From IMG/VR virus record IMGVR_UViG_3300025000_000061, positions 87,783-151,782 of that record: a stretch of 64,000 nucleotides of DNA; one strand, 5' to 3'. The notes beneath the pieces were generated by a model. That model searched no databases, was not told the origin of the DNA, and saw nothing but the letters and a program-made list of their open reading frames with translations. Origin of the DNA: a virus. Below, piece by piece: positions 1 to 64,000 of the stretch; position 1 is the stretch's first letter, and every line of letters begins with the position of its first letter. The translations under genes and the position numbers were made by a program.

Positions 1-2
1 CA

Positions 3-311
3 AAAGATATTATTGGTAAAGAATTAACTGCTCCTGTATGGTTGTATGAATTAGCAGAACAACATGTGCAAAGTAGAATAAAAAGCAACGATATTGAAAA
101 TGTCGAAGATTTTGAAGTTAATTTTTGGAATGAATTGCCTGATGACAAAAATACAATATTGGGTAGAAGTTTTAATAATTTATTTGAGAGTTATATTTAT
201 CATAAAACAATCAAAATTAAAGGAAAATCAGTAAAAGTTGATTGGCAACATGAAATAGTTGGTTATTTGCATAATAGACATGCAGAAATTACATTTAATA
301 CAATCAAATAG
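3..311 (+). CDS. hypothetical phage protein, C-terminal part
   Basis: This frame is open from the left edge of the window, so the gene begins before base 1 and only its last 102 residues are visible. A TTG at 42 could be read as a start but has no ribosome binding site and lies inside the open frame. The piece is acidic to neutral, soluble and rich in aromatic residues; I recognise no domain. It is followed by about 300 bases without a gene, so it probably ends a transcription unit. Confidence 0.6.
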   Translation, partial: KDIIGKELTAPVWLYELAEQHVQSRIKSNDIENVEDFEVNFWNELPDDKNTILGRSFNNLFESYIYHKTIKIKGKSVKVDWQHEIVGYLHNRHAEITFNTIK

Positions 312-422
312 TTTAAAATATGTTAAATTTGGTTTATCACGTTTTTTATCGATCAAATATTCAATTTAACTCACTTATACTTCCATTTGCTATGTAGTAT
401 AAATGTCATAATAAAATAACGG

Positions 423-566
423 TTTTGTCACAATATAGGTAAAATTACGCAATATCGTAATGTATCTGATTTTACCCATAATAATGTCAGCAAACCCTTA
501 TAATACAAGGGTTAGAGAGCATTTTTATACTTAAAATAAAAGTATAAAATAAATATTGTGACAAAA
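423..566 (+). ncRNA. candidate structured RNA (closed four-way junction)
   Basis: The gap between 312 and 607 holds no gene but a nested set of inverted repeats. A perfect 14-bp outer stem pairs 423-436 with 553-566. Inside it lie three hairpins: 438-445 with 469-476 (8 bp, plus an inner 446-449/456-459), 493-499 with 507-513 (7 bp) and 523-532 with 540-549 (10 bp). Together they form a cloverleaf-like fold about 144 nt long, just upstream of the gene at 608. It could be a cis-acting leader, an independent RNA, or a set of DNA operators. I do not recognise it as a known riboswitch. The 3' side lies 41 nt before the start codon at 608. Confidence 0.55.
491..499 (+). repeat. recurrent intergenic motif CAAACCCTT
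   Basis: The 9-mer CAAACCCTT occurs here, at 19373-19381 and at 60838-60846 on the plus strand, and as its complement AAGGGTTTG at 23464-23472. All four copies lie in long non-coding gaps. Related, weaker versions sit in the hairpin at 40940-40972 and at 63672-63677. The copies at 19373 and 60838 also share AACACTTT a few bases downstream. A scattered operator set, like the repeated elements described for SPbeta, is the likeliest reading, but the function is inferred. Confidence 0.5.
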
Positions 567-607
567 GAAAGATTTTGTTCAAACTTTAAAGGAAAAAGGA
601 GGAAATT

Positions 608-1150
608 ATGAACAAAGAATACATAAAGTTTTTAAATTTTAGAACAGAATTAATTGAATTATTAGATAAGTATAGATACCAAATATCAGGTACAAATCTT
701 GATGATGGCTCAATGAATATAGAAAATAAAAATGGTATTGCTTATATATTAAGAGATTCTTATTCAGATTACGAAGCATTGGATTTTGACTGGAATATAT
801 TATCTACAGATTATATATTAAATATGTTCCCAGAAGATAATAATTCGCCTATTAAAAATAACAATATTGGTATATTTACTAATAATTATGATAAAGTTTC
901 TATGTTATTTGATGATCTATATAATCAAAATAAAGAAAATGTAAAGAGATTCAGAAAGAGCAAAGAAGAAATAAATTTATTATTAGAAGATGATAGATAT
1001 TTTGTTTGGATTAAACCGATAGATAATTCAAGAGGTCATAGATGTTCAAAAGTTGTTTATATTGATAGGAATTTAACATTAAATGAGTTACAATATAATG
1101 TTATGCCTATTTGTTGTTATTGTAAAAGAGAAGATGTAAAGGTGTTTTAA
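608..1150 (+). CDS. hypothetical phage protein (180 aa)
   Basis: The ATG is preceded by GGAGG at the right distance. The product is a soluble acidic protein with several charged helices and a Cys pair near the end (residues near 172-175, CCYC), which might bind metal. I recognise no family. It is the first gene after the structured region at 423-566, so any control by that element would act on this gene first. Confidence 0.8.
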   Translation: MNKEYIKFLNFRTELIELLDKYRYQISGTNLDDGSMNIENKNGIAYILRDSYSDYEALDFDWNILSTDYILNMFPEDNNSPIKNNNIGIFTNNYDKVSMLFDDLYNQNKENVKRFRKSKEEINLLLEDDRYFVWIKPIDNSRGHRCSKVVYIDRNLTLNELQYNVMPICCYCKREDVKVF

Positions 1151-1183
1151 ATAAATATAAATAAAAATAAGGAGGAAAATAGT

Positions 1184-1345
1184 ATGGTAATGAAACCTGA
1201 AGAATTTGATAGTTTATATTTATCATTTTTAAATGGTAATGAATTAACTAGAGAGGAAGTTAAAAATTTGTTTGATACTTTTGGAGAATTAATAAATGAG
1301 TATAAACGATTATTGGAAGAATTTAATAAAACCGTAGGAGGGTAA
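1184..1345 (+). CDS. small hypothetical protein (53 aa)
   Basis: An ATG follows AAGGAGG by about 9 nt and opens a 53-residue frame that ends one base before the ATG of the exonuclease gene at 1347. The product is acidic and helical (LTREEVKNLFDTFGELI), soluble and unrecognised. The tight junction indicates translational coupling with the exonuclease. Confidence 0.75.
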   Translation: MVMKPEEFDSLYLSFLNGNELTREEVKNLFDTFGELINEYKRLLEEFNKTVGG

Positions 1346-1346
1346 T

Positions 1347-1922
1347 ATGAAAAGAATTGATGTAATGACTGATATTGAAACATTAGGTAAAGATTCTGAT
1401 TCTACAATATTTCAAATATCTGCAATAGCTTTTAATATTGAAAGTGGAGAATACATAGATAAATTTAATATGATTGCTGATATTGAAAAGAATAAAATAA
1501 TAAATGTATCAGGTAGCACAATAAAATGGTGGTTAAATACCGATAAAGAATTATTAACAAAACTACTTAATAATGGAGAATATTCAAGTGAAGAAATACT
1601 TAAACAATTTCATATATGGTTAAATTCATTAAGTGAAGATATGAAGAATGTTTATTTATGGGGTAATGGTATTCTATTTGATAATAAGATGTTACAATGT
1701 CAAATGAAAAATATCAATTTAGATTATCCTATATTTTATAGGAATGATAGAGATATGAGAACATTAGTAGAATTAGCAAGTCATAAGGTAGGGATTCAAA
1801 CAGAAAAGGAATTTAGAGATAAATATAAAAATCCAGATTTAATTGCTCATGATGCTTTTGATGATGTCAAGGGACAAATTGATATTGTTATTAAATGCCA
1901 TAATATATTGATGAAAGGATAA
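1347..1922 (+). CDS. DnaQ-like 3'-5' exonuclease (Rv2179c/DUF5051 type)
   Basis: The 191-residue protein has the RNase H-fold exonuclease motifs in order: DIETLG at residues 7-12 (ExoI, the two acidic metal ligands), a central WGNGILFD segment (ExoII) and HDAFDDVK near residue 172 (ExoIII, His and Asp). This spacing fits the phage 3'-5' exonuclease family related to Rv2179c, which acts on single-stranded or overhanging nucleic acid. A proofreading or nucleic-acid salvage role for the phage is inferred. It is coupled to the small gene upstream, and the gene at 1930 follows after 7 bases. Confidence 0.85.
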   Translation: MKRIDVMTDIETLGKDSDSTIFQISAIAFNIESGEYIDKFNMIADIEKNKIINVSGSTIKWWLNTDKELLTKLLNNGEYSSEEILKQFHIWLNSLSEDMKNVYLWGNGILFDNKMLQCQMKNINLDYPIFYRNDRDMRTLVELASHKVGIQTEKEFRDKYKNPDLIAHDAFDDVKGQIDIVIKCHNILMKG

Positions 1923-1929
1923 TATAATT

Positions 1930-2151
1930 ATGAACAATTATAAACTTATGGAAGAATATATTCAATGGAGAAAAGATACTGGTAAATTTAGACATGAATT
2001 AAGAGATATAATTGTAAATGATAATGGTGTAATTAAAACAGAGAAGAAGATGGCATGTGTTATAAATACTTCACCTGAAGATTGGAAAGAGTTTTGTGAA
2101 GATAGAGATATAGAATATGAAGGTGAAATGAAATTGTTGGCAATGTGTTAG
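1930..2151 (+). CDS. small hypothetical protein (73 aa)
   Basis: It starts with ATG 7 bases after the exonuclease gene, and the ribosome binding site (AAAGGAT) lies in the end of that gene. The product is charged and soluble with no recognised domain. It closes a short operon ahead of a palindrome and possible promoter. Confidence 0.7.
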   Translation: MNNYKLMEEYIQWRKDTGKFRHELRDIIVNDNGVIKTEKKMACVINTSPEDWKEFCEDRDIEYEGEMKLLAMC

Positions 2152-2164
2152 TATGTAGAAAATC

Positions 2165-2233
2165 TTGACAAATTATCAATAGTAATTACTATATGTAGTA
2201 TTAAAAATATATAAAAATACTACATATAGTAAT
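2165..2233 (+). promoter_or_regulatory. TTGACA element overlapping an 18-bp perfect palindrome
   Basis: A TTGACA (2165-2170) is followed by a perfect 18-bp inverted repeat, 2185-2202 paired with 2216-2233, around a 13-nt A/T loop. The -10 position falls inside the left arm, where only a weak match (TACTAT) is seen. This is either a terminator-type hairpin without a clear U run, or a promoter covered by a dyad operator for the lipoprotein gene at 2281. The half-site ATTACTATA recurs in the palindrome before the ATCase gene (47967-48019). Confidence 0.5.
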
Positions 2234-2280
2234 AATATCATGATCAAATTCCTCTTTTATATTAACTTGAAAGGAGAATT

Positions 2281-2562
2281 ATGAAAAAATTATTAATCAT
2301 TTCTTTACTAACTACTTTTTTATTAACTGGGTGTGGTATGTCTAATAGTAATAATACAAAACAAATGGCATATTTTAAAGATACAGGTGTTGTTATAAAA
2401 GATTCAATGGATAGAGAATACCATATAATTAAAGACCCAAATGATTATTTGTATTTTCGTACTGATGTAGTATATTATAGTATTTCGCCTGTATTAGATA
2501 AAGATGGTAAATATACAAAAGATATAAATACAATTAAAGAGATGTACAGAATAGAAAAATAA
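2281..2562 (+). CDS. putative lipoprotein (93 aa)
   Basis: The N-terminus has two lysines, a hydrophobic stretch (LLIISLLTTFLL) and the lipobox LTGC with the lipidated Cys at about residue 18. It should therefore be exported and anchored to the outer face of the membrane. The remaining 75 residues show no known domain. Phage lipoproteins can act in superinfection exclusion or modify the lysogen surface; that role is only inferred here. A good AAGGAGAATT site precedes the ATG. Confidence 0.75.
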   Translation: MKKLLIISLLTTFLLTGCGMSNSNNTKQMAYFKDTGVVIKDSMDREYHIIKDPNDYLYFRTDVVYYSISPVLDKDGKYTKDINTIKEMYRIEK

Positions 2563-2580
2563 AAAGGAGAAAAAATACAT

Positions 2581-2913
2581 ATGATAACTCAATTACCATG
2601 TGGCTGTTCAACTATACCTATCAATAAATTTGCTAAAGTTAAAGAAATATTATTAGCAGGAAAAGCAATTATAACTGATAATCCAAATTATGAAGAATCA
2701 GAAATAGTTATGTTCCAATTAAAAGATGGAAATGTATTTTCAGTAGTTATGTTTTCAGATGATACTCAAGGAACTGTTAATTTTGATATGAAAAAAGCAT
2801 TAAATGTTTGTAAAGAATTATGGGATGATGGTTATGATTTTTGCTATGGAGAGCATATGAATTTTGTTATTGGTGAAGAAAGTAAAGATAAGAAAGATGA
2901 AAATAATAGTTGA
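2581..2913 (+). CDS. hypothetical phage protein (110 aa)
   Basis: It starts with ATG after AAAAGGAG. The N-terminus has a Cys pair (PCGCS), a Cys-Lys-Glu and Cys-Tyr occur later, and the tail is highly charged (KDKKDENN). No family is recognised. Its TGA stop lies inside the first of two tandem TTGACA elements that lead into the ligase operon. Confidence 0.75.
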   Translation: MITQLPCGCSTIPINKFAKVKEILLAGKAIITDNPNYEESEIVMFQLKDGNVFSVVMFSDDTQGTVNFDMKKALNVCKELWDDGYDFCYGEHMNFVIGEESKDKKDENNS

Positions 2914-2961
2914 CAGAATGATAAAATAATAGTTGACAGATTGTAAATAAAAATGTATAAT
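2910..2961 (+). promoter_or_regulatory. sigma-A promoter of ligase/macro/PARP operon, tandem -35
   Basis: TTGACA at 2933-2938, a 17-bp spacer and TATAAT at 2956-2961 form a perfect vegetative promoter 30 bp before the ligase start. The -35 block is a near-duplicate: AATAGTTGACAGA appears at both 2905-2917 and 2928-2940. The duplication may give a second polymerase or repressor contact, or may just be a local repeat. Confidence 0.85.
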
Positions 2962-2990
2962 ATGATTAAATTAAAAAAGGAGGTTATAAT

Positions 2991-4319
2991 TTGCAAGAAA
3001 TATTAAGTATTGTTAATCAATTAGCAAGTACATCTAGTCGTTTAGAAAAAGAATCTATTTTAAAGAGAAATCAAGATAATCAATTATTCAAAGACATTCT
3101 TACATTCGTTTATAATACTTTAGAAGTAAAAACAGGTATTAAACGTAAAAAACTTGAGAAGAAAGTAAAATCTAAACCAACAGTAACTATGAATAATTTT
3201 TATGATTTAAGAGATTATTTATCTAATCATAATACTGGTTCAGATGAAATAATTGCAAATATTCAACAATTTTTATCTCAGCAAGAAGATAATATAAAAG
3301 AATTATATATTCAAATTATTCTTCAAGACCTACGTTGTGGTTTAAAAGAAAAAACTATTAATAGTGCCTTTGGATATGAATTTATTTATATCCATAAATT
3401 AGAGAAAGGAGAAGTAGCAGAAGAAAAACATCTTAAATGGCTTAAAAGTAAAGAATTTGGTATATATAGAAAGTTAGATGGGTATAGAAGTGAAATTGAA
3501 GTAGGTAATAATAAGGTTAAGATAATGTCCTCTGGTGGTGAAATATATAAAGAATTAGTCGATATTGAAAAAGTATTATCTGAAACTGATTTACCACATG
3601 GAGTATTTGTTTGCGAATTATTAGCAGTAGATGATAATAATACAATGTCTAGAATAGAAAGATTTAATAAAACTGGTTCTATTTTAAGAAAAGATGGAGA
3701 AAAGCATGGAATAGAAGTTAATATATTTAATTTTATTCCTGATGACGGATTTTATAAAGGTTATCATCCTATGACTTGTAGAGATAGAAAGAATCTAGCA
3801 AAAAAATTGATTGATAAGATTAATTCTCCTTTGATTAAAAATATTGATCCTTTCTATATTGGAAAAGATATTGCTCAAATTGATTATTGGTTTGAAAAAA
3901 TGATGGATCAAGATGATGAGGGAATTATGGTTTTGCCTTTAGATGCAAAATATTATGGTAAAAAATCATATCAACAAATGTTAAAGGTTAAGACAGAAAA
4001 AGAAGCTGATGTGGTTATAGTTGGTTTTGAAAAAGGTGAAAAAGGTAAGGAATTTGAAAATACTTTAGGTAAAATAATTGTAGATTATAAAGGTAAACCA
4101 GCAAAAGTAATGTGTGGTTATAAAGTAAAATATAATCCAGATAAATATGATAATAGGATGGTTAGAGATTATATTTGGAATCATCAAGATGAATTGATGG
4201 GTAAAATTGTTAAGGTAAGATATACAGATGAAAATGTTAATGAAAAAGGTGAATTGGATTTAAGATTATGTAGATTGATTGAGTATAGAGATGATAAGAG
4301 TGAACCGAGTTATAATTAA
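2991..4319 (+). CDS. ATP-dependent DNA ligase
   Basis: The start is TTG after AAAGGAGG. The 442-residue protein has the nucleotidyltransferase motif I KLDGYR, with the adenylated Lys at residue 161, then the downstream DDEGIMV motif (motif IV) and MLKVK (motif V), and a C-terminal OB-fold region. The all-helical N-terminal domain resembles that of phage ligases. It seals nicks during phage replication using ATP. Bacterial LigA uses NAD+, so a phage ligase of this type makes ligation independent of NAD+. That is notable because the next two genes concern ADP-ribose. Confidence 0.93.
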   Translation: MQEILSIVNQLASTSSRLEKESILKRNQDNQLFKDILTFVYNTLEVKTGIKRKKLEKKVKSKPTVTMNNFYDLRDYLSNHNTGSDEIIANIQQFLSQQEDNIKELYIQIILQDLRCGLKEKTINSAFGYEFIYIHKLEKGEVAEEKHLKWLKSKEFGIYRKLDGYRSEIEVGNNKVKIMSSGGEIYKELVDIEKVLSETDLPHGVFVCELLAVDDNNTMSRIERFNKTGSILRKDGEKHGIEVNIFNFIPDDGFYKGYHPMTCRDRKNLAKKLIDKINSPLIKNIDPFYIGKDIAQIDYWFEKMMDQDDEGIMVLPLDAKYYGKKSYQQMLKVKTEKEADVVIVGFEKGEKGKEFENTLGKIIVDYKGKPAKVMCGYKVKYNPDKYDNRMVRDYIWNHQDELMGKIVKVRYTDENVNEKGELDLRLCRLIEYRDDKSEPSYN

Positions 4320-4348
4320 CAATAAATAAATTAAAAGGAGGAAATATT

Positions 4349-4768
4349 ATGATTATTAAAGAAGAACAAAGGGATTTATTTTCAGTACCACATGGTTATT
4401 ATTTTGCTCATTGTATCTCAGGAGATTTTGCATTAGGTGCAGGTATTGCAGTTAAATTTAACGAGTTATATAATATGCGTAAAAAATTAAAAGAAGTCAC
4501 AGATTTTGAATATGATAATTGTGCAATTCTTATTGATAATGTATTTAATCTTGTAACAAAACGAAGATCATTTCATAAACCTACATATGATAGTTTAAAT
4601 GAAGCATTAGTAGATATGATGGAACAAGTTAAAGAATTAGGTGTTGAAAGAATTGCTATGCCTTTTATCGGATGTGGACTAGATAAACTTTCTTGGAGTA
4701 TTGTTAAGGAAATGATTGAAGAAGTATTTGAAGATGTTGATGTTGAAATTTTAGTTTGTTATTTATAA
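4349..4768 (+). CDS. macro domain protein (ADP-ribose binding)
   Basis: The 139-residue protein is a stand-alone macro domain. The HCISGDFALGAGIAVKF loop and the late PFIGCGLDKLSW segment correspond to the two ADP-ribose binding loops. Proteins of this type bind or hydrolyse ADP-ribose on proteins, nucleic acids or small molecules, for example Poa1p-like ADP-ribose-1''-phosphatases. It sits 13 bases upstream of the PARP gene and shares its promoter, so it probably reads or reverses the modification that PARP makes. Hydrolase activity cannot be told from the sequence alone. Confidence 0.88.
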   Translation: MIIKEEQRDLFSVPHGYYFAHCISGDFALGAGIAVKFNELYNMRKKLKEVTDFEYDNCAILIDNVFNLVTKRRSFHKPTYDSLNEALVDMMEQVKELGVERIAMPFIGCGLDKLSWSIVKEMIEEVFEDVDVEILVCYL

Positions 4769-4781
4769 GAGAGGTGGATAT

Positions 4782-5996
4782 ATGCAAAATCCATTATATT
4801 TAGTTAAAGTAGAACCAGGAGAAAATAATAATAAATATTACCAAATGCTGGATAACGGCGATGGAAATTTTATTTGTAAATATGGTAGAATTGGCAATTC
4901 AGGTTATCAGACAAAAACTTATCCTATATCTAAATGGGAATCTCAATATAAAAGTAAGATAAAAAAGGGTTATATAGACCAGTCAAGATTAGTTGCGGAA
5001 ACTATTGTTACTCAAAATAAGAAAAAAGAATACCTTGATATTGACAATCCATCTATAGCACAAATTGTAACAAGATTACAATCTATGGCACGACAAGCAA
5101 TTAAGGATAATTATACTATTAATTCTCAGAATGTTACGCAGGTTATGATCAACGAAGCACAGTTAATTTTAAATAATCTAATTGATGCAGATGATATTGA
5201 ATTATTTAATAAAATACTAGTTGATTTATTTAAAACTATCCCTAGAAAAATGGGTAAAGTTAAAGATTATTTAGCAAAAAGTGATAAAGATTTTAGTGAG
5301 ATTATTCAAAGAGAACAAGATTTACTTGATGTAATGAAAGGTCAAGTTGTTCAACAATCTATAGTTAAAGATGAAAATAATGAAGATGATACATATGAAA
5401 TGCCAAATCAAACAATATTAGAAGTATTAGGATTACAATTTGAAGAAATTACTCAAGATGAAAAAGAATTAATTAAGAAAAATCTTGGTGGTATTAGTGA
5501 TAAATTTTATCAAGCATGGAGAGTTATTAATATTAAGACACAAAAGAAATTTAATGAGTTTATACAGAATAATAATATAAAAGAAAATAAATTATTATGG
5601 CATGGATCAAGAAACGAGAATTGGTGGAGTATTATTAATTCAGGATTAGTTTTAAGACCATCTGCTGTAATCACAGGCAAGATGTTTGGATATGGTATTT
5701 ATTTTGCACCTAAAGCAAGAAAGTCATTTGGTTACACTTCTTATCATGGTTCATATTGGGCAGGAGGAAATTCTAATTCTGCATTTATGAGTTTATATGA
5801 TGTAGCATATGGCAAACCTTACGATGTACATTCTTTTGATAGTCAATATCATAATTTTAACTATGAGTTATTACAAAAGTATTGTAAAGATGCTAATTGT
5901 CTACATGCTCATGCTGGAAGTATGCTTAGGAATGATGAGATTATAGTTTATAAAGAAGAACAAACTACTATTAAGTATTTAGTTGAATTGAGGTAA
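4782..5996 (+). CDS. WGR-domain poly/mono(ADP-ribosyl) transferase (PARP)
   Basis: The 404 residues are laid out like a short PARP1/2/3. A WGR domain spans about 1-75 (core KYGRIG near 33, with Tyr instead of Trp), a PARP regulatory helical domain about 90-240, and the catalytic domain about 245-404. The H-Y-E triad is visible as WHGSR (His274), GYGIYFA (Tyr307) and RNDE (Glu386). The Glu allows chain elongation in this family. Such enzymes transfer ADP-ribose from NAD+ to proteins or DNA ends and are usually activated by DNA breaks through WGR. In a phage this could modify host proteins, act in repair or drain NAD+. Confidence 0.92.
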   Translation: MQNPLYLVKVEPGENNNKYYQMLDNGDGNFICKYGRIGNSGYQTKTYPISKWESQYKSKIKKGYIDQSRLVAETIVTQNKKKEYLDIDNPSIAQIVTRLQSMARQAIKDNYTINSQNVTQVMINEAQLILNNLIDADDIELFNKILVDLFKTIPRKMGKVKDYLAKSDKDFSEIIQREQDLLDVMKGQVVQQSIVKDENNEDDTYEMPNQTILEVLGLQFEEITQDEKELIKKNLGGISDKFYQAWRVINIKTQKKFNEFIQNNNIKENKLLWHGSRNENWWSIINSGLVLRPSAVITGKMFGYGIYFAPKARKSFGYTSYHGSYWAGGNSNSAFMSLYDVAYGKPYDVHSFDSQYHNFNYELLQKYCKDANCLHAHAGSMLRNDEIIVYKEEQTTIKYLVELR

Positions 5997-6028
5997 TATG
6001 ATTGGTCGGATTGTTGAGTAAGGTATAA

Positions 6029-6097
6029 TCAAGGGTGAAATAATAAAAATAAATAATAAAATTCACCCTTGACAAATATATAAAATACTAATATAAT
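6029..6097 (+). promoter_or_regulatory. hairpin overlapping the perfect promoter of the replication operon
   Basis: An 11-bp inverted repeat (6029-6039 with 6062-6072, loop 22 nt) closes the PARP operon. Its right arm contains the start of TTGACA (6069-6074). With a 17-bp spacer and TATAAT at 6092-6097 this is a perfect sigma-A promoter reading into the replication genes. The transcribed leader (6103-6213) is almost pure purine. The overlap of the dyad and the -35 suggests an operator, or a terminator that shares bases with the promoter. Confidence 0.8.
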
Positions 6098-6213
6098 AAT
6101 GGAGGGTTGAAGGAGGAAAGACAAAAGAAGAAGGAAAGGATTAAAAAGAAAGGAAAAGTTAAAGTAAGTAATAAGACAAAAAAATTTAAAAGAAAAGGAG
6201 AAATGATTATTTT

Positions 6214-6486
6214 ATGGTAGAAATTAAAGTCAATCCGTACAAATCAGTTGTGGTTTTAGACAGTGAAGGTGAAGAAATCACTATTTCAGAAGGAGATCAA
6301 GTACAATTCTGCCTTGATTCTGGATTAGTAAAGAAAGGGAGAATCACAAAATTACAAGGAAAGGGTGATAAATTAAAAATACAATTGTTGCCTAGTGAAA
6401 AAGAATGTGAGGAAATTTGGCCTATAGTTGTGATAAGTGATGGAAGTTTGAAGTTACAAGATGATAGTGATGAAGAAGATGAATAA
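6214..6486 (+). CDS. hypothetical phage protein with acidic tail (90 aa)
   Basis: It starts with ATG; AAAAGGAG lies 13 nt upstream. The sequence looks like a small beta-barrel (ISEGDQVQFCLDSG, GRITKLQGKGDKLKIQ) with an acidic C-terminus (DDSDEEDE). Acidic tails are common on phage replication accessory proteins and DNA mimics. As the first gene of the replication operon, a role in replication is plausible but unproved. Confidence 0.75.
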   Translation: MVEIKVNPYKSVVVLDSEGEEITISEGDQVQFCLDSGLVKKGRITKLQGKGDKLKIQLLPSEKECEEIWPIVVISDGSLKLQDDSDEEDE

Positions 6487-6554
6487 GGGTTAAGATTTAG
6501 TTAAATTAGTAAATTAATAAAATAAAATAAATAAAATGGAGGAATATTATACAT

Positions 6555-7544
6555 ATGGCTAAAACTAAACATGGTTTACAAGAAACAGTTGGTGTCTATC
6601 AAATTAGAGGAATTGTTAATGGAACAGAGAAGGAAAAATTCTATGTAGAAAAGAAAACTAAAACTCAAAAAGATATGAGAATGATTAATTTTGGATTGGA
6701 AATAGAACCTAATAAAAATATCTATTTTAATCTCAATGGTATGGTTAAAGATGAAGTGTATTTTTCTACCAAAGATAACGAAGGTAAAACTGTTACTGAA
6801 AAAGTTAAATGGGACAAAAGAAAAACATTTAATAAAGAAAATTATAATCTCATAGGTCTTAGAATTGGTCTTGAAAAAGATAATGATGGTAAAAATATTC
6901 AAGAAACATTAGTTGAATTTGATGCCTGTGAAAAAATTAGTAAATTGCTTAATGATGATATGAGTGTTTTTACTAAAGGCAAAATTGAATTTGGTAGTTT
7001 CGATGGAAAAGACAATAAAGTTCGTACTATAAAATTTATACCTCAACAAATGTCTTTATGTTCTAAAGATATTGATTTTACAGATGAAAATTTTGAAATC
7101 AAATCTGATTTTAGTCAACAAATAGTTTTTATGGGTATTGAAAAGAAAGACGATGTTTTTATTGTTAAGGCGAAAATTATTACTTATTCATCTATTGAAG
7201 AAACGGAATTTATTATTAAGGATAAAGATTTAGCACAGTTGTTTAAACAAAAACTAAAACCTTACAATGCTATTCAGGTACATGGGCATATTGAAGTAGC
7301 TGAAAATGTTGAGGAAATAAAAGATGATGATACTTGGGGTGAAAGTGATCCAACTCAAAGAATAAATACCCCTACACGTAGAGATTTAGTTATAACTGGT
7401 GCTAAAGGTAAAACTCTTGATACAACAACTTATACTAAAGAATTAATTGAGGAAGCAATTCAAAAGTTAGAACAATCCAATAATGCACAAGGGGATTGGG
7501 GTTCTAGTAATAGTGTTACTGATGCAGAAGATGATGAATGGTAG
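6555..7544 (+). CDS. putative single-stranded DNA binding protein
   Basis: The 329-residue protein is mostly beta-strand with two repeats of OB-fold character (about 10-165 and 175-260). It ends in a low-complexity linker and an acidic tail finishing DAEDDEW, which resembles the acidic, aromatic-tipped partner-binding tail of SSB proteins. It lies directly before a Sak4-like ATPase and the helicase/primase genes, where a phage SSB is expected. Assignment is by architecture and neighbourhood, not by a firm family match. Its 26-nt translation start region (6534-6559) is repeated exactly before the next gene. Confidence 0.6.
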   Translation: MAKTKHGLQETVGVYQIRGIVNGTEKEKFYVEKKTKTQKDMRMINFGLEIEPNKNIYFNLNGMVKDEVYFSTKDNEGKTVTEKVKWDKRKTFNKENYNLIGLRIGLEKDNDGKNIQETLVEFDACEKISKLLNDDMSVFTKGKIEFGSFDGKDNKVRTIKFIPQQMSLCSKDIDFTDENFEIKSDFSQQIVFMGIEKKDDVFIVKAKIITYSSIEETEFIIKDKDLAQLFKQKLKPYNAIQVHGHIEVAENVEEIKDDDTWGESDPTQRINTPTRRDLVITGAKGKTLDTTTYTKELIEEAIQKLEQSNNAQGDWGSSNSVTDAEDDEW

Positions 7545-7555
7545 AAATACCATTC
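7536..7555 (+). terminator. intercistronic hairpin with GAAA loop
   Basis: An 8-bp stem (7536-7543 with 7548-7555) capped by GAAA overlaps the TAG stop of the SSB-like gene. No U run follows, so it is more likely an mRNA stabiliser or processing site than a full terminator. Confidence 0.4.
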
Positions 7556-7608
7556 ATAAATAAATTATTAATTAATAAAATAAAAATAAATGGAGGAATA
7601 TTATACAT

Positions 7609-8766
7609 ATGGCAACTGCAAGAAAAGGTGGCAAAGTTCAAAGTAAAATTCAAATGTTATTGTTTGGACTTCAAGGATCAGGGAAAAGTACTATTGCATC
7701 ACAATTTTTATATTTAAAACGTCCAGATGGAAAACCATTAAGAGTTTTATATTTAGATGGAGAATCTGGCTCAATTGACGATATGCTTGAAGCAATAGAA
7801 AATGATAATATAAATTTAGAAAATTTATATATTGTTTATACTCAATCATTAAAAGAAGTAAATCAATACATAGAAAAAGCAACAAAAAAAGAACCATTTT
7901 ATGAACTTGATGATAAGGGAAAAGAAGATTTTGACAAAATGATATTAGATGCAGATGGTGAACAATTTATACCAGATGCTATTGTTGTTGATGGAACGTC
8001 AGTTTTAAATTTGGCAGTAAAACAAGGTATAATTGAATTTAGTAAAAAAAGAGCAAATGTTAAAGCAGAAAGAGATAAATTACTAGGTGAAGAAAAATTC
8101 GTAAAAGTTGAAGGAGCAGGTATTGAATTAAAAGACTATAATACCATTAATTTTAAAGGACAAGATTTAGTATTAACCTTAACTGGAAGTGGATTGCATT
8201 ATATTGTTACTGCCAGAGAAGTTGATGAAAAAATATCTATTAAAGATTCTGAAGGGAAAATTACTTCTATTTCAACTGGTAAAAAGATACCAGAAGGATT
8301 TAAAGGTATGGGATATAATGTAAAAACAGAAATGAGATTGTTTAGAGAAGAAGATGATATGGAGTTAGTTAAAGCACATGTTATTAAAGACAGAACTAAA
8401 ACATATCAAAACGGTGAAATAGTAGAAGACCCTTCATTGTTTGCTTTTCAAACAGTAATTGATAAAACTAAAGATCATAAAGATGTTGTTGTGCAAAATA
8501 GATTGCATGATGCTATTAAACAAGAATTAAAAGAGACTGAAAAAGAAATATTGGGTAACGAAATTGACGAAGAAACAATTGACAAAAATAATATTGATGA
8601 TATTGAAATATTAAAAAATCAATTAATGGATAAATTAAAGTCCTTAAGTCCTAAAGAAAAGGAAACTGCTAAAGAAAAACTTAGAGTTAAGGGATTACCT
8701 ATTAGTTTTAAAAGTGTAACTAATATAGATATTATTAAAAATGCTTTGTTAGTAATGGAAGAATAG
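7609..8766 (+). CDS. RecA-fold ATPase, Sak4/AAA_24-like
   Basis: Walker A is GLQGSGKST at residues 20-28, and a Walker B-like AIVVDGTSVL lies near 125. The core matches the phage nucleotide-binding AAA_24/Sak4 group, single-strand annealing ATPases related to RecA that work with a phage SSB. At 385 residues it is longer than classic Sak4, because of a charged helical C-terminal extension. Position and size agree with the SPbeta YorG-type ATPase that precedes the helicase. Its likely role is recombination-linked replication. The 26-nt start region (7588-7613) copies that of the gene before it. Confidence 0.72.
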   Translation: MATARKGGKVQSKIQMLLFGLQGSGKSTIASQFLYLKRPDGKPLRVLYLDGESGSIDDMLEAIENDNINLENLYIVYTQSLKEVNQYIEKATKKEPFYELDDKGKEDFDKMILDADGEQFIPDAIVVDGTSVLNLAVKQGIIEFSKKRANVKAERDKLLGEEKFVKVEGAGIELKDYNTINFKGQDLVLTLTGSGLHYIVTAREVDEKISIKDSEGKITSISTGKKIPEGFKGMGYNVKTEMRLFREEDDMELVKAHVIKDRTKTYQNGEIVEDPSLFAFQTVIDKTKDHKDVVVQNRLHDAIKQELKETEKEILGNEIDEETIDKNNIDDIEILKNQLMDKLKSLSPKEKETAKEKLRVKGLPISFKSVTNIDIIKNALLVMEE

Positions 8767-8782
8767 AATAATATATAATATT

Positions 8783-8820
8783 ATATAAGCCAAGATTATT
8801 ATTTTCTTGGCTTATATTTT
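8783..8820 (+). terminator. rho-independent terminator or attenuator within the replication operon
   Basis: A 13-bp stem (8783-8795 with 8805-8817) with a 9-nt loop is followed by a short T run. It lies between the Sak4-like and the next gene, so it could lower expression of the helicase-polymerase part relative to the SSB/Sak4 part. Confidence 0.65.
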
Positions 8821-8836
8821 AATAAAGGTGGGAATT

Positions 8837-9274
8837 ATGGCAAAAAAATTTGATAGAAAAATTTTATTTAATTATCTACAAGATAAATATGGTATTACCA
8901 AATTACCAAAACATTTCTTTATTAAAATGTCCAATATTTTTAATGGTAAATTAGATGGTTTATCAAAACCTATTTTACCTGAACATATGTATGATATGTG
9001 GATAAAAAAATCTGCTTATTTAGACAAGATTAATAATAATAATATTACTAAAGGAAAAAAAATGGATGCATATGTTAGGTTAAATTATGACTTAGCTGTA
9101 CTAATGTCTAAATATGATAATTATTTAGAATGGTTAGATAAACAAAAAGCATTATCTTCAGAAAATGAAAGTTTAAAAGAAAATGTTTCTGTTACTGATA
9201 TATTATATAAACAAAATAATAATGAAGTAATAAATAATAATAGTATAGAAGATTTATTGGATGATTTAATATAA
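8837..9274 (+). CDS. hypothetical replication-associated protein (145 aa)
   Basis: The ATG at 8837, preceded by AAAGGTGGG, is preferred over an in-frame TTG at 8807 that lies inside the terminator stem. The protein is basic and helical in its first 110 residues, with an acidic, Asn-rich end (SIEDLLDDLI). It sits between the Sak4-like ATPase and the DnaB-like helicase, the place of a small protein in SPbeta-like phages. A helicase loader or primosome adaptor role is possible but there is no motif to prove it. Confidence 0.7.
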   Translation: MAKKFDRKILFNYLQDKYGITKLPKHFFIKMSNIFNGKLDGLSKPILPEHMYDMWIKKSAYLDKINNNNITKGKKMDAYVRLNYDLAVLMSKYDNYLEWLDKQKALSSENESLKENVSVTDILYKQNNNEVINNNSIEDLLDDLI

Positions 9275-9289
9275 AGGACGTTGATATAT

Positions 9290-10879
9290 TTGAATAACGA
9301 TTTAGGAGATTTAAAAGATGTTTTAATTAATGTTCAAAATGAAATGTTATTAACAGGATGTTTCTATAAAGAACCTGATTTATACATAAAATATGGTCAT
9401 TTTATTAGAAGTAAATATGATTATGCTGATGATGCAATGAAATTTTATTATGATTGTTTTGAATTAATGTATAAAACATTTTCTCAAACAGTTGACGAAT
9501 TTAAAGTAAATACATTTATGACACAAGATGCAGAAAGATTTAAAATTTATAGTAATTATGGTAGATACGAAACAATAAAAAAAATAATGGATATTGTAGA
9601 TACTAACGATGTTGATAATTATTTTGAAACAGTTAAAAAATATTCTTTAGCAAGGGAATACCATAGAAAAGGTTATCCAATTCAAAAAATGGTTAAACAT
9701 CCTCGTTTTCAATCAATGACAGCAGAACAAGTTTATAAAACTATTAAAGCAGGAGCAGATAAAGTTAGTACAGTAATATTATGCAATAAAGAAAGTATTG
9801 TTATTAATAGTGGAGTAAGTGATACAATAGATAATTATTTAATTACTCCACAGATGGGTTTAATAACATCTTGGCATATGTTTAATGAAATGTTTAGAGG
9901 TTGTAGATTAGGAAAAGTATTATTTGATGGTTTATTATCAAATGAAGGTAAAACAAGAAAATTAATGTTATTAGCAGCTTATATAACATTAATAAAAAAT
10001 GAAAAATTTTTTTTAGCAAGTAATGAAATGGATGAAGAAGATTTAAGGAGTTGTTTAATAACTACAGTTTTAAATAATAAAGAATTTAAAGAAGTACATG
10101 GTATTAATATAACTAAAAAAGAAAGAGAAGTTGTTCTAGGATTATATAAAGATGACAAAACTAATGAATTTATACATAGATATGCAAATGAAAAGGGAGA
10201 ATTTATTGAAAGTAAAGAAGAATATATAAAGAGAGTTGTTAAAAATTCTAAAGAATATCAATTAGTTCAAAAAGTTGCTCAATGGGTTGATAGTAAAAGA
10301 GAAACACAATTATTTTTTAAAGATGTTGGTAATGACTATTCTGATGTAGCATTAGAATTTGAATTTAAGAAACATCAAATGATTTATGGTATTAAATATG
10401 GTGGATATGATACACTTAAAGGATTTCATGTTGATGATTGGCAAACTATAAAACAAACTGCAACAAAATTAAAAGAATTAATGAAAGAAATTGGTATGTT
10501 TTTATATGCTGTATTCCAATTAACTGATGATGCAGTATTTACAGATATATTTGATTTAAGTAGTAACAATATAGCTAATTGTAAACAAATTAAACATATT
10601 GCTGATCATTTAAGTATGGGTAAAAGATTAAATAAAGAAGATTATCATAAGTATAAATATATACCTATAGGATGTTGGGGGCAAGAAACATTTGAAAATC
10701 TTAATCCTAACAAAACTTATTATGGTGTAAAAGTAGATAAAAATCGTGGTGGTAACAAATCAGGAATAATGCTTTTTGATGTTAATTTAGATTATAATAC
10801 ATGGGAAAATATTGGAGCATTAGTAAAAACAAATTATAATATTAATGAAACTAAAAAAAATAAAAATAAAAAAGGATAA
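9290..10879 (+). CDS. DnaB-like replicative DNA helicase
   Basis: The TTG at 9290 is chosen because AAAGGA lies about 11 nt upstream; the TTG at 9281 is too close. The 529-residue protein has an N-terminal helical domain and a RecA-fold motor: a Walker A variant (LLSNEGKTR near residue 220), an acidic stretch (ASNEMDEEDLR), and late DnaB-like segments around residues 395-505 (TKLKELMKEIGMFLYAVFQL, KVDKNRGG). The family unwinds DNA 5'-3' as a hexamer at the fork. The usual GRPGMGK loop is reduced to NEGKT, as in divergent phage helicases. Confidence 0.8.
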   Translation: MNNDLGDLKDVLINVQNEMLLTGCFYKEPDLYIKYGHFIRSKYDYADDAMKFYYDCFELMYKTFSQTVDEFKVNTFMTQDAERFKIYSNYGRYETIKKIMDIVDTNDVDNYFETVKKYSLAREYHRKGYPIQKMVKHPRFQSMTAEQVYKTIKAGADKVSTVILCNKESIVINSGVSDTIDNYLITPQMGLITSWHMFNEMFRGCRLGKVLFDGLLSNEGKTRKLMLLAAYITLIKNEKFFLASNEMDEEDLRSCLITTVLNNKEFKEVHGINITKKEREVVLGLYKDDKTNEFIHRYANEKGEFIESKEEYIKRVVKNSKEYQLVQKVAQWVDSKRETQLFFKDVGNDYSDVALEFEFKKHQMIYGIKYGGYDTLKGFHVDDWQTIKQTATKLKELMKEIGMFLYAVFQLTDDAVFTDIFDLSSNNIANCKQIKHIADHLSMGKRLNKEDYHKYKYIPIGCWGQETFENLNPNKTYYGVKVDKNRGGNKSGIMLFDVNLDYNTWENIGALVKTNYNINETKKNKNKKG

Positions 10880-10887
10880 TAATTGTT

Positions 10888-11931
10888 ATGGATATAAAAA
10901 GATTAAAACAATATATTTTCAACAATAATAAAGTAGATTATATTCTTTCACAAATTGGTTGTAAAAATATTGTTAGACATAATGATTATTATACATGTGC
11001 AAATTATGATGGAGATAATACTAAGGCTATATGTCAATATTTTAATTCTGAATATCTGAATTGTATAAATTATACTAGAGATATTAAATACAATAAGACA
11101 AATAATCATTCAACTAGTATAATAGACCTTGTTTGTTACAATAAAAAAATAAATATTTTTCAATGTGTTAAATATCTTTGTGATATTTTGGGATTAGATT
11201 ATTATGAAATGGAAAACGAGGATGATATACCTGAAAGTTTAAAAATGCTTCAAATGCTTTATGATATGAAATCTGGTGAATATATTGAAGAAAATTATAA
11301 ATTACAACCAATAAGTGAAAAAATACTTAAATATTATAAACCGTATGTTAATGATATGTTTGCTAATGACAACATATCTTATGAAATACAAAAATATTTT
11401 GAAATAGGTTATGACGATGAAACTAATTATATAACTATTCCTATTAGAGATGAACTTGACAATTTGGTAGGAGTAAAAGGAAGATATTTTGGAAATAACA
11501 ATGAAGTTGAAAATAAATATATTGCATTAGAAAGATATGCGAAATCAAAAATATTATATGGATTAAATAAATCAATTAGACATATAAAAAATAGTGGAAA
11601 ATGTTATATTTTAGAGGCTGAAAAATCAGTAATGAAATTATTTGGTTATGGATATTTAAATTGTGTTTCAATAGGAGGGCATCAAATATCAAGAACACAA
11701 TTAAATAAGTTAGTAGGTATGTGTATTGATATTATAATTTGTTTCGATAAAGATGTAGAAAAAAATATTATATTAAATGAATGTAAAAAAATAAAAGAAA
11801 AAGGAGTAAATAAAGTATTTTATTTATTAGACAAAGATAATATTTTAGAAGAAAAAGAAGCACCATGCGATGATCCAAAAAGGTGGGAAATATTATTACA
11901 TAATAATATTTACGAATATAAAGAAAATTAA
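10888..11931 (+). CDS. DnaG-like primase (TOPRIM)
   Basis: The 347-residue protein begins with a DnaG-type N-terminal region whose Cys/His pattern is partial, so the zinc finger is uncertain. A TOPRIM core follows: LEAEKS near residue 247 corresponds to the EGxxD/S motif, and the CFDKD segment near 286 to DxD. Its order after the helicase and before RecJ matches SPbeta-like replication modules. It is expected to make RNA primers for the phage DnaE. The start ATG lies 9 bases after the helicase stop. Confidence 0.82.
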   Translation: MDIKRLKQYIFNNNKVDYILSQIGCKNIVRHNDYYTCANYDGDNTKAICQYFNSEYLNCINYTRDIKYNKTNNHSTSIIDLVCYNKKINIFQCVKYLCDILGLDYYEMENEDDIPESLKMLQMLYDMKSGEYIEENYKLQPISEKILKYYKPYVNDMFANDNISYEIQKYFEIGYDDETNYITIPIRDELDNLVGVKGRYFGNNNEVENKYIALERYAKSKILYGLNKSIRHIKNSGKCYILEAEKSVMKLFGYGYLNCVSIGGHQISRTQLNKLVGMCIDIIICFDKDVEKNIILNECKKIKEKGVNKVFYLLDKDNILEEKEAPCDDPKRWEILLHNNIYEYKEN

Positions 11932-11947
11932 ATAGAAGGAGAATAAA

Positions 11948-13705
11948 ATGGATTATATACTTATAGGGAATAATGATATACATAATATTAAAGAGACAAT
12001 ATTAAAAAATCGTGGTATTAAAGATATTGATACATATTTAAATTTAAATCAAAATGTACTTTATGATTATTCATTATTAGATAATATAAACAAAGGAGTA
12101 GAATTATTAAAAAAAATAATAGAAAATAAATTACCTATATATATAGTAGTTGATTGTGATCCTGATGGGTATTGTAGTGCAAGTATTTTATATGATTATA
12201 TAAAAACAAATTTAAATTATACAAATTTAATATATATATTACAAGAAGGCAAAAAACATGGATTATCAAAAGAAGTAATGAATATTTTATTAGCAGAAGA
12301 TCAGAAAATAGGATTAATAGTATTACCAGATGCAGGTACAAATGATATAAAACAATGCAAAGAATTATTTGATATTGGTTATAGTATTTTAATTTTAGAC
12401 CATCACCAAAAGGAAGAAGATAATTCATTCGCCATTGTCATAAATAATCAAGCATGTGATTATCCAAATAAAAATTTATGTGGGGCAGGAATTGTATATA
12501 GATTTTTATGTGCTTTAGATGATGAATATTGGTTATCAAATGCCAATGATTATATTGATTTAGTTGCTTTAGCTAATATATCAGATGTTATGGATTTAAG
12601 AGAATGTGAAACTAAATATTTAGTTGATACTGGATTAAATAATATAGTCCATCCTTTATTTTTAGCATTGTTAAATAGACAAAATTATAGTATTAAAAAT
12701 ATAGAATTTCCAACAATTAATGATATTTCTTTTTACATAACTCCTTTAATAAATGCAATGATAAGAATTGGTACGAAAGACGAAAAAGATTTAATGTTTA
12801 AAGCATTTATTAAAGAATATGATGAATTTGAATACAAACCTAGAAAATCAAAAAATAATCCAGAACCAACAATAATTATGGAATCAATTTATGATAGAGT
12901 TGCTAGATTTTGTATAAATAATAAAAGTAAGCAAGCAAAAATACAAAATAAAAGTGTAGATGAAATATTAACTGTTTATGATGAAAGTAATAAAGTAAAT
13001 TCAATTTGTTTTATTAATGCTACTAAATTTGAAAATGTATCTAAAGATTTAACTGGTCTTATTGCAATTAAAATAGCAGATAAATATAGTAAACCTTGTC
13101 TAATATTAAGAAAAGATAAATATAAAAGTAATGATAGTGACATAATTTTTAGTGGAAGTGCTAGAAATATTAATGATAGTTTTATAGAAGATTTAAAATC
13201 TGAACTTGAAAACAGTAGTTTATTTGAGTCATGTACTGGACATTCTAATGCCTTTGGTACTTCAATTAAAAAAGATAATATACCTATAGCAATACAATAT
13301 TTTAATAATAAATTTAATAATATAAGTAATATAAAAACTCATAAAGTAGATTTTATTTTTGATAAAAATATAAATTATAAAGTAATTAAAGATATATATA
13401 GTATTAAACATTTATTTTCAGGATTTTTAAAAGAACCATTAATAGTAATTGAAAATATTAATGTAGATTTAATGAGTTTCGATATATTTGGTAGTGATGA
13501 AAAAAAACATTGGAAATTTCAAAATGATGTAATTGAATACATAAGATTTAATGTACCAGAAAATGATGAGATGCTTTTATTAGACACTTTTACTTATAGT
13601 AATATAATAATGAATATTATAGGAAAAACAAATATTAATGTATATGGAAGTAAAACAACACCACAATTTATTATTCAAGATTATATGATTATTAATAAAG
13701 AATAG
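11948..13705 (+). CDS. RecJ-like single-strand DNA exonuclease (DHH family)
   Basis: DHH-family motifs are in order: VVDCDPDGYC near residue 63 (motif I metal ligands), LILDHHQKE near 145 (the DHH motif) and LANISDVMDL near 205, followed by a DHHA1-type region with a glycine-rich GSARN. At 585 residues it has the length of bacterial RecJ. It degrades single-stranded DNA 5'-3' during recombination and repair. It lies within the replisome operon between primase and DnaE, as yorK does in SPbeta. Confidence 0.9.
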   Translation: MDYILIGNNDIHNIKETILKNRGIKDIDTYLNLNQNVLYDYSLLDNINKGVELLKKIIENKLPIYIVVDCDPDGYCSASILYDYIKTNLNYTNLIYILQEGKKHGLSKEVMNILLAEDQKIGLIVLPDAGTNDIKQCKELFDIGYSILILDHHQKEEDNSFAIVINNQACDYPNKNLCGAGIVYRFLCALDDEYWLSNANDYIDLVALANISDVMDLRECETKYLVDTGLNNIVHPLFLALLNRQNYSIKNIEFPTINDISFYITPLINAMIRIGTKDEKDLMFKAFIKEYDEFEYKPRKSKNNPEPTIIMESIYDRVARFCINNKSKQAKIQNKSVDEILTVYDESNKVNSICFINATKFENVSKDLTGLIAIKIADKYSKPCLILRKDKYKSNDSDIIFSGSARNINDSFIEDLKSELENSSLFESCTGHSNAFGTSIKKDNIPIAIQYFNNKFNNISNIKTHKVDFIFDKNINYKVIKDIYSIKHLFSGFLKEPLIVIENINVDLMSFDIFGSDEKKHWKFQNDVIEYIRFNVPENDEMLLLDTFTYSNIIMNIIGKTNINVYGSKTTPQFIIQDYMIINKE

Positions 13706-13715
13706 GATGTGAAAT

Positions 13716-16700
13716 ATGTCAAGTAGTTTACATAATCACTCTATGTACAGTCTCCAAGATGCTTTCGGTACTCCAAAAGAAATGTTAGATAGAGCAAAGG
13801 AAATAGGATTAAAAGCATTTGCTATCACAGAGCATGGTAATGCTTATTCTTGGGTATATTTTGATAAAATAAAAAAAGAATATCCTAAAATTAAAATTAT
13901 TTATGGTGTAGAATTTTATGAATGTTTTAATATAAATATTAAAGATAAAGATAATAAATATTTTCATTTAATTGCTCTTGCAAAAAATGAACAAGGTAGA
14001 AAATCATTAAATGAATTAATTACTAGAAGTGAATTTGAAGGTAAATATTATAAACCTAGAGTAGATTTAAATATGTTAAAAAATCATGCAGAAAATTTAA
14101 TTATATTAAGTGCATGTTTAGCAAGTAAAATATCTAGAGAAAATGATTATGATAAATGTATAGAATACATTAAAGAATATAAAAGTATTTTTCCATATTT
14201 TTATTTAGAAATGCAATCTCATAAACATGTTGATCAAGAAAAGTATAATCAAAAAATACTTAAACTATCACAAGATACAAATACTCCTTTTACAATCACA
14301 ACAGACAGTCATGTTGCTATTAAAGAACATCTAAAATATCAGGCAAGACATGTGCAAATTGCAAGAGATGCAGATACTATTTCTGAATCTTACGAAGGTT
14401 GTTATATACAATCAGATGAAGAAATTCATGAAATTATGGATAGTCAAATTGGTAAAGAAAATGTTGAATTAGGTTTAAAAACTTCTGATGATATAGCAGA
14501 TTTAATTGAAATAGTAAGTATGCCATTTCAAGAACCTCAATTGCCAACATTTCCTTTACCAGATGGATTTAAAACTAATAAAGAATATCTTCAACATTTA
14601 ACGCAAATTGGTTGGATTAATAGAAAATATGACAAACGAACAACAAAAGAACAAGAAGTAAGAAAAGAAAGACTGGAATATGAGTTGGATATTATAGATA
14701 AAATGGGATATTGCGGATATTTTCTTATAGTATGTGATTATATTAATTTCTGTAAAGAAAATAATTATCCTATTGGTTCGAGAGGTTCAGCAGGTGGAAG
14801 TTTGGTATGTTATTTATTAGGTATTTCTACTTTAGATCCAATTGATTATAATTTGATTTTTGAAAGATTTTTAAATCCAGAAAGAGTATCAATGCCTGAC
14901 ATAGACCTCGATTTTGCATATAAAGAAAAAGTTATTGAATATTTAATGCAAAAATATGGTGAATTAAGAGTGTGTCAAGTATTAAATTTAGCATCAATAA
15001 CACCTGTAGTAGCAATTAAAGATGTTGGAAGAGTATTAAAAGATGAAAATGGGAAACCACTTATATCTAGTGCGACAATAAATAGTATAAGTAAATTGTT
15101 TACTGAAAAAGAATTTGATAAATGTATGGAAATTAATGATACTGCCATAAAAAAATATACTAGTGAAATTTATAATGAATTATTTGATATTGCAAAAATG
15201 TTAAGTGGCAGAATAAGACATGTTTCAACTCATGCAGGAGGAGTTGGAATTGTTGATACTTCAATATTTGATTATATGCCAATGAAATTAGGAGATAAAG
15301 GAGAACATGTAATTCAAGTTGATAAAGTAATGATAGAAGAAATAGGTATCATTAAATTTGATATTTTAGGATTAAATACACTTGTAATTATTGATGGTGT
15401 TAAAAAACGTGTTGGACTTAGTGATTGGGATATAGACCCTAATAATCTAGAATTTTTACATGATGAAAAAATGTATCAATTGCTACAAAGTGGAAAAACA
15501 AATAATGTATTTCAAGTTGAATCGCAAGGAATGAAAGATTTATTATTAAGACTTAAACCAACGTCATTAGAAGATATTTCAGCAGTTTTAGCACTATATC
15601 GTCCAGATAGTATGAGTTATTTAGAAGATTATATTTATTATAAACACCATCAAGATGAAATTAGATATATACATGAAGATATGATACCAATATTAAAAAC
15701 TACTAATGCTCAAATGATTTATCAAGAGCAATTAATGGAAATAGTAAGAACATTTGGTGGAAGAACATATGGTGGTAGTGACAAATTTAGAAAGGGGATC
15801 GGTAAAAAAGACCCCGAACTTGTTAAAAAAGAATCTGATAAATTATATGAAGAAATAATAAACAATAATTATGATGAAAAAATAGCTAAAATAATTAGTG
15901 ATGATTTACGTTCTAAAGGATCTTATATGTTTAACAAATCGCATTCCGCATTATATGGTGTCACTACACTTCAAACAGCATATTTAAAAGCACATTATCC
16001 AGTTGAATTTTATTGTGAAGTATTTAATGCTTGTGAAGGTAATAATGGTAAACTTAACAAATATTTAGTTGAAGCACAGGAATTAAATATTAAAGTTTTA
16101 CCTCCACATATAAATAAATCAGATTATAAGTTCAATGTTCATGATGGACAAATATTATTTGGTCTTAATTCTATAAATCAAGTTGGAGAAAAAATTGTAG
16201 AAAATATTATAGAAGAGCGTAGTAATGGTAAATATGAAGGTTTAGATAATTTTATGAATAGAGTATTAAATATTTCAATTGCACAATTAGTAATGTTAAT
16301 TAAATCTGGTGCATTACCAACAAAAAATAAAAATAATATGTTATTAAGATGTGCTGATAGATATACACAATCAGAAAAAGAATATAAATCTTATACAGAT
16401 GTTAAAAGTTTACCTTCATTACTAGAATTAAAAACAAAATGGGGTATAGATACAGATACTATTAAAGATAAACAAGAAAGACTAGTATTATATAATCAAA
16501 AAAGAAAGATAGAACATGAAACAATAAAATATCAAGAATGGATAAAAAAAATAAATGATAATAAAAAAGAAGCAATAGAAATATTTAAAAATAAGTATAT
16601 GCAAAATGAACAGTTTTGGGAATTCGAAGCACTATCTATTTTTCTTAGTGATAATCCTTTTGTTGATATTGTTCAATATAATAATGAAAATTTTTATGAA

Positions 16701-16991
16701 TGTGAAAATGGTGATGAATGTGTAATTATAGGTATTATTTCAAGAATACAAAAGAAAAAAGATAGACATAAAAGAGATTATGCTTATATAAATGTATATG
16801 AAAGCAATGGATTATTAGAAGGTATTGCTTGGTCAAGTGTTTATTCTAAATATATTGATTTAATAAAAAAGAATAATAAACTTGCTTTTTATTCAGAAAA
16901 ATCTAGTGATGATAATTTTATTATTAAAAAAATAAAAACAATTAATGAATGGATTAATGATAGAAAATTACATAATGTAATTAATATTTAA
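13716..16991 (+). CDS. dnaE: DNA polymerase III alpha subunit (DnaE type)
   Basis: The 1091 residues begin with a PHP domain (LHNHSMYS at 5-12, ITEHGNAYSW near 38). The polymerase core has GSRGSAGGSLVCYLLGIS (about residue 353) and the catalytic PDIDLDF (about 394). A later active-site region carries RHVSTHAGGVGI, and helix-hairpin-helix and OB segments follow. There is no inserted exonuclease domain, so it is DnaE rather than PolC, and proofreading would have to come from PHP or another protein. It is the phage replicase. Confidence 0.95.
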   Translation: MSSSLHNHSMYSLQDAFGTPKEMLDRAKEIGLKAFAITEHGNAYSWVYFDKIKKEYPKIKIIYGVEFYECFNINIKDKDNKYFHLIALAKNEQGRKSLNELITRSEFEGKYYKPRVDLNMLKNHAENLIILSACLASKISRENDYDKCIEYIKEYKSIFPYFYLEMQSHKHVDQEKYNQKILKLSQDTNTPFTITTDSHVAIKEHLKYQARHVQIARDADTISESYEGCYIQSDEEIHEIMDSQIGKENVELGLKTSDDIADLIEIVSMPFQEPQLPTFPLPDGFKTNKEYLQHLTQIGWINRKYDKRTTKEQEVRKERLEYELDIIDKMGYCGYFLIVCDYINFCKENNYPIGSRGSAGGSLVCYLLGISTLDPIDYNLIFERFLNPERVSMPDIDLDFAYKEKVIEYLMQKYGELRVCQVLNLASITPVVAIKDVGRVLKDENGKPLISSATINSISKLFTEKEFDKCMEINDTAIKKYTSEIYNELFDIAKMLSGRIRHVSTHAGGVGIVDTSIFDYMPMKLGDKGEHVIQVDKVMIEEIGIIKFDILGLNTLVIIDGVKKRVGLSDWDIDPNNLEFLHDEKMYQLLQSGKTNNVFQVESQGMKDLLLRLKPTSLEDISAVLALYRPDSMSYLEDYIYYKHHQDEIRYIHEDMIPILKTTNAQMIYQEQLMEIVRTFGGRTYGGSDKFRKGIGKKDPELVKKESDKLYEEIINNNYDEKIAKIISDDLRSKGSYMFNKSHSALYGVTTLQTAYLKAHYPVEFYCEVFNACEGNNGKLNKYLVEAQELNIKVLPPHINKSDYKFNVHDGQILFGLNSINQVGEKIVENIIEERSNGKYEGLDNFMNRVLNISIAQLVMLIKSGALPTKNKNNMLLRCADRYTQSEKEYKSYTDVKSLPSLLELKTKWGIDTDTIKDKQERLVLYNQKRKIEHETIKYQEWIKKINDNKKEAIEIFKNKYMQNEQFWEFEALSIFLSDNPFVDIVQYNNENFYECENGDECVIIGIISRIQKKKDRHKRDYAYINVYESNGLLEGIAWSSVYSKYIDLIKKNNKLAFYSEKSSDDNFIIKKIKTINEWINDRKLHNVINI

Positions 16992-17005
16992 AGGAGAGTG
17001 AAATT

Positions 17006-19231
17006 TTGAGTTTTATTATTAAAGGTTATATTTCTAGACAACAACCATTTTTTCAAAAAGGATCATTTAAAATGTATGGTTTTTGTCCTAATGATACATA
17101 TTTAGATAAAGTATCTTTGTCTGATTATGGTAATATTACTATAAAAGGTGAATTACCATCATTAGTTGAAGGTAAAGAATATAAAATAGAAGTAGAATAT
17201 GAGAAAAAAGGTCAATATGAAAGTTATATTGTTAAAAGATTTTTAAATAATCCTATGGATATGAATGAAAACGAAGCATTTAATTTCTTATCAGAACTTG
17301 TTGGTATTAATTTAGCAGATAATATATTAAGAGCATATCCTGATTTTATAAAATTAATAATACAAGGAAAAGAAAATGAAATTGACACTAGTAAAATTTA
17401 CGGAGTGGGAGAAGCTGTTTTAAAAAGAATAAGTAACAAGATTAATCAAAATATTTTGTTTTACAATATAATTAGTGAATATAAAGAATATGAATTAACC
17501 TTAAACCAAATTCAAAAAATATATGATGCATTTAATTCCTTTGATTTATTAAAAGAGAAAATGAATGAAAACCCATATCAATGTTTATGCTCAATAGCAG
17601 GTATTGGATTTACGATAGCAGATAATAAAATATTAAATAAAAACAAATCATTAATTAAATCAAGATATAGAATGGCAGAATGTATTATGTGTATATTAGA
17701 ACAAAATGAAGAAAAAGGACATACATGGATTAAATCAAATGAATTATATTCTGAATGTAGTAAGTTAACTCCACAATGTATGCAAGAATTTAAAGGTGTA
17801 CTAGAACATAATGATAAAATTTATTATGATATAGAAAATAAAAAAGTATCAAAAAAACAAACATATTACTGTGAAAAAGAAATAGCAGAGCGAATAATGA
17901 ACATATCATTAAATCCAAGAGAATTAGATATTGATTATAGTAAGTATAATATGATTGGAGATATTAAATTAACTGATAAACAGATATTATCTTTAGAATA
18001 TACTTGTAAATATAATTTTTATATATTGGCAGGATTTGCCGGTGGAGGCAAGACCTTTAGCACAAATGCTTTACTTGATATGCTGGATGATAATAATTAT
18101 TCATATATACTATTAACTCCCACAGGCAAAGCAGCTAAAAATTTCTATAAAAATACAAATCGTCCAGCAAGTACAATACATCGTGGATTAGGTTTTAATC
18201 CAGCAGAAGGATTTATTTATAATGAAAAAAATAAATTACCTTATGATTTTATTATTGTAGATGAGGCAACGATGATTGATGTGTATTTAATGAGAAGTTT
18301 ATTAAGAGCAGTAAATGAAAAACATAGTAAATTAATATTTATTTGTGATCCGGCTCAAATACCTAGTGTTGGTTGTGGCAATTGTATTCAAGATATAATT
18401 AACAGTAATATATTCCCCACTATTTTTTTAGATAAAGTATTTAGATATAAAGATGGTGGATTAGCAAAAATTGCCACTGATACAAGAAATGGAAGTAGTT
18501 TTTTGAATGATGATGGGATACAAAAATTTGGTGACGATTTTATTTTTATATCAACTTTAAAAGATACATTAGTAGATAAAATAATTAGTGCATATAAAAA
18601 AATGCAAAATAAGGGTGGTTCTGTAGATGACATTATAATCATATCTGCATATAATGTTGGCGATTATGGTACATATAAAATAAATTCACTGATTCAAGAT
18701 TTAGTTAATCCTTCAAATGGTAAAATGGAATTAAGTTATACAAGAAAAAAATTTGAAATTAAATTTAGAGAAAATGATAGAGTGATGCAAATAGTTAATA
18801 ATTATAAAGCACCTATTTTTGAACATGAAGATCAAACAAAAAATAAAGAAGAATATACTGTTGTATTCAATGGTGATGATGGACGAATAATAAAAATAGG
18901 AGTAAATAAAAAAGGCCAAAAATATATGGTTGTTGATTTTGATGGACAATATGTTATATATAGAAACGATGATATATATGATTTACTATTAAGTTATTCA
19001 ATTTCTGCTCATCGTGCTCAAGGTTCAGGTTATCCATATGTTATAGCTATTACTCCACCAACACATAAATTTTTTTTAAATAGAAATTTATTATATGTAA
19101 TATATACTAGAACTAAAGAATTTATGTATAATATTGGTACAATTGATACAATTGACTGTGCATTAAAGAAAAGTGAGAATTTAAATAGGAAAACTCATTT
19201 GAAAGAATTGTTAATAAGATTAAATACATAA
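17006..19231 (+). CDS. RecD2-like SF1B helicase
   Basis: The start is TTG after AAAGGAG. The N-terminal half has helix-hairpin-helix repeats typical of RecD2 (KIYGVGEAVLKRI). The motor has Walker A AGFAGGGKTFS near 345, motif II VDEATM near 420 and the SH3/motif VI segment SAHRAQGSGYPYV near 670. RecD2 proteins unwind DNA 5'-3' and act on forks and repair intermediates. It is the last gene of the replication operon and is followed by a new promoter. Confidence 0.88.
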   Translation: MSFIIKGYISRQQPFFQKGSFKMYGFCPNDTYLDKVSLSDYGNITIKGELPSLVEGKEYKIEVEYEKKGQYESYIVKRFLNNPMDMNENEAFNFLSELVGINLADNILRAYPDFIKLIIQGKENEIDTSKIYGVGEAVLKRISNKINQNILFYNIISEYKEYELTLNQIQKIYDAFNSFDLLKEKMNENPYQCLCSIAGIGFTIADNKILNKNKSLIKSRYRMAECIMCILEQNEEKGHTWIKSNELYSECSKLTPQCMQEFKGVLEHNDKIYYDIENKKVSKKQTYYCEKEIAERIMNISLNPRELDIDYSKYNMIGDIKLTDKQILSLEYTCKYNFYILAGFAGGGKTFSTNALLDMLDDNNYSYILLTPTGKAAKNFYKNTNRPASTIHRGLGFNPAEGFIYNEKNKLPYDFIIVDEATMIDVYLMRSLLRAVNEKHSKLIFICDPAQIPSVGCGNCIQDIINSNIFPTIFLDKVFRYKDGGLAKIATDTRNGSSFLNDDGIQKFGDDFIFISTLKDTLVDKIISAYKKMQNKGGSVDDIIIISAYNVGDYGTYKINSLIQDLVNPSNGKMELSYTRKKFEIKFRENDRVMQIVNNYKAPIFEHEDQTKNKEEYTVVFNGDDGRIIKIGVNKKGQKYMVVDFDGQYVIYRNDDIYDLLLSYSISAHRAQGSGYPYVIAITPPTHKFFLNRNLLYVIYTRTKEFMYNIGTIDTIDCALKKSENLNRKTHLKELLIRLNT

Positions 19232-19261
19232 GAATATTATTAAAATACTAAAATAAATATG

Positions 19262-19290
19262 TTGACATATATCCACCAATCATTTATAAT
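19262..19290 (+). promoter_or_regulatory. perfect sigma-A promoter for the accessory gene block
   Basis: TTGACA (19262-19267), a 17-bp spacer and TATAAT (19285-19290). Transcription should begin near 19297 and run through the long hairpin at 19324-19404 into the gene at 19478. Confidence 0.85.
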
Positions 19291-19323
19291 ATAAATAAAA
19301 AATAATTAAGAAAACAAATAAAA

Positions 19324-19404
19324 ATAATTAAAAGTGTTGATTTTGCAGAATTATCTAAAACTACATACATCACAAACCCTTATAAATCAACACTTTCTAA
19401 TTAT
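19324..19404 (+). promoter_or_regulatory. 20-bp stem hairpin in a 5' leader, carrying the CAAACCCTT motif
   Basis: Bases 19324-19343 pair with 19384-19404 over 20 bp with one bulged C at 19397. The 40-nt loop contains CACAAACCCTTA. A second hairpin follows (19415-19420 with 19427-19432, or 19418-19423 with 19435-19440). The element lies between the promoter at 19262 and the gene at 19478, so it is an RNA leader or an operator dyad. It shares AACACTTT/AAAGTGTT and GCAGAA words with the gap at 60811-60921. Confidence 0.55.
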
Positions 19405-19477
19405 CAATATTTGCACAAAATCGATGTTTTGTAACGATTTACCAAATTAAATAAAATACTTAAAGGAGAATAATTAT

Positions 19478-19807
19478 ATGAAACAAAGAATCACACCACA
19501 ACAACTTAATGAATTATCACCTACACAAAAATCAAACTTATTTAATTGGTGGAAATCAAAAGGAATTAAAATGGGAGATATTTATTATTTAAATGTTAAC
19601 GGAGAAGAATCTGTTAGATGCATTCTTTTTGATTGTGATGGGTTAAGTTTTGAAGGGACGAAAGTAAATTATAAATATTATCCATTATTAAATATTGGTC
19701 AAATGATTGAATTATTAGATGATTTAAATGCACCTTTAGTCAGAGTAAATGGAGTAAATAAATTATGTGATTTTCTTTGGAAAGAAATTAAAGAGATATT
19801 AAAATAA
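19478..19807 (+). CDS. hypothetical phage protein (109 aa)
   Basis: First gene of the accessory block, with AAAGGAG before the ATG. The start ITPQQLNELSPTQKSNLFNWW and the later short beta segments resemble small early phage proteins of Clostridium phages, but no function is known to me. It is soluble, with no Cys cluster that would mark a zinc site. Confidence 0.75.
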   Translation: MKQRITPQQLNELSPTQKSNLFNWWKSKGIKMGDIYYLNVNGEESVRCILFDCDGLSFEGTKVNYKYYPLLNIGQMIELLDDLNAPLVRVNGVNKLCDFLWKEIKEILK

Positions 19808-19830
19808 AGTTTATAAGGAGATTAATTAAC

Positions 19831-20247
19831 ATGAAAAAGACAATTGAATTCACAGCAATTAATTCTGGCGATCAAGAATGTTTCTGTTGGAATGTTGATA
19901 TAGAAACATTTAAAAGAATAAAAGGTAGAGAACCAGATGTATTTGATTATGTTAAAATAGATAGAACAGATATTGATAACTATAAACCAATAGGAGATAA
20001 AATTAAATTATATCCAAATGATATTTTTAAGGGTGAAAAAATTAAAATAAAAATTGAAGTAGAAATATTAGAAGTAATATGTAGTGATTGTGGTAAAGTA
20101 TTAAAACTATCAGAATTAAAACCACCTAATAAATATGAATAACATAATGATTATTATTGTGATGATTGTTTAAATACTTGTTCTGTATGTGGAGAATTAT
20201 TTGCAGATTATTATAATGAAGGTAAATGTGATAGTTGTGCAGATTAA
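19831..20247 (+). pseudogene. zinc-ribbon protein interrupted by an in-frame TAA
   Basis: The first 103 codons (to the TAA at 20140-20142) encode a beta-rich protein ending with CSDCGKVL. The same frame then continues without a gap for 34 more codons to 20247, carrying three more Cys pairs (CDDC, CSVC, CDSC) of the same zinc-ribbon style. No ribosome binding site or start codon lies between the parts. It therefore looks like one 137-residue protein split by a point change to TAA, or a stop that is sometimes read through. The 103-residue product would lack half the zinc ligands. Confidence 0.65.
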
Positions 20248-20271
20248 TAATAAAAAGGAGATTAATTTACT

Positions 20272-20550
20272 ATGAATGATATTTTAACTAAACAAATAGA
20301 TATTATAATGAACAATAAAAAATCAATTAAAGAAAAAATGACTAAACTATTCAAAGAAGAAATAGAAGAAGATGAAAAACTAAGTAAAATTGAAGACACC
20401 TTGAATATATCTATTTCAACTTGTAAAACATGTCGTGGTACTGGTGAAATTTCTGATAGTAGTGGTTATGGTGGATGTTCAGTATCATATTATTCATGTA
20501 GTAAATGTAATGGTAAAGGTTATATAATTAAAGAGAAGGGAGAAAATTAA
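20272..20550 (+). CDS. DnaJ-type zinc finger small protein (92 aa)
   Basis: An N-terminal acidic helix is followed by a single DnaJ-like cysteine-rich unit: CKTCRGTGEIS near residue 48 and CSKCNGKGYI near 74. These CxxCxGxG repeats normally bind one zinc. There is no J domain, so it is not a co-chaperone in the usual sense. Similar small proteins occur in phage early regions, with unknown roles. Confidence 0.78.
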   Translation: MNDILTKQIDIIMNNKKSIKEKMTKLFKEEIEEDEKLSKIEDTLNISISTCKTCRGTGEISDSSGYGGCSVSYYSCSKCNGKGYIIKEKGEN

Positions 20551-20551
20551 T

Positions 20552-20875
20552 ATGGAAAATTTAGAAACACAAGTTTTAAAAAGAATACAAAATATAGATT
20601 TAAATATGCTTAATAATATTATTGATAAGTTAGCAATGTATGGAATTATATTTTATAATAATTATGGAGAATTTGAGTTTAATAAATTCAAAAATGATTG
20701 TTATAAAACACATAAATTATTGTATAAAAATAATAAACCAGATCCAGATATAGGAATTAAATATCAACTATGTGATTTTATGAGTGCAATTCAATCTATC
20801 GTTGGGATAAGAAATTTAGCAGAGTTTATGGGTAAAAAATTGAAATATACTATCTATATAGAAAGAAGGTTTTAA
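20552..20875 (+). CDS. hypothetical phage protein (107 aa)
   Basis: The ATG follows the previous stop by one base, and GGGAG sits in the end of the previous gene. Mixed alpha/beta, basic C-terminus; no recognised family. The gene downstream begins with an ATA codon 3 bases after its stop. Confidence 0.72.
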   Translation: MENLETQVLKRIQNIDLNMLNNIIDKLAMYGIIFYNNYGEFEFNKFKNDCYKTHKLLYKNNKPDPDIGIKYQLCDFMSAIQSIVGIRNLAEFMGKKLKYTIYIERRF

Positions 20876-20877
20876 TC

Positions 20878-21270
20878 ATACGAAAAATTAAAAGTAGTTT
20901 AATAGATGATAAACACAAAGATGATGAAGAAATAGAAAATGAAAAACAATACATAGAAAATGAAGATGATTCAAGTAGTGAAGAATCCACATCGCAAAGC
21001 AAATGTCCTAACCTAATCACAGAAATAATTAAAACTAAATGGAAAGTAAATGAAGGACTTGAAAGTGAATATGAAATATATATGGAGTATCCAAGAAGTA
21101 CGTGTAAAGATAATTCAGTAAAAGGCATAGTCGGTTGTTGCGGTGTTTTAAAATGGTGTGATAAAAAATTAAAGAAAGATAAAAAAGAAGGAAATGAAAA
21201 AGATAGTAAGTTAGTAGAAGAAATTAAGAAGGTTAAGAAAAAACAAAAAGAAAATAATAAAGGAGATTAA
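20878..21270 (+). CDS. hypothetical acidic/lysine-rich protein, ATA start (130 aa)
   Basis: An open frame of 130 codons runs from 20878 to 21270. Its only ATG (21082) is internal and lacks a ribosome binding site. AAGG at 20866-20869 is 8 nt before ATA at 20878, so ATA is the probable start. The protein has an acidic first half with a Ser/Glu-rich stretch, a central segment with Cys residues (GIVGCCGVLKWC) and a strongly lysine-rich tail that is likely coiled coil. Function unknown. Confidence 0.65.
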   Translation: MRKIKSSLIDDKHKDDEEIENEKQYIENEDDSSSEESTSQSKCPNLITEIIKTKWKVNEGLESEYEIYMEYPRSTCKDNSVKGIVGCCGVLKWCDKKLKKDKKEGNEKDSKLVEEIKKVKKKQKENNKGD

Positions 21271-21274
21271 ATAT

Positions 21275-21883
21275 ATGAGAAAAATATCAACAATTATTAC
21301 AAATGAAGATCAATTGAAAAATCCTGTTATGGTTTATTCTGTAATTATACAATGGATGCGTGAAGCAGGTGAAGATTTAATAGATACTAATGAAAGTTTT
21401 ATTAATGGAAAAGATATTCTTCAATGGATGCTTAATAAAGATATTGTAACTAAAGAAAAATATAATTATATTATTCAAAATAATGAAACTTGGATACAGG
21501 ATTTATTATTAGGGTATGAAACTGGATTGTTAAATGGAGAATGTGATTTTCCTTCTAATTATAAAGCATATCAAATTATTTCTGAATATATATCAGAATC
21601 AAAAGAATTAAGAGAAAAATTTATATATTATTTTTGCACAAGTTTTGATGAAGATAATGGAGATGAAAGTAGAGGATTTATGGGTGGAAGTTATGATGCA
21701 GAAGATGGATATCCAATTTGCTCTCATATTCTAGAATATGACTTACAAACAGATACAATGACAAAAGAAGAATGGTTAAAACAAAAATGGAATGCAGATA
21801 TTTCATTTACTGATGAATATAATTATTTAAAAGAAATGAGTTTTAAAGAAGCAGATAAATTGAGTGAAGAATTAAATAATTAA
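21275..21883 (+). CDS. hypothetical phage protein (202 aa)
   Basis: The start ATG has AAAGGAG in front, inside the end of the previous gene. The protein is helical and acidic, with an aromatic/Cys patch (YYFCTSF) and an Asp/Gly segment (DEDNGDESRGFMGG). No domain recognised. It is part of the same polycistron as its neighbours. Confidence 0.72.
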   Translation: MRKISTIITNEDQLKNPVMVYSVIIQWMREAGEDLIDTNESFINGKDILQWMLNKDIVTKEKYNYIIQNNETWIQDLLLGYETGLLNGECDFPSNYKAYQIISEYISESKELREKFIYYFCTSFDEDNGDESRGFMGGSYDAEDGYPICSHILEYDLQTDTMTKEEWLKQKWNADISFTDEYNYLKEMSFKEADKLSEELNN

Positions 21884-21910
21884 AATTAATTAATAAAAAG
21901 GAGAATTATC

Positions 21911-22618
21911 ATGAACAATTATCTACAAACAATCATAAACAAATACAATGAATTTGATACATATTTAAACACTATCAACATTAATGATTTTAAACAATAT
22001 TCCAGAGAAGAATTAACTAAATTCGCAAAAGAATTGCCTTCATATTTTTCATTTAGATATTTAACATCGGAAATAAATGAAATCATTGAAGAAAAGAAAT
22101 TACAAGAATATCCTGAATTACTTGGTGTACATCATTATCCAGAAATAAAAGAATTAAATTTTATATCTGAAGAAGATAAGATTAAACTAGATGATTTTTT
22201 AGTAGAATGGGGATGGAATTCTTATTTGCATGAATACACTCCTAAATTTCGCAATATATTTAAAGAATATAAACTTGAAATTGTTAATAAAATACTAGAC
22301 TTTTTAGTATCAAAACAAATATTAGATAAATATTATAAGATGTATATATGTTGTGATTATATTATTGTAGATGAAGAAAAAATCAATAAATATTTAAGAG
22401 CGTTTGAATTAAATGAACGTATTGATTTATCAGAAGAAGAAAGAGAAGAACATTGTGAATTATATAATAGATTAGATTATCTTAATTTTGTTGATTTTTG
22501 TCCTGAATGTGATAATGAGGTTGAAATTACAAAAGAATTAATCATGGAAACAGTTAATAATCCATCTTATTTGTATAAGATCATTAAACAAAGAGATAAA
22601 ACTTATGATAATGTTTAA
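21911..22618 (+). CDS. hypothetical phage protein (235 aa)
   Basis: AAAAGGAG precedes the ATG. The product is a helical, charged protein with a Cys motif near the end (DFCPECDNEV) that could be half of a zinc site. I recognise no family. Confidence 0.72.
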   Translation: MNNYLQTIINKYNEFDTYLNTININDFKQYSREELTKFAKELPSYFSFRYLTSEINEIIEEKKLQEYPELLGVHHYPEIKELNFISEEDKIKLDDFLVEWGWNSYLHEYTPKFRNIFKEYKLEIVNKILDFLVSKQILDKYYKMYICCDYIIVDEEKINKYLRAFELNERIDLSEEEREEHCELYNRLDYLNFVDFCPECDNEVEITKELIMETVNNPSYLYKIIKQRDKTYDNV

Positions 22619-22636
22619 AGGAGTGAAAAATTATTT

Positions 22637-23011
22637 ATGTATTACTTTGTAAGTATCAAAAATTTCGATAATCAAATTTTACATCCTCGTATACCTAAAA
22701 ATAGAATGAACAATGAAGATGAAGAAATTGAAAGGATATGTGTATCTCAATCTATAGATGGTTGTCTTGTTGCTACATATTATGGTGTAGGAGATATAAT
22801 TTATGTTCATACTTGTGAATCAGATAAAGTCATATCTCCTACACCTGAACAAGTTGAAGATGCTCCATTTACTGGTGAACAATGGATTATTGAGCCAGTT
22901 GAAATGAAATTATTTATGAAGTTAGAAATAACTGAAAAAATTGATAGAGTTATTGGGAATGCTGATTTAAGTATTGATACATATCGTTATCGTGTTTATA
23001 ATGATGAATAA
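22637..23011 (+). CDS. conserved phage protein, unknown function (124 aa)
   Basis: Starts with ATG after AAAGGAG. The layout (LHPRIPKNRMNNE, then RICVSQSIDGCLVA, then a late TGEQWIIEPVEMK) is one I recall from small proteins common in Firmicute phage and plasmid early regions, with no assigned activity. The pattern of Arg, a Ser-containing centre and a late Glu is loosely like ADP-ribosyl-type folds, but this is too weak to use. Confidence 0.65.
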   Translation: MYYFVSIKNFDNQILHPRIPKNRMNNEDEEIERICVSQSIDGCLVATYYGVGDIIYVHTCESDKVISPTPEQVEDAPFTGEQWIIEPVEMKLFMKLEITEKIDRVIGNADLSIDTYRYRVYNDE

Positions 23012-23045
23012 AAGTATAATATAATAATAAACAAGGAGTTTAAAC

Positions 23046-23423
23046 ATGTTATACACAACATATTTCAGTAAAATGAATAAACTATCTGACAATGTAAAGA
23101 AACTTGCAATCACAAGATTTCCACCAAAATCATTTAATCCAAATAAATATCCTAACACTTACGTAGTTAAAGATTTAGCACCTTATGCAGAAATACTTTT
23201 AGATTATAAAAAAGATAATGATTGGGGTAGGTATATTGAAAGGTTTAATTTGCAGATGCAAAAAGACGAAAAAATGATTGTTTGTTTAGATAAATTATAT
23301 TTAAAACTATCACAAGGTAAAGATTATGCTTTAATATGTTATGAAAAAGATTATATTCATTGTCATAGATACCTGATTGCAAAATATTTAGAAAGTAAAG
23401 GGATTAAGTGGAAGGAAATTTAA
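23046..23423 (+). CDS. DUF488-family protein (125 aa)
   Basis: The protein has the DUF488 signature near its C-terminus: ALICYEKDYIHCHRYLIAKYL, with the conserved Cys, Glu and CHR triplet. The N-terminus (TRFPPKSF) also fits the family. DUF488 proteins are small soluble proteins of unclear activity, sometimes near DNA repair or defence genes. It ends the first half of the accessory block and is followed by a 244-bp structured gap. Confidence 0.8.
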   Translation: MLYTTYFSKMNKLSDNVKKLAITRFPPKSFNPNKYPNTYVVKDLAPYAEILLDYKKDNDWGRYIERFNLQMQKDEKMIVCLDKLYLKLSQGKDYALICYEKDYIHCHRYLIAKYLESKGIKWKEI

Positions 23424-23463
23424 AAAATACCATATTACGAAAATACGGAAAACATTATAAATA

Positions 23464-23642
23464 AAGGGTTTGTAAGCATCAAAATCGTGTCCAAACCGAC
23501 ATTTTGACATGATTTATTAGAAAAGTTGGTAAATAATACATAAAATAAATACTCTCTTCCGAAGGATTGTATACTATTACATATTATGCTTCTCTCACCA
23601 ACTCCTCTAATGGAATTATAACCATATTAGGAAGAAAGTATT
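23464..23642 (+). promoter_or_regulatory. structured leader with inverted AAGGGTTTG motif
   Basis: The gap 23424-23667 has no gene. AAGGGTTTG at 23464-23472 is the motif seen in three other gaps, here inverted. Hairpins follow: 23480-23485 with 23501-23506 and, as an alternative, 23481-23491 with 23506-23515. There is also 23524-23530 with 23597-23603 (7 bp) and an outer 13-bp stem 23548-23560 with 23630-23642 (one G-U). The last stem closes about 25 nt before the start at 23668. I see no good promoter; a TTGACA at 23504 lacks a -10. Confidence 0.45.
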
Positions 23643-23667
23643 CTGGTAAATATAAGGAGATGATATT

Positions 23668-24015
23668 ATGGAATTAGTAAGAGCATATAAACTTGAAAAA
23701 TATATGGAGATAAAAATAAACAAAAATCTATTTGAAAATAAATTTAAGTTTCTTAATTATCCCAAAAAATATAAATTAGGTGCAGATTTAACACTAGATG
23801 CTAATTTATTTTATGGTTTAAATAATGATGATTTAAAATTTAAAATGATAATAAATATGAAAGAATTTGATAACTTTGATATTGTTGTTAGATTAATTAG
23901 TTGGGATTGGTTTGAAAAGAATTCAGACTATATTATTAGAATTTTAAAAACAAATAAAAATGAAAAAGTAGATTTTCAAGAAGAAATGAAATATTTAAAA
24001 TGTAGAGTATTATAA
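23668..24015 (+). CDS. hypothetical phage protein (115 aa)
   Basis: ATG after AAGGAGATG. Basic, mixed alpha/beta, no Cys cluster; no recognised family. It is the first gene after a structured leader, so it may be regulated separately from the genes before it. Confidence 0.7.
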   Translation: MELVRAYKLEKYMEIKINKNLFENKFKFLNYPKKYKLGADLTLDANLFYGLNNDDLKFKMIINMKEFDNFDIVVRLISWDWFEKNSDYIIRILKTNKNEKVDFQEEMKYLKCRVL

Positions 24016-24037
24016 TATTAGAAAGGATGTACCATAT

Positions 24038-24259
24038 ATGTTTAAATGGTTAAATAGAAAGTTTACTAAAAACTACACTGAAGTACCTTTATTATTGGTG
24101 GAATTTGACTTAGATAAGTATAAAACAAATGGTGCAAAAAATTCATGCATGATTAGAATTCATCCTGAATTAAAAGGTGATAAATACATTCAAACAGAAA
24201 TAAATAAAGTTATTGACTATATCAGAGAAAATTATGATATGGAAAAATTAAGTAAGTAA
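24038..24259 (+). CDS. hypothetical phage protein (73 aa)
   Basis: ATG after AAAGGATG. A basic N-terminus (FKWLNRKFTKN) is followed by short strands and a C-terminal helix. No family recognised. Confidence 0.68.
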   Translation: MFKWLNRKFTKNYTEVPLLLVEFDLDKYKTNGAKNSCMIRIHPELKGDKYIQTEINKVIDYIRENYDMEKLSK

Positions 24260-24293
24260 ATCTTTCATTTATAATAAGTAGGAGGTAATAATT

Positions 24294-24437
24294 ATAAAAG
24301 AAATACTTTTAGAAGTATGGGTGACTGTAGAATCAAAAGAAATTGCAAAAGAAATTGCACATGATATTCATGAAATATTAAATGATAATGGTATAACTAA
24401 TAATATAAATGTAACAGATGAAAAATATGAAAATTAA
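24294..24437 (+). CDS. small hypothetical protein, ATA start (47 aa)
   Basis: GGAGG at 24281-24285 is followed 8 nt later by ATA, opening a 47-codon frame (KEILLEVWVTVESKEIAKEI) with no ATG, GTG or TTG near the site; ATT at 24291 is the alternative. The frame has coding character (amphipathic helix, acidic). The short spacing to neighbours and the strong ribosome binding site support it as a gene missed by start-codon rules. Confidence 0.6.
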   Translation: MKEILLEVWVTVESKEIAKEIAHDIHEILNDNGITNNINVTDEKYEN

Positions 24438-24458
24438 ATTTTTTAAGGAGATAATATT

Positions 24459-24584
24459 ATGACATTTTTAAGATATTGCCCTTATTGTGGTGGATTAAAT
24501 CATGAATCAATAGAAACAGATAACTTATATGAAGAAAAATTTATATGTTTGGATTGTGGTAAAGAATTTATTGATTATAGTTAG
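24459..24584 (+). CDS. zinc-ribbon small protein (41 aa)
   Basis: A 41-codon frame starts with ATG after AAGGAG. Two CxxC knuckles (CPYCGG near residue 8 and CLDCGKEF near 30) form a complete single zinc ribbon. Function unknown; one of many short zinc-ribbon genes in this region. Confidence 0.72.
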   Translation: MTFLRYCPYCGGLNHESIETDNLYEEKFICLDCGKEFIDYS

Positions 24585-24596
24585 TGAGGTATCTAT

Positions 24597-24884
24597 ATGA
24601 CAGATAAAGAAAAACTAAACTTTAAAGAAAAATATCAAAATAATCCTGTTGCTTTTGTTGAAGATTTTTATAATATAAAATTACATACTTGGCAGAAAAC
24701 ATTGTTAAAAGCTATAATTGCAAAAGATAAAATTGTTTCGCATTTTATTCCTTATAGATATGGGAAAGCAATACTACAAAAAGGACAATTAGAGTACATG
24801 AAAGCAATGGAAATGGATTTTAATATATTGACTAAAGATGGTATTGAAGTATATGAAAAAGGTATATTAGTTAAAAAATATTAA
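24597..24884 (+). CDS. small protein with a terminase-like N-terminal segment (95 aa)
   Basis: Residues about 9-45 (NPVAFVEDFYNIKLHTWQKTLL) look like the start of a phage large terminase just before its Walker A, including the WQK motif. No ATPase domain follows. Instead the protein ends in about 45 residues common in small phage proteins (GQLEYMKAMEMDF). It is not a working terminase. It could be a remnant fused to a small phage protein, or a genuine small family that shares this helix. Confidence 0.65.
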   Translation: MTDKEKLNFKEKYQNNPVAFVEDFYNIKLHTWQKTLLKAIIAKDKIVSHFIPYRYGKAILQKGQLEYMKAMEMDFNILTKDGIEVYEKGILVKKY

Positions 24885-24924
24885 ACATGATGATAATAAA
24901 TTATATTAAAAAGGGGTTAATAAT

Positions 24925-25320
24925 ATGAATTGTTGTAATAAACAATGTAGTTACAAAGAATTAAATGGTGGAGATGAAATTTCAGATTTTTATTATTGTA
25001 AATATGTTGGTGTAACAATGGATAGAGGAAATGAGAAATGTTTATTAGATAGATTTGAACGAGAAGCATATCAAGAAGCATTAGAACAATTCAAAACATC
25101 TAAAGAATTTGCTTTTGCTGACGAAAATCTAAGAATGGAAGAATTTTATAATACAGCAATTATAGCACTTGAAAAACAAATACCGATGAAAGTAAAATAC
25201 CCAATTAATATAAATGGAAAATGTTATGAATTAGTTACATATTGCTTTTCATGTGGTGAAAAAGTTAAAGATATGAAATATTGTTGTAACTGTGGACAGA
25301 GGTTGGATTGGGAGATATAA
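24925..25320 (+). CDS. zinc-ribbon phage protein (131 aa)
   Basis: The N-terminus carries Cys residues (CCNKQC, YYCKYV). A helical middle follows, and the C-terminus is a zinc ribbon (CFSCGEKVKDMKYCCNCGQRL). Proteins built like this are frequent in Firmicute phage accessory regions without known function. AAAAGGGG precedes the ATG. Confidence 0.72.
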   Translation: MNCCNKQCSYKELNGGDEISDFYYCKYVGVTMDRGNEKCLLDRFEREAYQEALEQFKTSKEFAFADENLRMEEFYNTAIIALEKQIPMKVKYPININGKCYELVTYCFSCGEKVKDMKYCCNCGQRLDWEI

Positions 25321-25347
25321 AAATATAAAGAAGGAGGATTAATTAAT

Positions 25348-25533
25348 ATGTATTTTGTAAGTTACAGTTGTGGAGGGGAAGAATTATTATTATGTAAATC
25401 ATATCCTAGTAAAGCAATAATATTTAACGATATAGAAAATGCTAAAATTGCAATTTCACAAGAAATTAATAGAGATGAATTTAGATTGAAACATAATTAT
25501 AAAATATTAAAGATTGTTTGCGAACAAAAATAA
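25348..25533 (+). CDS. small hypothetical protein (61 aa)
   Basis: ATG after AAGGAGG. Begins MYFVSYSCGGEEL and looks like a small alpha/beta protein. No family recognised. Confidence 0.66.
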   Translation: MYFVSYSCGGEELLLCKSYPSKAIIFNDIENAKIAISQEINRDEFRLKHNYKILKIVCEQK

Positions 25534-25552
25534 TTAAAGGAGAATGAATAAT

Positions 25553-25756
25553 ATGGATACAGTATTTGCTCCCATACTACAATTTGAATATACAAACTGG
25601 AAAGGTGAAACAAGTTTAAGAAAAGTTATTCCTTATAAATTTTGGTTTGGTAGTACAGAATTTCATAAAGAAGAACAATGGATGTTACATGCTTATGATA
25701 TTGATAAGGGTGAAGAACGAAATTTTGCATTGAAAGATGTGATTAGGTTTTTATAA
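25553..25756 (+). CDS. small phage protein (67 aa)
   Basis: The ATG at 25553 is about 10 nt from AGGAG; the in-frame ATG at 25544 is only 1 nt away from it and is rejected. The pattern LQFEYTNWKGETSLRKVIP, then WFGSTEFHKEEQWMLHA, is a recurrent small phage protein I know only as WYL-like/DUF-type without function. Confidence 0.68.
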   Translation: MDTVFAPILQFEYTNWKGETSLRKVIPYKFWFGSTEFHKEEQWMLHAYDIDKGEERNFALKDVIRFL

Positions 25757-25769
25757 GGGGTGATGAATT

Positions 25770-25904
25770 ATAAATAAAAATATTCCTATAGAGTGTGAAA
25801 ATTGCTTATGCTTTAATTGCAAAAAGAAAAATATATGTAATATATGTATATATTGTTTAAATATAGAGTATCATCCTATTTATGATTGTGAGGAGGTTAA
25901 TTAA
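25770..25904 (+). CDS. cysteine-rich small protein, ATA start (44 aa)
   Basis: AAGGGG at 25755-25760 is followed by ATT at 25767 and ATA at 25770; no usual start fits. The 44-residue product has eight Cys (CENCLCFNC, CNICIYC), arranged as two metal knuckles. The stop is one base before the ATG of the next gene. High Cys content and the regular position argue that this is a real gene. Confidence 0.6.
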   Translation: MNKNIPIECENCLCFNCKKKNICNICIYCLNIEYHPIYDCEEVN

Positions 25905-25905
25905 T

Positions 25906-26349
25906 ATGGTCAATAAAATACTTAAGGATAAATTAGAAAAAAGGATTATTAAAAGTCAAGAAGAAATTAAACAAAATCAAATATTAATAAAATTAATTGA
26001 TTCATATCCAGATTTAAAAATATACTCTAATAGATGGAATAAAGAATACTTTTATTCCAAATTAATTAATGAGATAGTTACAGATGTTGAATTTGCTAAT
26101 GGTTGTGGATGTTGTGCAGACACTCCTTTATATGCAAAGTTTTTTGTTGATATTGATGGGATTAAGGTATATGCTGATCCTGTTGAAATATGTATAGGAG
26201 AAGGTAGTTATAATGGTAGTGGGTATATTAATACGGAAACATGGAGAGATATATTAGTAGCATTAAGTATTAATAAAAATATATTTAATAAAGTAGAAAA
26301 ATATTTAGAAGATAATAAATTTGAACCATATGAAGATGATGAAGATTAA
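25906..26349 (+). CDS. hypothetical phage protein (147 aa)
   Basis: The ATG at 25906 has GAGGAGG upstream; an in-frame start at 25882 would read through that site. The centre carries a glycine/cysteine-rich segment (FANGCGCCADTPLYAKFF). The C-terminus is acidic. No family recognised. Confidence 0.7.
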   Translation: MVNKILKDKLEKRIIKSQEEIKQNQILIKLIDSYPDLKIYSNRWNKEYFYSKLINEIVTDVEFANGCGCCADTPLYAKFFVDIDGIKVYADPVEICIGEGSYNGSGYINTETWRDILVALSINKNIFNKVEKYLEDNKFEPYEDDED

Positions 26350-26364
26350 GGAGAATAAAATAAT

Positions 26365-27087
26365 ATGCAAAAACTATTAGTTAATAAAAAAGACAAACAA
26401 AATTTCTATTATAAGATAGATAATTTTATTAATAAAAATATAAAAATTAATCCAGATAGTTATTTATCTAATAAAATAGAATCATATGAAGAATTAAAAA
26501 ATCGTATTATTGAAAAATTAAATAATGCTAGAATTGACGATACTATTTTTATTTATAGTGAAGATGTAATAGATAATTCAAGAATTTATATTAAACCATT
26601 TTTAATATTTGAATGTATAGGAAAACACAATGTAATTATAGAAGTAGGAATAAGTAAAGATAATTGGTATAGGATAGATGATGACACTGAAGAAAAAATA
26701 TTAATTTCTAAATATAATGAATTAAATATTAAATATAAATATGAATCACAAAAATATGACGATTATGCTTTACACAATAAAATATTAGAATTTTATAAAC
26801 AAATAATGTTGCTTAATTTTAATACAAAAATGATTGCTACATTAGATGAATATTTAAAATTTTCATTATATGAAAGTTATAGATATACATCGTATAATTA
26901 TAAAGATGTGCTTAAACAAGAATTAAATATTAAACCAAAAAATTATGAGCATCAAAATGAATTAATAAAAAAAATATTACCAAGAATGATTAACAATCTA
27001 AAAAATATTATTAAAAATAAAAAAATAGATTATGATGAATTAGATTACAAAACTCAATCAATAGAATGGAAAGAATATAAAATATGA
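26365..27087 (+). CDS. hypothetical phage protein (240 aa)
   Basis: AAGGAG precedes the ATG. A helical, Lys/Tyr/Asn-rich protein without recognised domains. It shares general composition with its downstream neighbour, but I do not see enough similarity to call them paralogues. Confidence 0.7.
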   Translation: MQKLLVNKKDKQNFYYKIDNFINKNIKINPDSYLSNKIESYEELKNRIIEKLNNARIDDTIFIYSEDVIDNSRIYIKPFLIFECIGKHNVIIEVGISKDNWYRIDDDTEEKILISKYNELNIKYKYESQKYDDYALHNKILEFYKQIMLLNFNTKMIATLDEYLKFSLYESYRYTSYNYKDVLKQELNIKPKNYEHQNELIKKILPRMINNLKNIIKNKKIDYDELDYKTQSIEWKEYKI

Positions 27088-27097
27088 GGTGCAGTAT

Positions 27098-27676
27098 ATG
27101 AATGATAAAATAGATTATAGATATAGAATTATAGTAGAAAAACTTAATAGTAAATTAAGTTATAATAAAGATAAGAAAGATATTGATTCTGCTGTGGTGA
27201 ATTGTATTGAAGAATTTAATAAAAATAATAAATATAATTATATTATTAATGATTTATCTGAAGATTATTGGAAACGCAAAGAGATAATATTTACTAATAA
27301 TTATATTTGCCCTGACGTACATATGCTAATTAGTTGGGATACTATATATTGGCAGGTTAAAGAAATATATTATACATATGAAAAATCAGAAATTCAATCA
27401 TATCAAGATAGATTGATTAATTTATTATCAGAAATACTTTTGTATTGTTATATGTTAGACATAAGAGGAGAAAAAATACATTTAAATTTGGATTGCAATA
27501 AGGATTTATGTATATGGAATGATAAAACTATAATAAAAATTATGAGTAATAAAAATGATTATATTAGTATAGAAAATATAGATTTATTATGGAAAAATAT
27601 TGATGATTATAAGAATATATTAACTAAACTTATGAAGATTAGATATTATTTAAAATCAAAATTGAAAGGTAAGTAA
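27098..27676 (+). CDS. hypothetical phage protein (192 aa)
   Basis: The ATG at 27098, after GAGGTG, is preferred to the in-frame start at 27089, which lies within the ribosome binding site. Helical, with several Trp-containing segments (EDYWKRKE, LISWDTIYWQV). No family recognised. Confidence 0.68.
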   Translation: MNDKIDYRYRIIVEKLNSKLSYNKDKKDIDSAVVNCIEEFNKNNKYNYIINDLSEDYWKRKEIIFTNNYICPDVHMLISWDTIYWQVKEIYYTYEKSEIQSYQDRLINLLSEILLYCYMLDIRGEKIHLNLDCNKDLCIWNDKTIIKIMSNKNDYISIENIDLLWKNIDDYKNILTKLMKIRYYLKSKLKGK

Positions 27677-27681
27677 TTAAC

Positions 27682-27945
27682 ATGAAAACAGGAAAAAAAA
27701 TAATACTTAAATATTGTAATAATATTAAAACTGGTGATATAGATCATTTGCAAGCATCTATAGATATTAAAAATGCGTTAAGGAAAAACATCATTGATAA
27801 AACATATTTAATAAGTCATTGTCCTAGTGCATTTGGATTAGATGATTTTATTGGTGAATGTGAAAAGGAATATGTATCAACATATTCTAAGCAAATTAAA
27901 CAATGTAAATTATGTTGGGATAGAGCATTAGAATATAAAAAGTAG
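27682..27945 (+). CDS. small hypothetical protein (87 aa)
   Basis: The start follows the previous gene by 5 bases, with AAAGG in its end. The C-terminus has Cys residues (LISHCPSAFGL, CEKEY, CKLCWDRAL) in an order seen in small phage zinc-binding proteins. Function unknown. Confidence 0.68.
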   Translation: MKTGKKIILKYCNNIKTGDIDHLQASIDIKNALRKNIIDKTYLISHCPSAFGLDDFIGECEKEYVSTYSKQIKQCKLCWDRALEYKK

Positions 27946-27977
27946 ATTATATCAAAATAAGAAAAGGAGGTTTACTT

Positions 27978-28166
27978 ATGGATAAATTAATTAGGCAAGC
28001 AAAACAATATATAAAAGACAATAATGGTTTAGTAGAAATTAAAGAACTTACAAAATGGAAATCACAAGGAATTATAAAAGGTATTCGTAAAGTAGCATTT
28101 TCTTCATTTATGTTTGATAAATACGTTATTTTTGCAGATGATACTTATGAAACTATTTGGGTTTAA
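27978..28166 (+). CDS. small hypothetical protein (62 aa)
   Basis: ATG after AAGGAGG. A short basic alpha/beta protein (LVEIKELTKWKSQGIIKGIR); no family recognised. Confidence 0.66.
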   Translation: MDKLIRQAKQYIKDNNGLVEIKELTKWKSQGIIKGIRKVAFSSFMFDKYVIFADDTYETIWV

Positions 28167-28199
28167 TACTAATATATTTTAAGATTGGAGGTGAATATT

Positions 28200-28379
28200 A
28201 TGAACGAATTAATGAGTATTATTCTTAATGATGAGAAATTAAATAATATGTATAATACAGATGCGATATTTCATACAGCAATTGAAACAGCAATTATTAA
28301 TAATTTATCAGTAAAAGAATCTCTAATTTTTGCAATTAAGTGTTTATATGAATCTAAAGAAGCATTAATGAAAATATAA
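28200..28379 (+). CDS. small helical protein (59 aa)
   Basis: The ATG at 28200 sits 7 nt after GGAGG; the earlier in-frame ATG at 28185 overlaps that site. The product is acidic and fully helical, like many small phage early proteins. Function unknown. Confidence 0.66.
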   Translation: MNELMSIILNDEKLNNMYNTDAIFHTAIETAIINNLSVKESLIFAIKCLYESKEALMKI

Positions 28380-28435
28380 AACTGGTTATAAATGGTGTAA
28401 GAATTTAATCTTAATGATAAAGGAGAGATATAAAT

Positions 28436-28795
28436 ATGACTAATAAAGATAAACAAATTGATTCAAAATGGAATAAAAGAATAAATAAACATAAAAGATA
28501 TAAGAAAATTTATTCATGGATTATTAAAAAACTTGCATTGCATTTACTTAAAACAAGTAATTATTTAAAAGAGGAAGATTTAATACATAAAGAATTAACT
28601 ATTACATATAATCCTGAAGGTTTTGACACCTATCCGTCATGTAAAAGTAATTTAAAACAATGGTGCTATAGTAATAAGAAAAAATATATTGGTAGATTTG
28701 CCGAATATGGTGTGTATGGAGATAGTGAAGAAGAAGTTTATTTAAATGTTATTAACGTAATATTATTTAAACAATATAGGTATCCATTTTGTTAA
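28436..28795 (+). CDS. hypothetical basic protein (119 aa)
   Basis: ATG after AAAGGAGAG. Strongly basic first third (KRINKHKRYKKIYSW), then a region with two Cys and aromatic residues. Basic composition suggests nucleic-acid contact, but this is inference only. Confidence 0.66.
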   Translation: MTNKDKQIDSKWNKRINKHKRYKKIYSWIIKKLALHLLKTSNYLKEEDLIHKELTITYNPEGFDTYPSCKSNLKQWCYSNKKKYIGRFAEYGVYGDSEEEVYLNVINVILFKQYRYPFC

Positions 28796-28837
28796 TTTGA
28801 AATTATTTGATTAAACATAGAAAGGAGGTTTTATAAT

Positions 28838-29125
28838 ATAAAACCATTTATCAAGTATAGAAAGATAATAGGTTATATATTAACTTCATTATCTTTAGCT
28901 ATTACATTATTTATTGTAATATTATTAGCAAAACCAAATAATCTATATACAATGTTTACTATAGGTGCTATATGTCAAGCATGTTTTATAATTGGTATAA
29001 GTTTTGTTACAACAGAAATGGAGTTAGAGATTAAACAATTAAAAAATAAAAAAAAAGAGGATAAAATATGCCTATACAATTTTGTTTTAAATGTTTTTCA
29101 CCAACTAATTCAAAATATTATGTAA
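28838..29125 (+). CDS. small membrane protein, ATA start (95 aa)
   Basis: GGAGG at 28824-28828 is 9 nt before ATA at 28838; no ATG/GTG/TTG start fits. The product has a basic N-terminus and two hydrophobic helices (about 12-33 and 41-64), then a charged helical end. It overlaps the next gene by 58 bases in another frame, which is unusual here. The clean membrane pattern supports coding. Confidence 0.58.
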   Translation: MKPFIKYRKIIGYILTSLSLAITLFIVILLAKPNNLYTMFTIGAICQACFIIGISFVTTEMELEIKQLKNKKKEDKICLYNFVLNVFHQLIQNIM

Positions 29126-29394
29126 GTATGAAAGTATTATGTGGTGAATGTGCAAAACTTCATGGAGAAGAAGAAATTAAGGAATTAAATAAACAAAAAG
29201 AAGAAATTAATAATAAAATACAAAATATAAGAAAACAAATAAACGAAGCAATTATAGCAGATTGTAAACATGAAAATGCATTCGACACTAATTATGGATT
29301 TGTTACTAAAGATGGATTTACTACTATATGGAGATGTCCTGATTGTGATTTTACTTTTAATAAATTACATGAATTTAAAAGAGGTGATATATAA
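29068..29394 (+). CDS. zinc-binding coiled-coil protein (108 aa)
   Basis: An N-terminal knuckle pair (CFKCFSP and CGECAKL) is followed by a coiled-coil helix of about 40 residues, a CKHENAF segment and a C-terminal CPDCDF knuckle. It resembles small phage proteins with two zinc sites separated by a coiled coil. Its TAA overlaps the ATA start of the next gene (TAATA). Confidence 0.7.
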   Translation: MPIQFCFKCFSPTNSKYYVSMKVLCGECAKLHGEEEIKELNKQKEEINNKIQNIRKQINEAIIADCKHENAFDTNYGFVTKDGFTTIWRCPDCDFTFNKLHEFKRGDI

Positions 29395-29999
29395 TACTTC
29401 TAAACGAAAATTATAATAAAAACGAATCAAGAGAACATTATGAATTAAAGCAAATTTCAAAATACATACTATTTTCAAAAGGTTACAACTGTATAGCAAC
29501 CGAAGTACAATTCCCTAAACAATCTTATTATCTTAGAGACTATGATTGGTTTAATTCTAAAGCAATAACTAAAAATATTATTGATGTAATAGGAATCAAA
29601 GGCAATCTACTAAATCTTAGAGAGAATAATGTGGATGGTTACAAAGTTATGGGTATCGAGGCAAAAGCAAGTTATCAAGATTTTCTAAATGGATTTTGTT
29701 GTCAATGTGAATATACATATTTGATTGCACCGATAGGGGTTATACCTGTTGAAAAACTTCCACCCAAAATTGGTCTTATTGAATGCAATCTTGAAAAATA
29801 TACTATTAAAAATAGAGTAAATAAATTTGAATTCAAAGGTATTGTTACAACTAAGCAATGCTCAAGCAGAAGAAAAGAAATATATAAAAGGGATGATATT
29901 TATAGAGTAGATACTTTAAATATCTTAAGAAAAATTGCATATCGCAACACTATCAACGATTTATTTAAGAAAAATGAAATATTAATTAAAGGATTATAG
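29394..29999 (+). CDS. MmcB-like PD-(D/E)xK nuclease family protein, ATA start
   Basis: The frame is open from 29388, while the first usual start (GTG 29631) would remove the conserved N-terminal half. GAGG at 29381-29384 is 9 nt before ATA at 29394, which overlaps the previous stop as TAATA. The protein has SREHYELKQISKYILFSKGY, then IDVIG, a GIEAKASYQDFL segment and TYLIAPIGVIP. This order (helix, Asp, ExK, then a hydrophobic strand) fits the MmcB/restriction-endonuclease fold with catalytic Asp and Glu-x-Lys. A DNA repair or nuclease role is inferred. Confidence 0.7.
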   Translation: MLLNENYNKNESREHYELKQISKYILFSKGYNCIATEVQFPKQSYYLRDYDWFNSKAITKNIIDVIGIKGNLLNLRENNVDGYKVMGIEAKASYQDFLNGFCCQCEYTYLIAPIGVIPVEKLPPKIGLIECNLEKYTIKNRVNKFEFKGIVTTKQCSSRRKEIYKRDDIYRVDTLNILRKIAYRNTINDLFKKNEILIKGL

Positions 30000-30010
30000 A
30001 GGAGGAAATT

Positions 30011-30205
30011 ATGGAAAATATAACTTTAAAAATTGCAATAGAATCCTACAAATTTGGATTTAATACTACATATGATGGAGATAATCATACTGTCTTATTT
30101 GGAACAGAATGTAATCATTGTGGTAATTATTTTGAGTATGGTAAAATGGATTATTATTGTCCTAAATGCAGATATGAAAAAGAAGGAATAAAAGGAGTAA
30201 ATTAA
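30011..30205 (+). CDS. zinc-ribbon small protein (64 aa)
   Basis: ATG after GGAGGAAATT. The C-terminal half is a zinc ribbon (CNHCGNYF, CPKCRYE). The N-terminus is a short strand/helix unit. Function unknown. Confidence 0.7.
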   Translation: MENITLKIAIESYKFGFNTTYDGDNHTVLFGTECNHCGNYFEYGKMDYYCPKCRYEKEGIKGVN

Positions 30206-30207
30206 TC

Positions 30208-30357
30208 ATGATGCCAGAAAAATGTCCGTACTATTCAAATTTTAAATGTCCATATGTTGGAATAGTATTTTGTTCTTCACCATGTTTTGATTGTTATGTA
30301 GGTGAATTATTATCTAGTAATGTAGGGATAGATATAGAAAGTGGAGAAATCAAATAA
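30208..30357 (+). CDS. cysteine-rich small protein (49 aa)
   Basis: Two adjacent ATGs follow AAAGGAG. The 49 residues have five Cys in a compact N-terminal half (KCPYYSNFKCPYVG, CSSPCFDC), probably a metal-binding knot, and a short acidic end. Too short for default gene callers, but it has a strong ribosome binding site and fits its gap. Confidence 0.62.
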   Translation: MMPEKCPYYSNFKCPYVGIVFCSSPCFDCYVGELLSSNVGIDIESGEIK

Positions 30358-30407
30358 TATTAAATAATTAATAATAAAAACTAAATAATAAAAAGGAGAA
30401 ATGTAAT

Positions 30408-30602
30408 ATGAAACATTATTCTTGTCCTGTTTGCAATATTATTTCTAGTGAAAAATTGTGGAATGAATCTACAGTAAATAAATATGGATGTGATATTGGA
30501 TTAATTCAGACAGAAGAAAAAGATGAATTATTATATGTTTGTCCAGAATGTAGAGAAATAAGTGATGGGTATAAGATTAATTTTGTGTATGAAGATGAAT
30601 AA
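30408..30602 (+). CDS. zinc-ribbon small protein (64 aa)
   Basis: ATG after AAAGGAG. CPVCNII near the start and CPECREI near residue 45 form one zinc ribbon around a beta-rich middle. Function unknown. Confidence 0.7.
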   Translation: MKHYSCPVCNIISSEKLWNESTVNKYGCDIGLIQTEEKDELLYVCPECREISDGYKINFVYEDE

Positions 30603-30640
30603 TAATATAAATAAAATAAATAAAAGGAGAATAATTAATC

Positions 30641-30784
30641 ATGTATGCAGATAATGAATTTCTTACTGCTTTAACTAACAAGTTATTGGAATTGGCAGAT
30701 GAAACTACTGATATTCAAACAGAGCAAGAATTAAGAAATATGGCAGAATTAGCAATTAATACTTGTGTAATACAGAAAGGGTAA
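30641..30784 (+). CDS. small acidic helical protein (47 aa)
   Basis: ATG after AAAGGAG. A 47-residue acidic helix (LTALTNKLLELADET). It ends 7 bases before the next ATG. No family recognised. Confidence 0.6.
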   Translation: MYADNEFLTALTNKLLELADETTDIQTEQELRNMAELAINTCVIQKG

Positions 30785-30791
30785 AATAAAT

Positions 30792-31196
30792 ATGCTAACA
30801 AAACCAAACTTAGGATGGACACATCTCCAACTAGATAATTTTTCAGAAAGAGCAAGTTATTTAACTGATGTTCCTAATGACTGTTTAGATTCTTTTATTT
30901 ATGGTTTAAAAAATAATGTTCCTATTGCTATTTATTTTGATGCAGAAGGTTATGATTATCATTTAGTTTCTTCATGGAATAGCAGTTATATTATAATGGA
31001 TAAAATAAATGCAACTATTACAATTGATAAAAACATAGAAGAATTAGCAAAAGAATTAATAGATGATATTGAAAATAATTTTGAAGATTGGTTAAATTGG
31101 GAATGCTATGATGATGGTGAGTATGTAGAAACTAATAGAGATGTATTTAAGGAAAAGTTAAGTATATTAAGGTTTGAATTGAACAAAAGAAAATAA
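30792..31196 (+). CDS. hypothetical phage protein (134 aa)
   Basis: AAAGGG lies just upstream. The pattern (LTKPNLGWTHLQLDNFSERASYLTD, split by one conserved Asp/Cys turn, then an acidic helical end) is one I recall from Firmicute phage proteins with no assigned role. Confidence 0.68.
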   Translation: MLTKPNLGWTHLQLDNFSERASYLTDVPNDCLDSFIYGLKNNVPIAIYFDAEGYDYHLVSSWNSSYIIMDKINATITIDKNIEELAKELIDDIENNFEDWLNWECYDDGEYVETNRDVFKEKLSILRFELNKRK

Positions 31197-31211
31197 GAAA
31201 GGAGATTAACT

Positions 31212-31640
31212 ATGGCAAAATTACACAAATTAGAATTATATATCATAGATTACAATGATAATTATAAAAATTTAGAAGAAATAATACAGGATATAGATAA
31301 TTCTATAGATTGTAGTATTAATCATTTTAATGCACAAGAAGTAAAAATAAATTGGCATGATGAAATAGATTTAAATTATAGTAATTGCCCTGTTGATAAT
31401 TTTAGAAATTATTTTGAAGGAAATGAAAATATATTTAAAGAAGAAAAATGTATATACAAAGAAGAATTAATTGTAAATACTAAAGATTGGGCATGTGAAT
31501 TAATGAAAAATAATAGATGTTTTATTGGAGAATGGGATGATTTTTATTTAGGTGATAATAATTATTGGCATTTTGATGGTGAATGGTGCTGTGAATATTT
31601 TAATCCAGAAGCAGATTGTTGTAGACCAAAAAAAGAATAA
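31212..31640 (+). CDS. hypothetical phage protein, Cys-rich end (142 aa)
   Basis: ATG after AAAGGAG. Acidic, Trp-rich, with a C-terminal cluster of Cys (WCCEYF, DCCRP). No family recognised. It is the last gene before a new promoter. Confidence 0.68.
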   Translation: MAKLHKLELYIIDYNDNYKNLEEIIQDIDNSIDCSINHFNAQEVKINWHDEIDLNYSNCPVDNFRNYFEGNENIFKEEKCIYKEELIVNTKDWACELMKNNRCFIGEWDDFYLGDNNYWHFDGEWCCEYFNPEADCCRPKKE

Positions 31641-31664
31641 TATTATAAGAATAGAAAATAAATC

Positions 31665-31693
31665 TTGACATTTTATTAATAGAATGATAAAAT
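31665..31693 (+). promoter_or_regulatory. sigma-A promoter for the ribonucleotide reductase operon
   Basis: TTGACA (31665-31670), a 17-bp spacer and TAAAAT (31688-31693). It reads into the small gene at 31722 and the reductase at 31956. Confidence 0.75.
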
Positions 31694-31721
31694 AACATTA
31701 GTTTTAAAGGAGGTGATTATT

Positions 31722-31898
31722 ATACCAGATATTTCGATGTGTGACAATGATAAATGTGAAAAATCATTAGATTGTCTTAGATTTTTAGCAGAACCAAGTA
31801 AATATCAGAGTTATATTTGTGGGATAGAAAGTATTTGTAATAAAGAAAATGGATTTGAGTATTTTTTAGAGGTAAAGAGGTTGAGTAAAGTTGTTTAG
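31722..31898 (+). CDS. cysteine-rich small conserved protein, ATA start (58 aa)
   Basis: The GTG at 31713 lies inside the GGAGGTG ribosome binding site, so it cannot be the start. ATA at 31722 is 8 nt from GGAGG and gives (M)PDISMCDNDKCEKS, which agrees with how I remember homologous small proteins beginning (MPDISMC with N-terminal Met). Cys pairs at CDNDKC and CGIESIC suggest metal binding. Function unknown. Confidence 0.68.
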   Translation: MPDISMCDNDKCEKSLDCLRFLAEPSKYQSYICGIESICNKENGFEYFLEVKRLSKVV

Positions 31899-31955
31899 GT
31901 AATAGGATAAATAGAATAATAAAATAAATATAAAATAAGGAGGGTTTTATTCAAA

Positions 31956-34268
31956 TTGAAAGTTATTAAAAGAAATGGAGCAATAATTGAATTTGATGAA
32001 AATAGAATTATTGATGCAATTGAAAATGCCATGAGAGAAACAAAGATTGGATTAGACATTGAGATAAGTAAATTAGTTGCTAAACAAATTAAAAACCAAA
32101 ATATAGATATTATTCAAGTTGAGAAAATACAAGATATGGTAGAAGAATTTCTTATGGATACAAATAGAAAAGATGTAGCAAAGAGATACATATTATATAG
32201 AGAAAATAGAAATAAAAAAAGAAAAGTTAATAAAAATTATAATGGATTATTAAGTGAAGAATTTATAAGTAAATATAAACATAAACCATCTCCAATGAAT
32301 CAATTAGGTAATTTTGTTTATTATAGAACTTATTCTAGATGGTTGCCAGAAGAACAAAGAAGAGAGTATTGGTGGGAAACTGTAAAAAGAGCAGTTGAAT
32401 ATAATTGTAGTCTTGTACCTACTACTAAAGAAGAAGCAGAAAAACTATATGATAATATATTTAATTTACGTCAATTTTTAAGTGGAAGAACATTTTGGGT
32501 TGGTGGCACAAAAGTAGCACAAAAATATCCATGTGCAAATTTTAATTGTGCATTTGTAATATTAGATAACATTAAAGCATTTGAAGAATTATTTTATTTA
32601 CTAATGGTTGGAACAGGAGTAGGAGTAAGAGTATTAAAATCAGATGTAAATAAATTACCAAGAATTAATAATAATATAGAAATTGTACATAAAGAATATA
32701 ATCCATTATCTAAAAATAAAAGAGAAGATAATACTTCACTAGAATTTAAAAAAGATATTGCAAAAATTATCATTGGTGATTCAAAAGAGGGTTGGAGTAG
32801 AGCATTATTTTATTATATGGATATATTAACCAATAATTATTATGAAAATATTAAATTAATTATTTTTGATTATGACAATGTAAGACCAAAAGGAGAAAGA
32901 TTAAAAACATTTGGAGGCACTGCTTCTGGACATGAAAGTATTAAAAATATGTTTAAAAAGATACATATAATTGTTTGTAATTCAAATAAAAAGTTAACTC
33001 CTTTAAATTGTTTAGATATTGCAAATATAATTGGAGAAAATGTAGTTGTTGGAGGAGTAAGGCGTACAGCAGAAAATGGTTTGATTGATCATAATGATGA
33101 TGAAGTAATAAATGCAAAAAATAATTTATATATACAATTAGATGGACAATGGATTGAAAATAAAGAAATATCTCATAGAAAAATGAGTAATAATTCAATA
33201 TTTTATACTGAAAAACCCACAAGAGAAAAATTACATTGGCAAATAGAAAAAATGAGATATTCAGGTGAACCTGCTTTTGCAAATGCTGTAGCAGCTTTAA
33301 TAAGAAGATTTGATTTCGAAGGACTTAATCCATGCTTTGAAATTTTGTTGAGATCAAGAGGATTATGCAATTTAATAACATTAAATGTATTTGCATTTGT
33401 TTATAATGGAATATTAAATGTGGAAGAATTATTAAAAGCACAAATATTATCAGTTAGAGCAGGTTATAGAATGACTTGTGTAAATTTAGAATTACATGAA
33501 TGGGACTTAGTACAAAAAGAAGATAGATTATTAGGTTGCTCATTAACTGGTTGGCAGGATATGGTCAATGCAACAAATATGACATTAGATAAGCAAAAAG
33601 AATTATTAAAAAAACTTAAAAATATTGCCATAGAAGAATCGAAAAAATACTCTGCACAATTAAATATGAAAGAACCATTATTAGTTACCACTGTGAAACC
33701 AGAAGGGACTTTGAGTTTATTACCAGGAGTATCAAGTGGGGTGCATTATTCTCATTCACCTTACTATATTAGAAGAATTCGTATCAATTCAAACGATCCT
33801 CTAGTAAAAGTTTGTGAAGAATTAGAATATCCAGTTTATTATGAAGATGGAGAAACAAAAGAAAATAATAATACTAAGGTAATAGAATTTCCTGTTAAAG
33901 CACCACAAGGAAAAACAAAATATGATGTATCTGCAATTGAACAATTAGAAATATATAAAATGTTTCAAGAATATTATGTTCAACACAATACCAGTATTAC
34001 AGTTCATGTAAGAGATTATGAATGGGATGATGTAGAACAATGGATATGGGATAATTGGGATAGTGTTATAGGAGTGTCCTTTATATCTTTAAATGATAGT
34101 TTTTATCCATTAATGCCATATGAAACAATCACAGAAGAAGAATATAATAAGAGAATTAAAGAAATGAATTTATTTATACCATCATTGCTTTCAAAATATG
34201 AAAAAGAAGAAGTTGAAATAGATATTGGTAATGAAGGTTGTGAATCAGGGGTTTGTCCAATTCGCTAA
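31956..34268 (+). CDS. nrdJ: class II (B12-dependent) ribonucleoside-triphosphate reductase
   Basis: TTG start after AAGGAGGG. The 770 residues begin with an ATP-cone (VIKRNGAIIEFDENRI) that senses ATP/dATP. The barrel follows, with LSGRTFWVGGT, YPCANFNCAFV, VGTGVGVRV, the finger loop NPCFEILLRSRGLCNL (about 455) and a late KPEGTLSLLPG. The C-terminus ends GCESGVCPIR, the Cys pair that reduces the active site, as in monomeric adenosylcobalamin-dependent RTPR. It makes dNTPs from NTPs, aerobically or anaerobically, if the host supplies B12. There is no NrdB partner nearby, which fits class II. Confidence 0.93.
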   Translation: MKVIKRNGAIIEFDENRIIDAIENAMRETKIGLDIEISKLVAKQIKNQNIDIIQVEKIQDMVEEFLMDTNRKDVAKRYILYRENRNKKRKVNKNYNGLLSEEFISKYKHKPSPMNQLGNFVYYRTYSRWLPEEQRREYWWETVKRAVEYNCSLVPTTKEEAEKLYDNIFNLRQFLSGRTFWVGGTKVAQKYPCANFNCAFVILDNIKAFEELFYLLMVGTGVGVRVLKSDVNKLPRINNNIEIVHKEYNPLSKNKREDNTSLEFKKDIAKIIIGDSKEGWSRALFYYMDILTNNYYENIKLIIFDYDNVRPKGERLKTFGGTASGHESIKNMFKKIHIIVCNSNKKLTPLNCLDIANIIGENVVVGGVRRTAENGLIDHNDDEVINAKNNLYIQLDGQWIENKEISHRKMSNNSIFYTEKPTREKLHWQIEKMRYSGEPAFANAVAALIRRFDFEGLNPCFEILLRSRGLCNLITLNVFAFVYNGILNVEELLKAQILSVRAGYRMTCVNLELHEWDLVQKEDRLLGCSLTGWQDMVNATNMTLDKQKELLKKLKNIAIEESKKYSAQLNMKEPLLVTTVKPEGTLSLLPGVSSGVHYSHSPYYIRRIRINSNDPLVKVCEELEYPVYYEDGETKENNNTKVIEFPVKAPQGKTKYDVSAIEQLEIYKMFQEYYVQHNTSITVHVRDYEWDDVEQWIWDNWDSVIGVSFISLNDSFYPLMPYETITEEEYNKRIKEMNLFIPSLLSKYEKEEVEIDIGNEGCESGVCPIR

Positions 34269-34308
34269 TAATAAAATAAAAAATAATAAAATAAGAAAGG
34301 AGAATAAT

Positions 34309-35235
34309 TTGTCAGCAAAAATCAAAATTAATATAGAAGAAGTAAAAAGGGAAATGTATAATATTAAAACAATTAAAAAACTTGGTGAAATATTTAATTG
34401 TGGTAGAAATTATATGAGTAAATATCTTTTACAGAATAATTTATACGAAGAATATTGTTCAATACACAACAAACAACCAAAAACTCAAAAAGAATATTGT
34501 ATTATTTGCAATTCAGACAATCAAGTGAATAAATATAAAGGAAAACCATATTGCAAAAAACATTTTAATCATATGGTTAGATATGGTGAGGTTGTAGAAA
34601 AAACTATATATGATAAGAATGATTATATCTTTGAAAATGATATTGTTAAAATTGTATTACGTGATAAATATCAAAATATAAATGGTTATTGTATTATTGA
34701 TAAAGAAGATTATGATAAAGTTAAAAACTATAAATGGTATAAATCATATGGTTATTGTAAGACAAAAAGTATCATTAAAGATAATGGAGTTTCCATACAT
34801 AATGTAATTATGGATAATTTAGAACATATTGATGAGATAATATATGATCACAGAAATAAAGATAGATTAAATAATAAAAAAGAAAATTTAAGATTAGCCA
34901 CACAACAAGAAAATACTATGAATATGGGAATGAAAAATACAAATACTAGTGGAGTTACTGGTGTTCAACAATATAATAGAGATTCAGAATCAAAATGGGA
35001 TGCAAAAATAACTTATAAATATAAACCTATTCATTTAGGTAGATACTTAGATTTTGATGAAGCAGTTATAGCAAGATTAGAAGGTGAAGCAAAATATTTT
35101 AAAGAATATTCACCTAATTTTAATAAAGATACAAATACTATCTGTTTAGATTATATATCATATGATAGTAAATTACATAGATACATAGAGATGTCATTAG
35201 ACGGTAAAATACTTATAGACAAAACTATAAAATAA
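34309..35235 (+). CDS. HNH endonuclease with AP2 DNA-binding domain
   Basis: TTG at 34309 follows AAAGGAG and is chosen over the longer frame starting inside nrdJ. The N-terminal part has a helix-turn-helix-like region and a Cys4/His zinc element (YCIICNSDN, YCKKHFN). The centre has the HNH core (HNVIMDNL, YDHRNKDRLNNKKENLR) and the end an AP2 repeat (SGVTGVQQYNRDSESKW, HLGRYLDFDEA). This is a typical free-standing homing-type endonuclease. Its position right after nrdJ matches the habit of such nucleases to sit beside RNR genes. Confidence 0.88.
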   Translation: MSAKIKINIEEVKREMYNIKTIKKLGEIFNCGRNYMSKYLLQNNLYEEYCSIHNKQPKTQKEYCIICNSDNQVNKYKGKPYCKKHFNHMVRYGEVVEKTIYDKNDYIFENDIVKIVLRDKYQNINGYCIIDKEDYDKVKNYKWYKSYGYCKTKSIIKDNGVSIHNVIMDNLEHIDEIIYDHRNKDRLNNKKENLRLATQQENTMNMGMKNTNTSGVTGVQQYNRDSESKWDAKITYKYKPIHLGRYLDFDEAVIARLEGEAKYFKEYSPNFNKDTNTICLDYISYDSKLHRYIEMSLDGKILIDKTIK

Positions 35236-35273
35236 ATAAATAAATAAATAAAAACAAAAGGAGAATAAACTAC

Positions 35274-35759
35274 ATGAATAATAAAATTAACTGTACATTA
35301 GACGATCAAAATATAACTCTTCCCAAATATGAATCAATTTGTGCTTCAGGAATGGATTTAAGAGCATGGAAATATTCAATCCCTCATTTCTTAAAAGAAA
35401 CAAATGATTTCCCCGAACAAGGTCTTGATTTATATCCAGGTGATAGAATTTTAATTAAAACAGGATTACATATTGAATTTCCACCAAATACAGAAGCACA
35501 AATTAGACCGCGTTCTGGTTTAGCATTGAAAAACGGTATTTCAATCGTTAATTCTCCTGCCACAATTGACGAAGATTATCGTGGTGACATAGGAGTTATT
35601 CTTATTAATATGGGAGATGAACCATTTAATATTAAACAAGGCGATAGAATTGCTCAACTTGTATTCCAAGAAGTTAAAAAATATGATTTAAAAATTGTTG
35701 ATAAATTATCTGAAACGGTACGTGGTCAAGGTGGTTTTGGTTCTACTTTAATTAAATAA
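35274..35759 (+). CDS. dut: dUTP diphosphatase (dUTPase)
   Basis: All five trimeric dUTPase motifs are present in 161 residues: GMDLRAW, PRSGLALKNGI, VNSPATIDEDYRGDI, GDRIAQLVF and the C-terminal RGQGGFGST loop. It converts dUTP to dUMP, keeping uracil out of phage DNA and feeding the thymidylate synthase encoded at 51965. It ends the reductase operon and is followed by a strong terminator. Confidence 0.95.
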   Translation: MNNKINCTLDDQNITLPKYESICASGMDLRAWKYSIPHFLKETNDFPEQGLDLYPGDRILIKTGLHIEFPPNTEAQIRPRSGLALKNGISIVNSPATIDEDYRGDIGVILINMGDEPFNIKQGDRIAQLVFQEVKKYDLKIVDKLSETVRGQGGFGSTLIK

Positions 35760-35773
35760 TTAGATTAATAAAG

Positions 35774-35813
35774 TTTAGCAGAGGTAAACATAAATTAAAA
35801 AACCTCTGCTAAA
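35774..35813 (+). terminator. hairpin terminator after dut
   Basis: A perfect 12-bp stem (35774-35785 with 35802-35813) around a 16-nt A-rich loop follows the dUTPase stop by 14 bases. The downstream T run is poor, and the A-rich loop side would suit termination from the other strand too. Confidence 0.7.
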
Positions 35814-35871
35814 TTACAATAATCACTAACATTAAACAATAATAAATACAAAGAAAAATGGAAATAATATC

Positions 35872-35900
35872 TTGACAAAATATAAAAATAAATGTAAAAT
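35872..35900 (+). promoter_or_regulatory. sigma-A promoter
   Basis: TTGACA (35872-35877), 17-bp spacer, TAAAAT (35895-35900), 28 bp before the ATG at 35928. It opens the block of small genes up to about 40.9 kb. Confidence 0.78.
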
Positions 35901-35927
35901 ATAAACACAAGAAAGGACAAACTTTAA

Positions 35928-36194
35928 ATGGAAGAAAAAGAATCAAATATTTTAAACAATCAAAATAAGCCCAAAGAATTCAAATGTATCAAAGAGAAAT
36001 GTTTTTTATATTTTAATAGTGACGATTACTATGAAGTTTGTCAATTAATCAGTAAATATGTGTTATTAGACAAATGTTATGGTATTAAAGAAATACCTAA
36101 TAAAAAAGAAGAAGTAGCATGTAAAATTGCAAATTTAATAAAAGAATTAGACTGTCTTAATGAATTAGAAGAATTAATTAGGATCAATCAATAA
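35928..36194 (+). CDS. small hypothetical protein (88 aa)
   Basis: First gene after the promoter; AAAGGAC upstream. Acidic helical protein with a few Cys (CIKEKCFLYF, DKCYGI, LDCLNE). No family recognised. Confidence 0.7.
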   Translation: MEEKESNILNNQNKPKEFKCIKEKCFLYFNSDDYYEVCQLISKYVLLDKCYGIKEIPNKKEEVACKIANLIKELDCLNELEELIRINQ

Positions 36195-36242
36195 TAAAAT
36201 AATAATATAAAATAAAAAATATAAAAAGGGGGATACTGATAC

Positions 36243-36923
36243 ATGATAACTACAAAAACAACTAAAGAAAACTTCATTAAAAACCTAATCAATAAATTAA
36301 ATAGTGAGAATGAAGATAGAATCCATCACAATAAAAAACCAATTGATGTATGCTATATAGTATCAGTAATTGACCAACAAATAGAAAAATGTAAAGAATT
36401 TATAGACGATATTACTAAGCATACATATCACATTAACGGTTATGATGAAGATAATTCTGGAGGTTATACAAATGGTAAAATTAAAATATTAATTGAAAAA
36501 TCAGACGAAGAAAAAGAATCAGAACATTGGGCAGATGCGTATTATAATTATTGCTATTATATAGAATTCCTATATGATGAAAGACATTGGGGATATTGTG
36601 AATGTACTCCTGAAGATGAAGGATACAATGAAAAACATCAATGTTGTGGAAATGGCTGTGATTGGAATTCCCCTGCTTTTAGAATAGAAAAAATAACCGA
36701 TTTAAATTATTGCACATGGGATGGTTTAGAAAAAGATTATTGGGAATATCAAGAAAATTTCGATTTAAATGAAAAAAATAAAAATAAAGAAGTAGAAAAA
36801 TTTAAATTAGAGCAAGAAAAACAATATTTAAGAGATAGGATTAAAGAATTACAAGATGAATTAGATAGATTAGATAATAAAGAAAAGCAAAAAGAATATG
36901 GTAATTTAACAATAGTAAAATAA
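36243..36923 (+). CDS. hypothetical phage protein with coiled-coil end (226 aa)
   Basis: AAAAGGGGG precedes the ATG. The middle is unusually rich in Cys, Tyr, His and Trp (YYNYCYYIEF, ECTPEDEGY, CCGNGCDWNS), suggesting a metal-bound fold, and the last 55 residues form a charged coiled coil. No family recognised. Confidence 0.7.
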   Translation: MITTKTTKENFIKNLINKLNSENEDRIHHNKKPIDVCYIVSVIDQQIEKCKEFIDDITKHTYHINGYDEDNSGGYTNGKIKILIEKSDEEKESEHWADAYYNYCYYIEFLYDERHWGYCECTPEDEGYNEKHQCCGNGCDWNSPAFRIEKITDLNYCTWDGLEKDYWEYQENFDLNEKNKNKEVEKFKLEQEKQYLRDRIKELQDELDRLDNKEKQKEYGNLTIVK

Positions 36924-36954
36924 TAATAGAGAAAAAACAAAGGAGAAATTATAT

Positions 36955-37695
36955 ATGTCACAATTAATCGAAACAAATACCATTAATCCTCATATTGCTA
37001 TTCAAAATCCAGAAAACATTTGCTTTAATTGTCTTCAAGAAGGAAATGTACACATAATTCATATTCCTGCACTTAATCATGGTGGTAAATTTCAATTATT
37101 TTCATCTCGTCTGCAACTCTGCCCGACATGCTACAATCTCACAAATCCTATATGGTGGAAGTTAGAAATCATAAAATCATATTCAGAATATAATATGTTG
37201 CAATTGAATTACAAATATGAATCAGAAATATTAAATTTTATAAATCAAATGCCATTAGCAGGACAGGAATTATTCTATGCTAGATATGGAAATGGTATAA
37301 ATTGCGATTTAATGCAAGGTCAAGATTGGATAGATTGTGCGTTAGATAAACTACCACATGAGAAATGTAAAGAGTATGGTTATTACTCTCTAGAAGAAAG
37401 AAAAGCATATTATGATAAATTTCATATATGCGATAAAGTTAGAATTGTTGTTAAAGATAAAGATAATTATAAAGAATCAAGATGTCCATTTGGTGCATTT
37501 GGTAATGATGATGGAACTTCCGAAGGTCATAAACCACATCATCAATGTTATGAATGTCAAATGTTTGAAACTAGAGATAGTGAAAGTGAGATAAAAGTTA
37601 TGGATAAAGAAGATTTTGAGATATATGAGTTAGAAAATAAGTTAGCATTGAAAATATTACTAAAAAAAAGAGAGGTAGATAAATTATATGACTAA
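36955..37695 (+). CDS. hypothetical Cys-rich phage protein (246 aa)
   Basis: AAAGGAG before the ATG. An N-terminal zinc-like site (CFNCLQEGN, LCPTCYNL), a central helical region, and a second Cys/His region (ESRCPFGAFG, HHQCYECQMF), then an acidic helix. The order recalls uncharacterised phage proteins with two zinc knuckles. It overlaps the next gene by 8 bases. Confidence 0.7.
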   Translation: MSQLIETNTINPHIAIQNPENICFNCLQEGNVHIIHIPALNHGGKFQLFSSRLQLCPTCYNLTNPIWWKLEIIKSYSEYNMLQLNYKYESEILNFINQMPLAGQELFYARYGNGINCDLMQGQDWIDCALDKLPHEKCKEYGYYSLEERKAYYDKFHICDKVRIVVKDKDNYKESRCPFGAFGNDDGTSEGHKPHHQCYECQMFETRDSESEIKVMDKEDFEIYELENKLALKILLKKREVDKLYD

Positions 37696-37888
37696 ATTTG
37701 AAAAATATATGAACATTCTTTTTAAAACATGTGGAAGTATATTTTTACTTTATACTATATTATATTTATTAAATTATTATCAACCAAGTAAAATAAGCAT
37801 AGCATTTCATATGTTTATCATCGGAGTATTTTGTTTATTAGCAAAATTTACAAACAATAAGAAAAATAAAAAGGAGGAGAATATTTAA
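37688..37888 (+). CDS. small membrane protein (66 aa)
   Basis: Starts inside the end of the previous gene, with AGAGGT upstream. Two hydrophobic helices (about 13-29 and 38-53) with a basic C-terminus that should lie in the cytoplasm. Function unknown. Confidence 0.68.
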   Translation: MTKFEKYMNILFKTCGSIFLLYTILYLLNYYQPSKISIAFHMFIIGVFCLLAKFTNNKKNKKEENI

Positions 37889-37889
37889 T

Positions 37890-38168
37890 ATGATTAAAGT
37901 AATTGAAACCAATTTGTCTATAGATAATAATGACAATATAGCAGATCATCAATCAAGAGTAATCGAGATAGAAAGTTGGGATAGTTTCATTGAAGAAATA
38001 AAAGAATGTAAAACAGTAATTAGAAATTCAATCTTAGGTTGCATGAGTGGTTGCACAATACCTAGAGAATCAAAAGTAGAAAATCTTAAATATGATGATA
38101 GAACATTGTCATGTGATGTTTATAATTATATAGGTATGAAAACAAAGAAATTAGTTTATAGAATTTAA
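37890..38168 (+). CDS. hypothetical phage protein (92 aa)
   Basis: The ATG follows the previous stop by one base, with AAAGGAGG in the end of that gene. A Cys-containing centre (LGCMSGCTIP). No family recognised. Confidence 0.68.
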   Translation: MIKVIETNLSIDNNDNIADHQSRVIEIESWDSFIEEIKECKTVIRNSILGCMSGCTIPRESKVENLKYDDRTLSCDVYNYIGMKTKKLVYRI

Positions 38169-38202
38169 TTAATAAAACAATAAAATAAAAGGAGAATAAA
38201 AC

Positions 38203-38751
38203 ATGAATAAAATAATGATACTCAAAGCAAATAGTCAAGCAATACATATGTTAGGTGATATCAGTAGAGAAAATGATGAACATATCAGAGTGCATGAAGA
38301 AACAGAAACACACTACATAGGCAACTTCGAAGAGGGATTAGGATTTATAAATATTGAGTTTAGAAAAGAAGATTGTAGACCATTAACTGAAGAAGAGAGA
38401 AAAGAATTAAATGGTAAATGGTATAGTATTAATGGTACTCCTTTATATAAAATTTATGTTGACGAACAAGGTGATATTATAAAAGGTAAATGTATAATGA
38501 AGAAAGGTATCATTAATAAGATTACTGATTCTGAAGGTGATAATAAACATTCTGATTGGATTGGATTTAATATAGAATTTCCAGAAGATATTGAAATAGG
38601 AGTAAGTATGATTATGTTTACTGAAAATGTTGGTTATATTACAACATCTAAAGTTACTAATGTAGAGATTATTGATAATGATTATATAATTTATACAAAG
38701 AATAGTATTTATTATATATCATTACAAAGTTTAAACTTTGTAATCATTTAA
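38203..38751 (+). CDS. hypothetical phage protein (182 aa)
   Basis: AAAGGAG before the ATG. Beta-rich, acidic, with a possible SH3-like end (IIDNDYIIYTKNSIYYI). The 3' end contains the palindrome CAAAGTTTAAACTTTG (38727-38742). No family recognised. Confidence 0.68.
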   Translation: MNKIMILKANSQAIHMLGDISRENDEHIRVHEETETHYIGNFEEGLGFINIEFRKEDCRPLTEEERKELNGKWYSINGTPLYKIYVDEQGDIIKGKCIMKKGIINKITDSEGDNKHSDWIGFNIEFPEDIEIGVSMIMFTENVGYITTSKVTNVEIIDNDYIIYTKNSIYYISLQSLNFVII

Positions 38752-38786
38752 AAAACTAATATAATTATAAAAGGAGGTAAATAGTT

Positions 38787-39647
38787 ATTCAATTTAATAA
38801 AGAAAACTTAATAAAATCTCCACTTAATTATGTCGGAGGCAAGTTTAAATTACTTCCTCAAATTCTACCACTATTTCCTGATAATATAGATACATTTATT
38901 GATTTATTTTGTGGTGGAGCAAATGTAGCAGTTAATGTAAAAGCAAATAAAATTATATGTAATGATATTCTTACTGAAGTAATGGTATTTTATTGTGTAT
39001 GTGAAACATTCCCTCTAAAATACATAATCAACCAAACAGAATCAGTAATAGAAGAATTTAATTTATCAAAAGATAATCAAGAAGGTTATCTAAAATTAAG
39101 AAAACATTATAACGAAGGAGATAAAAATTGGAAATATTTTTATACTCTTGTGGCACATTCATTTAGTAATCAAATTAGATTTAATAATAGAAAAGAATTT
39201 AACATGCCATTTGGCAAAAGAACATTTAATTCTGTCATGAAAGATAATTTAATTAAATTTGTAGAGAGTATAAAAAATAAAAATATTGAATTTGCAAATT
39301 TAGATTTTAAAGAATTTAACATTAATGAATTAACCAAAAATGATTTTATATTTTGTGATCCTCCATACCTAATAACTTGTGCTTCATATAATGAAAATGG
39401 TGGATGGAAAGAAAAAGATGAAATAGACTTATTAAATCTACTTGATAAATTGTATGATAAGGGTATTAGATTTGCACTTTCTAATGTGCTTGAAAGTAAA
39501 GGTAATAGCAATGACATATTGAAAAAGTGGGTTAAAGACAAGGGATATAATATACATAAATTGAATGTAAAGTATGGCAACGCAAATTATCAACGGAAAG
39601 ATAAAAGTGATAGTACGACATTAGAAGTATTGATTACTAATTATTAA
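38787..39647 (+). CDS. Dam-family adenine-N6 DNA methyltransferase, ATT start
   Basis: The first ATG (38982) would delete the SAM-binding motif. GGAGG at 38773-38777 is 9 nt before ATT at 38787, giving (M)QFNKENLIKSPLNYVGGKF, the normal start of Dam-type enzymes. Motif I is DLFCGGANVAV (about residue 38) and motif IV is CDPPY (about 190), in alpha-class order. At 286 residues it is full length. It methylates adenine in DNA, probably for protection from restriction or for control; the target site cannot be read from sequence. Confidence 0.88.
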   Translation: MQFNKENLIKSPLNYVGGKFKLLPQILPLFPDNIDTFIDLFCGGANVAVNVKANKIICNDILTEVMVFYCVCETFPLKYIINQTESVIEEFNLSKDNQEGYLKLRKHYNEGDKNWKYFYTLVAHSFSNQIRFNNRKEFNMPFGKRTFNSVMKDNLIKFVESIKNKNIEFANLDFKEFNINELTKNDFIFCDPPYLITCASYNENGGWKEKDEIDLLNLLDKLYDKGIRFALSNVLESKGNSNDILKKWVKDKGYNIHKLNVKYGNANYQRKDKSDSTTLEVLITNY

Positions 39648-39671
39648 AATAAAATATAGGAGGAAAATAAA

Positions 39672-40898
39672 ACGAATATTGCAATTATAGATGCGGATTT
39701 AATAGGGAGAAAGAAACATAGATTTCCTAATTTAGCATGTATGAAATTAAGTGGTTATTATAAAGAACAAGGACATAGAGTAAAATTAATTACTGATTAT
39801 AGAAATTTATTTTCAGAATATATAGTATCACCACAAGAACAAGAACCTAATTTTAATTTCTTAATGCTTGATGATATTAATGGAAAGAAAAATGTAAGAT
39901 ACTATAGAGAACAAGATATTATATTTGATAAAATCATCATTAGTAAAGTATTCACAGATACACCAATCCCATTACAAATTAAACATTTAGATATATGTGA
40001 ATATGGTGGCACAGGGTTTTACTATGATAAAGCAGAACCTTTACCTGATTATATAGAACATCATAAACCAGATTATAATCTATATGATGAATGGGTAAAT
40101 GAACAAATTAATAATGGTGGTAAAAAATTAAATTATAAATATTATCTTGATTATTCGATTGGATTCACCAGTAGAGGTTGTTTTCGTAAATGTCCATTTT
40201 GTGTTAATAAAAACTATGATAAAGTAATATTGCACAGTCCCATTGAAGAATTTATTGATCAAGATAGAAAATACATATGTTTATTAGATGATAATATTTT
40301 AGGTTATGGTCAATGGAAATCAATATTTGACTCACTTCAAAAAACAGGTAAAAGGTTTGAATACAAACAAGGTATGGATTTAAGATTAATCACTGAAGAA
40401 AAAGCAAAGATACTTACAGAAAGTAAATATATTGGTAAATACATATTTGCATTTGATAATATTAATGATAAAGAATCCATTGAAGAAAAATTAAAATTAT
40501 GGAAAAAATATTGTATTATAGACCAAAAAACTAAATTATATGTATTCTGTGGATTTGACAGAAATGATAAATGGGATTATAGTTTTTGGGTTCAAGATAT
40601 CAAAGATACTTTTGAACGTATAAAAATACTTATGAAATACGGTTGTTTACCATACATAATGAGATTTAATAGATATGGGGAAAGTCCATATAAAGGTACA
40701 TACATAAATATTGCAAGATGGTGTAATCAACCTAATTTTTATACTAAAAAAAATTATAGAGAGTTTTGTTTTGCTAATGGTGAAAATAGTTCTACTGTTA
40801 AATATCTTAATGAATTAGAAGAAAATCATTCAGATATAGCAAAAGAATATTTTGATTTAAGGTTTGATGATTTAAATCAATATAAAGTAGTAAAATAA
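39672..40898 (+). CDS. B12-binding-type radical SAM protein, ACG start
   Basis: GGAGG at 39659-39663 is 8 nt before ACG at 39672; no other start covers the conserved N-terminus (NIAIIDADLIGRKKHRFPNLA), which resembles a cobalamin-binding Rossmann domain. The SAM [4Fe-4S] motif is RGCFRKCPFC near residue 165 (CxxxCxxC). The rest matches a phage family often called B12-binding radical SAM protein. Its substrate is unknown; nucleotide or protein modification are possible. The codon ACG is not in the usual bacterial start set. Confidence 0.85.
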   Translation, partial: TNIAIIDADLIGRKKHRFPNLACMKLSGYYKEQGHRVKLITDYRNLFSEYIVSPQEQEPNFNFLMLDDINGKKNVRYYREQDIIFDKIIISKVFTDTPIPLQIKHLDICEYGGTGFYYDKAEPLPDYIEHHKPDYNLYDEWVNEQINNGGKKLNYKYYLDYSIGFTSRGCFRKCPFCVNKNYDKVILHSPIEEFIDQDRKYICLLDDNILGYGQWKSIFDSLQKTGKRFEYKQGMDLRLITEEKAKILTESKYIGKYIFAFDNINDKESIEEKLKLWKKYCIIDQKTKLYVFCGFDRNDKWDYSFWVQDIKDTFERIKILMKYGCLPYIMRFNRYGESPYKGTYINIARWCNQPNFYTKKNYREFCFANGENSSTVKYLNELEENHSDIAKEYFDLRFDDLNQYKVVK

Positions 40899-40939
40899 AA
40901 ATATTACAAATATAATGTTAAATATTCAAATATTACAAT

Positions 40940-41012
40940 TTCAGAAACCCAGTAATATCAAGGGCTTCTGAATATCAAAATCATAATAAATTATAGGTTT
41001 TATCTTAACCTA
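40940..41012 (+). promoter_or_regulatory. two hairpins in the leader of a broken gene
   Basis: Hairpin one pairs 40940-40946 with 40966-40972 (7 bp), extended inward by CCC/GGG (48-50 with 62-64). Its AAACCC and AGGGCTT arms resemble the CAAACCCTT motif of the other gaps. Hairpin two pairs 40994-40999 with 41007-41012. They fill the gap between the radical SAM gene and the frameshifted gene at 41029. Confidence 0.4.
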
Positions 41013-41028
41013 GAAAGGATAAAAATTA

Positions 41029-41209
41029 ATGAAAATTATATGCATTCATTATACAAAAAAAACAAGTTAAATGTTTAACTAGTGATGAAAAATGTAATTG
41101 TGATTTAGGATTAAAATGCCCTAAAGAATTTCAATGCCCACAATATGAAACAAATACAAAAAAGTAAAAAGAAGAATTCACATGTTTTGATTATAAATTA
41201 TTAATATAA
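41029..41209 (+). pseudogene. frameshifted cysteine-rich small protein
   Basis: ATG at 41029 opens a frame that stops after 13 codons. Removing one base of the A8 run at about 41055 joins it to a frame rich in Cys (CLTSDEKCNCDLGLKCPKEF), which then meets a TAA (41165-41167) and continues in the same frame to 41209 (EEFTCFDYK). Two faults in one 60-residue gene point to a decayed gene, although a homopolymer sequencing error could explain the first. Confidence 0.6.
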
Positions 41210-41227
41210 TAAAGGAGAGATATACAT

Positions 41228-41782
41228 ATGACTTTAGTAGTAAACTTTTTTGCTGGAAGTGGTGCAGGAAAATCAACAATGTCAACTGGTGTGTTTTCTG
41301 AATTAAAATGGATGGGTATTAATTCCGAGTATGTTGCTGAGTGGGTTAAGATGATGGTTTGGGAAGAACGTACAGCACCTTTTCAAAATCAAAACTACAT
41401 ATTCGGTAAACAACATTATAATATTCAACGTCTAGTAGATAAAGTAGATGTAGTAATCACAGATTCACCTATTATATTATCTGCATTTTATAATAATAAA
41501 ACAGAAGAAAACGAAATATTTAATCAACACATATTAAATGAATTCAATAAGTTTAATAATGTTAATTATTTTATTGATAGAGTTAAACCTTTTAACCCCA
41601 AAGGTAGATTTCAAAATGAACAAGAGGCAAAACAAGATGATATAGAGTTAAAAGAATTATTAAATACATATGAAGTAAAATTTCAAATTGTTAAAGGAAT
41701 AAAAGAGAATGTTGAAATAATTGCAAATCAAATTAAAAATATGATTAATGCTCAGAAACAAGGTATTGCTTGGAGAAGTTAA
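41228..41782 (+). CDS. P-loop NTPase, NadR-type ribosylnicotinamide kinase-like (AAA_28)
   Basis: Walker A GSGAGKST lies at residues 10-17. Downstream are SEYVAEWVK, a QNYIFGKQH segment and VVITDSPIILSAFY. This set occurs in a widespread phage ATPase group of the AAA_28 fold, the fold of the nicotinamide riboside kinase half of NadR. The next gene is an NMN adenylyltransferase, the other half of NadR. The pair would make NAD+ from nicotinamide riboside if the kinase has that activity; the specificity is inferred. Confidence 0.7.
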   Translation: MTLVVNFFAGSGAGKSTMSTGVFSELKWMGINSEYVAEWVKMMVWEERTAPFQNQNYIFGKQHYNIQRLVDKVDVVITDSPIILSAFYNNKTEENEIFNQHILNEFNKFNNVNYFIDRVKPFNPKGRFQNEQEAKQDDIELKELLNTYEVKFQIVKGIKENVEIIANQIKNMINAQKQGIAWRS

Positions 41783-41831
41783 AAAGTTAACAAATAAAAT
41801 TAATAAAAAATAAAAGGAGATAAAAATAAAC

Positions 41832-42398
41832 ATGAAAACAGGAGTATTTTTAGCAAGAATGCAACCAGTTCATAACGCACATTTGCATTTAATTAAACAA
41901 ACATGTATTGAAAACGATGAAGTTATTATTATGATAGGAAGTGCAAATAAAGAATATGAAACAAGAAATCCATTTCCGATAGAATTAAGAGTAGGTATGT
42001 TAAATGGAGCATTGCTTAATAATTTTGATTTTGATCATGTAAACAAAATTAAAATATATGCTTTACCAGACTATACGCATGAAAAAGATTATGAAAATGA
42101 TAAAGAATGGGGATTATATTTATACTACAATATTATTTCAAAAACAAAAAATAATATGTTTTCATTGTATTATTCAGATGAACCAAGTATTATGTTGAAT
42201 TGGTTTGAAAATAAAATTAAAGAAAAAATTAATTTTAGATTTTTTGAACGTAATGAATTATTTGAGGGATTAAGTGCAACCAAAATAAGAGAAGCAATAG
42301 TTAATAATGATAGATTATATATTGAAAAATACTGTCCAAAATCAGTAATAAATAATTTAGAATTACTGCAAGGCATATTAAATAATATAAGGAGTTAA
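41832..42398 (+). CDS. nicotinamide-nucleotide adenylyltransferase (NMNAT, NadM/NadR type)
   Basis: The nucleotidyltransferase signature LARMQPVHNAHLHLI (residues 7-21, HxxH with His14 and His17) and the C-terminal GLSATKIREAI (ISxTxxR type) mark an NMNAT of 188 residues. A central GSANKEYETRNPFPIELR fits the same group. It joins NMN and ATP to NAD+. It lies 50 bases after the NRK-like kinase, probably in one operon. NAD+ rebuilding enzymes in phages are known to counter NAD-depleting defence; that use is inferred here. Confidence 0.9.
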   Translation: MKTGVFLARMQPVHNAHLHLIKQTCIENDEVIIMIGSANKEYETRNPFPIELRVGMLNGALLNNFDFDHVNKIKIYALPDYTHEKDYENDKEWGLYLYYNIISKTKNNMFSLYYSDEPSIMLNWFENKIKEKINFRFFERNELFEGLSATKIREAIVNNDRLYIEKYCPKSVINNLELLQGILNNIRS

Positions 42399-42403
42399 TA
42401 AAT

Positions 42404-42598
42404 ATGTCAAACACCTACTGTCCAATATGTGCAGAAAATATTGACAACGAACCATTTTGTTTTTCATGTGGAGAAATATCAGGTTCTAAATCAGAAGAAT
42501 ATAAATTACATGAAAGAGATTATTATATTAAAAAGCAAATTAAAATATTTGGAAAAATAATAGTAGAACCTAAAAATTATTTAAAGGAGGAAAACTAG
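42404..42598 (+). CDS. zinc-ribbon small protein (64 aa)
   Basis: ATG after AAGGAG at the end of the NMNAT gene. A zinc ribbon fills the first 30 residues (YCPICAEN, CFSCGEI), followed by a basic helix. It ends one base before the next start. Confidence 0.7.
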   Translation: MSNTYCPICAENIDNEPFCFSCGEISGSKSEEYKLHERDYYIKKQIKIFGKIIVEPKNYLKEEN

Positions 42599-42599
42599 C

Positions 42600-43133
42600 A
42601 TGTCAATTATGAAAGGTTTATATCAAAAATACATAATTCAAAAATCAGACGGAACACCTGTAGATCCTAATGCAGATTATTTTGTATTAAGGTTGGATAC
42701 TGATTCAAAAGCAAGAGCAGCAATTAGATTTTATGCTAATAGGATATATCAAGAAAATCCTAAATTAGCAGAAGATATTTGGAGAAGATGCCTTAACCAT
42801 TGGGAAAGAAAATATTTTGAAAAAGATAGGATTAATTTAGAAAATATAGAAATTACATTTGACACAAATAAAAAAAGATATGGTGTAGTAAATAAAGATT
42901 TAAATGATTATAAAAAAGGATTAAAAGTAGAAATACTAGATGAATATGAAGATAAAACAACTTTAGGAGATCGTGTTTATGTAGTTAGATTTATTGATAA
43001 TAGAAAAGAAATGTACATCAATAATAATAAAATTAGACATGTAATTACTGATGATGTTAATTATGAAAGTGTTTATTATGGTATAGAAGTATTTAGTGTA
43101 TGTCAAATTGATTTATTACCTAATGAATCATAA
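42600..43133 (+). CDS. conserved phage protein with KYIIQKSDG/YFVLRLD domain (177 aa)
   Basis: The first 65 residues (KYIIQKSDGTPVDPNADYFVLR followed by ARAAIRFYA) match a short protein that is very common in phages of many hosts and usually stands alone; its function is unknown. Here about 110 more residues follow, beta-rich and possibly an SH3-like fold. AAAGGAGG precedes the ATG. Confidence 0.75.
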   Translation: MSIMKGLYQKYIIQKSDGTPVDPNADYFVLRLDTDSKARAAIRFYANRIYQENPKLAEDIWRRCLNHWERKYFEKDRINLENIEITFDTNKKRYGVVNKDLNDYKKGLKVEILDEYEDKTTLGDRVYVVRFIDNRKEMYINNNKIRHVITDDVNYESVYYGIEVFSVCQIDLLPNES

Positions 43134-43180
43134 TTAATAGAAGTATCATTTTATTATAATATATAAAGGAGTAATTTATT

Positions 43181-43348
43181 ATGCGTATAGTAAAATTTGA
43201 AGGTTGGATTATTTTCGATGAAGATGAATGTAATCATGGGGAAAATATAATTGCTCAAATTGACCATGAATTATTTAATGTAGATGGTGCTATTGAATGG
43301 GATTTAAGAGAAATTACTAATAAAAAGATAGAATATGAAAGTGATTAA
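43181..43348 (+). CDS. small acidic protein (55 aa)
   Basis: ATG after AAAGGAG. Acidic alpha/beta protein (MRIVKFEGWIIFDEDE). No family recognised; the strong ribosome binding site and fit between neighbours support it. Confidence 0.62.
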   Translation: MRIVKFEGWIIFDEDECNHGENIIAQIDHELFNVDGAIEWDLREITNKKIEYESD

Positions 43349-43365
43349 TATAAAGGAGAATTAAT

Positions 43366-43566
43366 ATGAGTAGTAAACCACTTTTAGAATTAATAACTTG
43401 CAATTCAGGTGATTGGAATGTTCTAAGAGTAAATCTAGGTGAAAATTTTGAACGTCAAGGTCACTCTCTATCAAAATGGGATTGGATTGATTTATTAAAA
43501 TTATTAGACTATAAAGTTGAAGAAAGAGAGATTAGTGACGAAGATATGGAATATGGAAATTATTAA
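43366..43566 (+). CDS. small phage protein (66 aa)
   Basis: ATG after AAAGGAG. The pattern LITCNSGDWNVLRVNLG, then GHSLSKWDWIDLLKLL, is a small phage family I recall without function. Acidic end. Confidence 0.66.
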   Translation: MSSKPLLELITCNSGDWNVLRVNLGENFERQGHSLSKWDWIDLLKLLDYKVEEREISDEDMEYGNY

Positions 43567-43599
43567 TATAAAATAAGAGAATAAAGGAGTAATATAATT

Positions 43600-43767
43600 A
43601 TGAATCTAAACAAAGATGAAATAAATATCATAATGAATCTCATAAGTGAAAAAATTGTAGATATGAAAAGTAGACAAAATGAAATAGATTTAAATAAATT
43701 TGAGAAAATAATATTATTAGGTGTAAAAATAGAAAATGAATGGTTAAAATTAAATTCATCAAATTAA
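43600..43767 (+). CDS. small helical protein (55 aa)
   Basis: ATG after AAAGGAG. Fully helical, charged, probably coiled coil (MNLISEKIVDMKSRQ). No family recognised. Confidence 0.6.
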   Translation: MNLNKDEINIIMNLISEKIVDMKSRQNEIDLNKFEKIILLGVKIENEWLKLNSSN

Positions 43768-43791
43768 AAATTAAAGGAGTAATTTAATCAC

Positions 43792-44304
43792 ATGGCAGAA
43801 TACACAATTGAAATTACTACATATTGTCCACATAATTGTAGTTACTGTTCAACTAATGCAACAGAAAACGGAATACATATTGATATAGAAACAATTAAAC
43901 AATTCTTAAAATCTAACAATATACAATCAACAGATAGAATTAATATATCAGGTGGAGAACCATTATCACATCCTAAATTTTATGAAATATTACAATTATG
44001 CAAACAATTAACTTCTGATGTTTGGGTATATACTAATGAATTAACTCAAATCAGATATAATACTTCTGTAATTAATGAAATACAAATTGAAGCAAATGTT
44101 TGTTTAACTCCAGGAGAAGATGTATATATACCTAAAAATGCTCATAAGGTTCATTTGCTTCAATTCGTACCTACAGGAAGAGGAAAAAATATAAAACCTA
44201 TAAATATGAAACTATCAGGTTCGGATTGTAAAAATTGCAATCATAAAGTTTTACAAGCAAATGGCAAAATTGTAGATGCACCTTGTAAGAAAGATTATAA
44301 CTAA
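43792..44304 (+). CDS. miniature radical SAM protein (170 aa)
   Basis: The N-terminus has the cluster motif CPHNCSYC (CxxxCxxC) at about residues 12-19 and the SAM-binding ISGGEPLSHP near 53-62. A C-terminal Cys group (CKNCNHK, APCKKD) could hold a second cluster. At 170 residues it is far shorter than ordinary radical SAM enzymes and keeps only the first half of the barrel. The partner gene at 44322 may complete it. Substrate unknown. Confidence 0.75.
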   Translation: MAEYTIEITTYCPHNCSYCSTNATENGIHIDIETIKQFLKSNNIQSTDRINISGGEPLSHPKFYEILQLCKQLTSDVWVYTNELTQIRYNTSVINEIQIEANVCLTPGEDVYIPKNAHKVHLLQFVPTGRGKNIKPINMKLSGSDCKNCNHKVLQANGKIVDAPCKKDYN

Positions 44305-44321
44305 AAGAAAGGTTGATTAAT

Positions 44322-44810
44322 ATTAACAATAATATTAAAGATAATTTTATTATTCAAGTTAATCCTATTATTGATTATGCAATGAGAGGTTTATGTAGAA
44401 AACCTTATTACAATCATCCTAAAGGTTGCCCTAATTTTAGAAAAAGAGAAGATTGTCCTCCATTTGCACCTTTATTTGATAAGTATATAGATATGTTAAA
44501 ACCTATTTATGCTATATATAATATATTTGATTTTAAATCTCATATAGATAAAATGAAATTAAAACATCCTAATTGGTCAGAACATCAATTAAAATGTGTA
44601 TTATATTGGCAAGGTTCAGCAAGAAAACAATTAAAAGAAAAATGTAAAATATTTATAAAAGAACATGAAGGATTAGGATATGAAATAATCACTTGTCCAG
44701 AAGCAATGGGAGTTAATTTAACTGAAACAATGAAGAATGTAGGAATTATTTTAGAATGGCCTCCTGTTAATATAACATATCAAATTGCTATAGCAGGAAT
44801 TAAGAAGTAA
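44322..44810 (+). CDS. DUF2284-like metal-binding protein, ATT start (162 aa)
   Basis: A TTG at 44313 touches the AAAGG site, so ATT at 44322 (9 nt spacing) is the likely start. The core GLCRKPYYNHPKGCPNFRKR, then CPPFAP, has conserved Cys and His that probably bind metal, as in DUF2284-type proteins. It stands directly after the small radical SAM gene, and such pairs suggest shared function. Function unknown. Confidence 0.68.
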   Translation: MNNNIKDNFIIQVNPIIDYAMRGLCRKPYYNHPKGCPNFRKREDCPPFAPLFDKYIDMLKPIYAIYNIFDFKSHIDKMKLKHPNWSEHQLKCVLYWQGSARKQLKEKCKIFIKEHEGLGYEIITCPEAMGVNLTETMKNVGIILEWPPVNITYQIAIAGIKK

Positions 44811-44824
44811 ATGAGGTAATTAAT

Positions 44825-45016
44825 ATGATTAAATGCAACACATGTATTAACAAAACAGAAATAAATGAAGCTGAATTATATTGCATGGATACTTATTATG
44901 GTTATGGGCAAATATTTGATTGGTGTACTGCAAATAATACTTCTTTAGATTATATGGAACACTTAGGTTGTGATTTTAATAAATGTAAAGAATATAAAGA
45001 GAAAGGAAGTGATTAA
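44825..45016 (+). CDS. cysteine-rich small protein (63 aa)
   Basis: ATG after GAGGT. Cys residues at CNTCINK, LYCMDT, DWCTAN and GCDFNKCKEY form a probable metal site. The stop overlaps the ATT start of the next gene (TAATT). Confidence 0.66.
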   Translation: MIKCNTCINKTEINEAELYCMDTYYGYGQIFDWCTANNTSLDYMEHLGCDFNKCKEYKEKGSD

Positions 45017-45189
45017 TTATCTTAAAACTATCAGAATTAATACAATGGATGGAATATGAATTTGAAAATGGAAATAGAGTCAAAGCATCTAAATTATATA
45101 GAATATTTTGTAAATATGCAAAAATGAGATTTAAAGATGCAGATGAATATCGTTTGAGAAATTATAAAAAATATAATTGGAATAGATAA
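45016..45189 (+). CDS. small basic protein, ATT start (57 aa)
   Basis: AAAGG at 45002-45006 is 9 nt before ATT at 45016, which shares one base with the preceding TAA; ATC at 45019 is next in frame. The frame has no ATG near the site. The product (LKLSELIQWMEYEFENGN) is helical and basic. No family recognised. Confidence 0.58.
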   Translation: MILKLSELIQWMEYEFENGNRVKASKLYRIFCKYAKMRFKDADEYRLRNYKKYNWNR

Positions 45190-45236
45190 AAGATCATAAA
45201 AATTTAGTTTTATTCAATAAATAAAGGAGAATTTTT

Positions 45237-45464
45237 ATGGAAGAATTAAAATTTAAAATAACAAAATTATCTCAAGAAAAGAGAATAGATGGAGATGTAA
45301 TTATAGATACAATATGTATCAATGATGACACTGATATTCGCATAATTGTATCTAATCGTTTATATAATGATAGATATTTTGTAAAGAATAAATTAATTAA
45401 TGAATATAATCGTTTAATAGAATTGAAAAAATCATATGATATTAATATTGGCGATATTATTTAA
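45237..45464 (+). CDS. small hypothetical protein (75 aa)
   Basis: ATG after AAAGGAG. Alpha/beta, charged; no family recognised. Confidence 0.66.
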   Translation: MEELKFKITKLSQEKRIDGDVIIDTICINDDTDIRIIVSNRLYNDRYFVKNKLINEYNRLIELKKSYDINIGDII

Positions 45465-45479
45465 ACTAAGGAGAATTAT

Positions 45480-45685
45480 ATGGGAATAAGATCAGATTAT
45501 AAAAGATATAGGTATGAATATTATGGAGGTTATTGTAATAAAGTAAAAAATTTAAATTTAGAACCTATTTTTTTTGTGAATTTTCAGATGCAATAGATAT
45601 TTTATTTCAAGAAGAATTAACAAAAAAACAAATTATGGAAAGACTAATTAGTATAACTAAATTTATTAATTATATTAAAAAATAA
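45480..45685 (+). pseudogene. small gene frameshifted at a T8 run
   Basis: ATG at 45480 (AAGGAG upstream) opens a frame that stops near 45597. Adding one T to the T8 run at about 45570 joins it to a frame that continues to 45685 (CEFSDAIDILFQEELTKKQ). The whole gene would be about 68 residues. Either a real indel, a -1 slip on the T run, or a sequencing error. Confidence 0.55.
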
Positions 45686-45707
45686 AATTATAAAAGGAGG
45701 ACTTACC

Positions 45708-47954
45708 TTGTCTACAACTAAAAACTTAATAAATATCAATAATCAAAATAAAGTTTTAATTACAATTAATCATAATCAAACTGAGCAACAAACACAATCT
45801 ATTAAAGTAGATTCTCAACATCATATTCATATTCTCGATAGGTCAGGTTCGATGTCAGGAAGCATTAATAATTTAATTGAAAATGTTAAATTAGCAATTA
45901 AACATATGTCTGATAATGATTATGTCAGCATTATATGGTTTAGTGGACATGATGAATGTAAAGTATTGATTAAAGGTGCTAAAAAAGATGAAAGTTTATT
46001 TAAACTATTAGACTCTATTAAATCTACTGTTGGATTAACTTGTTTCTCTACTCCCATTGCTGAAACAAATACAATTATTGAAGATTTATTTAATATTTGT
46101 AATAGTATTAGTGTTAATCTATTTACAGATGGAGAAGTAGTTGTACCTTGGACAGAAAGAGAAGAAGAAAATAAAATATTTGCAGAAATTGCTAAATTTA
46201 AAGATAAGATATTAGCATTTAATACAATTGGTTATGGATATTATTACAATCAAGATTTATTAAAACGTATTTCAGCAGAATCTACTTTTGGAAATGCAAT
46301 TCATTCTAATCATATCAATGAGTACGTTTCTATCTTTGACCATAATTATGAGAGAGTTAATGATTTAATTTTAGAATCTGTTGAAATTGATATTATCAAT
46401 GAAACAGAAAACGTAGATATTATATATCTTAATAGTAATTCTTCCAAATATACGCAAAATACATTAAAATTGAATAGATTAGATAAAAAGAAAAATCAAA
46501 TATTTTTATTATCTGATAAGGACTTTACTTTTAAATACAATGATGAAATTATTGATACATCAAAATTACCTATCACAAAAATAAACAAAAATATTCAACC
46601 AACAATTAATAATTTCTTTTATACATATGCTTACGAATTATTTTACATAAACAAAAGACAAGAAGCATTAAATATCATTGCAAATAATTTACATGATAAA
46701 TATTTAGTAGATACACAATTAAATATTTTCACAAATGATGAAGTAGGGCAATATACTAAAGAATTAAAAAATAGTATATTTAAACCTAAAACCAGATATA
46801 AAACAGGTTTATCTCCTGACAACTACTTACCTAAAGACGATACTTTTTGTATTATGGATTTACTCAAGATTTTATCTGAAAGTAATAATTATTATATTCC
46901 TTCTAAAAACTATCAAAGAATTGGAACAAAAACAGAAGATAAATTTAATTTGTTTGTTAAAAATGAAGATGAAAGTAAAACACCTATTAATACTTTAACT
47001 TACAATAAGAAATTTTTAAATGTAAGTTTACCATTAACTATTTATGGGAAAGTAAAAATTAATGCAAAAATTGCTAGTAAACATAATTTAGATAAAGAAA
47101 TCGATAGTAAAATATTTAGAACACATACTTTAATTAAAGATGGTAATTTAAACATGCAAGAAATTGAATGTGTTTTAGATGAAGAAACGTATAATAAATT
47201 AATTGAAATTCAAAATGAAAATAATATTGAATTTATTCAGTTAGTTAATTCAAATGATAATGCATATAAAGTTAATATAATACTGAATAAATTACCAGTA
47301 ATAAATCGCATGTATGTCAATGAAAGCAGTAATATTGAAAATATTTTTAATAGTATTATTAGAATTAATGAATTAGAAATACAGCAAAAAGTATTAAATT
47401 TTTATATTAAAGAAATTATTAATAAACATAATATTATTGAAGGTAAATTTAAAGATTTTTCTGCTGAACAAATTGAAGTTTTACAACAACATGGATTAAA
47501 TAAAAATTTAGAATATGTAGGTGTAGATAATCAAAAAGCAGAATCAAAAGATTATTATTTTGCAAGATGTTTAGAATTTAATCTAAAAGGATATAGTAGT
47601 ATACCTAGTGTTAATGATGTTCTTAAAAAAGTAGAAACTAAAAAGAAATTAAATGATGTTGGTAAATACATGTATGATTATATTAATATGTTGAATATTG
47701 GTTTAACTAAATTAGGGTACAATGATTTAAATAACTTAACTGAAAAACATAAAGATGTATTACAACAACAATTAGAAATTGTTAAAAAAGAATTATTTAC
47801 AGAAAGAACAAAAATTAATTGTATGAAAATTGCTGTTGTTTTAACTGGTTCTTGGTTTAACAATTTAGAAAAAGACGATAAGGGAAATTGGTATTATAAG
47901 AAAGATGATAAGATTTTAAATATTAAAAGTGAAAAAGTTAAAGTTGAATATTAA
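45708..47954 (+). CDS. von Willebrand factor A domain protein (748 aa)
   Basis: TTG start after AAGGAGG. A VWA domain spans about residues 38-220. The MIDAS is seen as DRSGSMSG near 45, a Thr-containing LTCFSTPIAE near 112 and FTDGE near 144. The remaining 500 residues have no recognised domain; they are charged and mostly alpha/beta, with a helical end. VWA domains bind partner proteins through a metal ion. There is no AAA+ MoxR partner nearby, so the role is unknown. It is one of the largest non-replisome proteins in the window. Confidence 0.8.
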   Translation: MSTTKNLININNQNKVLITINHNQTEQQTQSIKVDSQHHIHILDRSGSMSGSINNLIENVKLAIKHMSDNDYVSIIWFSGHDECKVLIKGAKKDESLFKLLDSIKSTVGLTCFSTPIAETNTIIEDLFNICNSISVNLFTDGEVVVPWTEREEENKIFAEIAKFKDKILAFNTIGYGYYYNQDLLKRISAESTFGNAIHSNHINEYVSIFDHNYERVNDLILESVEIDIINETENVDIIYLNSNSSKYTQNTLKLNRLDKKKNQIFLLSDKDFTFKYNDEIIDTSKLPITKINKNIQPTINNFFYTYAYELFYINKRQEALNIIANNLHDKYLVDTQLNIFTNDEVGQYTKELKNSIFKPKTRYKTGLSPDNYLPKDDTFCIMDLLKILSESNNYYIPSKNYQRIGTKTEDKFNLFVKNEDESKTPINTLTYNKKFLNVSLPLTIYGKVKINAKIASKHNLDKEIDSKIFRTHTLIKDGNLNMQEIECVLDEETYNKLIEIQNENNIEFIQLVNSNDNAYKVNIILNKLPVINRMYVNESSNIENIFNSIIRINELEIQQKVLNFYIKEIINKHNIIEGKFKDFSAEQIEVLQQHGLNKNLEYVGVDNQKAESKDYYFARCLEFNLKGYSSIPSVNDVLKKVETKKKLNDVGKYMYDYINMLNIGLTKLGYNDLNNLTEKHKDVLQQQLEIVKKELFTERTKINCMKIAVVLTGSWFNNLEKDDKGNWYYKKDDKILNIKSEKVKVEY

Positions 47955-47966
47955 AATATAAAACTA

Positions 47967-48019
47967 AATATAGTAATAATTATTATTAATTTATAGTAGG
48001 TAATAGTTATTACTATATT
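47967..48019 (+). promoter_or_regulatory. 13-bp inverted repeat upstream of ATCase
   Basis: Bases 47967-47979 pair with 48007-48019 (13 bp, 27-nt loop). The arm word ATTACTATAT also forms the arm of the 18-bp palindrome at 2185-2233. It may be an operator shared by the two genes or a terminator for the VWA gene. I see no PyrR-binding pattern and no clear promoter. Confidence 0.45.
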
Positions 48020-48060
48020 AAACAAATAAAATACAATAAAAGTAAAGGAGAGTGGATTCT

Positions 48061-49005
48061 ATAAATACAAATCTAAAAACAAGATGCTTAACTTCTCAAC
48101 AATACTCATTAGAAGATTTAATTAATCTATGCAAACTAACAGATAAAATAAAAAATATTGCGTCAACAAAAGAAGGATTATTATACCTTAAATCACTTTT
48201 ACCACATAAACGTGCAATGCTTTACTTCAAGCAACCTAGTACACGTACATTTTTATCGTTTCAAAATGCATGTTACATACTAGGTATATCATGTTCTGAA
48301 ATACGTGATACTTCTACCTCCTCTGAAATGAAAGGTGAGACAGAATTAGATGCGGTAAAAACATTCTCACAATATGCAGATTTAATTATTATGAGACATC
48401 CATCAAGTGACTTTATTTATGAGATATCTGATAATTTACCTAATGATATGAGAATAATTAATGCAGGTTCAGGGACTAATGAGCACCCAACTCAGGCATT
48501 GTTAGACTTCTACACTATTTATAAATATGGGTTATTAGAAGGTAAGAAAGTTGCATTTATTGGTGATTTATTGCGAGGTAGAACTGTTAGATCACTTGCA
48601 TTACTATTAAATAAAGTTAGTGGTACTAAATTATATTTTGTTGCACCAGATAAATATCAAATCAAAAATGATATATTAAATCAATTAAATGTTAATTATG
48701 AAATTGCAAATGATATTGAAAAAGTATTACCTGAAATGGATGTTATCTATATGACTAGACTTCAAGATGAATATGGTCAAATTAATGGAGAAGATTTTAT
48801 TGATACAAGTAGATACTCAATTAATAGTAATAATATAAATATACTAAAAGAAGATGCAATTATACTTCATCCACTACCTAGAAGAAATGAAATTGCAATT
48901 GAGATTGATAAGAATAAACGTGCTAAGTATTGGGAGCAAACAAATAATGGGATGTATGTTCGTGTTGCTTTGATTAACAGTATGTTTAATGTATGTGGAT
49001 TGTAA
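48061..49005 (+). CDS. pyrB: aspartate carbamoyltransferase catalytic chain, ATA start
   Basis: GTG at 48052 is only 1 nt from AAAGGAG; ATA at 48061 is 10 nt away and is preferred. Active-site motifs are complete: PSTRT (Ser60-Thr63), SSEMKGETE with Lys91, EHPTQALLD (His142), GDLLRGRTVRS and HPLPR. The 314 residues equal a normal catalytic chain. The enzyme makes carbamoyl-aspartate from carbamoyl phosphate and aspartate, the committed step of pyrimidine synthesis. No PyrI regulatory chain is seen, so it would escape nucleotide feedback if it behaves like unregulated PyrB. A phage-borne copy is unusual. Confidence 0.93.
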   Translation: MNTNLKTRCLTSQQYSLEDLINLCKLTDKIKNIASTKEGLLYLKSLLPHKRAMLYFKQPSTRTFLSFQNACYILGISCSEIRDTSTSSEMKGETELDAVKTFSQYADLIIMRHPSSDFIYEISDNLPNDMRIINAGSGTNEHPTQALLDFYTIYKYGLLEGKKVAFIGDLLRGRTVRSLALLLNKVSGTKLYFVAPDKYQIKNDILNQLNVNYEIANDIEKVLPEMDVIYMTRLQDEYGQINGEDFIDTSRYSINSNNINILKEDAIILHPLPRRNEIAIEIDKNKRAKYWEQTNNGMYVRVALINSMFNVCGL

Positions 49006-49025
49006 AAATAAAAAGGAGAAGTTGT

Positions 49026-49434
49026 ATGACAAAATTAGAAGAATTAAAAAATGAATTAGCAATAATATCTAAAGAAATAAAAAAACTATCTACAAACGAT
49101 TATATTATTACATATGAAGAATTAAAAGAAGTAAAAAACACAATTAAATAATGAAATTAAAAGAGAAATACATAAAATACAAACCGAATGTAAACATCCT
49201 ATTTGGTATCACTTAATTACTGAGACAGATTGCTATGAAGGTAGAAGTTATTTTACATGTAAATGTTTATTATGTGGGAAAGAAAGAGAAGATGGATATA
49301 GACATTTTGGCAATGTTCTAAAGAAAAAAGAATCTTATAATAAAATAAAAGAAGAATATGATAAGTTAAAAAGTATTACTACCAATCAAGATGTAATATT
49401 TAGTGCATTAAAAGAAAAATTTACAGATAAATAA
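49026..49434 (+). pseudogene. zinc-binding coiled-coil protein frameshifted at an A6 run
   Basis: ATG at 49026 (AAAGGAG upstream) gives 41 codons of coiled coil, then TAA. Deleting one A from the run near 49136 joins it to a frame that reads to 49434 with a C/H zinc site (CKHPIWYHL, CKCLLCGKE). The full product would be about 135 residues and resembles other coiled-coil zinc proteins here (51500, 53366). The A AAA AAC word would support a -1 slip, but the frame needs +1, so programmed frameshifting is unlikely. Confidence 0.62.
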
Positions 49435-49458
49435 TTATAAAATAAAAAGGAGATTAAT

Positions 49459-49704
49459 ATGAGTAATAAAAAACTACAACAAATAATTGATTTCTTTGAA
49501 TTAGAAGAAGGATATAGTAAAAATGATATTATATCAGATATAATTGGTGAAATAAAAGAACTTCAAGGTTATTCTTCTGATGAAATTGGACTTGAATGGG
49601 ACGGAAAATATTTAATGAATTTAGATGATTTTGTTAATGACTTTTATTATAAACTTATTGAAAGAATTTGTAATGTCATAAAAAGTTTTCAAAAAAATAA
49701 TTAG
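49459..49704 (+). CDS. small acidic protein (81 aa)
   Basis: ATG after AAAAGGAG. Acidic, helical ends around a short strand region. No family recognised. Confidence 0.66.
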   Translation: MSNKKLQQIIDFFELEEGYSKNDIISDIIGEIKELQGYSSDEIGLEWDGKYLMNLDDFVNDFYYKLIERICNVIKSFQKNN

Positions 49705-49718
49705 AAAGGTTATAAAAT

Positions 49719-49919
49719 ATGAGAAAAGACGGATTAAATGAACAAGAAGGAAAAGTTATGGATTCTCTAATCGAAGCATGGAATCAATATATCAAATTAG
49801 ATAAACAACACTCATCTGATATTGATGAATTTTGTAATGGAATACATAAATGTCAACATGCTTTGACTATAAGAATATTAAGGAGAGATTATCCAGAAGG
49901 TTATCCGATTAAGATTTAA
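49719..49919 (+). CDS. small phage protein (66 aa)
   Basis: AAAGG upstream. The pattern (MDSLIEAWNQYIKLDKQHSSD, then FCNGIHKCQHALTIRILRRDYPEG) is a short phage family found in many Firmicute phages; its function is unknown. Confidence 0.7.
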   Translation: MRKDGLNEQEGKVMDSLIEAWNQYIKLDKQHSSDIDEFCNGIHKCQHALTIRILRRDYPEGYPIKI

Positions 49920-49959
49920 TTATAAATTTCATTTTTATATTAGTCGAAAGGAGATAAAT

Positions 49960-50109
49960 ATGAAACCTAGTTATTACAAACGCAATTGTTCAGATTGTAT
50001 TAATTATATGTCGATAACTAAAGCATTAGATGCAAATTGGTATTTAATTTGTGGTGTAGGTAGATTCACAGCTTGCAAATATTTTGAAGCAGAATCACAA
50101 ACTGATTAA
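49960..50109 (+). CDS. cysteine-containing small protein (49 aa)
   Basis: ATG after AAAGGAG. Four Cys (RNCSDCINY, LICGVGRFTACKYF) form one likely metal site. Too short for common gene-length cut-offs. Confidence 0.62.
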   Translation: MKPSYYKRNCSDCINYMSITKALDANWYLICGVGRFTACKYFEAESQTD

Positions 50110-50142
50110 ATTTTAAAATTCTAAAAAGGAGAATATAAAACC

Positions 50143-50364
50143 ATGCAACACACAGTCAGATCAGATAAACAATTCTACAATCAATTCCAATCACTCCAAG
50201 ATAGGATTAAAGAATTATCTATTATATTTCAAATTCAAGATCAACCTGTAGAAATATCAGATATAGAATTGATTGAATGGAATAATATAGCAACTAAATT
50301 ACAGAAAGATTTATCGAAGTTGATATTAGAATGTGGATTTAGAATTAGTATGAAGTTAGATTAA
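50143..50364 (+). CDS. small hypothetical protein (73 aa)
   Basis: ATG after AAAAGGAG. Helical, probably coiled coil (FQSLQDRIKELSIIFQ). No family recognised. Confidence 0.66.
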   Translation: MQHTVRSDKQFYNQFQSLQDRIKELSIIFQIQDQPVEISDIELIEWNNIATKLQKDLSKLILECGFRISMKLD

Positions 50365-50393
50365 TAATATAAAATATAGAAAGGAGAGAAAAT

Positions 50394-50573
50394 ATGAAAA
50401 ATGTTAAATTGTATCTCCGAACACTCAAAGCAATTATAGACAATCACTATGAAAAAGAAATAGTGTTTTATGATGGCGACTATGATGAATGGTATTCTAG
50501 AATGCATTGTAGAAATATCACACCAAAAGAATTGACTGATTGGGTGTTAGAATTAACTAAACCTAAAAAGTAG
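50394..50573 (+). CDS. small hypothetical protein (59 aa)
   Basis: ATG after AAAGGAG. Compact alpha/beta protein (IVFYDGDYDEWYSRMHC). No family recognised. Confidence 0.6.
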   Translation: MKNVKLYLRTLKAIIDNHYEKEIVFYDGDYDEWYSRMHCRNITPKELTDWVLELTKPKK

Positions 50574-50629
50574 TTAGTTATAAAAATAGTTATTAAAAAA
50601 TAAAATAATACACAAAGGAGAATATAATT

Positions 50630-50779
50630 ATGTCATATGGAATATTTATGGGTAAAAAAGTTTATTGTCCTAAATGTTATAAAATGCATGAGAATCCAAT
50701 GATTAGTTATGTAGAAAACGGAAAATATTATTGTTATTGTAATTGTGGAAGTTATTTTGAAATTGAGATTAATGAGTAG
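50630..50779 (+). CDS. zinc-ribbon small protein (49 aa)
   Basis: ATG after AAAGGAG. CPKCYKM near residue 13 and CYCNCG near 35 form one zinc ribbon. After it, 50781-50853 holds only a possible 13-codon ATT-start frame and an imperfect hairpin. Confidence 0.66.
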   Translation: MSYGIFMGKKVYCPKCYKMHENPMISYVENGKYYCYCNCGSYFEIEINE

Positions 50780-50853
50780 AAAGGAAATATAATTAATATC
50801 AAGTTCATGTTTCGTCATGATATTAAAAATTAAATATAATGAGGTTAAACATT

Positions 50854-51156
50854 ATGATAGAAGATTTTAAAAATGGAGTAAGAAAAATAACTTTAGGTGA
50901 AGACACTACATATATAAGTCAAATTCATGTCGATGGAGATGAAATCTCTAGTGGAATATGCTTTAGTAATAAATATAGTACAAATGATAAATATAATTTT
51001 CAAGGTGATGAAGTTATTATTGAAATAACTAATTTTCAAGGAGTAATGTCATATATAAAAGCAGGTATTGAATTATTAAAATCATGGAAAATTGAAGGAT
51101 TAGATGAATTGTATGATAAGGTATTAAAAGATATTGATAAAATGATGAAAAAATGA
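50854..51156 (+). CDS. hypothetical phage protein (100 aa)
   Basis: The ATG at 50854 lies about 10 nt after GAGG; the ATG at 50839 overlaps that site. Mixed alpha/beta, acidic first half, basic C-terminal helix. No family recognised. Confidence 0.66.
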   Translation: MIEDFKNGVRKITLGEDTTYISQIHVDGDEISSGICFSNKYSTNDKYNFQGDEVIIEITNFQGVMSYIKAGIELLKSWKIEGLDELYDKVLKDIDKMMKK

Positions 51157-51208
51157 TATAAAGAAGATAAATGGTATATAAATAATGGTGATTTTTGATA
51201 AATAATTA

Positions 51209-51237
51209 TTGACAAAATACAAAAATAATAGTAAAAT
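51209..51237 (+). promoter_or_regulatory. sigma-A promoter
   Basis: TTGACA (51209-51214), 17-bp spacer, TAAAAT (51232-51237), reading into the membrane protein at 51265 and on to thyA. Confidence 0.78.
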
Positions 51238-51264
51238 ATAAATAGTTTAAAGGAGGTGATTTTT

Positions 51265-51456
51265 ATACATTTATATATCCCTTGGTGGGGATTCTTAATA
51301 TTATTTATCTGTATAGGTTTTAGTTATGCGTATTATTTTTACAGTAAAAATGCTTTTCATCCTTATGATGTTGTGACACCTATAATAATATTAGGTATAG
51401 TTATAGGGACAATATTAGTTTCAATTGCTTTTTTGATTGGGAAGTTTTTGTTTTAA
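51265..51456 (+). CDS. small membrane protein, ATA start (63 aa)
   Basis: GTG at 51256 is part of the GGAGGTG ribosome binding site; ATA at 51265 is 8 nt from GGAGG and gives (M)HLYIPWWGFLILF. Two membrane helices (about 7-24 and 36-62) with almost no soluble part. Holin-like in shape but far from the lysis genes. Function unknown. Confidence 0.62.
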   Translation: MHLYIPWWGFLILFICIGFSYAYYFYSKNAFHPYDVVTPIIILGIVIGTILVSIAFLIGKFLF

Positions 51457-51499
51457 TTAGGTATAAAATAAAAATATAAATAAAAGGGGAATATATATT

Positions 51500-51931
51500 A
51501 TGAAAATTTATGGTAATTTAGAACTTAACCAAGAAAACGAAGGTATTATCCTTAAAAATGAAAAAGGAGATGAAATTTTAAAAATTCGCTGTAATCATAA
51601 TGATATACAATGGATTTATGTAAAACCTCAAACCCAAGAAGATAATTATCTAAACTTATTAGAAGAAAGAATAAAAATATTAGAAAGAATAATTAAACAA
51701 GAAAAACAATTACATATGGATAAAATTACAGAATTTGAACAAAAATTAAATGAATTAAATGAATATATAAATGATACGATTAATAAAAATACTAAAATAA
51801 AATGTAAACATGACTGGAAGGTAATATCCAGAGGTAAACCATTTAAAGTACAAGATGGTGATATATTAGTTTGGGAGAAAAGTAGATGTACATTATGCGG
51901 TGAAGAAAGAAAACAAATGGAAGATTATTAA
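51500..51931 (+). CDS. coiled-coil zinc protein (143 aa)
   Basis: AAAAGGGG upstream. A short beta start, a coiled coil of about 45 residues (ILERIIKQEKQLHMDK), and a C-terminal site CKHDWKV with CTLCGEER that should bind zinc. Same plan as 49026 and 53366. Function unknown. Confidence 0.7.
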   Translation: MKIYGNLELNQENEGIILKNEKGDEILKIRCNHNDIQWIYVKPQTQEDNYLNLLEERIKILERIIKQEKQLHMDKITEFEQKLNELNEYINDTINKNTKIKCKHDWKVISRGKPFKVQDGDILVWEKSRCTLCGEERKQMEDY

Positions 51932-51964
51932 AATAAAAAATATAAAAGGAGAAAACACATACAT

Positions 51965-52795
51965 ATGAGTAAAGCAGATCAAATATTTATCAATATGTGC
52001 AAAGACATTCTAGAAAACGGAACATATTCACATGGACAAATTATTAGAGCAAAATGGGAAGATGGAACACCTGCACATACAATAAAAAAATTTGGAGTAA
52101 CTAATAGATATAATCTACAAAAAGAATTTCCTATTTTAACTTTAAGACCAACAAATTTAAAAGCATCTATAGATGAAATACTTTGGATATGGCAAAAGAA
52201 GTCTAATAATATTAAAGATTTAAATAGTAAAATATGGGATCAATGGACTGATGAAAATGGTTCGATAGGAAAAGCATACGGTTTTCAATTTCAAACAAAA
52301 CACAAATATAAAGAAGGGTATTTTGACCAAGTAGATAGAGTATTATATGATTTAAAACATAATCCTTACAGCAGAAGAATTATGACTAATATTTATAATT
52401 TTGAAGATTTACATGCAATGAATCTTTACCCATGTGCATATAGTATGACATTTAATATTGTTGATAATAAGTTAAATGGAATATTAAATCAGAGATCGAA
52501 TGATATTTTAACTGCAAATAATTGGAATGTTGTCCAGTATACTATACTGTTACATATGTTTGCACAAGTAAGTGGTTTAGAAGTGGGAGAATTATTACAT
52601 GTTATTGCAGATGCACATATCTATGATAGACATATAAGTTTAGTTGAAAAATTAATTAGTAGGGATAGTTATGACGCACCTAGATTAATTGTTAATGATA
52701 AGATTAAGAATTTCTATGATTTTAAAGTAGATGATTTTGTTTTAGAAAATTATAAAACTAATCCACAAATTAAAAATATACCTATTGCCATATAA
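51965..52795 (+). CDS. thyA: thymidylate synthase (ThyA type)
   Basis: The 276-residue protein has the ThyA folate/dUMP motifs: SRRIM near 136-140, the catalytic Cys157 in LYPCAYSM, QRSNDILTANNWNVVQY and a late DAHIYDRH. It methylates dUMP to dTMP with methylene-tetrahydrofolate, producing dihydrofolate. The following gene is DHFR, which recycles that product; the two overlap or abut (TAATATG). With dUTPase and RNR, the phage makes its own dTMP. Confidence 0.95.
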   Translation: MSKADQIFINMCKDILENGTYSHGQIIRAKWEDGTPAHTIKKFGVTNRYNLQKEFPILTLRPTNLKASIDEILWIWQKKSNNIKDLNSKIWDQWTDENGSIGKAYGFQFQTKHKYKEGYFDQVDRVLYDLKHNPYSRRIMTNIYNFEDLHAMNLYPCAYSMTFNIVDNKLNGILNQRSNDILTANNWNVVQYTILLHMFAQVSGLEVGELLHVIADAHIYDRHISLVEKLISRDSYDAPRLIVNDKIKNFYDFKVDDFVLENYKTNPQIKNIPIAI

Positions 52796-52796
52796 T

Positions 52797-53336
52797 ATGA
52801 ATATAATTGTTGCTGTAGATAGTAATTGGGGAATAGGATATAAGAATAAATTATTACAAATTATACCTGAAGATTTAAAACTATTTAAACAACTAACTAA
52901 TAATAAAATAATTATTATGGGTAGAGAAACATTTGAATCTTTACCCAATAAACAACCTTTAAGGAATAGAATTAATATTGTTTTGAGCAGAAATAAAAAT
53001 TTCATTGATGTTAGCAATAAAAACAAACAACTAATAGTTTATCAATCAATAGATGAATTGTTTATGAAATTAAAAAATGTTATACATTATAACTCAAACA
53101 AAATATTTATTATTGGTGGGGAGTCTGTTTATAAACAATTTATACCTTATTGTGAAAAAGCATATGTTACAAAAATAAATAAATCTTATAAAGCAGATAG
53201 GTATTTTGTTAATTTAGATAAGAATGATAAATGGAAATTAATAAATAAAAGTGAAAATAAATTGTTTAATAGCGAAAATGAATTAATTAAATATAGTTTT
53301 TTAGAATATAAAAACAATTTAATAATGGAATATTAA
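52797..53336 (+). CDS. folA: dihydrofolate reductase
   Basis: The ATG at 52797 gives MNIIVAVDSNWGIGYKNKL, the normal DHFR start with the NWGIG loop. IPEDLKLFK, IIIMGRETFESLP and IIGGESVYKQF complete the family pattern. An in-frame start at 52785 is upstream of the natural beginning. It reduces dihydrofolate formed by ThyA. It has no separate ribosome binding site and is probably translated by coupling to thyA. Confidence 0.94.
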   Translation: MNIIVAVDSNWGIGYKNKLLQIIPEDLKLFKQLTNNKIIIMGRETFESLPNKQPLRNRINIVLSRNKNFIDVSNKNKQLIVYQSIDELFMKLKNVIHYNSNKIFIIGGESVYKQFIPYCEKAYVTKINKSYKADRYFVNLDKNDKWKLINKSENKLFNSENELIKYSFLEYKNNLIMEY

Positions 53337-53365
53337 AAAATTAATAAAAAGGAGAGTAATATACC

Positions 53366-53674
53366 ATGAACAATAATCTAAAAGAATTAAAAAATAAAAT
53401 TGAACGAAATAATAAATTAATTGCCGAATTTAAAACTCCATTAATAGAAGAAAATCAAAAACTAGAAAAAGAAATGCAGGAATTATGTCCACATAAAAAT
53501 GTTAAGAAAACTGGTGGTGGAATGTGGCATAGTTGGCCTGACTATGGTAGTTATCCATATTTCTTAGAATGTTTAGATTGCGGTGTTATGGCAACAAGTG
53601 AGAAACATTATCCTAATAATTTATATAATATTCTTGATAATAATGTAACAATTGATGAATCTAAAGAAAGTTAG
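53366..53674 (+). CDS. coiled-coil zinc protein (102 aa)
   Basis: AAAAGGAG upstream. An N-terminal coiled coil (ELKNKIERNNKLIAEFKT), then CPHKNV, a WHSWPDYGSYPYF segment and CLDCGVM, giving a C-H/C-C zinc site. Same plan as the gene at 51500. Function unknown. Confidence 0.7.
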   Translation: MNNNLKELKNKIERNNKLIAEFKTPLIEENQKLEKEMQELCPHKNVKKTGGGMWHSWPDYGSYPYFLECLDCGVMATSEKHYPNNLYNILDNNVTIDESKES

Positions 53675-53695
53675 AAAGGAGGAGTAAATTAATAC

Positions 53696-54247
53696 ATGCA
53701 TATTATTTTAATCTCAGGTAAAGCACAACATGGTAAAAATCAAAGTGCAGAAATAATTAAACAAAAATTAGAGCAATACAATAAAAAAGTATTGATAACT
53801 GCATACGGTGATTTAGTTAAATATATATGCGAAAAGTTTTTTAATTGGAATGGACAAAAGGACGAAAAAGGTAGAACACTTTTACAGTATGTAGGAACAG
53901 ATGTTGTTCGTACACAAAAACCTAATTTTTGGGTTGATTTTATAATTAGTATTTTGACTTTATTTAAAGGTGAATGGGATTATGTATTAATTCCTGATTG
54001 CAGATTCGTTAATGAGTTGAAAAGATATGGAGAAGAATGGGATACAACAACTGTAAGAGTTAATAGATTAAATTTTGAAAATAATCTTACATATAAACAA
54101 AAGAATCATCCGTCTGAAACAGAATTAGATAATTATCATTTTGATTATGTTATTAATGCAGAAAGTGGATTAGATAAATTAGAGATGGAAGTGAATGAAT
54201 TTTTGTATTGGTTACTTCCTATATTAAAGGAGGAAATTAATGAGTAA
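53696..54247 (+). CDS. deoxynucleoside monophosphate kinase-like protein
   Basis: The N-terminal P-loop is GKAQHGKNQS (residues 7-16), the unusual form found in phage dNMP kinases of the T4 gp1/SPbeta type. Later LQYVGTDVVRTQKPNFWVD and a PDCRFVNE segment fit that family. It would phosphorylate dNMPs such as dTMP toward dNTPs. It lies between DHFR and a 5'-nucleotidase and overlaps the latter by 8 bases. Confidence 0.85.
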   Translation: MHIILISGKAQHGKNQSAEIIKQKLEQYNKKVLITAYGDLVKYICEKFFNWNGQKDEKGRTLLQYVGTDVVRTQKPNFWVDFIISILTLFKGEWDYVLIPDCRFVNELKRYGEEWDTTTVRVNRLNFENNLTYKQKNHPSETELDNYHFDYVINAESGLDKLEMEVNEFLYWLLPILKEEINE

Positions 54248-54791
54248 ACCTAAAATACCAATCTACATAGACATGGATGAAGTGATTTGTGATTTCCTAA
54301 CTAAACTATGCTCAGAATACAATAATAAATATAATAAAGATTTAAAACCAAGTGATATTAAATCATATAACCTTTTACCATATATAGGTGAAGAAGGTAT
54401 TGAGTTACTTAAACAACCTGGATTTTTTAGTGATTTAAAACCAATTGAAGATACATGGGAAATAATATTTAGGTTGTTAGCAGAAGGTGAAGATATATTT
54501 ATAATTTCTTCTCCAATGAACGAATACAGTGTGTTTGAAAAATATCAATGGGTTCAAAAATATTTATCATTCTTTCCTATTAAAAATTTAATTCTAGTTG
54601 GTAATAAAGGTGAGTTGTTAGAAAGATTAGATAGAAATGGAATTTTATTCGATGACTGCCCATTATACATAGAAAAGTTTGGTGGAATTACGGTTGTTAT
54701 GGATAGGGCGTATAATCAGGGGATTGAATGTGATTTTAGAATTAGTAGTTGGGAAGAGTTTTATGAAGTTGTTAAAGAAATATTAAAATAA
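54240..54791 (+). CDS. 5'(3')-deoxyribonucleotidase (HAD family)
   Basis: The HAD nucleophile motif is YIDMDEVICDF (DxDE, residues 9-19). The middle has SSPMNEY (motif II), and the end has FDDCPLYIEKF (motif IV). The length of 183 residues fits the NT5C group. It removes phosphate from deoxynucleotides, and phages use it to shape or balance dNMP pools. AAAGGAGG lies in the end of the kinase gene. Confidence 0.88.
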   Translation: MSKPKIPIYIDMDEVICDFLTKLCSEYNNKYNKDLKPSDIKSYNLLPYIGEEGIELLKQPGFFSDLKPIEDTWEIIFRLLAEGEDIFIISSPMNEYSVFEKYQWVQKYLSFFPIKNLILVGNKGELLERLDRNGILFDDCPLYIEKFGGITVVMDRAYNQGIECDFRISSWEEFYEVVKEILK

Positions 54792-54813
54792 ATAAGAAAA
54801 GAGGTCAAATAAT

Positions 54814-55518
54814 ATAGATAAAATAGGATTAATACCAATATACGATTATATTGATTATTTAAAAAGAAAAAGATTTAATAAGGAATTAGCAATCCAATAT
54901 ACAAAAGAAAATTATAATATTGATATTTCTAATTTAATTAATGATAAAATATGGTCTGGTTCAGAAGATATTACTTTAATTAAATGTAAAAATAATATAT
55001 ATGAGGAATATATGAATAAATCTCCAATAATTGAAAAAGATGATTTATCAAGAGAATATTTCACCAAATATGCAAGAAAATATTATGGTAATTTTATAGA
55101 GTATGTAGAAGAAAATTATTGCGACTATTCTTGGAATGATGAATTTAAATTAAGCAAAAAAGATTGTGTGTTTAAATTATTAAATGCTAAAGATGTACAT
55201 CATATATTTCCTTTAGTTTATGGTGGAGATAATAGTTTACAAAATTTAATACATATAAGTAATTACACGCATAAAATATTACATATGAATCCATTAGAAA
55301 AAATTAAAAAATATTGTTATCAAGCAATAGATTATATGTATTGGATGTGTAATTATAATTTAATAAATGTGTATGAAAAATATAATATATTTAATCTTTG
55401 TAATAATGATGTAAATATTGCTTCGAAATTAATATTAAATAGAATAGAAGAAGAAATGTTATTTTTTTATAATTATTTAAAAAATAATACCAATAATTAC
55501 CAAGTAATAAATAGTTGA
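54814..55518 (+). CDS. HNH endonuclease family protein, ATA start
   Basis: The frame is open from about 54811; the first ATG (55012) would remove 66 residues. GAGG at 54801-54804 is 9 nt before ATA at 54814. The HNH motif is in the second half: VHHIFPLVYGGDNSLQNLI and SNYTHKILH. It resembles DUF4372/HNH proteins and homing-type nucleases of phages. Target unknown. It stands after the nucleotide genes and before the end of the rightward block. Confidence 0.76.
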   Translation: MDKIGLIPIYDYIDYLKRKRFNKELAIQYTKENYNIDISNLINDKIWSGSEDITLIKCKNNIYEEYMNKSPIIEKDDLSREYFTKYARKYYGNFIEYVEENYCDYSWNDEFKLSKKDCVFKLLNAKDVHHIFPLVYGGDNSLQNLIHISNYTHKILHMNPLEKIKKYCYQAIDYMYWMCNYNLINVYEKYNIFNLCNNDVNIASKLILNRIEEEMLFFYNYLKNNTNNYQVINS

Positions 55519-55549
55519 TTAGTTAATACATATAATAATGGGTGATAAT

Positions 55550-55675
55550 ATGAAAGTAACAATATCAAAACCACCATCGGAAAAAGCATTAAAAAATTGC
55601 ATTAAAGTATTATTGGATATAATTGAAAAAAATAATTTATATGATAAATATTTACCATTAAAAGTATCTAAATGA
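55550..55675 (+). CDS. small helical protein (41 aa)
   Basis: ATG after GGGTGAT, a weak site. Product [17 protein letters not shown] and onward, basic and helical. Its stop lies in the loop of the terminator that ends the rightward gene block. No family recognised. Confidence 0.5.
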
Positions 55676-55690
55676 TACTTTTATTTTTTT
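55660..55690 (+). terminator. rho-independent terminator of the rightward early block
   Basis: An 8-bp stem (55660-55667 with 55675-55682), 7-nt loop, then ATTTTTTT. It overlaps the end of the small gene at 55550 and separates the early genes from the yyaL fragment and attP. Confidence 0.78.
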
Positions 55691-55737
55691 ATAAATTGGT
55701 TACTATAAATACAATGATAGATTGGAGGATAAAAAAT

Positions 55738-55893
55738 ATGTTTAGAAAATCAAATCATTTAATTCATGAAAAATCTCCGTATTTATTACAACATGCTTAT
55801 AATCCTATTAATTGGTTTTCATGGAGTCCTCAAGCATTTAATAAGGCAAAAAGAGAGAGTAAAGCTGTATTCTTATCAATAGGTTATTCATAA
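55738..55893 (+). pseudogene. yyaL: 5' fragment of host yyaL (DUF255 thioredoxin-domain protein)
   Basis: ATG after TTGGAGG opens 51 codons that match the start of YyaL/SSP411 proteins ([19 protein letters not shown], then AVFLSIGYS). The next residues of the family, TCHWCHV, do not follow; TAA does. But 19 bases after the fragment the attP core reads TCA ACC TGT CAT TGG TGT CAT GT, exactly the missing S-T-C-H-W-C-H-V codons. So this is a host gene piece carried beside attP, cut at codon Ser51 by the left att arm. It would yield at most a 51-residue peptide. Confidence 0.85.
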
Positions 55894-55897
55894 TGTT

Positions 55898-55947
55898 TTT
55901 TTACTTTAGTCAACCTGTCATTGGTGTCATGTTTGCTAAAGTAAAAA
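55898..55947 (+). other. attP site of the serine integrase
   Basis: A 50-bp site made of 12-bp perfect inverted arms (55898-55909 and 55936-55947) around a 26-bp core that is itself partly symmetric. The centre falls on TG at 55922-55923, the expected crossover dinucleotide. It ends 6 bases from the integrase stop codon. The core codes for the TCHWCHV motif of YyaL, so the bacterial target (attB) should be that point of the host yyaL gene. Size, symmetry and position fit large serine integrase attP sites. Confidence 0.82.
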
Positions 55948-55953
55948 CTTATG

Positions 55954-57471
55954 TTAATAAAATTGTATATCTAATTCAGCTTCATTGTCATCAATTCTAG
56001 TCCATACAATTTTTTCAATTATTGATTTATAGAATTTATTTTTTTCTTCAGCAGTAATATCTTCTTTATTTAGATTGTCTAATACTTTATTAATTGTAAA
56101 AATTTTATCATCAATAGATTTAATCTGATCAACATTTAAAGAATTCTCTAATTCATCTATCTCAACATCAACCTTTTCAATTTCATTTTCCCATTTAGAT
56201 TTTCTATCTAACCATTGTTCTCTAGTATAGTCACCTAATTCATATGCTTCATTAACTTTTTCTAAAGCTGTCTTAAATTTATTTAATTGTTTGCTTTTTT
56301 GTTTTATTATTAATTCTATTTTTTTATTGTCTTTATTTATTTCTGTAGGCATATTATTAATTAAATTATCACGATAATTAATTATTGCTAATAAAACCTC
56401 TTTCGATATTTCTTCAATATTACCAGAACGATTAGGACACTTATTGCCAAAAGCATCAATATACCAACAAGGTTTCATATAAATTTTCTCAGAATTTTTT
56501 TTCTTTAAAAAAGTTATAGAATATCCACATATACTACACTTAATAATTCCAGAAAATTCAAATACACCTTGCTTTGCTCTTGAAGGTGTTTTATTTCTTT
56601 GTTTAAATAATTCTATAATTCTATTATGTTCTTCTATGGTTTTTACTGGTAAATGGCAATTCTCAACAACAATCCACCTATCTCTAGAGTAATTAATTAT
56701 CTTTTCTCCTTTTCGAGTATTGCCTTTAGTTTTATTGCTGATTATTTTTCCCAAATGAGTTTCACTTAAAAGTAATCTTTGCACAACAACACCATACCAT
56801 TTACTACCACGTTCATAAGGTGTAGGAATACCTAATTTATTTAATTCAATTGCAACATTTTCAACTGTTAATAATTTATCAAGAAATAGAGACTTAATTA
56901 AATTATAAGTCGATAATTTTTCTTCATCTATAATTAAACCTTTTGTTTGAGGATTATATTTATATGGGATAGGTGCTGTTCCATTTGTCCAATTGCCCAT
57001 CTTGCTTCCAATTTTCTTACCACGCAACATTCTTCTTTTGATCATCTTATATTCCTGGCGACTCATAAAGGAAATTAATTCCAGAAATGTTTCATCATCT
57101 TCATTTTCTAAATTATAAACTTTATTAGGAGTAATAATTAATGTACCAGACTTTTTAAATATTCTTTTAATTTTTCCAGAATCTTCCTCTGAACCTCTCG
57201 ATAATCTGTCATAATCTACAACTAATACAGCGTCAAATAAATCATTTTCTATATCTTCAAGTAATCTAATCATCTCAGGTCTACCATCAATACTATCACC
57301 TGAAGCAACTTCTTTATAAATTACATATCTTAAATTATGCATTTTAGCAAAATCTGTTAATAATGAATTATGTTTTTCTAATGTTTCGTCTGTTTCTTCC
57401 AGACCTTTCGCCCTTGATTTACGCAAATATATAGCAACATCTTTTATTATTTCTGATAATTTATTTTCCAT
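55954..57471 (-). CDS. large serine recombinase (phage integrase)
   Basis: The 505-residue protein has an N-terminal resolvase domain with AIYLRKSR (nucleophile Ser19), SGDSIDGRPEM and VVDYDRLSRG. A recombinase domain follows (SKMGNWTNGTAPIPYKY), then a zinc ribbon (IKCSICGYS, with later Cys at KPCWYI and NKCPNR) and a long coiled coil (about 380-450). AAAGGTGG precedes its ATG. It inserts the phage at yyaL by attP x attB recombination; excision needs a directionality factor, which I could not identify. Confidence 0.95.
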   Translation of the reverse strand: MENKLSEIIKDVAIYLRKSRAKGLEETDETLEKHNSLLTDFAKMHNLRYVIYKEVASGDSIDGRPEMIRLLEDIENDLFDAVLVVDYDRLSRGSEEDSGKIKRIFKKSGTLIITPNKVYNLENEDDETFLELISFMSRQEYKMIKRRMLRGKKIGSKMGNWTNGTAPIPYKYNPQTKGLIIDEEKLSTYNLIKSLFLDKLLTVENVAIELNKLGIPTPYERGSKWYGVVVQRLLLSETHLGKIISNKTKGNTRKGEKIINYSRDRWIVVENCHLPVKTIEEHNRIIELFKQRNKTPSRAKQGVFEFSGIIKCSICGYSITFLKKKNSEKIYMKPCWYIDAFGNKCPNRSGNIEEISKEVLLAIINYRDNLINNMPTEINKDNKKIELIIKQKSKQLNKFKTALEKVNEAYELGDYTREQWLDRKSKWENEIEKVDVEIDELENSLNVDQIKSIDDKIFTINKVLDNLNKEDITAEEKNKFYKSIIEKIVWTRIDDNEAELDIQFY

Positions 57472-57690
57472 GATATTACCACCTTTAAAATAATGTTATG
57501 GAGAATAGTAATAGATATAGTATTCTACATGGAAAGTAAATTATCCTTTTAGAACTAAAAAATTTATTAAAATTGATTTAAAATTATTGAATTAATATGT
57601 ATACTTTATATGGAAATCTGATATAATGAATATTAGGATAGTGAAATTGAAAGATTTAATTAGATTTGATGAATAAGGAGAGTGAAATTA
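57472..57690. promoter_or_regulatory. divergent control region between integrase and DGQHR gene
   Basis: A 219-bp gap between divergent starts. It has AGAATA/TATTCT arms near 57512-57535, two similar words CATGGAAAGTAA (57530-57541) and TATGGAAATCTG (57609-57620), and a TATAAT near 57622. No good -35 is seen for it. The repeated words may be operator sites for a lysogeny regulator. Confidence 0.4.
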
Positions 57691-58914
57691 ATGGGTATTG
57701 CTGAGAAGGAGATTGGAATGGAAAATGAAGTTAATACTACAATTAATACTGAAATTAAGAGAAACAAAATAGGTATATTTGTAGGTGAAAAAGATATTCG
57801 TAAAGATTATGAGATTAACAATGTAATTACAACAATTCGTAATGACCAAATATTTTCTTACAATTTTAATTTACCAATTTCAACTATTTGTAATTTTATG
57901 GATTCAGATATACTTCAATATATGCCTGAGATACAAAGAGGGAAAAAATTGCTAAGAGGTATTGAAAGTCCACTGATTAATACAACTAAAACGAAAGAAA
58001 TTGCGGAATGTATCATGAAAGATGAATTTTTTGGAGGAACATTAAGTTTTGTTATTATTGAATCATACCTTGATAAACCAGATGCTAAGTTTGAATATGA
58101 TGAAGATAATAATACCATAAACTGTAATCTACCTATATTTTGTGTTGACGGAATGCACAGGGTGTCAAGTGCAAGAATTATAAATGATTTATGGCATAAA
58201 GTTAAACGTAATAAAGATGGTATGATTGATCCTGAAAAATATGAATTTCCCATATCACTTATTATATGTTCGATGGATGATGCTAAACGTATTTTTTCAC
58301 AAAGCACTTTAAATTTAAAAATTAGCAAAGTTAGAAGCGAAGTGTTATCTATAGGTACGTATAAAAATATGATCACAAATGAAATAATTAAAAATAGTGA
58401 CTTACGTAATAAAGTAGAAAAGTATGTTTCAAATATCAAAAATACAAACAATATAGTAACTTATTCCGTTTTAAGTACACAAATAGATAATCAATTCAAA
58501 CCTAAAACTAAACTTGAAAGTGAAGAAATTGCTTCATATTTAACCGACTTTATGAATTTTTTAGTTTACTTATTCCCCTACAGCATGGGTGAGATGGATA
58601 TTACCGAAAGAAAACTTGGTAGAGAAAGAGATTATAGTATTGAACTTTTAATGTGGCAAGGGTATATCGCAGTTGCTAAAGCATTATATGGAGATGAAAA
58701 TTGGAAAGAAAAACTTAGAAAATTGAAACAATTAATAAGAATAAAAAATTGGGAAGGGTTCTTTTTAGATAGAACAAATCCAATTTGGAATCATGTTAAA
58801 AAAGGTGATGGAAAATTAGTAAATAGTAGTGCAACACAAAGTTATGTAAGAAAAGTATTTGTTATGTTTATTACTAACGAGAAAGAATTTTTTGAAATAG
58901 CAGATAAAATTTGA
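57691..58914 (+). CDS. DGQHR/DndB-like domain protein (407 aa)
   Basis: The ATG at 57691 is 10 nt from AAGGAG; a GTG at 57682 is too close. The protein carries PIFCVDGMHRVSSARI near residue 150, a variant of the DGQHR motif shared by DndB-type and ParB-related proteins, and an early MPEIQRGKKLL segment that also fits. DndB-like proteins regulate DNA phosphorothioation or act as DNA-binding factors in mobile elements. Placed divergently from integrase, a role in lysogeny, partition or defence is possible but not shown. Confidence 0.7.
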   Translation: MGIAEKEIGMENEVNTTINTEIKRNKIGIFVGEKDIRKDYEINNVITTIRNDQIFSYNFNLPISTICNFMDSDILQYMPEIQRGKKLLRGIESPLINTTKTKEIAECIMKDEFFGGTLSFVIIESYLDKPDAKFEYDEDNNTINCNLPIFCVDGMHRVSSARIINDLWHKVKRNKDGMIDPEKYEFPISLIICSMDDAKRIFSQSTLNLKISKVRSEVLSIGTYKNMITNEIIKNSDLRNKVEKYVSNIKNTNNIVTYSVLSTQIDNQFKPKTKLESEEIASYLTDFMNFLVYLFPYSMGEMDITERKLGRERDYSIELLMWQGYIAVAKALYGDENWKEKLRKLKQLIRIKNWEGFFLDRTNPIWNHVKKGDGKLVNSSATQSYVRKVFVMFITNEKEFFEIADKI

Positions 58915-58934
58915 TAGGGAATGATGGTGAATTT

Positions 58935-58966
58935 ATACTCCTACTTAAATTAACAAGTAGGAGTAT
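58935..58966. terminator. bidirectional terminator
   Basis: A perfect 12-bp stem (58935-58946 with 58955-58966), 8-nt loop, and T-rich tails in both directions. It sits between the convergent DGQHR and GIY-YIG genes. Confidence 0.85.
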
Positions 58967-58972
58967 TTTATT

Positions 58973-59644
58973 TTAGGCAACAACTAAATTTCTATCTTTT
59001 AAAAACTTTAACACTTCATCATAATCTTCTTCTTTTACTTTAATTTTAATAGTTTTAAATTTCTGCTTTTTAACAAAACTCCAAGCATCATTATTATTTA
59101 TTAAATTCCAATCATTATCTTTTCTATATAAATGAATATATTTATTTTCTATTTCTCTTATTTCTTTTTCACTTAACCCTTCACATACCTCTATAATTTC
59201 AAAAGTAGCACCTTCTTCTAACATTTCTGAGGTAAAAGGAACATTATTATTAATTTTATTATTATGTTTTAAAAACCTCTTTCTAAATCCTTGAATTGTT
59301 GAACCTATGTATATATTGTTATCTAACACTATTTTATAAACACCAATTTTATTTTCATCTTTTTCATAAATTAAAAAACTAGGAAAATATTTTCGACTAT
59401 TATTTTTACTTCCTATAGACTTCCCTCTATTATCAATTTTTTCTATAGGCATTTCAAACACCTCATCAATTATAAATTTTTGACCATCTTTATGCCATTT
59501 AAAATATCTTTCCCAATTTGCAATTTGTAATAATCTACTTTTACCTTGTTTTTCTTTCTCTTCTAAAAGAAAACACATTTCTTTATAATTTTTAATTGCC
59601 ATATCTATAGATAATTTAATTTTAATAATATTTTCTAAATTCAT
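58973..59644 (-). CDS. GIY-YIG nuclease-domain protein (223 aa)
   Basis: Start at ATG 59644 after AAAGGAG; the GTG at 59653 overlaps that site. The GIY-YIG core is IGVYKIVLDNNIYIGST near 120, followed by GFRKRFLKH and a late EIREIENKYIHLY helix with the catalytic Glu. The first 100 residues are helical and could bind DNA. Such proteins in phages are often homing or seg-type nucleases. It forms a minus-strand operon with the next two genes. Confidence 0.83.
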   Translation of the reverse strand: MNLENIIKIKLSIDMAIKNYKEMCFLLEEKEKQGKSRLLQIANWERYFKWHKDGQKFIIDEVFEMPIEKIDNRGKSIGSKNNSRKYFPSFLIYEKDENKIGVYKIVLDNNIYIGSTIQGFRKRFLKHNNKINNNVPFTSEMLEEGATFEIIEVCEGLSEKEIREIENKYIHLYRKDNDWNLINNNDAWSFVKKQKFKTIKIKVKEEDYDEVLKFLKDRNLVVA

Positions 59645-59683
59645 TATTATCACTCCTTTGTTCTAATTGTTTGAATTAAATAA

Positions 59684-59893
59684 TTAACTAAATATAATTT
59701 TATTTATCACTTCTTTTTGTTCTGAATAATTTTTCATAGCATTTCTTATTTCAGGTGATTCTCTAAATATAAATACATTTTTATTTTTATCTTTTAAATC
59801 AATGCGTTTATCAATTAAAATAAATCTACACATCATTAAAAAACCAGCCATTGCTTGCGAATGTATTATTACTGCTGGAATTTTTTCTTCCAT
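59684..59893 (-). CDS. DUF5659-like small protein (69 aa)
   Basis: The pattern (SQAMAGFLMMCRFILIDKRID, then VFIFRESPEIRNAMKNY) matches my memory of the DUF5659 group of short phage proteins; function unknown. AAAGGAG precedes the ATG on the minus strand. It lies between the methyltransferase and the GIY-YIG gene. Confidence 0.65.
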   Translation of the reverse strand: MEEKIPAVIIHSQAMAGFLMMCRFILIDKRIDLKDKNKNVFIFRESPEIRNAMKNYSEQKEVINKIIFS

Positions 59894-59934
59894 AAAATAT
59901 CAAACTCCTTTAAACAAAAAATTGTATTAAAAAA

Positions 59935-60717
59935 TTATTTCATATTATTAATTCTAGGAATAATAATATCATTTATGTATTTATCATTTATTTCAGTAGC
60001 AATCCAACTTCTATTATACCTAATACATGATTCTATTTCTGTTCCACTTCCAGCAAAAGGTATATATATTAAATTACCTTTATTGCTTAATCCTTTTACA
60101 ATCCAATCGCTAATTTCATTACTTTTTTGAGTAGGATGTTCAGTTCTTAATTCCTTTTTCATATATGGTTTAGATGGTGCTTTTAAAATTGAAGTAGGAA
60201 ATCTATAACCATTATTTTCTGTAATTATATTTTGATAATCTATATTATGATTTTTACTTTTTGTTTTATCATTATTTCTATTACGAACATACTCGTTTCC
60301 TTGTGTTTTTAAATCATTTATATTAAAAACACAATTTGATACATTAGATTTCTTTTTCTTAAAAACTATAAATTGTTCATGTATTTTCATTGGTATATAA
60401 TTACTATTCCACATTGCTCCTGGTTTCTCCCATATCTCTTCAAATCTATAAACAAAATCATTTTCTAATGCTTCAATTAATACAAAACTTAACATAGGTT
60501 GTTGACCCCAAATAACTAATTGTCCATTATTTTTTAAAATTCTATTATATTGTTCAAATATACCTTCAATTTTATAAGAAGAATCCCAATTAACTTTATT
60601 TAATGGTAATTTACCATATGGTTTATCTTCAATTATTAAATCAACACTTTTTTCAGATAATTGTTTCATAAAATTAATACAATTATCATTATAAATTTTA
60701 TTAATTTCAATTATAAT
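59935..60717 (-). CDS. beta-class DNA methyltransferase, ATT start
   Basis: The first ATG (60669) cuts into the conserved start. GAGG at 60727-60730 is 9 nt before ATT at 60717, giving (M)IIEINKIYNDNCINFMKQL, the usual opening of this family. Motif IV is EDKPYG (usually DPPYG; here Lys replaces the first Pro). Then come GQLVIWG, HPTQKS and motif I PFAGSGTE near the end. Catalytic motif before SAM motif is the beta (N4-C or N6-A) order. The Lys in motif IV is odd; activity is uncertain. Confidence 0.82.
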   Translation of the reverse strand: MIIEINKIYNDNCINFMKQLSEKSVDLIIEDKPYGKLPLNKVNWDSSYKIEGIFEQYNRILKNNGQLVIWGQQPMLSFVLIEALENDFVYRFEEIWEKPGAMWNSNYIPMKIHEQFIVFKKKKSNVSNCVFNINDLKTQGNEYVRNRNNDKTKSKNHNIDYQNIITENNGYRFPTSILKAPSKPYMKKELRTEHPTQKSNEISDWIVKGLSNKGNLIYIPFAGSGTEIESCIRYNRSWIATEINDKYINDIIIPRINNMK

Positions 60718-60778
60718 TTCCCATCACCTCATTAATAATTATATAAACTTATACAAAACTACATAAAATAAAAAACAA

Positions 60779-60810
60779 AATAGAGGTAGTCATCAAAAAC
60801 TACCTCTATT
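60779..60810 (-). terminator. rho-independent terminator (minus direction, possibly both)
   Basis: A perfect 12-bp stem (60779-60790 with 60799-60810), 8-nt loop. Read leftward it is followed by TTGTTTTTTATTTT, a good U tract. It ends whatever is transcribed leftward from the gap 60811-60921 before the methyltransferase gene. Confidence 0.8.
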
Positions 60811-60921
60811 TATCCAATATTTACCATATGAAATTTACAAACCCTTGATTTACAACACTTTGTTGACTATTAATTTCTGCTAAATCATAACCAAACAACA
60901 ATTTTGTGTAGATATTGCCTT
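60811..60921. promoter_or_regulatory. non-coding gap with the CAAACCCTT motif
   Basis: No gene. CAAACCCTT lies at 60838-60846, followed by AACACTTT; the element pairs TGATTTA with TAAATCA across about 30 nt. The same words (AAAGTGTTG, seven other bases, AGGGTTTGT; and GCAGAA) occur in the leader at 19324-19404, read on the opposite strand. It may be a leftward RNA ending at the terminator 60779-60810 or an operator. Confidence 0.45.
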
Positions 60922-61030
60922 TTGACATATTAAATTATATATAATATAATACACATGAGGGGTATCAAACAAAACAAACAACACTAGGTTTTTGGATCGC
61001 CTCCATTCTTACTAGTGTTGTTTGTTTTTA
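60922..61030 (+). ncRNA. small RNA 1 with its own perfect promoter
   Basis: TTGACA (60922-60927), 17-bp spacer and TATAAT (60945-60950) predict a start near 60957. The transcript ends in a perfect 16-bp stem (60972-60987 with 61012-61027) followed by TTTTT, giving an RNA of about 75 nt. The 24-nt loop contains CGCCTCC, complementary to Shine-Dalgarno sequences. No ORF follows. A regulatory RNA acting on ribosome binding sites is a fair guess. Confidence 0.72.
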
Positions 61031-61055
61031 TTCATATTTATCATATTCTTTAAAT

Positions 61056-61178
61056 TTGACTTCTTACATTAAATGTATTATAATACTCATATTAAAATAT
61101 TAAGTTTTCGCGAAAAAACTTTCGGCAAATAACACTAGATTATTGGGTACTCATCATGTCTAGTGTTATTTGCTTTTT
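61056..61178 (+). ncRNA. small RNA 2, sister of small RNA 1
   Basis: TTGACT (61056-61061), 17-bp spacer and TATAAT (61079-61084) predict a start near 61091. A 7-bp hairpin (61102-61108 with 61115-61121) precedes a 14-bp terminator stem (61125-61138 with 61160-61173) followed by TTTTT. The stem end AACACTAG/CTAGTGTT is the same as in small RNA 1, while the loops differ. This looks like a duplication with diverged targets. From 61179 to 61259 I see nothing else. Confidence 0.72.
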
Positions 61179-61259
61179 AAATTGAATTTATAAGTGTCAA
61201 GTATTTTCACCTTATCCCCTATCGACAAAAGAAGTGGTGGGGAAGTGGAAGAGAGGACG

Positions 61260-61631
61260 TTACTTCACAACTTTTGCCCACTCATCACCCCATATATTCT
61301 TTAATTCCCTCAATGCAGATTTTACTAATCCATTAATTTCATCAGGATTAATGTTATATCCTTTTTCTTCTAATCTATCAGACAGCCAATTATAAGCCAA
61401 CACAACTTTTTCCTCACTTTTTGCATTAATATCTATTCCATGTTGTTCAGCATATTGTACTGCTAATTTTGCTAATTCTAATTTTGCACTATATTCAGAT
61501 TCCAACTTTATCATTTCTTCTGTTCCAATTTTCTTTCTAATATAAGATATTAAATAATATATACCAATAGTAGAAAGTCCATATAAAGCATCAATAAATA
61601 TATTTTGAAAATAAGTATTCATAAATTCCAT
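61260..61631 (-). CDS. holin, LL-H family
   Basis: GGAGG is 7 nt before the ATG. One N-terminal membrane helix (about 11-30) is followed by a helical soluble part with KLELAKLAVQYAEQHG and a late PDEINGLVKSALREL, the layout of phage LL-H holins (123 residues). It should form the membrane lesion that lets the amidase reach the cell wall. It is the last gene of the lysis cassette. Confidence 0.82.
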   Translation of the reverse strand: MEFMNTYFQNIFIDALYGLSTIGIYYLISYIRKKIGTEEMIKLESEYSAKLELAKLAVQYAEQHGIDINAKSEEKVVLAYNWLSDRLEEKGYNINPDEINGLVKSALRELKNIWGDEWAKVVK

Positions 61632-61648
61632 ATTAAAACCTCCAATTA

Positions 61649-62437
61649 TTATTTATTATTAGTAATAATACGATCAAGCATTGTGAATAGTAACCATGCT
61701 TGAACTGGTTCTGCTAATTTCTTTTTCCAATCTTCTGCATTATTAATTAGACCTTTATTAGCAAGATTATCTAAACTTTTAATTCCTGATTCTTCCATCC
61801 ATTTTTCGATTGCCATATCAATTAACTCCTCCTTATCAATTACTTTATCTACTTTAATACCTAAAAAATCTCCAATACCTTGAGCAATAGCAAATGCCAT
61901 CTTATCTTGAAATTCAGGATCATTTAACATTTTTTCTTCTTCTGGATTTGAAATAAATAGCATTTCTATAAGTGTAGCAGGACATTTTGCATATTTTATT
62001 ACATAGAATTTTGCTTCTTTATCAGGATCACCATCAGATAAATCTTCTCTATATATTAAATTAGGAAATGTTGCTTTAACTTTTGAATGAATTTTAGTTG
62101 CTAAAATATCAGAATAATTCTGACCAGGAGTTGTAAAAATCTCAAATCCCCTAGCGGTAGAATTATTACAAGAGTTACAATGCAGACTTACAAAAACATC
62201 TGGATTATAACCATTAGCAATTTGCATACGTTTAACTAAATCTTGACTTAAATTAGAAGGCCAAGATACTTTATCACTATCTCTTGTAAAACATACATCT
62301 ATACCAGCAGATTTTAGATAATTTGCTACTTTAAATCCAACAGACATATTAATATTTTTCTCTTGTGTTCCATTTATTCCCAAAGCGCCTGAATCATAAC
62401 CACCATGCCCATAGTCTATGCAAGCGAGTTTATTCAT
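61649..62437 (-). CDS. N-acetylmuramoyl-L-alanine amidase (endolysin)
   Basis: The ATG at 62437 lies after GGGAGA with normal spacing. The Amidase_3 fold is clear: IDYGHGGYDSGA (zinc His), an early Glu (TQEKNINM), SLHCNS (second zinc His) and TLIEMLFISN (catalytic Glu). The last 60 residues have helical repeats with EKWMEESGI that probably bind the wall. There is no signal peptide, so release depends on the holin. Confidence 0.92.
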   Translation of the reverse strand: MNKLACIDYGHGGYDSGALGINGTQEKNINMSVGFKVANYLKSAGIDVCFTRDSDKVSWPSNLSQDLVKRMQIANGYNPDVFVSLHCNSCNNSTARGFEIFTTPGQNYSDILATKIHSKVKATFPNLIYREDLSDGDPDKEAKFYVIKYAKCPATLIEMLFISNPEEEKMLNDPEFQDKMAFAIAQGIGDFLGIKVDKVIDKEELIDMAIEKWMEESGIKSLDNLANKGLINNAEDWKKKLAEPVQAWLLFTMLDRIITNNK

Positions 62438-62461
62438 AAACAAACATCTCCCTATATTTAA

Positions 62462-62746
62462 TTAAATTTTATTATTATAATCCTTTTCCGTTTGAATATC
62501 ATTACTTTGTGTAGAAACATTTAAATCACTTAATTTACTTTTATATTCAGCATATTGATTCAATACTTCAACTCCGTTAATTCCAACAAAACCAAATAAA
62601 AACGCTTGAATAATATTTACTAAATCTGAAATATTTTTATCAATGTAATGTGAGTATAGAGTATAAAGAGTTACTGTAATTAGAAGTATTGCTAGAGTTG
62701 AAATTTTCTTTTCTTGTATACTTAGTATATTTTTCAGATATTCTAT
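62462..62746 (-). CDS. small membrane protein, holin-like, ATA start (94 aa)
   Basis: GTG at 62755 lies inside the GAGGTG site; ATA at 62746 is 8 nt from GAGG and gives (M)EYLKNILSIQEKK. Two hydrophobic helices (about 15-32 and 43-59) and a charged C-terminus suit a second holin or antiholin. It lies between the amidase and the XhlA-like gene. Confidence 0.68.
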   Translation of the reverse strand: MEYLKNILSIQEKKISTLAILLITVTLYTLYSHYIDKNISDLVNIIQAFLFGFVGINGVEVLNQYAEYKSKLSDLNVSTQSNDIQTEKDYNNKI

Positions 62747-62777
62747 TGTAATCACCTCATGTTGGTTGCTATAAAGT

Positions 62778-63173
62778 TTAATTAATTAGTTTACTTGATT
62801 GATGTATAACCGTATAAATAGCCACACCAGAACTTATTAAAGTTGTAATTACAGCACCTATAGTAATTATCGTCTGTGTACGAATTTTACTTTTGCCATC
62901 AATCTTTGTAGTTTCAATTTTAACATCATTATTTTGCTTATTTATAATCAAACTATTAAGACTTCCTAATATTAAATTATTGTTTGTGGTAGATTTGGCA
63001 TCCATCAATTTTAAATCAGCACTTATTTCTTCTTGATTTTTAATAACGTATTTCATTGCTTCTTGTTGTTGAACCATACCTACTTCGATCTTTGACAGTC
63101 TCTCATCATGGTTAATTATTTTTTCATGAATATTATCAAATTTTTCCTTAATCAATTCTTCATCCACTGACAT
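62778..63173 (-). CDS. XhlA-like hemolysin/holin accessory protein
   Basis: The ATG at 63173, 7 nt after AAGGAAGG, gives MSVDEELIKEKFDNIHEKI, the usual XhlA start; an upstream in-frame ATG at 63242 would add 23 residues and is less well placed. A coiled-coil region (HDERLSKIEVGMVQQQEAM) is followed by a polar linker and one C-terminal membrane helix (about 108-126). XhlA-type proteins join the membrane and help lysis. First visible gene of the lysis cassette. Confidence 0.75.
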   Translation of the reverse strand: MSVDEELIKEKFDNIHEKIINHDERLSKIEVGMVQQQEAMKYVIKNQEEISADLKLMDAKSTTNNNLILGSLNSLIINKQNNDVKIETTKIDGKSKIRTQTIITIGAVITTLISSGVAIYTVIHQSSKLIN

Positions 63174-63329
63174 ACCACATCCTTCCTTAATATTAATAAA
63201 TTCCTCCGTTTCGCTCTTAAAATTATTTTCACAATTATTCATAAAACACTTTACAACTCCTCTCTTATGTTATATACTTATGTCACACAATAATACTCTT
63301 ACTATTATTGCTGTTATGAGGTATGGTGT

Positions 63330-63446
63330 ATGAGAGTGGTACACCATACCTTTCAAATACATAATAAATTAAATCAAACACAATTCAATAAAATATTAAC
63401 TTTAGAATCTCATAGACCATCTGCGAGAGCCATTGAGCACCAATGA
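63330..63446 (+). CDS. possible 38-aa ORF under a start-site hairpin
   Basis: ATG at 63330 is 8 nt after GAGG and opens 38 codons (ending LESHRPSARAIEHQ). The ribosome binding site and the first base of ATG lie in a perfect 12-bp stem (63319-63330 with 63340-63351), which would hide them. This part is more G+C rich than its surroundings. Coding is only a possibility; the hairpin could instead serve the leftward lysis transcript. Confidence 0.3.
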   Translation: MRVVHHTFQIHNKLNQTQFNKILTLESHRPSARAIEHQ

Positions 63447-63530
63447 TGTATTTATGGGGTTCTAATTATTGTTTATTATTTGTATAGATATATAAACCTC
63501 CTTAAAAACATATTATCAAATTTATTTAAT

Positions 63531-63565
63531 AAAAAGAGAAGTAGAGCATAAATACTTCTCTTTTT
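63531..63565. terminator. bidirectional terminator in the lysis leader region
   Basis: A perfect 13-bp stem (63531-63543 with 63553-63565) with a 9-nt loop, T-rich on the right and A/T-rich on the left. It separates the lysis cassette from the gene at the right edge. Confidence 0.75.
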
Positions 63566-63895
63566 ATTTTATTATTTTTACTTTATACCCTAATTTCATG
63601 TACAAAATACTACAATAATCTACATTTTACGACATAATTTATCCAATATTTGACATAAAAATCATGATAAAAGGTTTGTTTCATCATGAGTAAAATGATT
63701 GATTATAAATAAATTATAAAATAGAGTAATTATTTCTTATCAAATAACTATTCTATTTATTTTGCATTATATTGAGTATTTTAATTTTTTAATTTAAACA
63801 ATATTAAGTTTTACTATGTATAGCGAAATAAATATTCAGTTATTATTTAATTTTATTAAGTTGTAGTTACCACACTAACGCTTTTCGTTGGTTAG
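63566..63895. other. non-coding stretch with weak dyads
   Basis: No gene seen on either strand. A 7-bp dyad (63662-63668 with 63683-63689) encloses AAAGGTTTG, a weaker copy of the recurrent motif. A T/A-rich imperfect hairpin lies near 63718-63756. A stem ending in CTAAC/GTTAG at 63875-63895 could be the terminator of the gene at the edge. I find no convincing promoter. Confidence 0.4.
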
Positions 63896-64000
63896 TTATA
63901 AGAGTATTTCTTGTGGCGGTTGCTTTTTGTCAATTTCAAATTGTGCGAGCAATTCCGCTTCTCGCTTACTTATTTGTATGTCTTGGTCTTTACCAAACTT
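63896..64000 (-). CDS. C-terminal end of an unidentified phage protein
   Basis: On the minus strand a frame enters from the right edge and runs 34 codons to TAA at 63896-63898 (KFGKDQDIQISKREAELLAQ, then FEIDKKQPP). It is slightly richer in G+C than neighbours. It may be the last structural gene before lysis, but 34 residues are too few to identify. Confidence 0.5.
   Translation of the reverse strand, partial: KFGKDQDIQISKREAELLAQFEIDKKQPPQEILL

What the first reader, a model, noticed from the sequence alone, without database searches (positions are those of the whole stretch)
48061..49005. Phage-encoded aspartate carbamoyltransferase
A full-length ATCase with all active-site motifs lies in a phage that also has RNR, dUTPase, ThyA, DHFR, dNMP kinase and 5'-nucleotidase. 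Reaching back to the first committed step of pyrimidine synthesis is unusual. It has no PyrI chain, so it may escape feedback control and push carbon to dTTP, which suits a genome of about 75% A+T.
Basis: partly seen in the sequence, partly recalled or inferred. Interest (0 to 1): 0.72.

Follow-up and report, generated by a model that had tools for sequence, protein, structure and literature searches.

The report
Phage pyrimidine enzyme with non-AUG start
A group of uncultured, very AT-rich phages carries its own intact copy of the enzyme for the first committed step of pyrimidine synthesis, always near its thymidylate genes and apparently translated from the rare start codons AUA, AUC or AUU; a similar enzyme is already known in an algal virus, so the unusual part is the start codon and the conservation in phages.

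Summary
The + strand ORF ending at 49005 is a full-length aspartate carbamoyltransferase (ATCase). It scores above the NCBI equivalog cut-off, folds like solved ATCases, and keeps every catalytic and aspartate-binding residue checked. Seven other IMG/VR contigs encode it at 67-77% identity, under purifying selection. In all seven phages whose sequence reaches that far it lies a few kb upstream of a thymidylate synthase, ThyA in three and ThyX in four. The eight form one clade, sister to two low-GC Bacilli/Mollicutes MAG genes, inside a deep cellular ATCase subfamily. Viral catalytic-only ATCase is known (chlorovirus PBCV-1). Absence of PyrI is shared with the cellular relatives examined. The phage record has no CarB, DHOase, DHODH or OPRTase, and the two nearest cellular carriers seem to lack them too, so flux to dTTP is unproven. 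An unreported feature emerged. All eight genes have [A/G]TG 0-1 nt from the Shine-Dalgarno and an in-frame AUA/AUC/AUU 9-10 nt from it, the genome's usual spacing. In another gene of this window, a DNA methyltransferase, the first canonical start lies downstream of conserved motifs. Non-AUG initiation is therefore likely real here.

The parts
48061..49005 (+). ATCase coding sequence, 314 codons plus stop, most likely starting at ATA 48061
   Evidence: TIGR00670 241.5 bits; every catalytic and aspartate-binding residue of E. coli PyrB that was checked is identical in 10 of 10 relatives; AlphaFold2 model pLDDT 85, top 50 PDB matches all ATCases
48044..48050 (+). Shine-Dalgarno AAAGGAG, 10 nt before ATA 48061 and 1 nt before GTG 48052
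   Evidence: sequence; spacing survey
48061..48063 (+). ATA codon, inferred start; ATA, ATT or ATC at the matching place in all 8 phage homologues
48052..48054 (+). in-frame GTG, less likely start (spacer 1 nt)
49459..49704 (+). 81-aa ORF downstream of ATCase, detected in four of the seven sister loci
   Evidence: L001, L011, L014, L015
51965..52795 (+). ThyA, downstream partner; ThyX instead in L001, L002, L011 and L015
52785..53336 (+). DHFR
53696..54247 (+). deoxynucleoside monophosphate kinase-like
54240..54791 (+). NT5C-type 5'(3')-deoxyribonucleotidase
35274..35759 (+). dUTPase
31956..34268 (+). B12-dependent (class II-like) ribonucleotide reductase
38787..39647 (+). D12 DNA adenine methyltransferase starting at ATT 38787; second case of non-AUG start
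   Evidence: Pfam match 1-251/253 at 138.5 bits with ATT start versus 59-251 at 78.2 bits from the first ATG 38982

Best explanation
The gene encodes an active, trimeric, catalytic-only ATCase that makes N-carbamoyl-L-aspartate from carbamoyl phosphate and aspartate. During infection it supplies this step inside a phage-borne thymidylate module (class II RNR, dUTPase, dCMP deaminase, ThyA/DHFR or ThyX, dNMP kinase, nucleotidase), outside the host's control of pyrB, so that pyrimidine supply for an approximately 76% A+T genome does not depend on the host enzyme. Translation is tuned by an AUA/AUC/AUU start behind a strong Shine-Dalgarno. Shown: family, intact active site, selection, module linkage, absence of PyrI, start-site anatomy. 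Inferred: activity, trimer, expression, that the host supplies carbamoyl phosphate and the later steps, and that the start codon lowers expression.
For: Equivalog hit to asp_carb_tr. All PDB top matches are ATCases. Catalytic residues S52, T53, R54, T55, S80, K84, R105, H134, Q137 and aspartate-site residues R167, R229, Q231, P266, L267, P268 are identical in 8 phage and 2 cellular proteins, with pairwise dN/dS 0.09-0.22 among phages. ATCase precedes ThyA or ThyX in 7 of 7 testable phages. The subfamily is the only ATCase-type protein above the cut-off in most cellular genomes examined, and the pyr gene clusters of G003 and G012 lack pyrB, so the subfamily most likely serves pyrimidine synthesis in cells. 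Lactococcus represses pyrB 36-fold within 15 min of phage sk1 infection (PMC10986495), a reason to carry one's own. The viral precedent PBCV-1 raises ATCase activity two-fold in extracts of infected cells (PMC10142491). The Phe needed for UMP inhibition of plant ATCase is Thr here.
Against: No activity, expression or host data. The phage record has no CarB, PyrC, PyrD or PyrE match, nor CarA or PyrF by tblastn. The two closest cellular carriers also lack detectable PyrC, CarB and PyrE and have no convincing PyrD, so if the host resembles them the product would be a dead end. The record is linear and probably partial; no terminase or capsid was recognised in it.
Confidence: 0.62

Rival explanations
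1. The enzyme is a real ATCase but in this phage/Bacilli branch it works outside de novo pyrimidine synthesis, for example in carbamoyl phosphate or carbamoyl-aspartate turnover in a host that lacks the rest of the pathway.
For: G001 and G002, the only cellular sisters (100/98 support), have this ATCase with no PyrC, CarB, PyrE, carbamate kinase or OTC match and no convincing PyrD; 738 kb of G002 gave no CarA/B, PyrC, E or F by tblastn although 24 of 29 dispersed markers were found. 24 of 40 genomes searched as G001 and its relatives have no ATCase or OTC match at all.
Against: Both MAGs are incomplete and their curated completeness is unknown; the host of the phage is not known; the aspartate site is unchanged; no other use of carbamoyl-aspartate is established.
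Confidence: 0.2
2. It carbamoylates another acceptor (ornithine, putrescine or other).
For: Very long stem (2.6 changes per column) separates the subfamily from canonical PyrB.
Against: R167, R229, Q231 and the S80/K84 loop are unchanged; the OTC family score is far below its cut-off; OTCs in the same cellular genomes are separate genes with DVWxSMG-type motifs; best structure matches are all ATCases.
Confidence: 0.05
3. Translation starts at the canonical GTG 48052 (ATG in some homologues), not at ATA, so the non-AUG start is an illusion.
For: All eight genes have an in-frame ATG or GTG at this place.
Against: It lies 0-1 nt from GGAG. In the genome the GGAG-ATG spacer peaks at 8-11 nt; of the few ATGs at 3 nt or less, all but one have a second ATG at 9-11 nt. 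Of 18 SD-bearing ORFs without a canonical start at proper spacing, 17 have AUH at 8-10 nt against a background codon frequency of 0.104. A methyltransferase in the window can only be full length from ATT.
Confidence: 0.15
4. Passenger gene or host contamination with no role for the phage.
For: The two nearest cellular homologues are 65-70% identical.
Against: Found in eight contigs with shared neighbourhood, as one clade, under purifying selection; the record has 0 of 25 ribosomal-block markers.
Confidence: 0.03

Closest known systems
Chlorovirus PBCV-1 A169R, viral catalytic-only ATCase (PMC10142491)
   Same: Virus-encoded ATCase catalytic chain without regulatory chain, in a genome that also has RNR, dUTPase, dCMP deaminase, thymidylate synthase and a deoxynucleoside kinase; the same proposal of feedback-free pyrimidine drive.
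   Different: Eukaryotic algal virus, gene closest to an algal homologue; measured activity and early transcription; here a phage clade, a bacterial subfamily, and AUH start codons.
TIGR00670 asp_carb_tr / PyrB family
   Same: Equivalog score above cut-off, same fold, all catalytic residues.
   Different: Belongs to a deep subfamily (YFxQPSTRTFLSF motif) far from E. coli and B. subtilis type PyrB.
ATCase of the 595-kb uncultured phage record LR756511
   Same: Phage-associated ATCase with STRT, HPTQ and HPLPR motifs.
   Different: 39% identical over 299 residues, outside the clade; separate acquisition likely; neighbours not recognised as dTMP genes by inspection.
infC and ccpN-type AUA/AUU start genes of Bacillota (PMC13009471)
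   Same: AUH start with an extended Shine-Dalgarno; reported to give about 10% of AUG expression in poor medium.
   Different: There only four such sites were identified in the genome; here several genes per phage group, including a metabolic enzyme conserved in eight phages.
Cyanophage carbamoyltransferase/pyrBI annotations (PMC9146016, PMC10436341)
   Same: Claimed first step of pyrimidine synthesis in a phage.
   Different: The tblastn of the phage collection listed no record named as a cyanophage, so these may be another carbamoyltransferase family; not tested directly.

Membership tests
Aspartate carbamoyltransferase (TIGR00670) | score at or above the curated equivalog cut-off | tested here: met
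   241.5 bits, cut-off 236.95
Aspartate carbamoyltransferase (TIGR00670) | carbamoyl phosphate site STRT, R105, H134, Q137, plus S80/K84 from the neighbouring chain | tested here: met
   identical in 10 of 10 proteins
Aspartate carbamoyltransferase (TIGR00670) | aspartate site R167, R229, Q231, P266-L267-P268 | tested here: met
   identical in 10 of 10
Aspartate carbamoyltransferase (TIGR00670) | ATCase fold | tested here: met
   TM-score 0.80-0.87 to ATCases in the top 50 PDB matches
Aspartate carbamoyltransferase (TIGR00670) | enzyme activity with aspartate | not testable with these tools
   needs assay or pyrB complementation
Ornithine carbamoyltransferase (TIGR00658) | curated cut-off 280.85 bits | tested here: not met
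   100.6 bits; the region aligned to R229/Q231 reads YMTRLQDE, not the DVWxSMG seen in OTCs
PyrBI holoenzyme (E. coli type) | PyrI regulatory chain | tested here: not met
   no PyrI_C match in the phage record; one sub-cut-off match in G023; none in the seven cellular genomes tested
UMP-regulated plant-type ATCase | Phe161 in the CP-loop | tested here: not met
   Thr at the aligned place, invariant in the 13-sequence alignment; role of F161 from PMC7878868
Viral catalytic-only ATCase (PBCV-1 A169R kind) | virus genome, catalytic chain only | tested here: met
Viral catalytic-only ATCase (PBCV-1 A169R kind) | early expression and raised ATCase activity in infected cells | not testable with these tools
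   no cultured host
Gene with AUH start (infC/ccpN kind) | Shine-Dalgarno at normal spacing to AUA, AUC or AUU with no AUG/GUG/UUG at normal spacing | tested here: met
Gene with AUH start (infC/ccpN kind) | initiation shown by ribosome mapping or N-terminal peptide | not testable with these tools
   no data

The most novel reading that the evidence does not exclude
This phage lineage uses AUA, AUC and AUU as regular start codons for a subset of genes (ATCase in eight of eight, a D12 methyltransferase in two, singly in a GIY-YIG-like nuclease, a transposase-like gene, a kinase-like gene and others; the last three named by eye only). The weak start, read against IF3, serves as a translational brake or timer during infection.
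Probability: 0.5. Interest if true: 0.68.

Novelty: new variant of a known kind. Interest (0 to 1): 0.52.

Why it matters
It gives a well-supported case of a phage lineage that keeps the first committed pyrimidine enzyme next to its thymidylate genes while swapping ThyA for ThyX, which argues that upstream pyrimidine supply can limit phage DNA synthesis. It is testable against the finding that a Gram-positive host represses pyrB most strongly on infection. The repeated AUA/AUC/AUU starts would add translation-initiation strength as a control layer in phage metabolic genes and show that gene callers limited to AUG/GUG/UUG truncate such proteins. The nearest cellular carriers, which seem to lack the rest of the pathway, raise the open question of what an isolated ATCase does.

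Tried and rejected
UGA recoding (code 4) was considered because one of the nearest cellular relatives is labelled Mollicutes; TGA ends 21 of 167 long frames in the phage and is used in L019, so it was not pursued. Most other hits in the phage collection (Salmonella, Listeria, Acinetobacter 'phage' records) look like host DNA and were not used. The LR756511 protein was left out of the structure alignment because the tool does not accept it. CRISPR arrays in G002 as a host link: none found by a crude scan of the held 738 kb. Rfam elements near the gene: none. Promoter and terminator matches are at chance level. BFVD has no convincing viral structural neighbour; best hits are cyclohydrolases at 11-12% identity. 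The second TIGR00670 matches L122-L127 looked like possible PyrB paralogues but their sequences are OTCs.

Full report
What is there. The ORF ending at 49005 is a genuine ATCase. It matches both carbamoyltransferase domains of Pfam over nearly their full lengths and the NCBIfam equivalog asp_carb_tr above its cut-off, with the ornithine enzyme far below its own. Aligned to E. coli PyrB it has 112 identities in 327 columns. An AlphaFold2 model (pLDDT 85, pTM 0.87) finds only ATCases among its best 50 PDB matches. The catalytic residues and the residues that read aspartate are invariant in eight phage and two cellular proteins. Pairwise dN/dS between phage copies is 0.09 to 0.22, so the enzyme is kept for what it does.

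Where it is. The window is the last 64 kb of a 151,782-base linear virus record. The record has phage-type DNA polymerase, helicases, RecJ and ligase, RNA ligase and an integrase, and endolysin, primase and Mom-like proteins, and none of 25 ribosomal-block markers. No terminase or capsid was recognised, so it is probably a fragment. Its conserved 685-aa protein is 62% identical to one of Clostridioides phage pCD1602_4, and the best named matches of its DNA polymerase are in phages of Bacillota, which points to a Bacillota-type host by inference.

Relatives. Seven further IMG/VR contigs encode the protein at 67-77% identity. In the seven phages whose sequence reaches that far, ATCase lies a few kb upstream of a thymidylate synthase: ThyA in G000, L013 and L014, ThyX in L001, L002, L011 and L015. 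One or more of DNMK, NT5C and DUF5664 follow in six of them, L014's contig ending inside ThyA. Keeping ATCase through a change of thymidylate synthase class is good evidence of functional linkage. In a maximum-likelihood tree the eight phage proteins form one clade (95/91), sister to two MAG proteins, Bacilli STF2_181 and Mollicutes AS08sgBPME_29 (100/98), inside a subfamily of Bacillota, Kiritimatiellota, Lentisphaerota, Elusimicrobiota and others that is separated from canonical PyrB by a stem of 2.6 changes per column. The direction of transfer between phage and Bacilli is not resolved. The ATCase of the 595-kb record LR756511 falls outside this clade.

Is the subfamily a pyrimidine enzyme? 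Of 22 cellular genomes with it, two (G007, G011) have a second ATCase above the cut-off; the other second matches examined by sequence are OTCs. The pyr gene clusters of G003 and G012, identified by inspection of the ORFs around family hits, contain pyrC, pyrK, pyrD, pyrF and pyrE, with carAB in G012, but no pyrB. The subfamily therefore most likely fills the PyrB role in those cells. None of the seven cellular genomes tested has PyrI, so the missing regulatory chain is a property of the subfamily, not of the phage. The residue that gives plant ATCase its UMP inhibition is Thr here. Escape from nucleotide feedback is plausible but is not a phage invention.

A complication. The two closest cellular carriers show no PyrC, no CarB, no convincing PyrD, no OTC, no carbamate kinase and no PyrE. 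For one of them 738 kb was read: 24 of 29 dispersed housekeeping markers were found but no CarA, CarB, PyrC, PyrE or PyrF. Of 40 genomes searched as G001 and its relatives, 24 have no ATCase or OTC match at all. Both MAGs are incomplete, so this is suggestive, not proof. If the phage host is of this kind, carbamoyl-aspartate made by the phage enzyme could not become dTTP by the known pathway. The dTTP model therefore rests on a host that is still unknown.

How it is probably translated. The only canonical in-frame codons near the N terminus are GTG 48052, one base from GGAG, and ATG 48217, which follows the conserved N-terminal stretch. In the whole record the GGAG-ATG spacer peaks at 8-11 nt, and spacers of 3 nt or less are nearly always accompanied by a second ATG at 9-11. 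All eight phage ATCases have [A/G]TG at 0-1 nt and ATA, ATT or ATC at 9-10 nt. In a survey of the eight contigs, SD-bearing ORFs of 90 codons or more start with ATG 152 times, TTG 8 and GTG 4; of 18 with no such codon at proper spacing, 17 have AUH at 8-10 nt, against 10.4% AUH among ordinary codons. Counting the eight ATCases as one case leaves 10 of 11; two of the ten are homologous methyltransferases, so the cases are not fully independent. The MAG G002 serves as control: 70 canonical, seven without, one of those AUH and by its position a false SD. The strongest single case is the D12 methyltransferase of this window: conserved motifs lie before its first ATG (38982), and starting at ATT 38787 raises the Pfam match from 78.2 bits (profile 59-251) to 138.5 bits (profile 1-251). 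AUA and AUU starts with extended Shine-Dalgarno are experimentally known in S. aureus, where they were reported to give about 10% of AUG expression in poor medium (PMC13009471), and infC of the MAG relative appears to start with ATC. I conclude that these phages probably initiate ATCase at AUH and hold its expression down or make it depend on IF3; the regulatory purpose is inference.

Why a phage would carry it. Lactococcus represses pyrB 36-fold within 15 minutes of phage sk1 infection (PMC10986495), which would make a phage-borne copy outside host control useful. The chlorovirus PBCV-1 carries an active catalytic-only ATCase and the same flux idea is published for it (PMC10142491). The finding is thus a new variant of a known kind of viral metabolic gene.

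Verdict. Observation confirmed. Interpretation partly supported: right enzyme, right neighbourhood, feedback escape plausible but shared with cells, dTTP drive unproven. The added value is the phage-wide conservation, the deep subfamily, the apparent isolation of the enzyme in its closest cellular relatives, and the non-AUG start.

Noticed in passing
window 38770-39647: D12 DNA adenine methyltransferase that is full length only if translated from ATT 38787; the homologue in L012 (2722-3597) has ATA at the matching place.
   Followed up: yes
L002:5412, L011:5170, L011:5949, L011:11404, L013:11472, L013:16074; record 116593: Other ORFs whose Shine-Dalgarno is followed at 8-10 nt by ATA, ATC or ATT and by no canonical start at proper spacing.
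   Followed up: partly
record 83283-86515 (L009:3283-6512): QueD-like, QueE-like and QueC homologues followed by an ORF that resembles a tRNA-guanine transglycosylase by eye (no Pfam or PHROG hit): candidate 7-deazaguanine modification set, with a Mom-like protein also in the record.
   Followed up: partly
L006:8817-9584 and L006:14865-15281: Phage-encoded tRNA-His guanylyltransferase (Thg1) and peptidyl-tRNA hydrolase 2, although ARAGORN finds no tRNA in the window.
   Followed up: no
window 41228-42398: AAA_28 kinase-like and cytidylyltransferase-like ORFs side by side, possibly NAD metabolism.
   Followed up: no
window 55954-57471 (-): Large serine recombinase; an integrase family match also lies at L007:7187-8248. 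Possible temperate or integrating lifestyle.
   Followed up: no
window 34225-35235: HNH endonuclease ORF overlapping the 3' end of the class II RNR gene.
   Followed up: no
L217, L218, L021: In several cellular relatives the ATCase gene sits next to an OTC (argF-like) gene.
   Followed up: partly
L264 near 7101: infC of MAG G002 appears to start with ATC behind GGAGGTG, as expected for IF3 autoregulation.
   Followed up: partly
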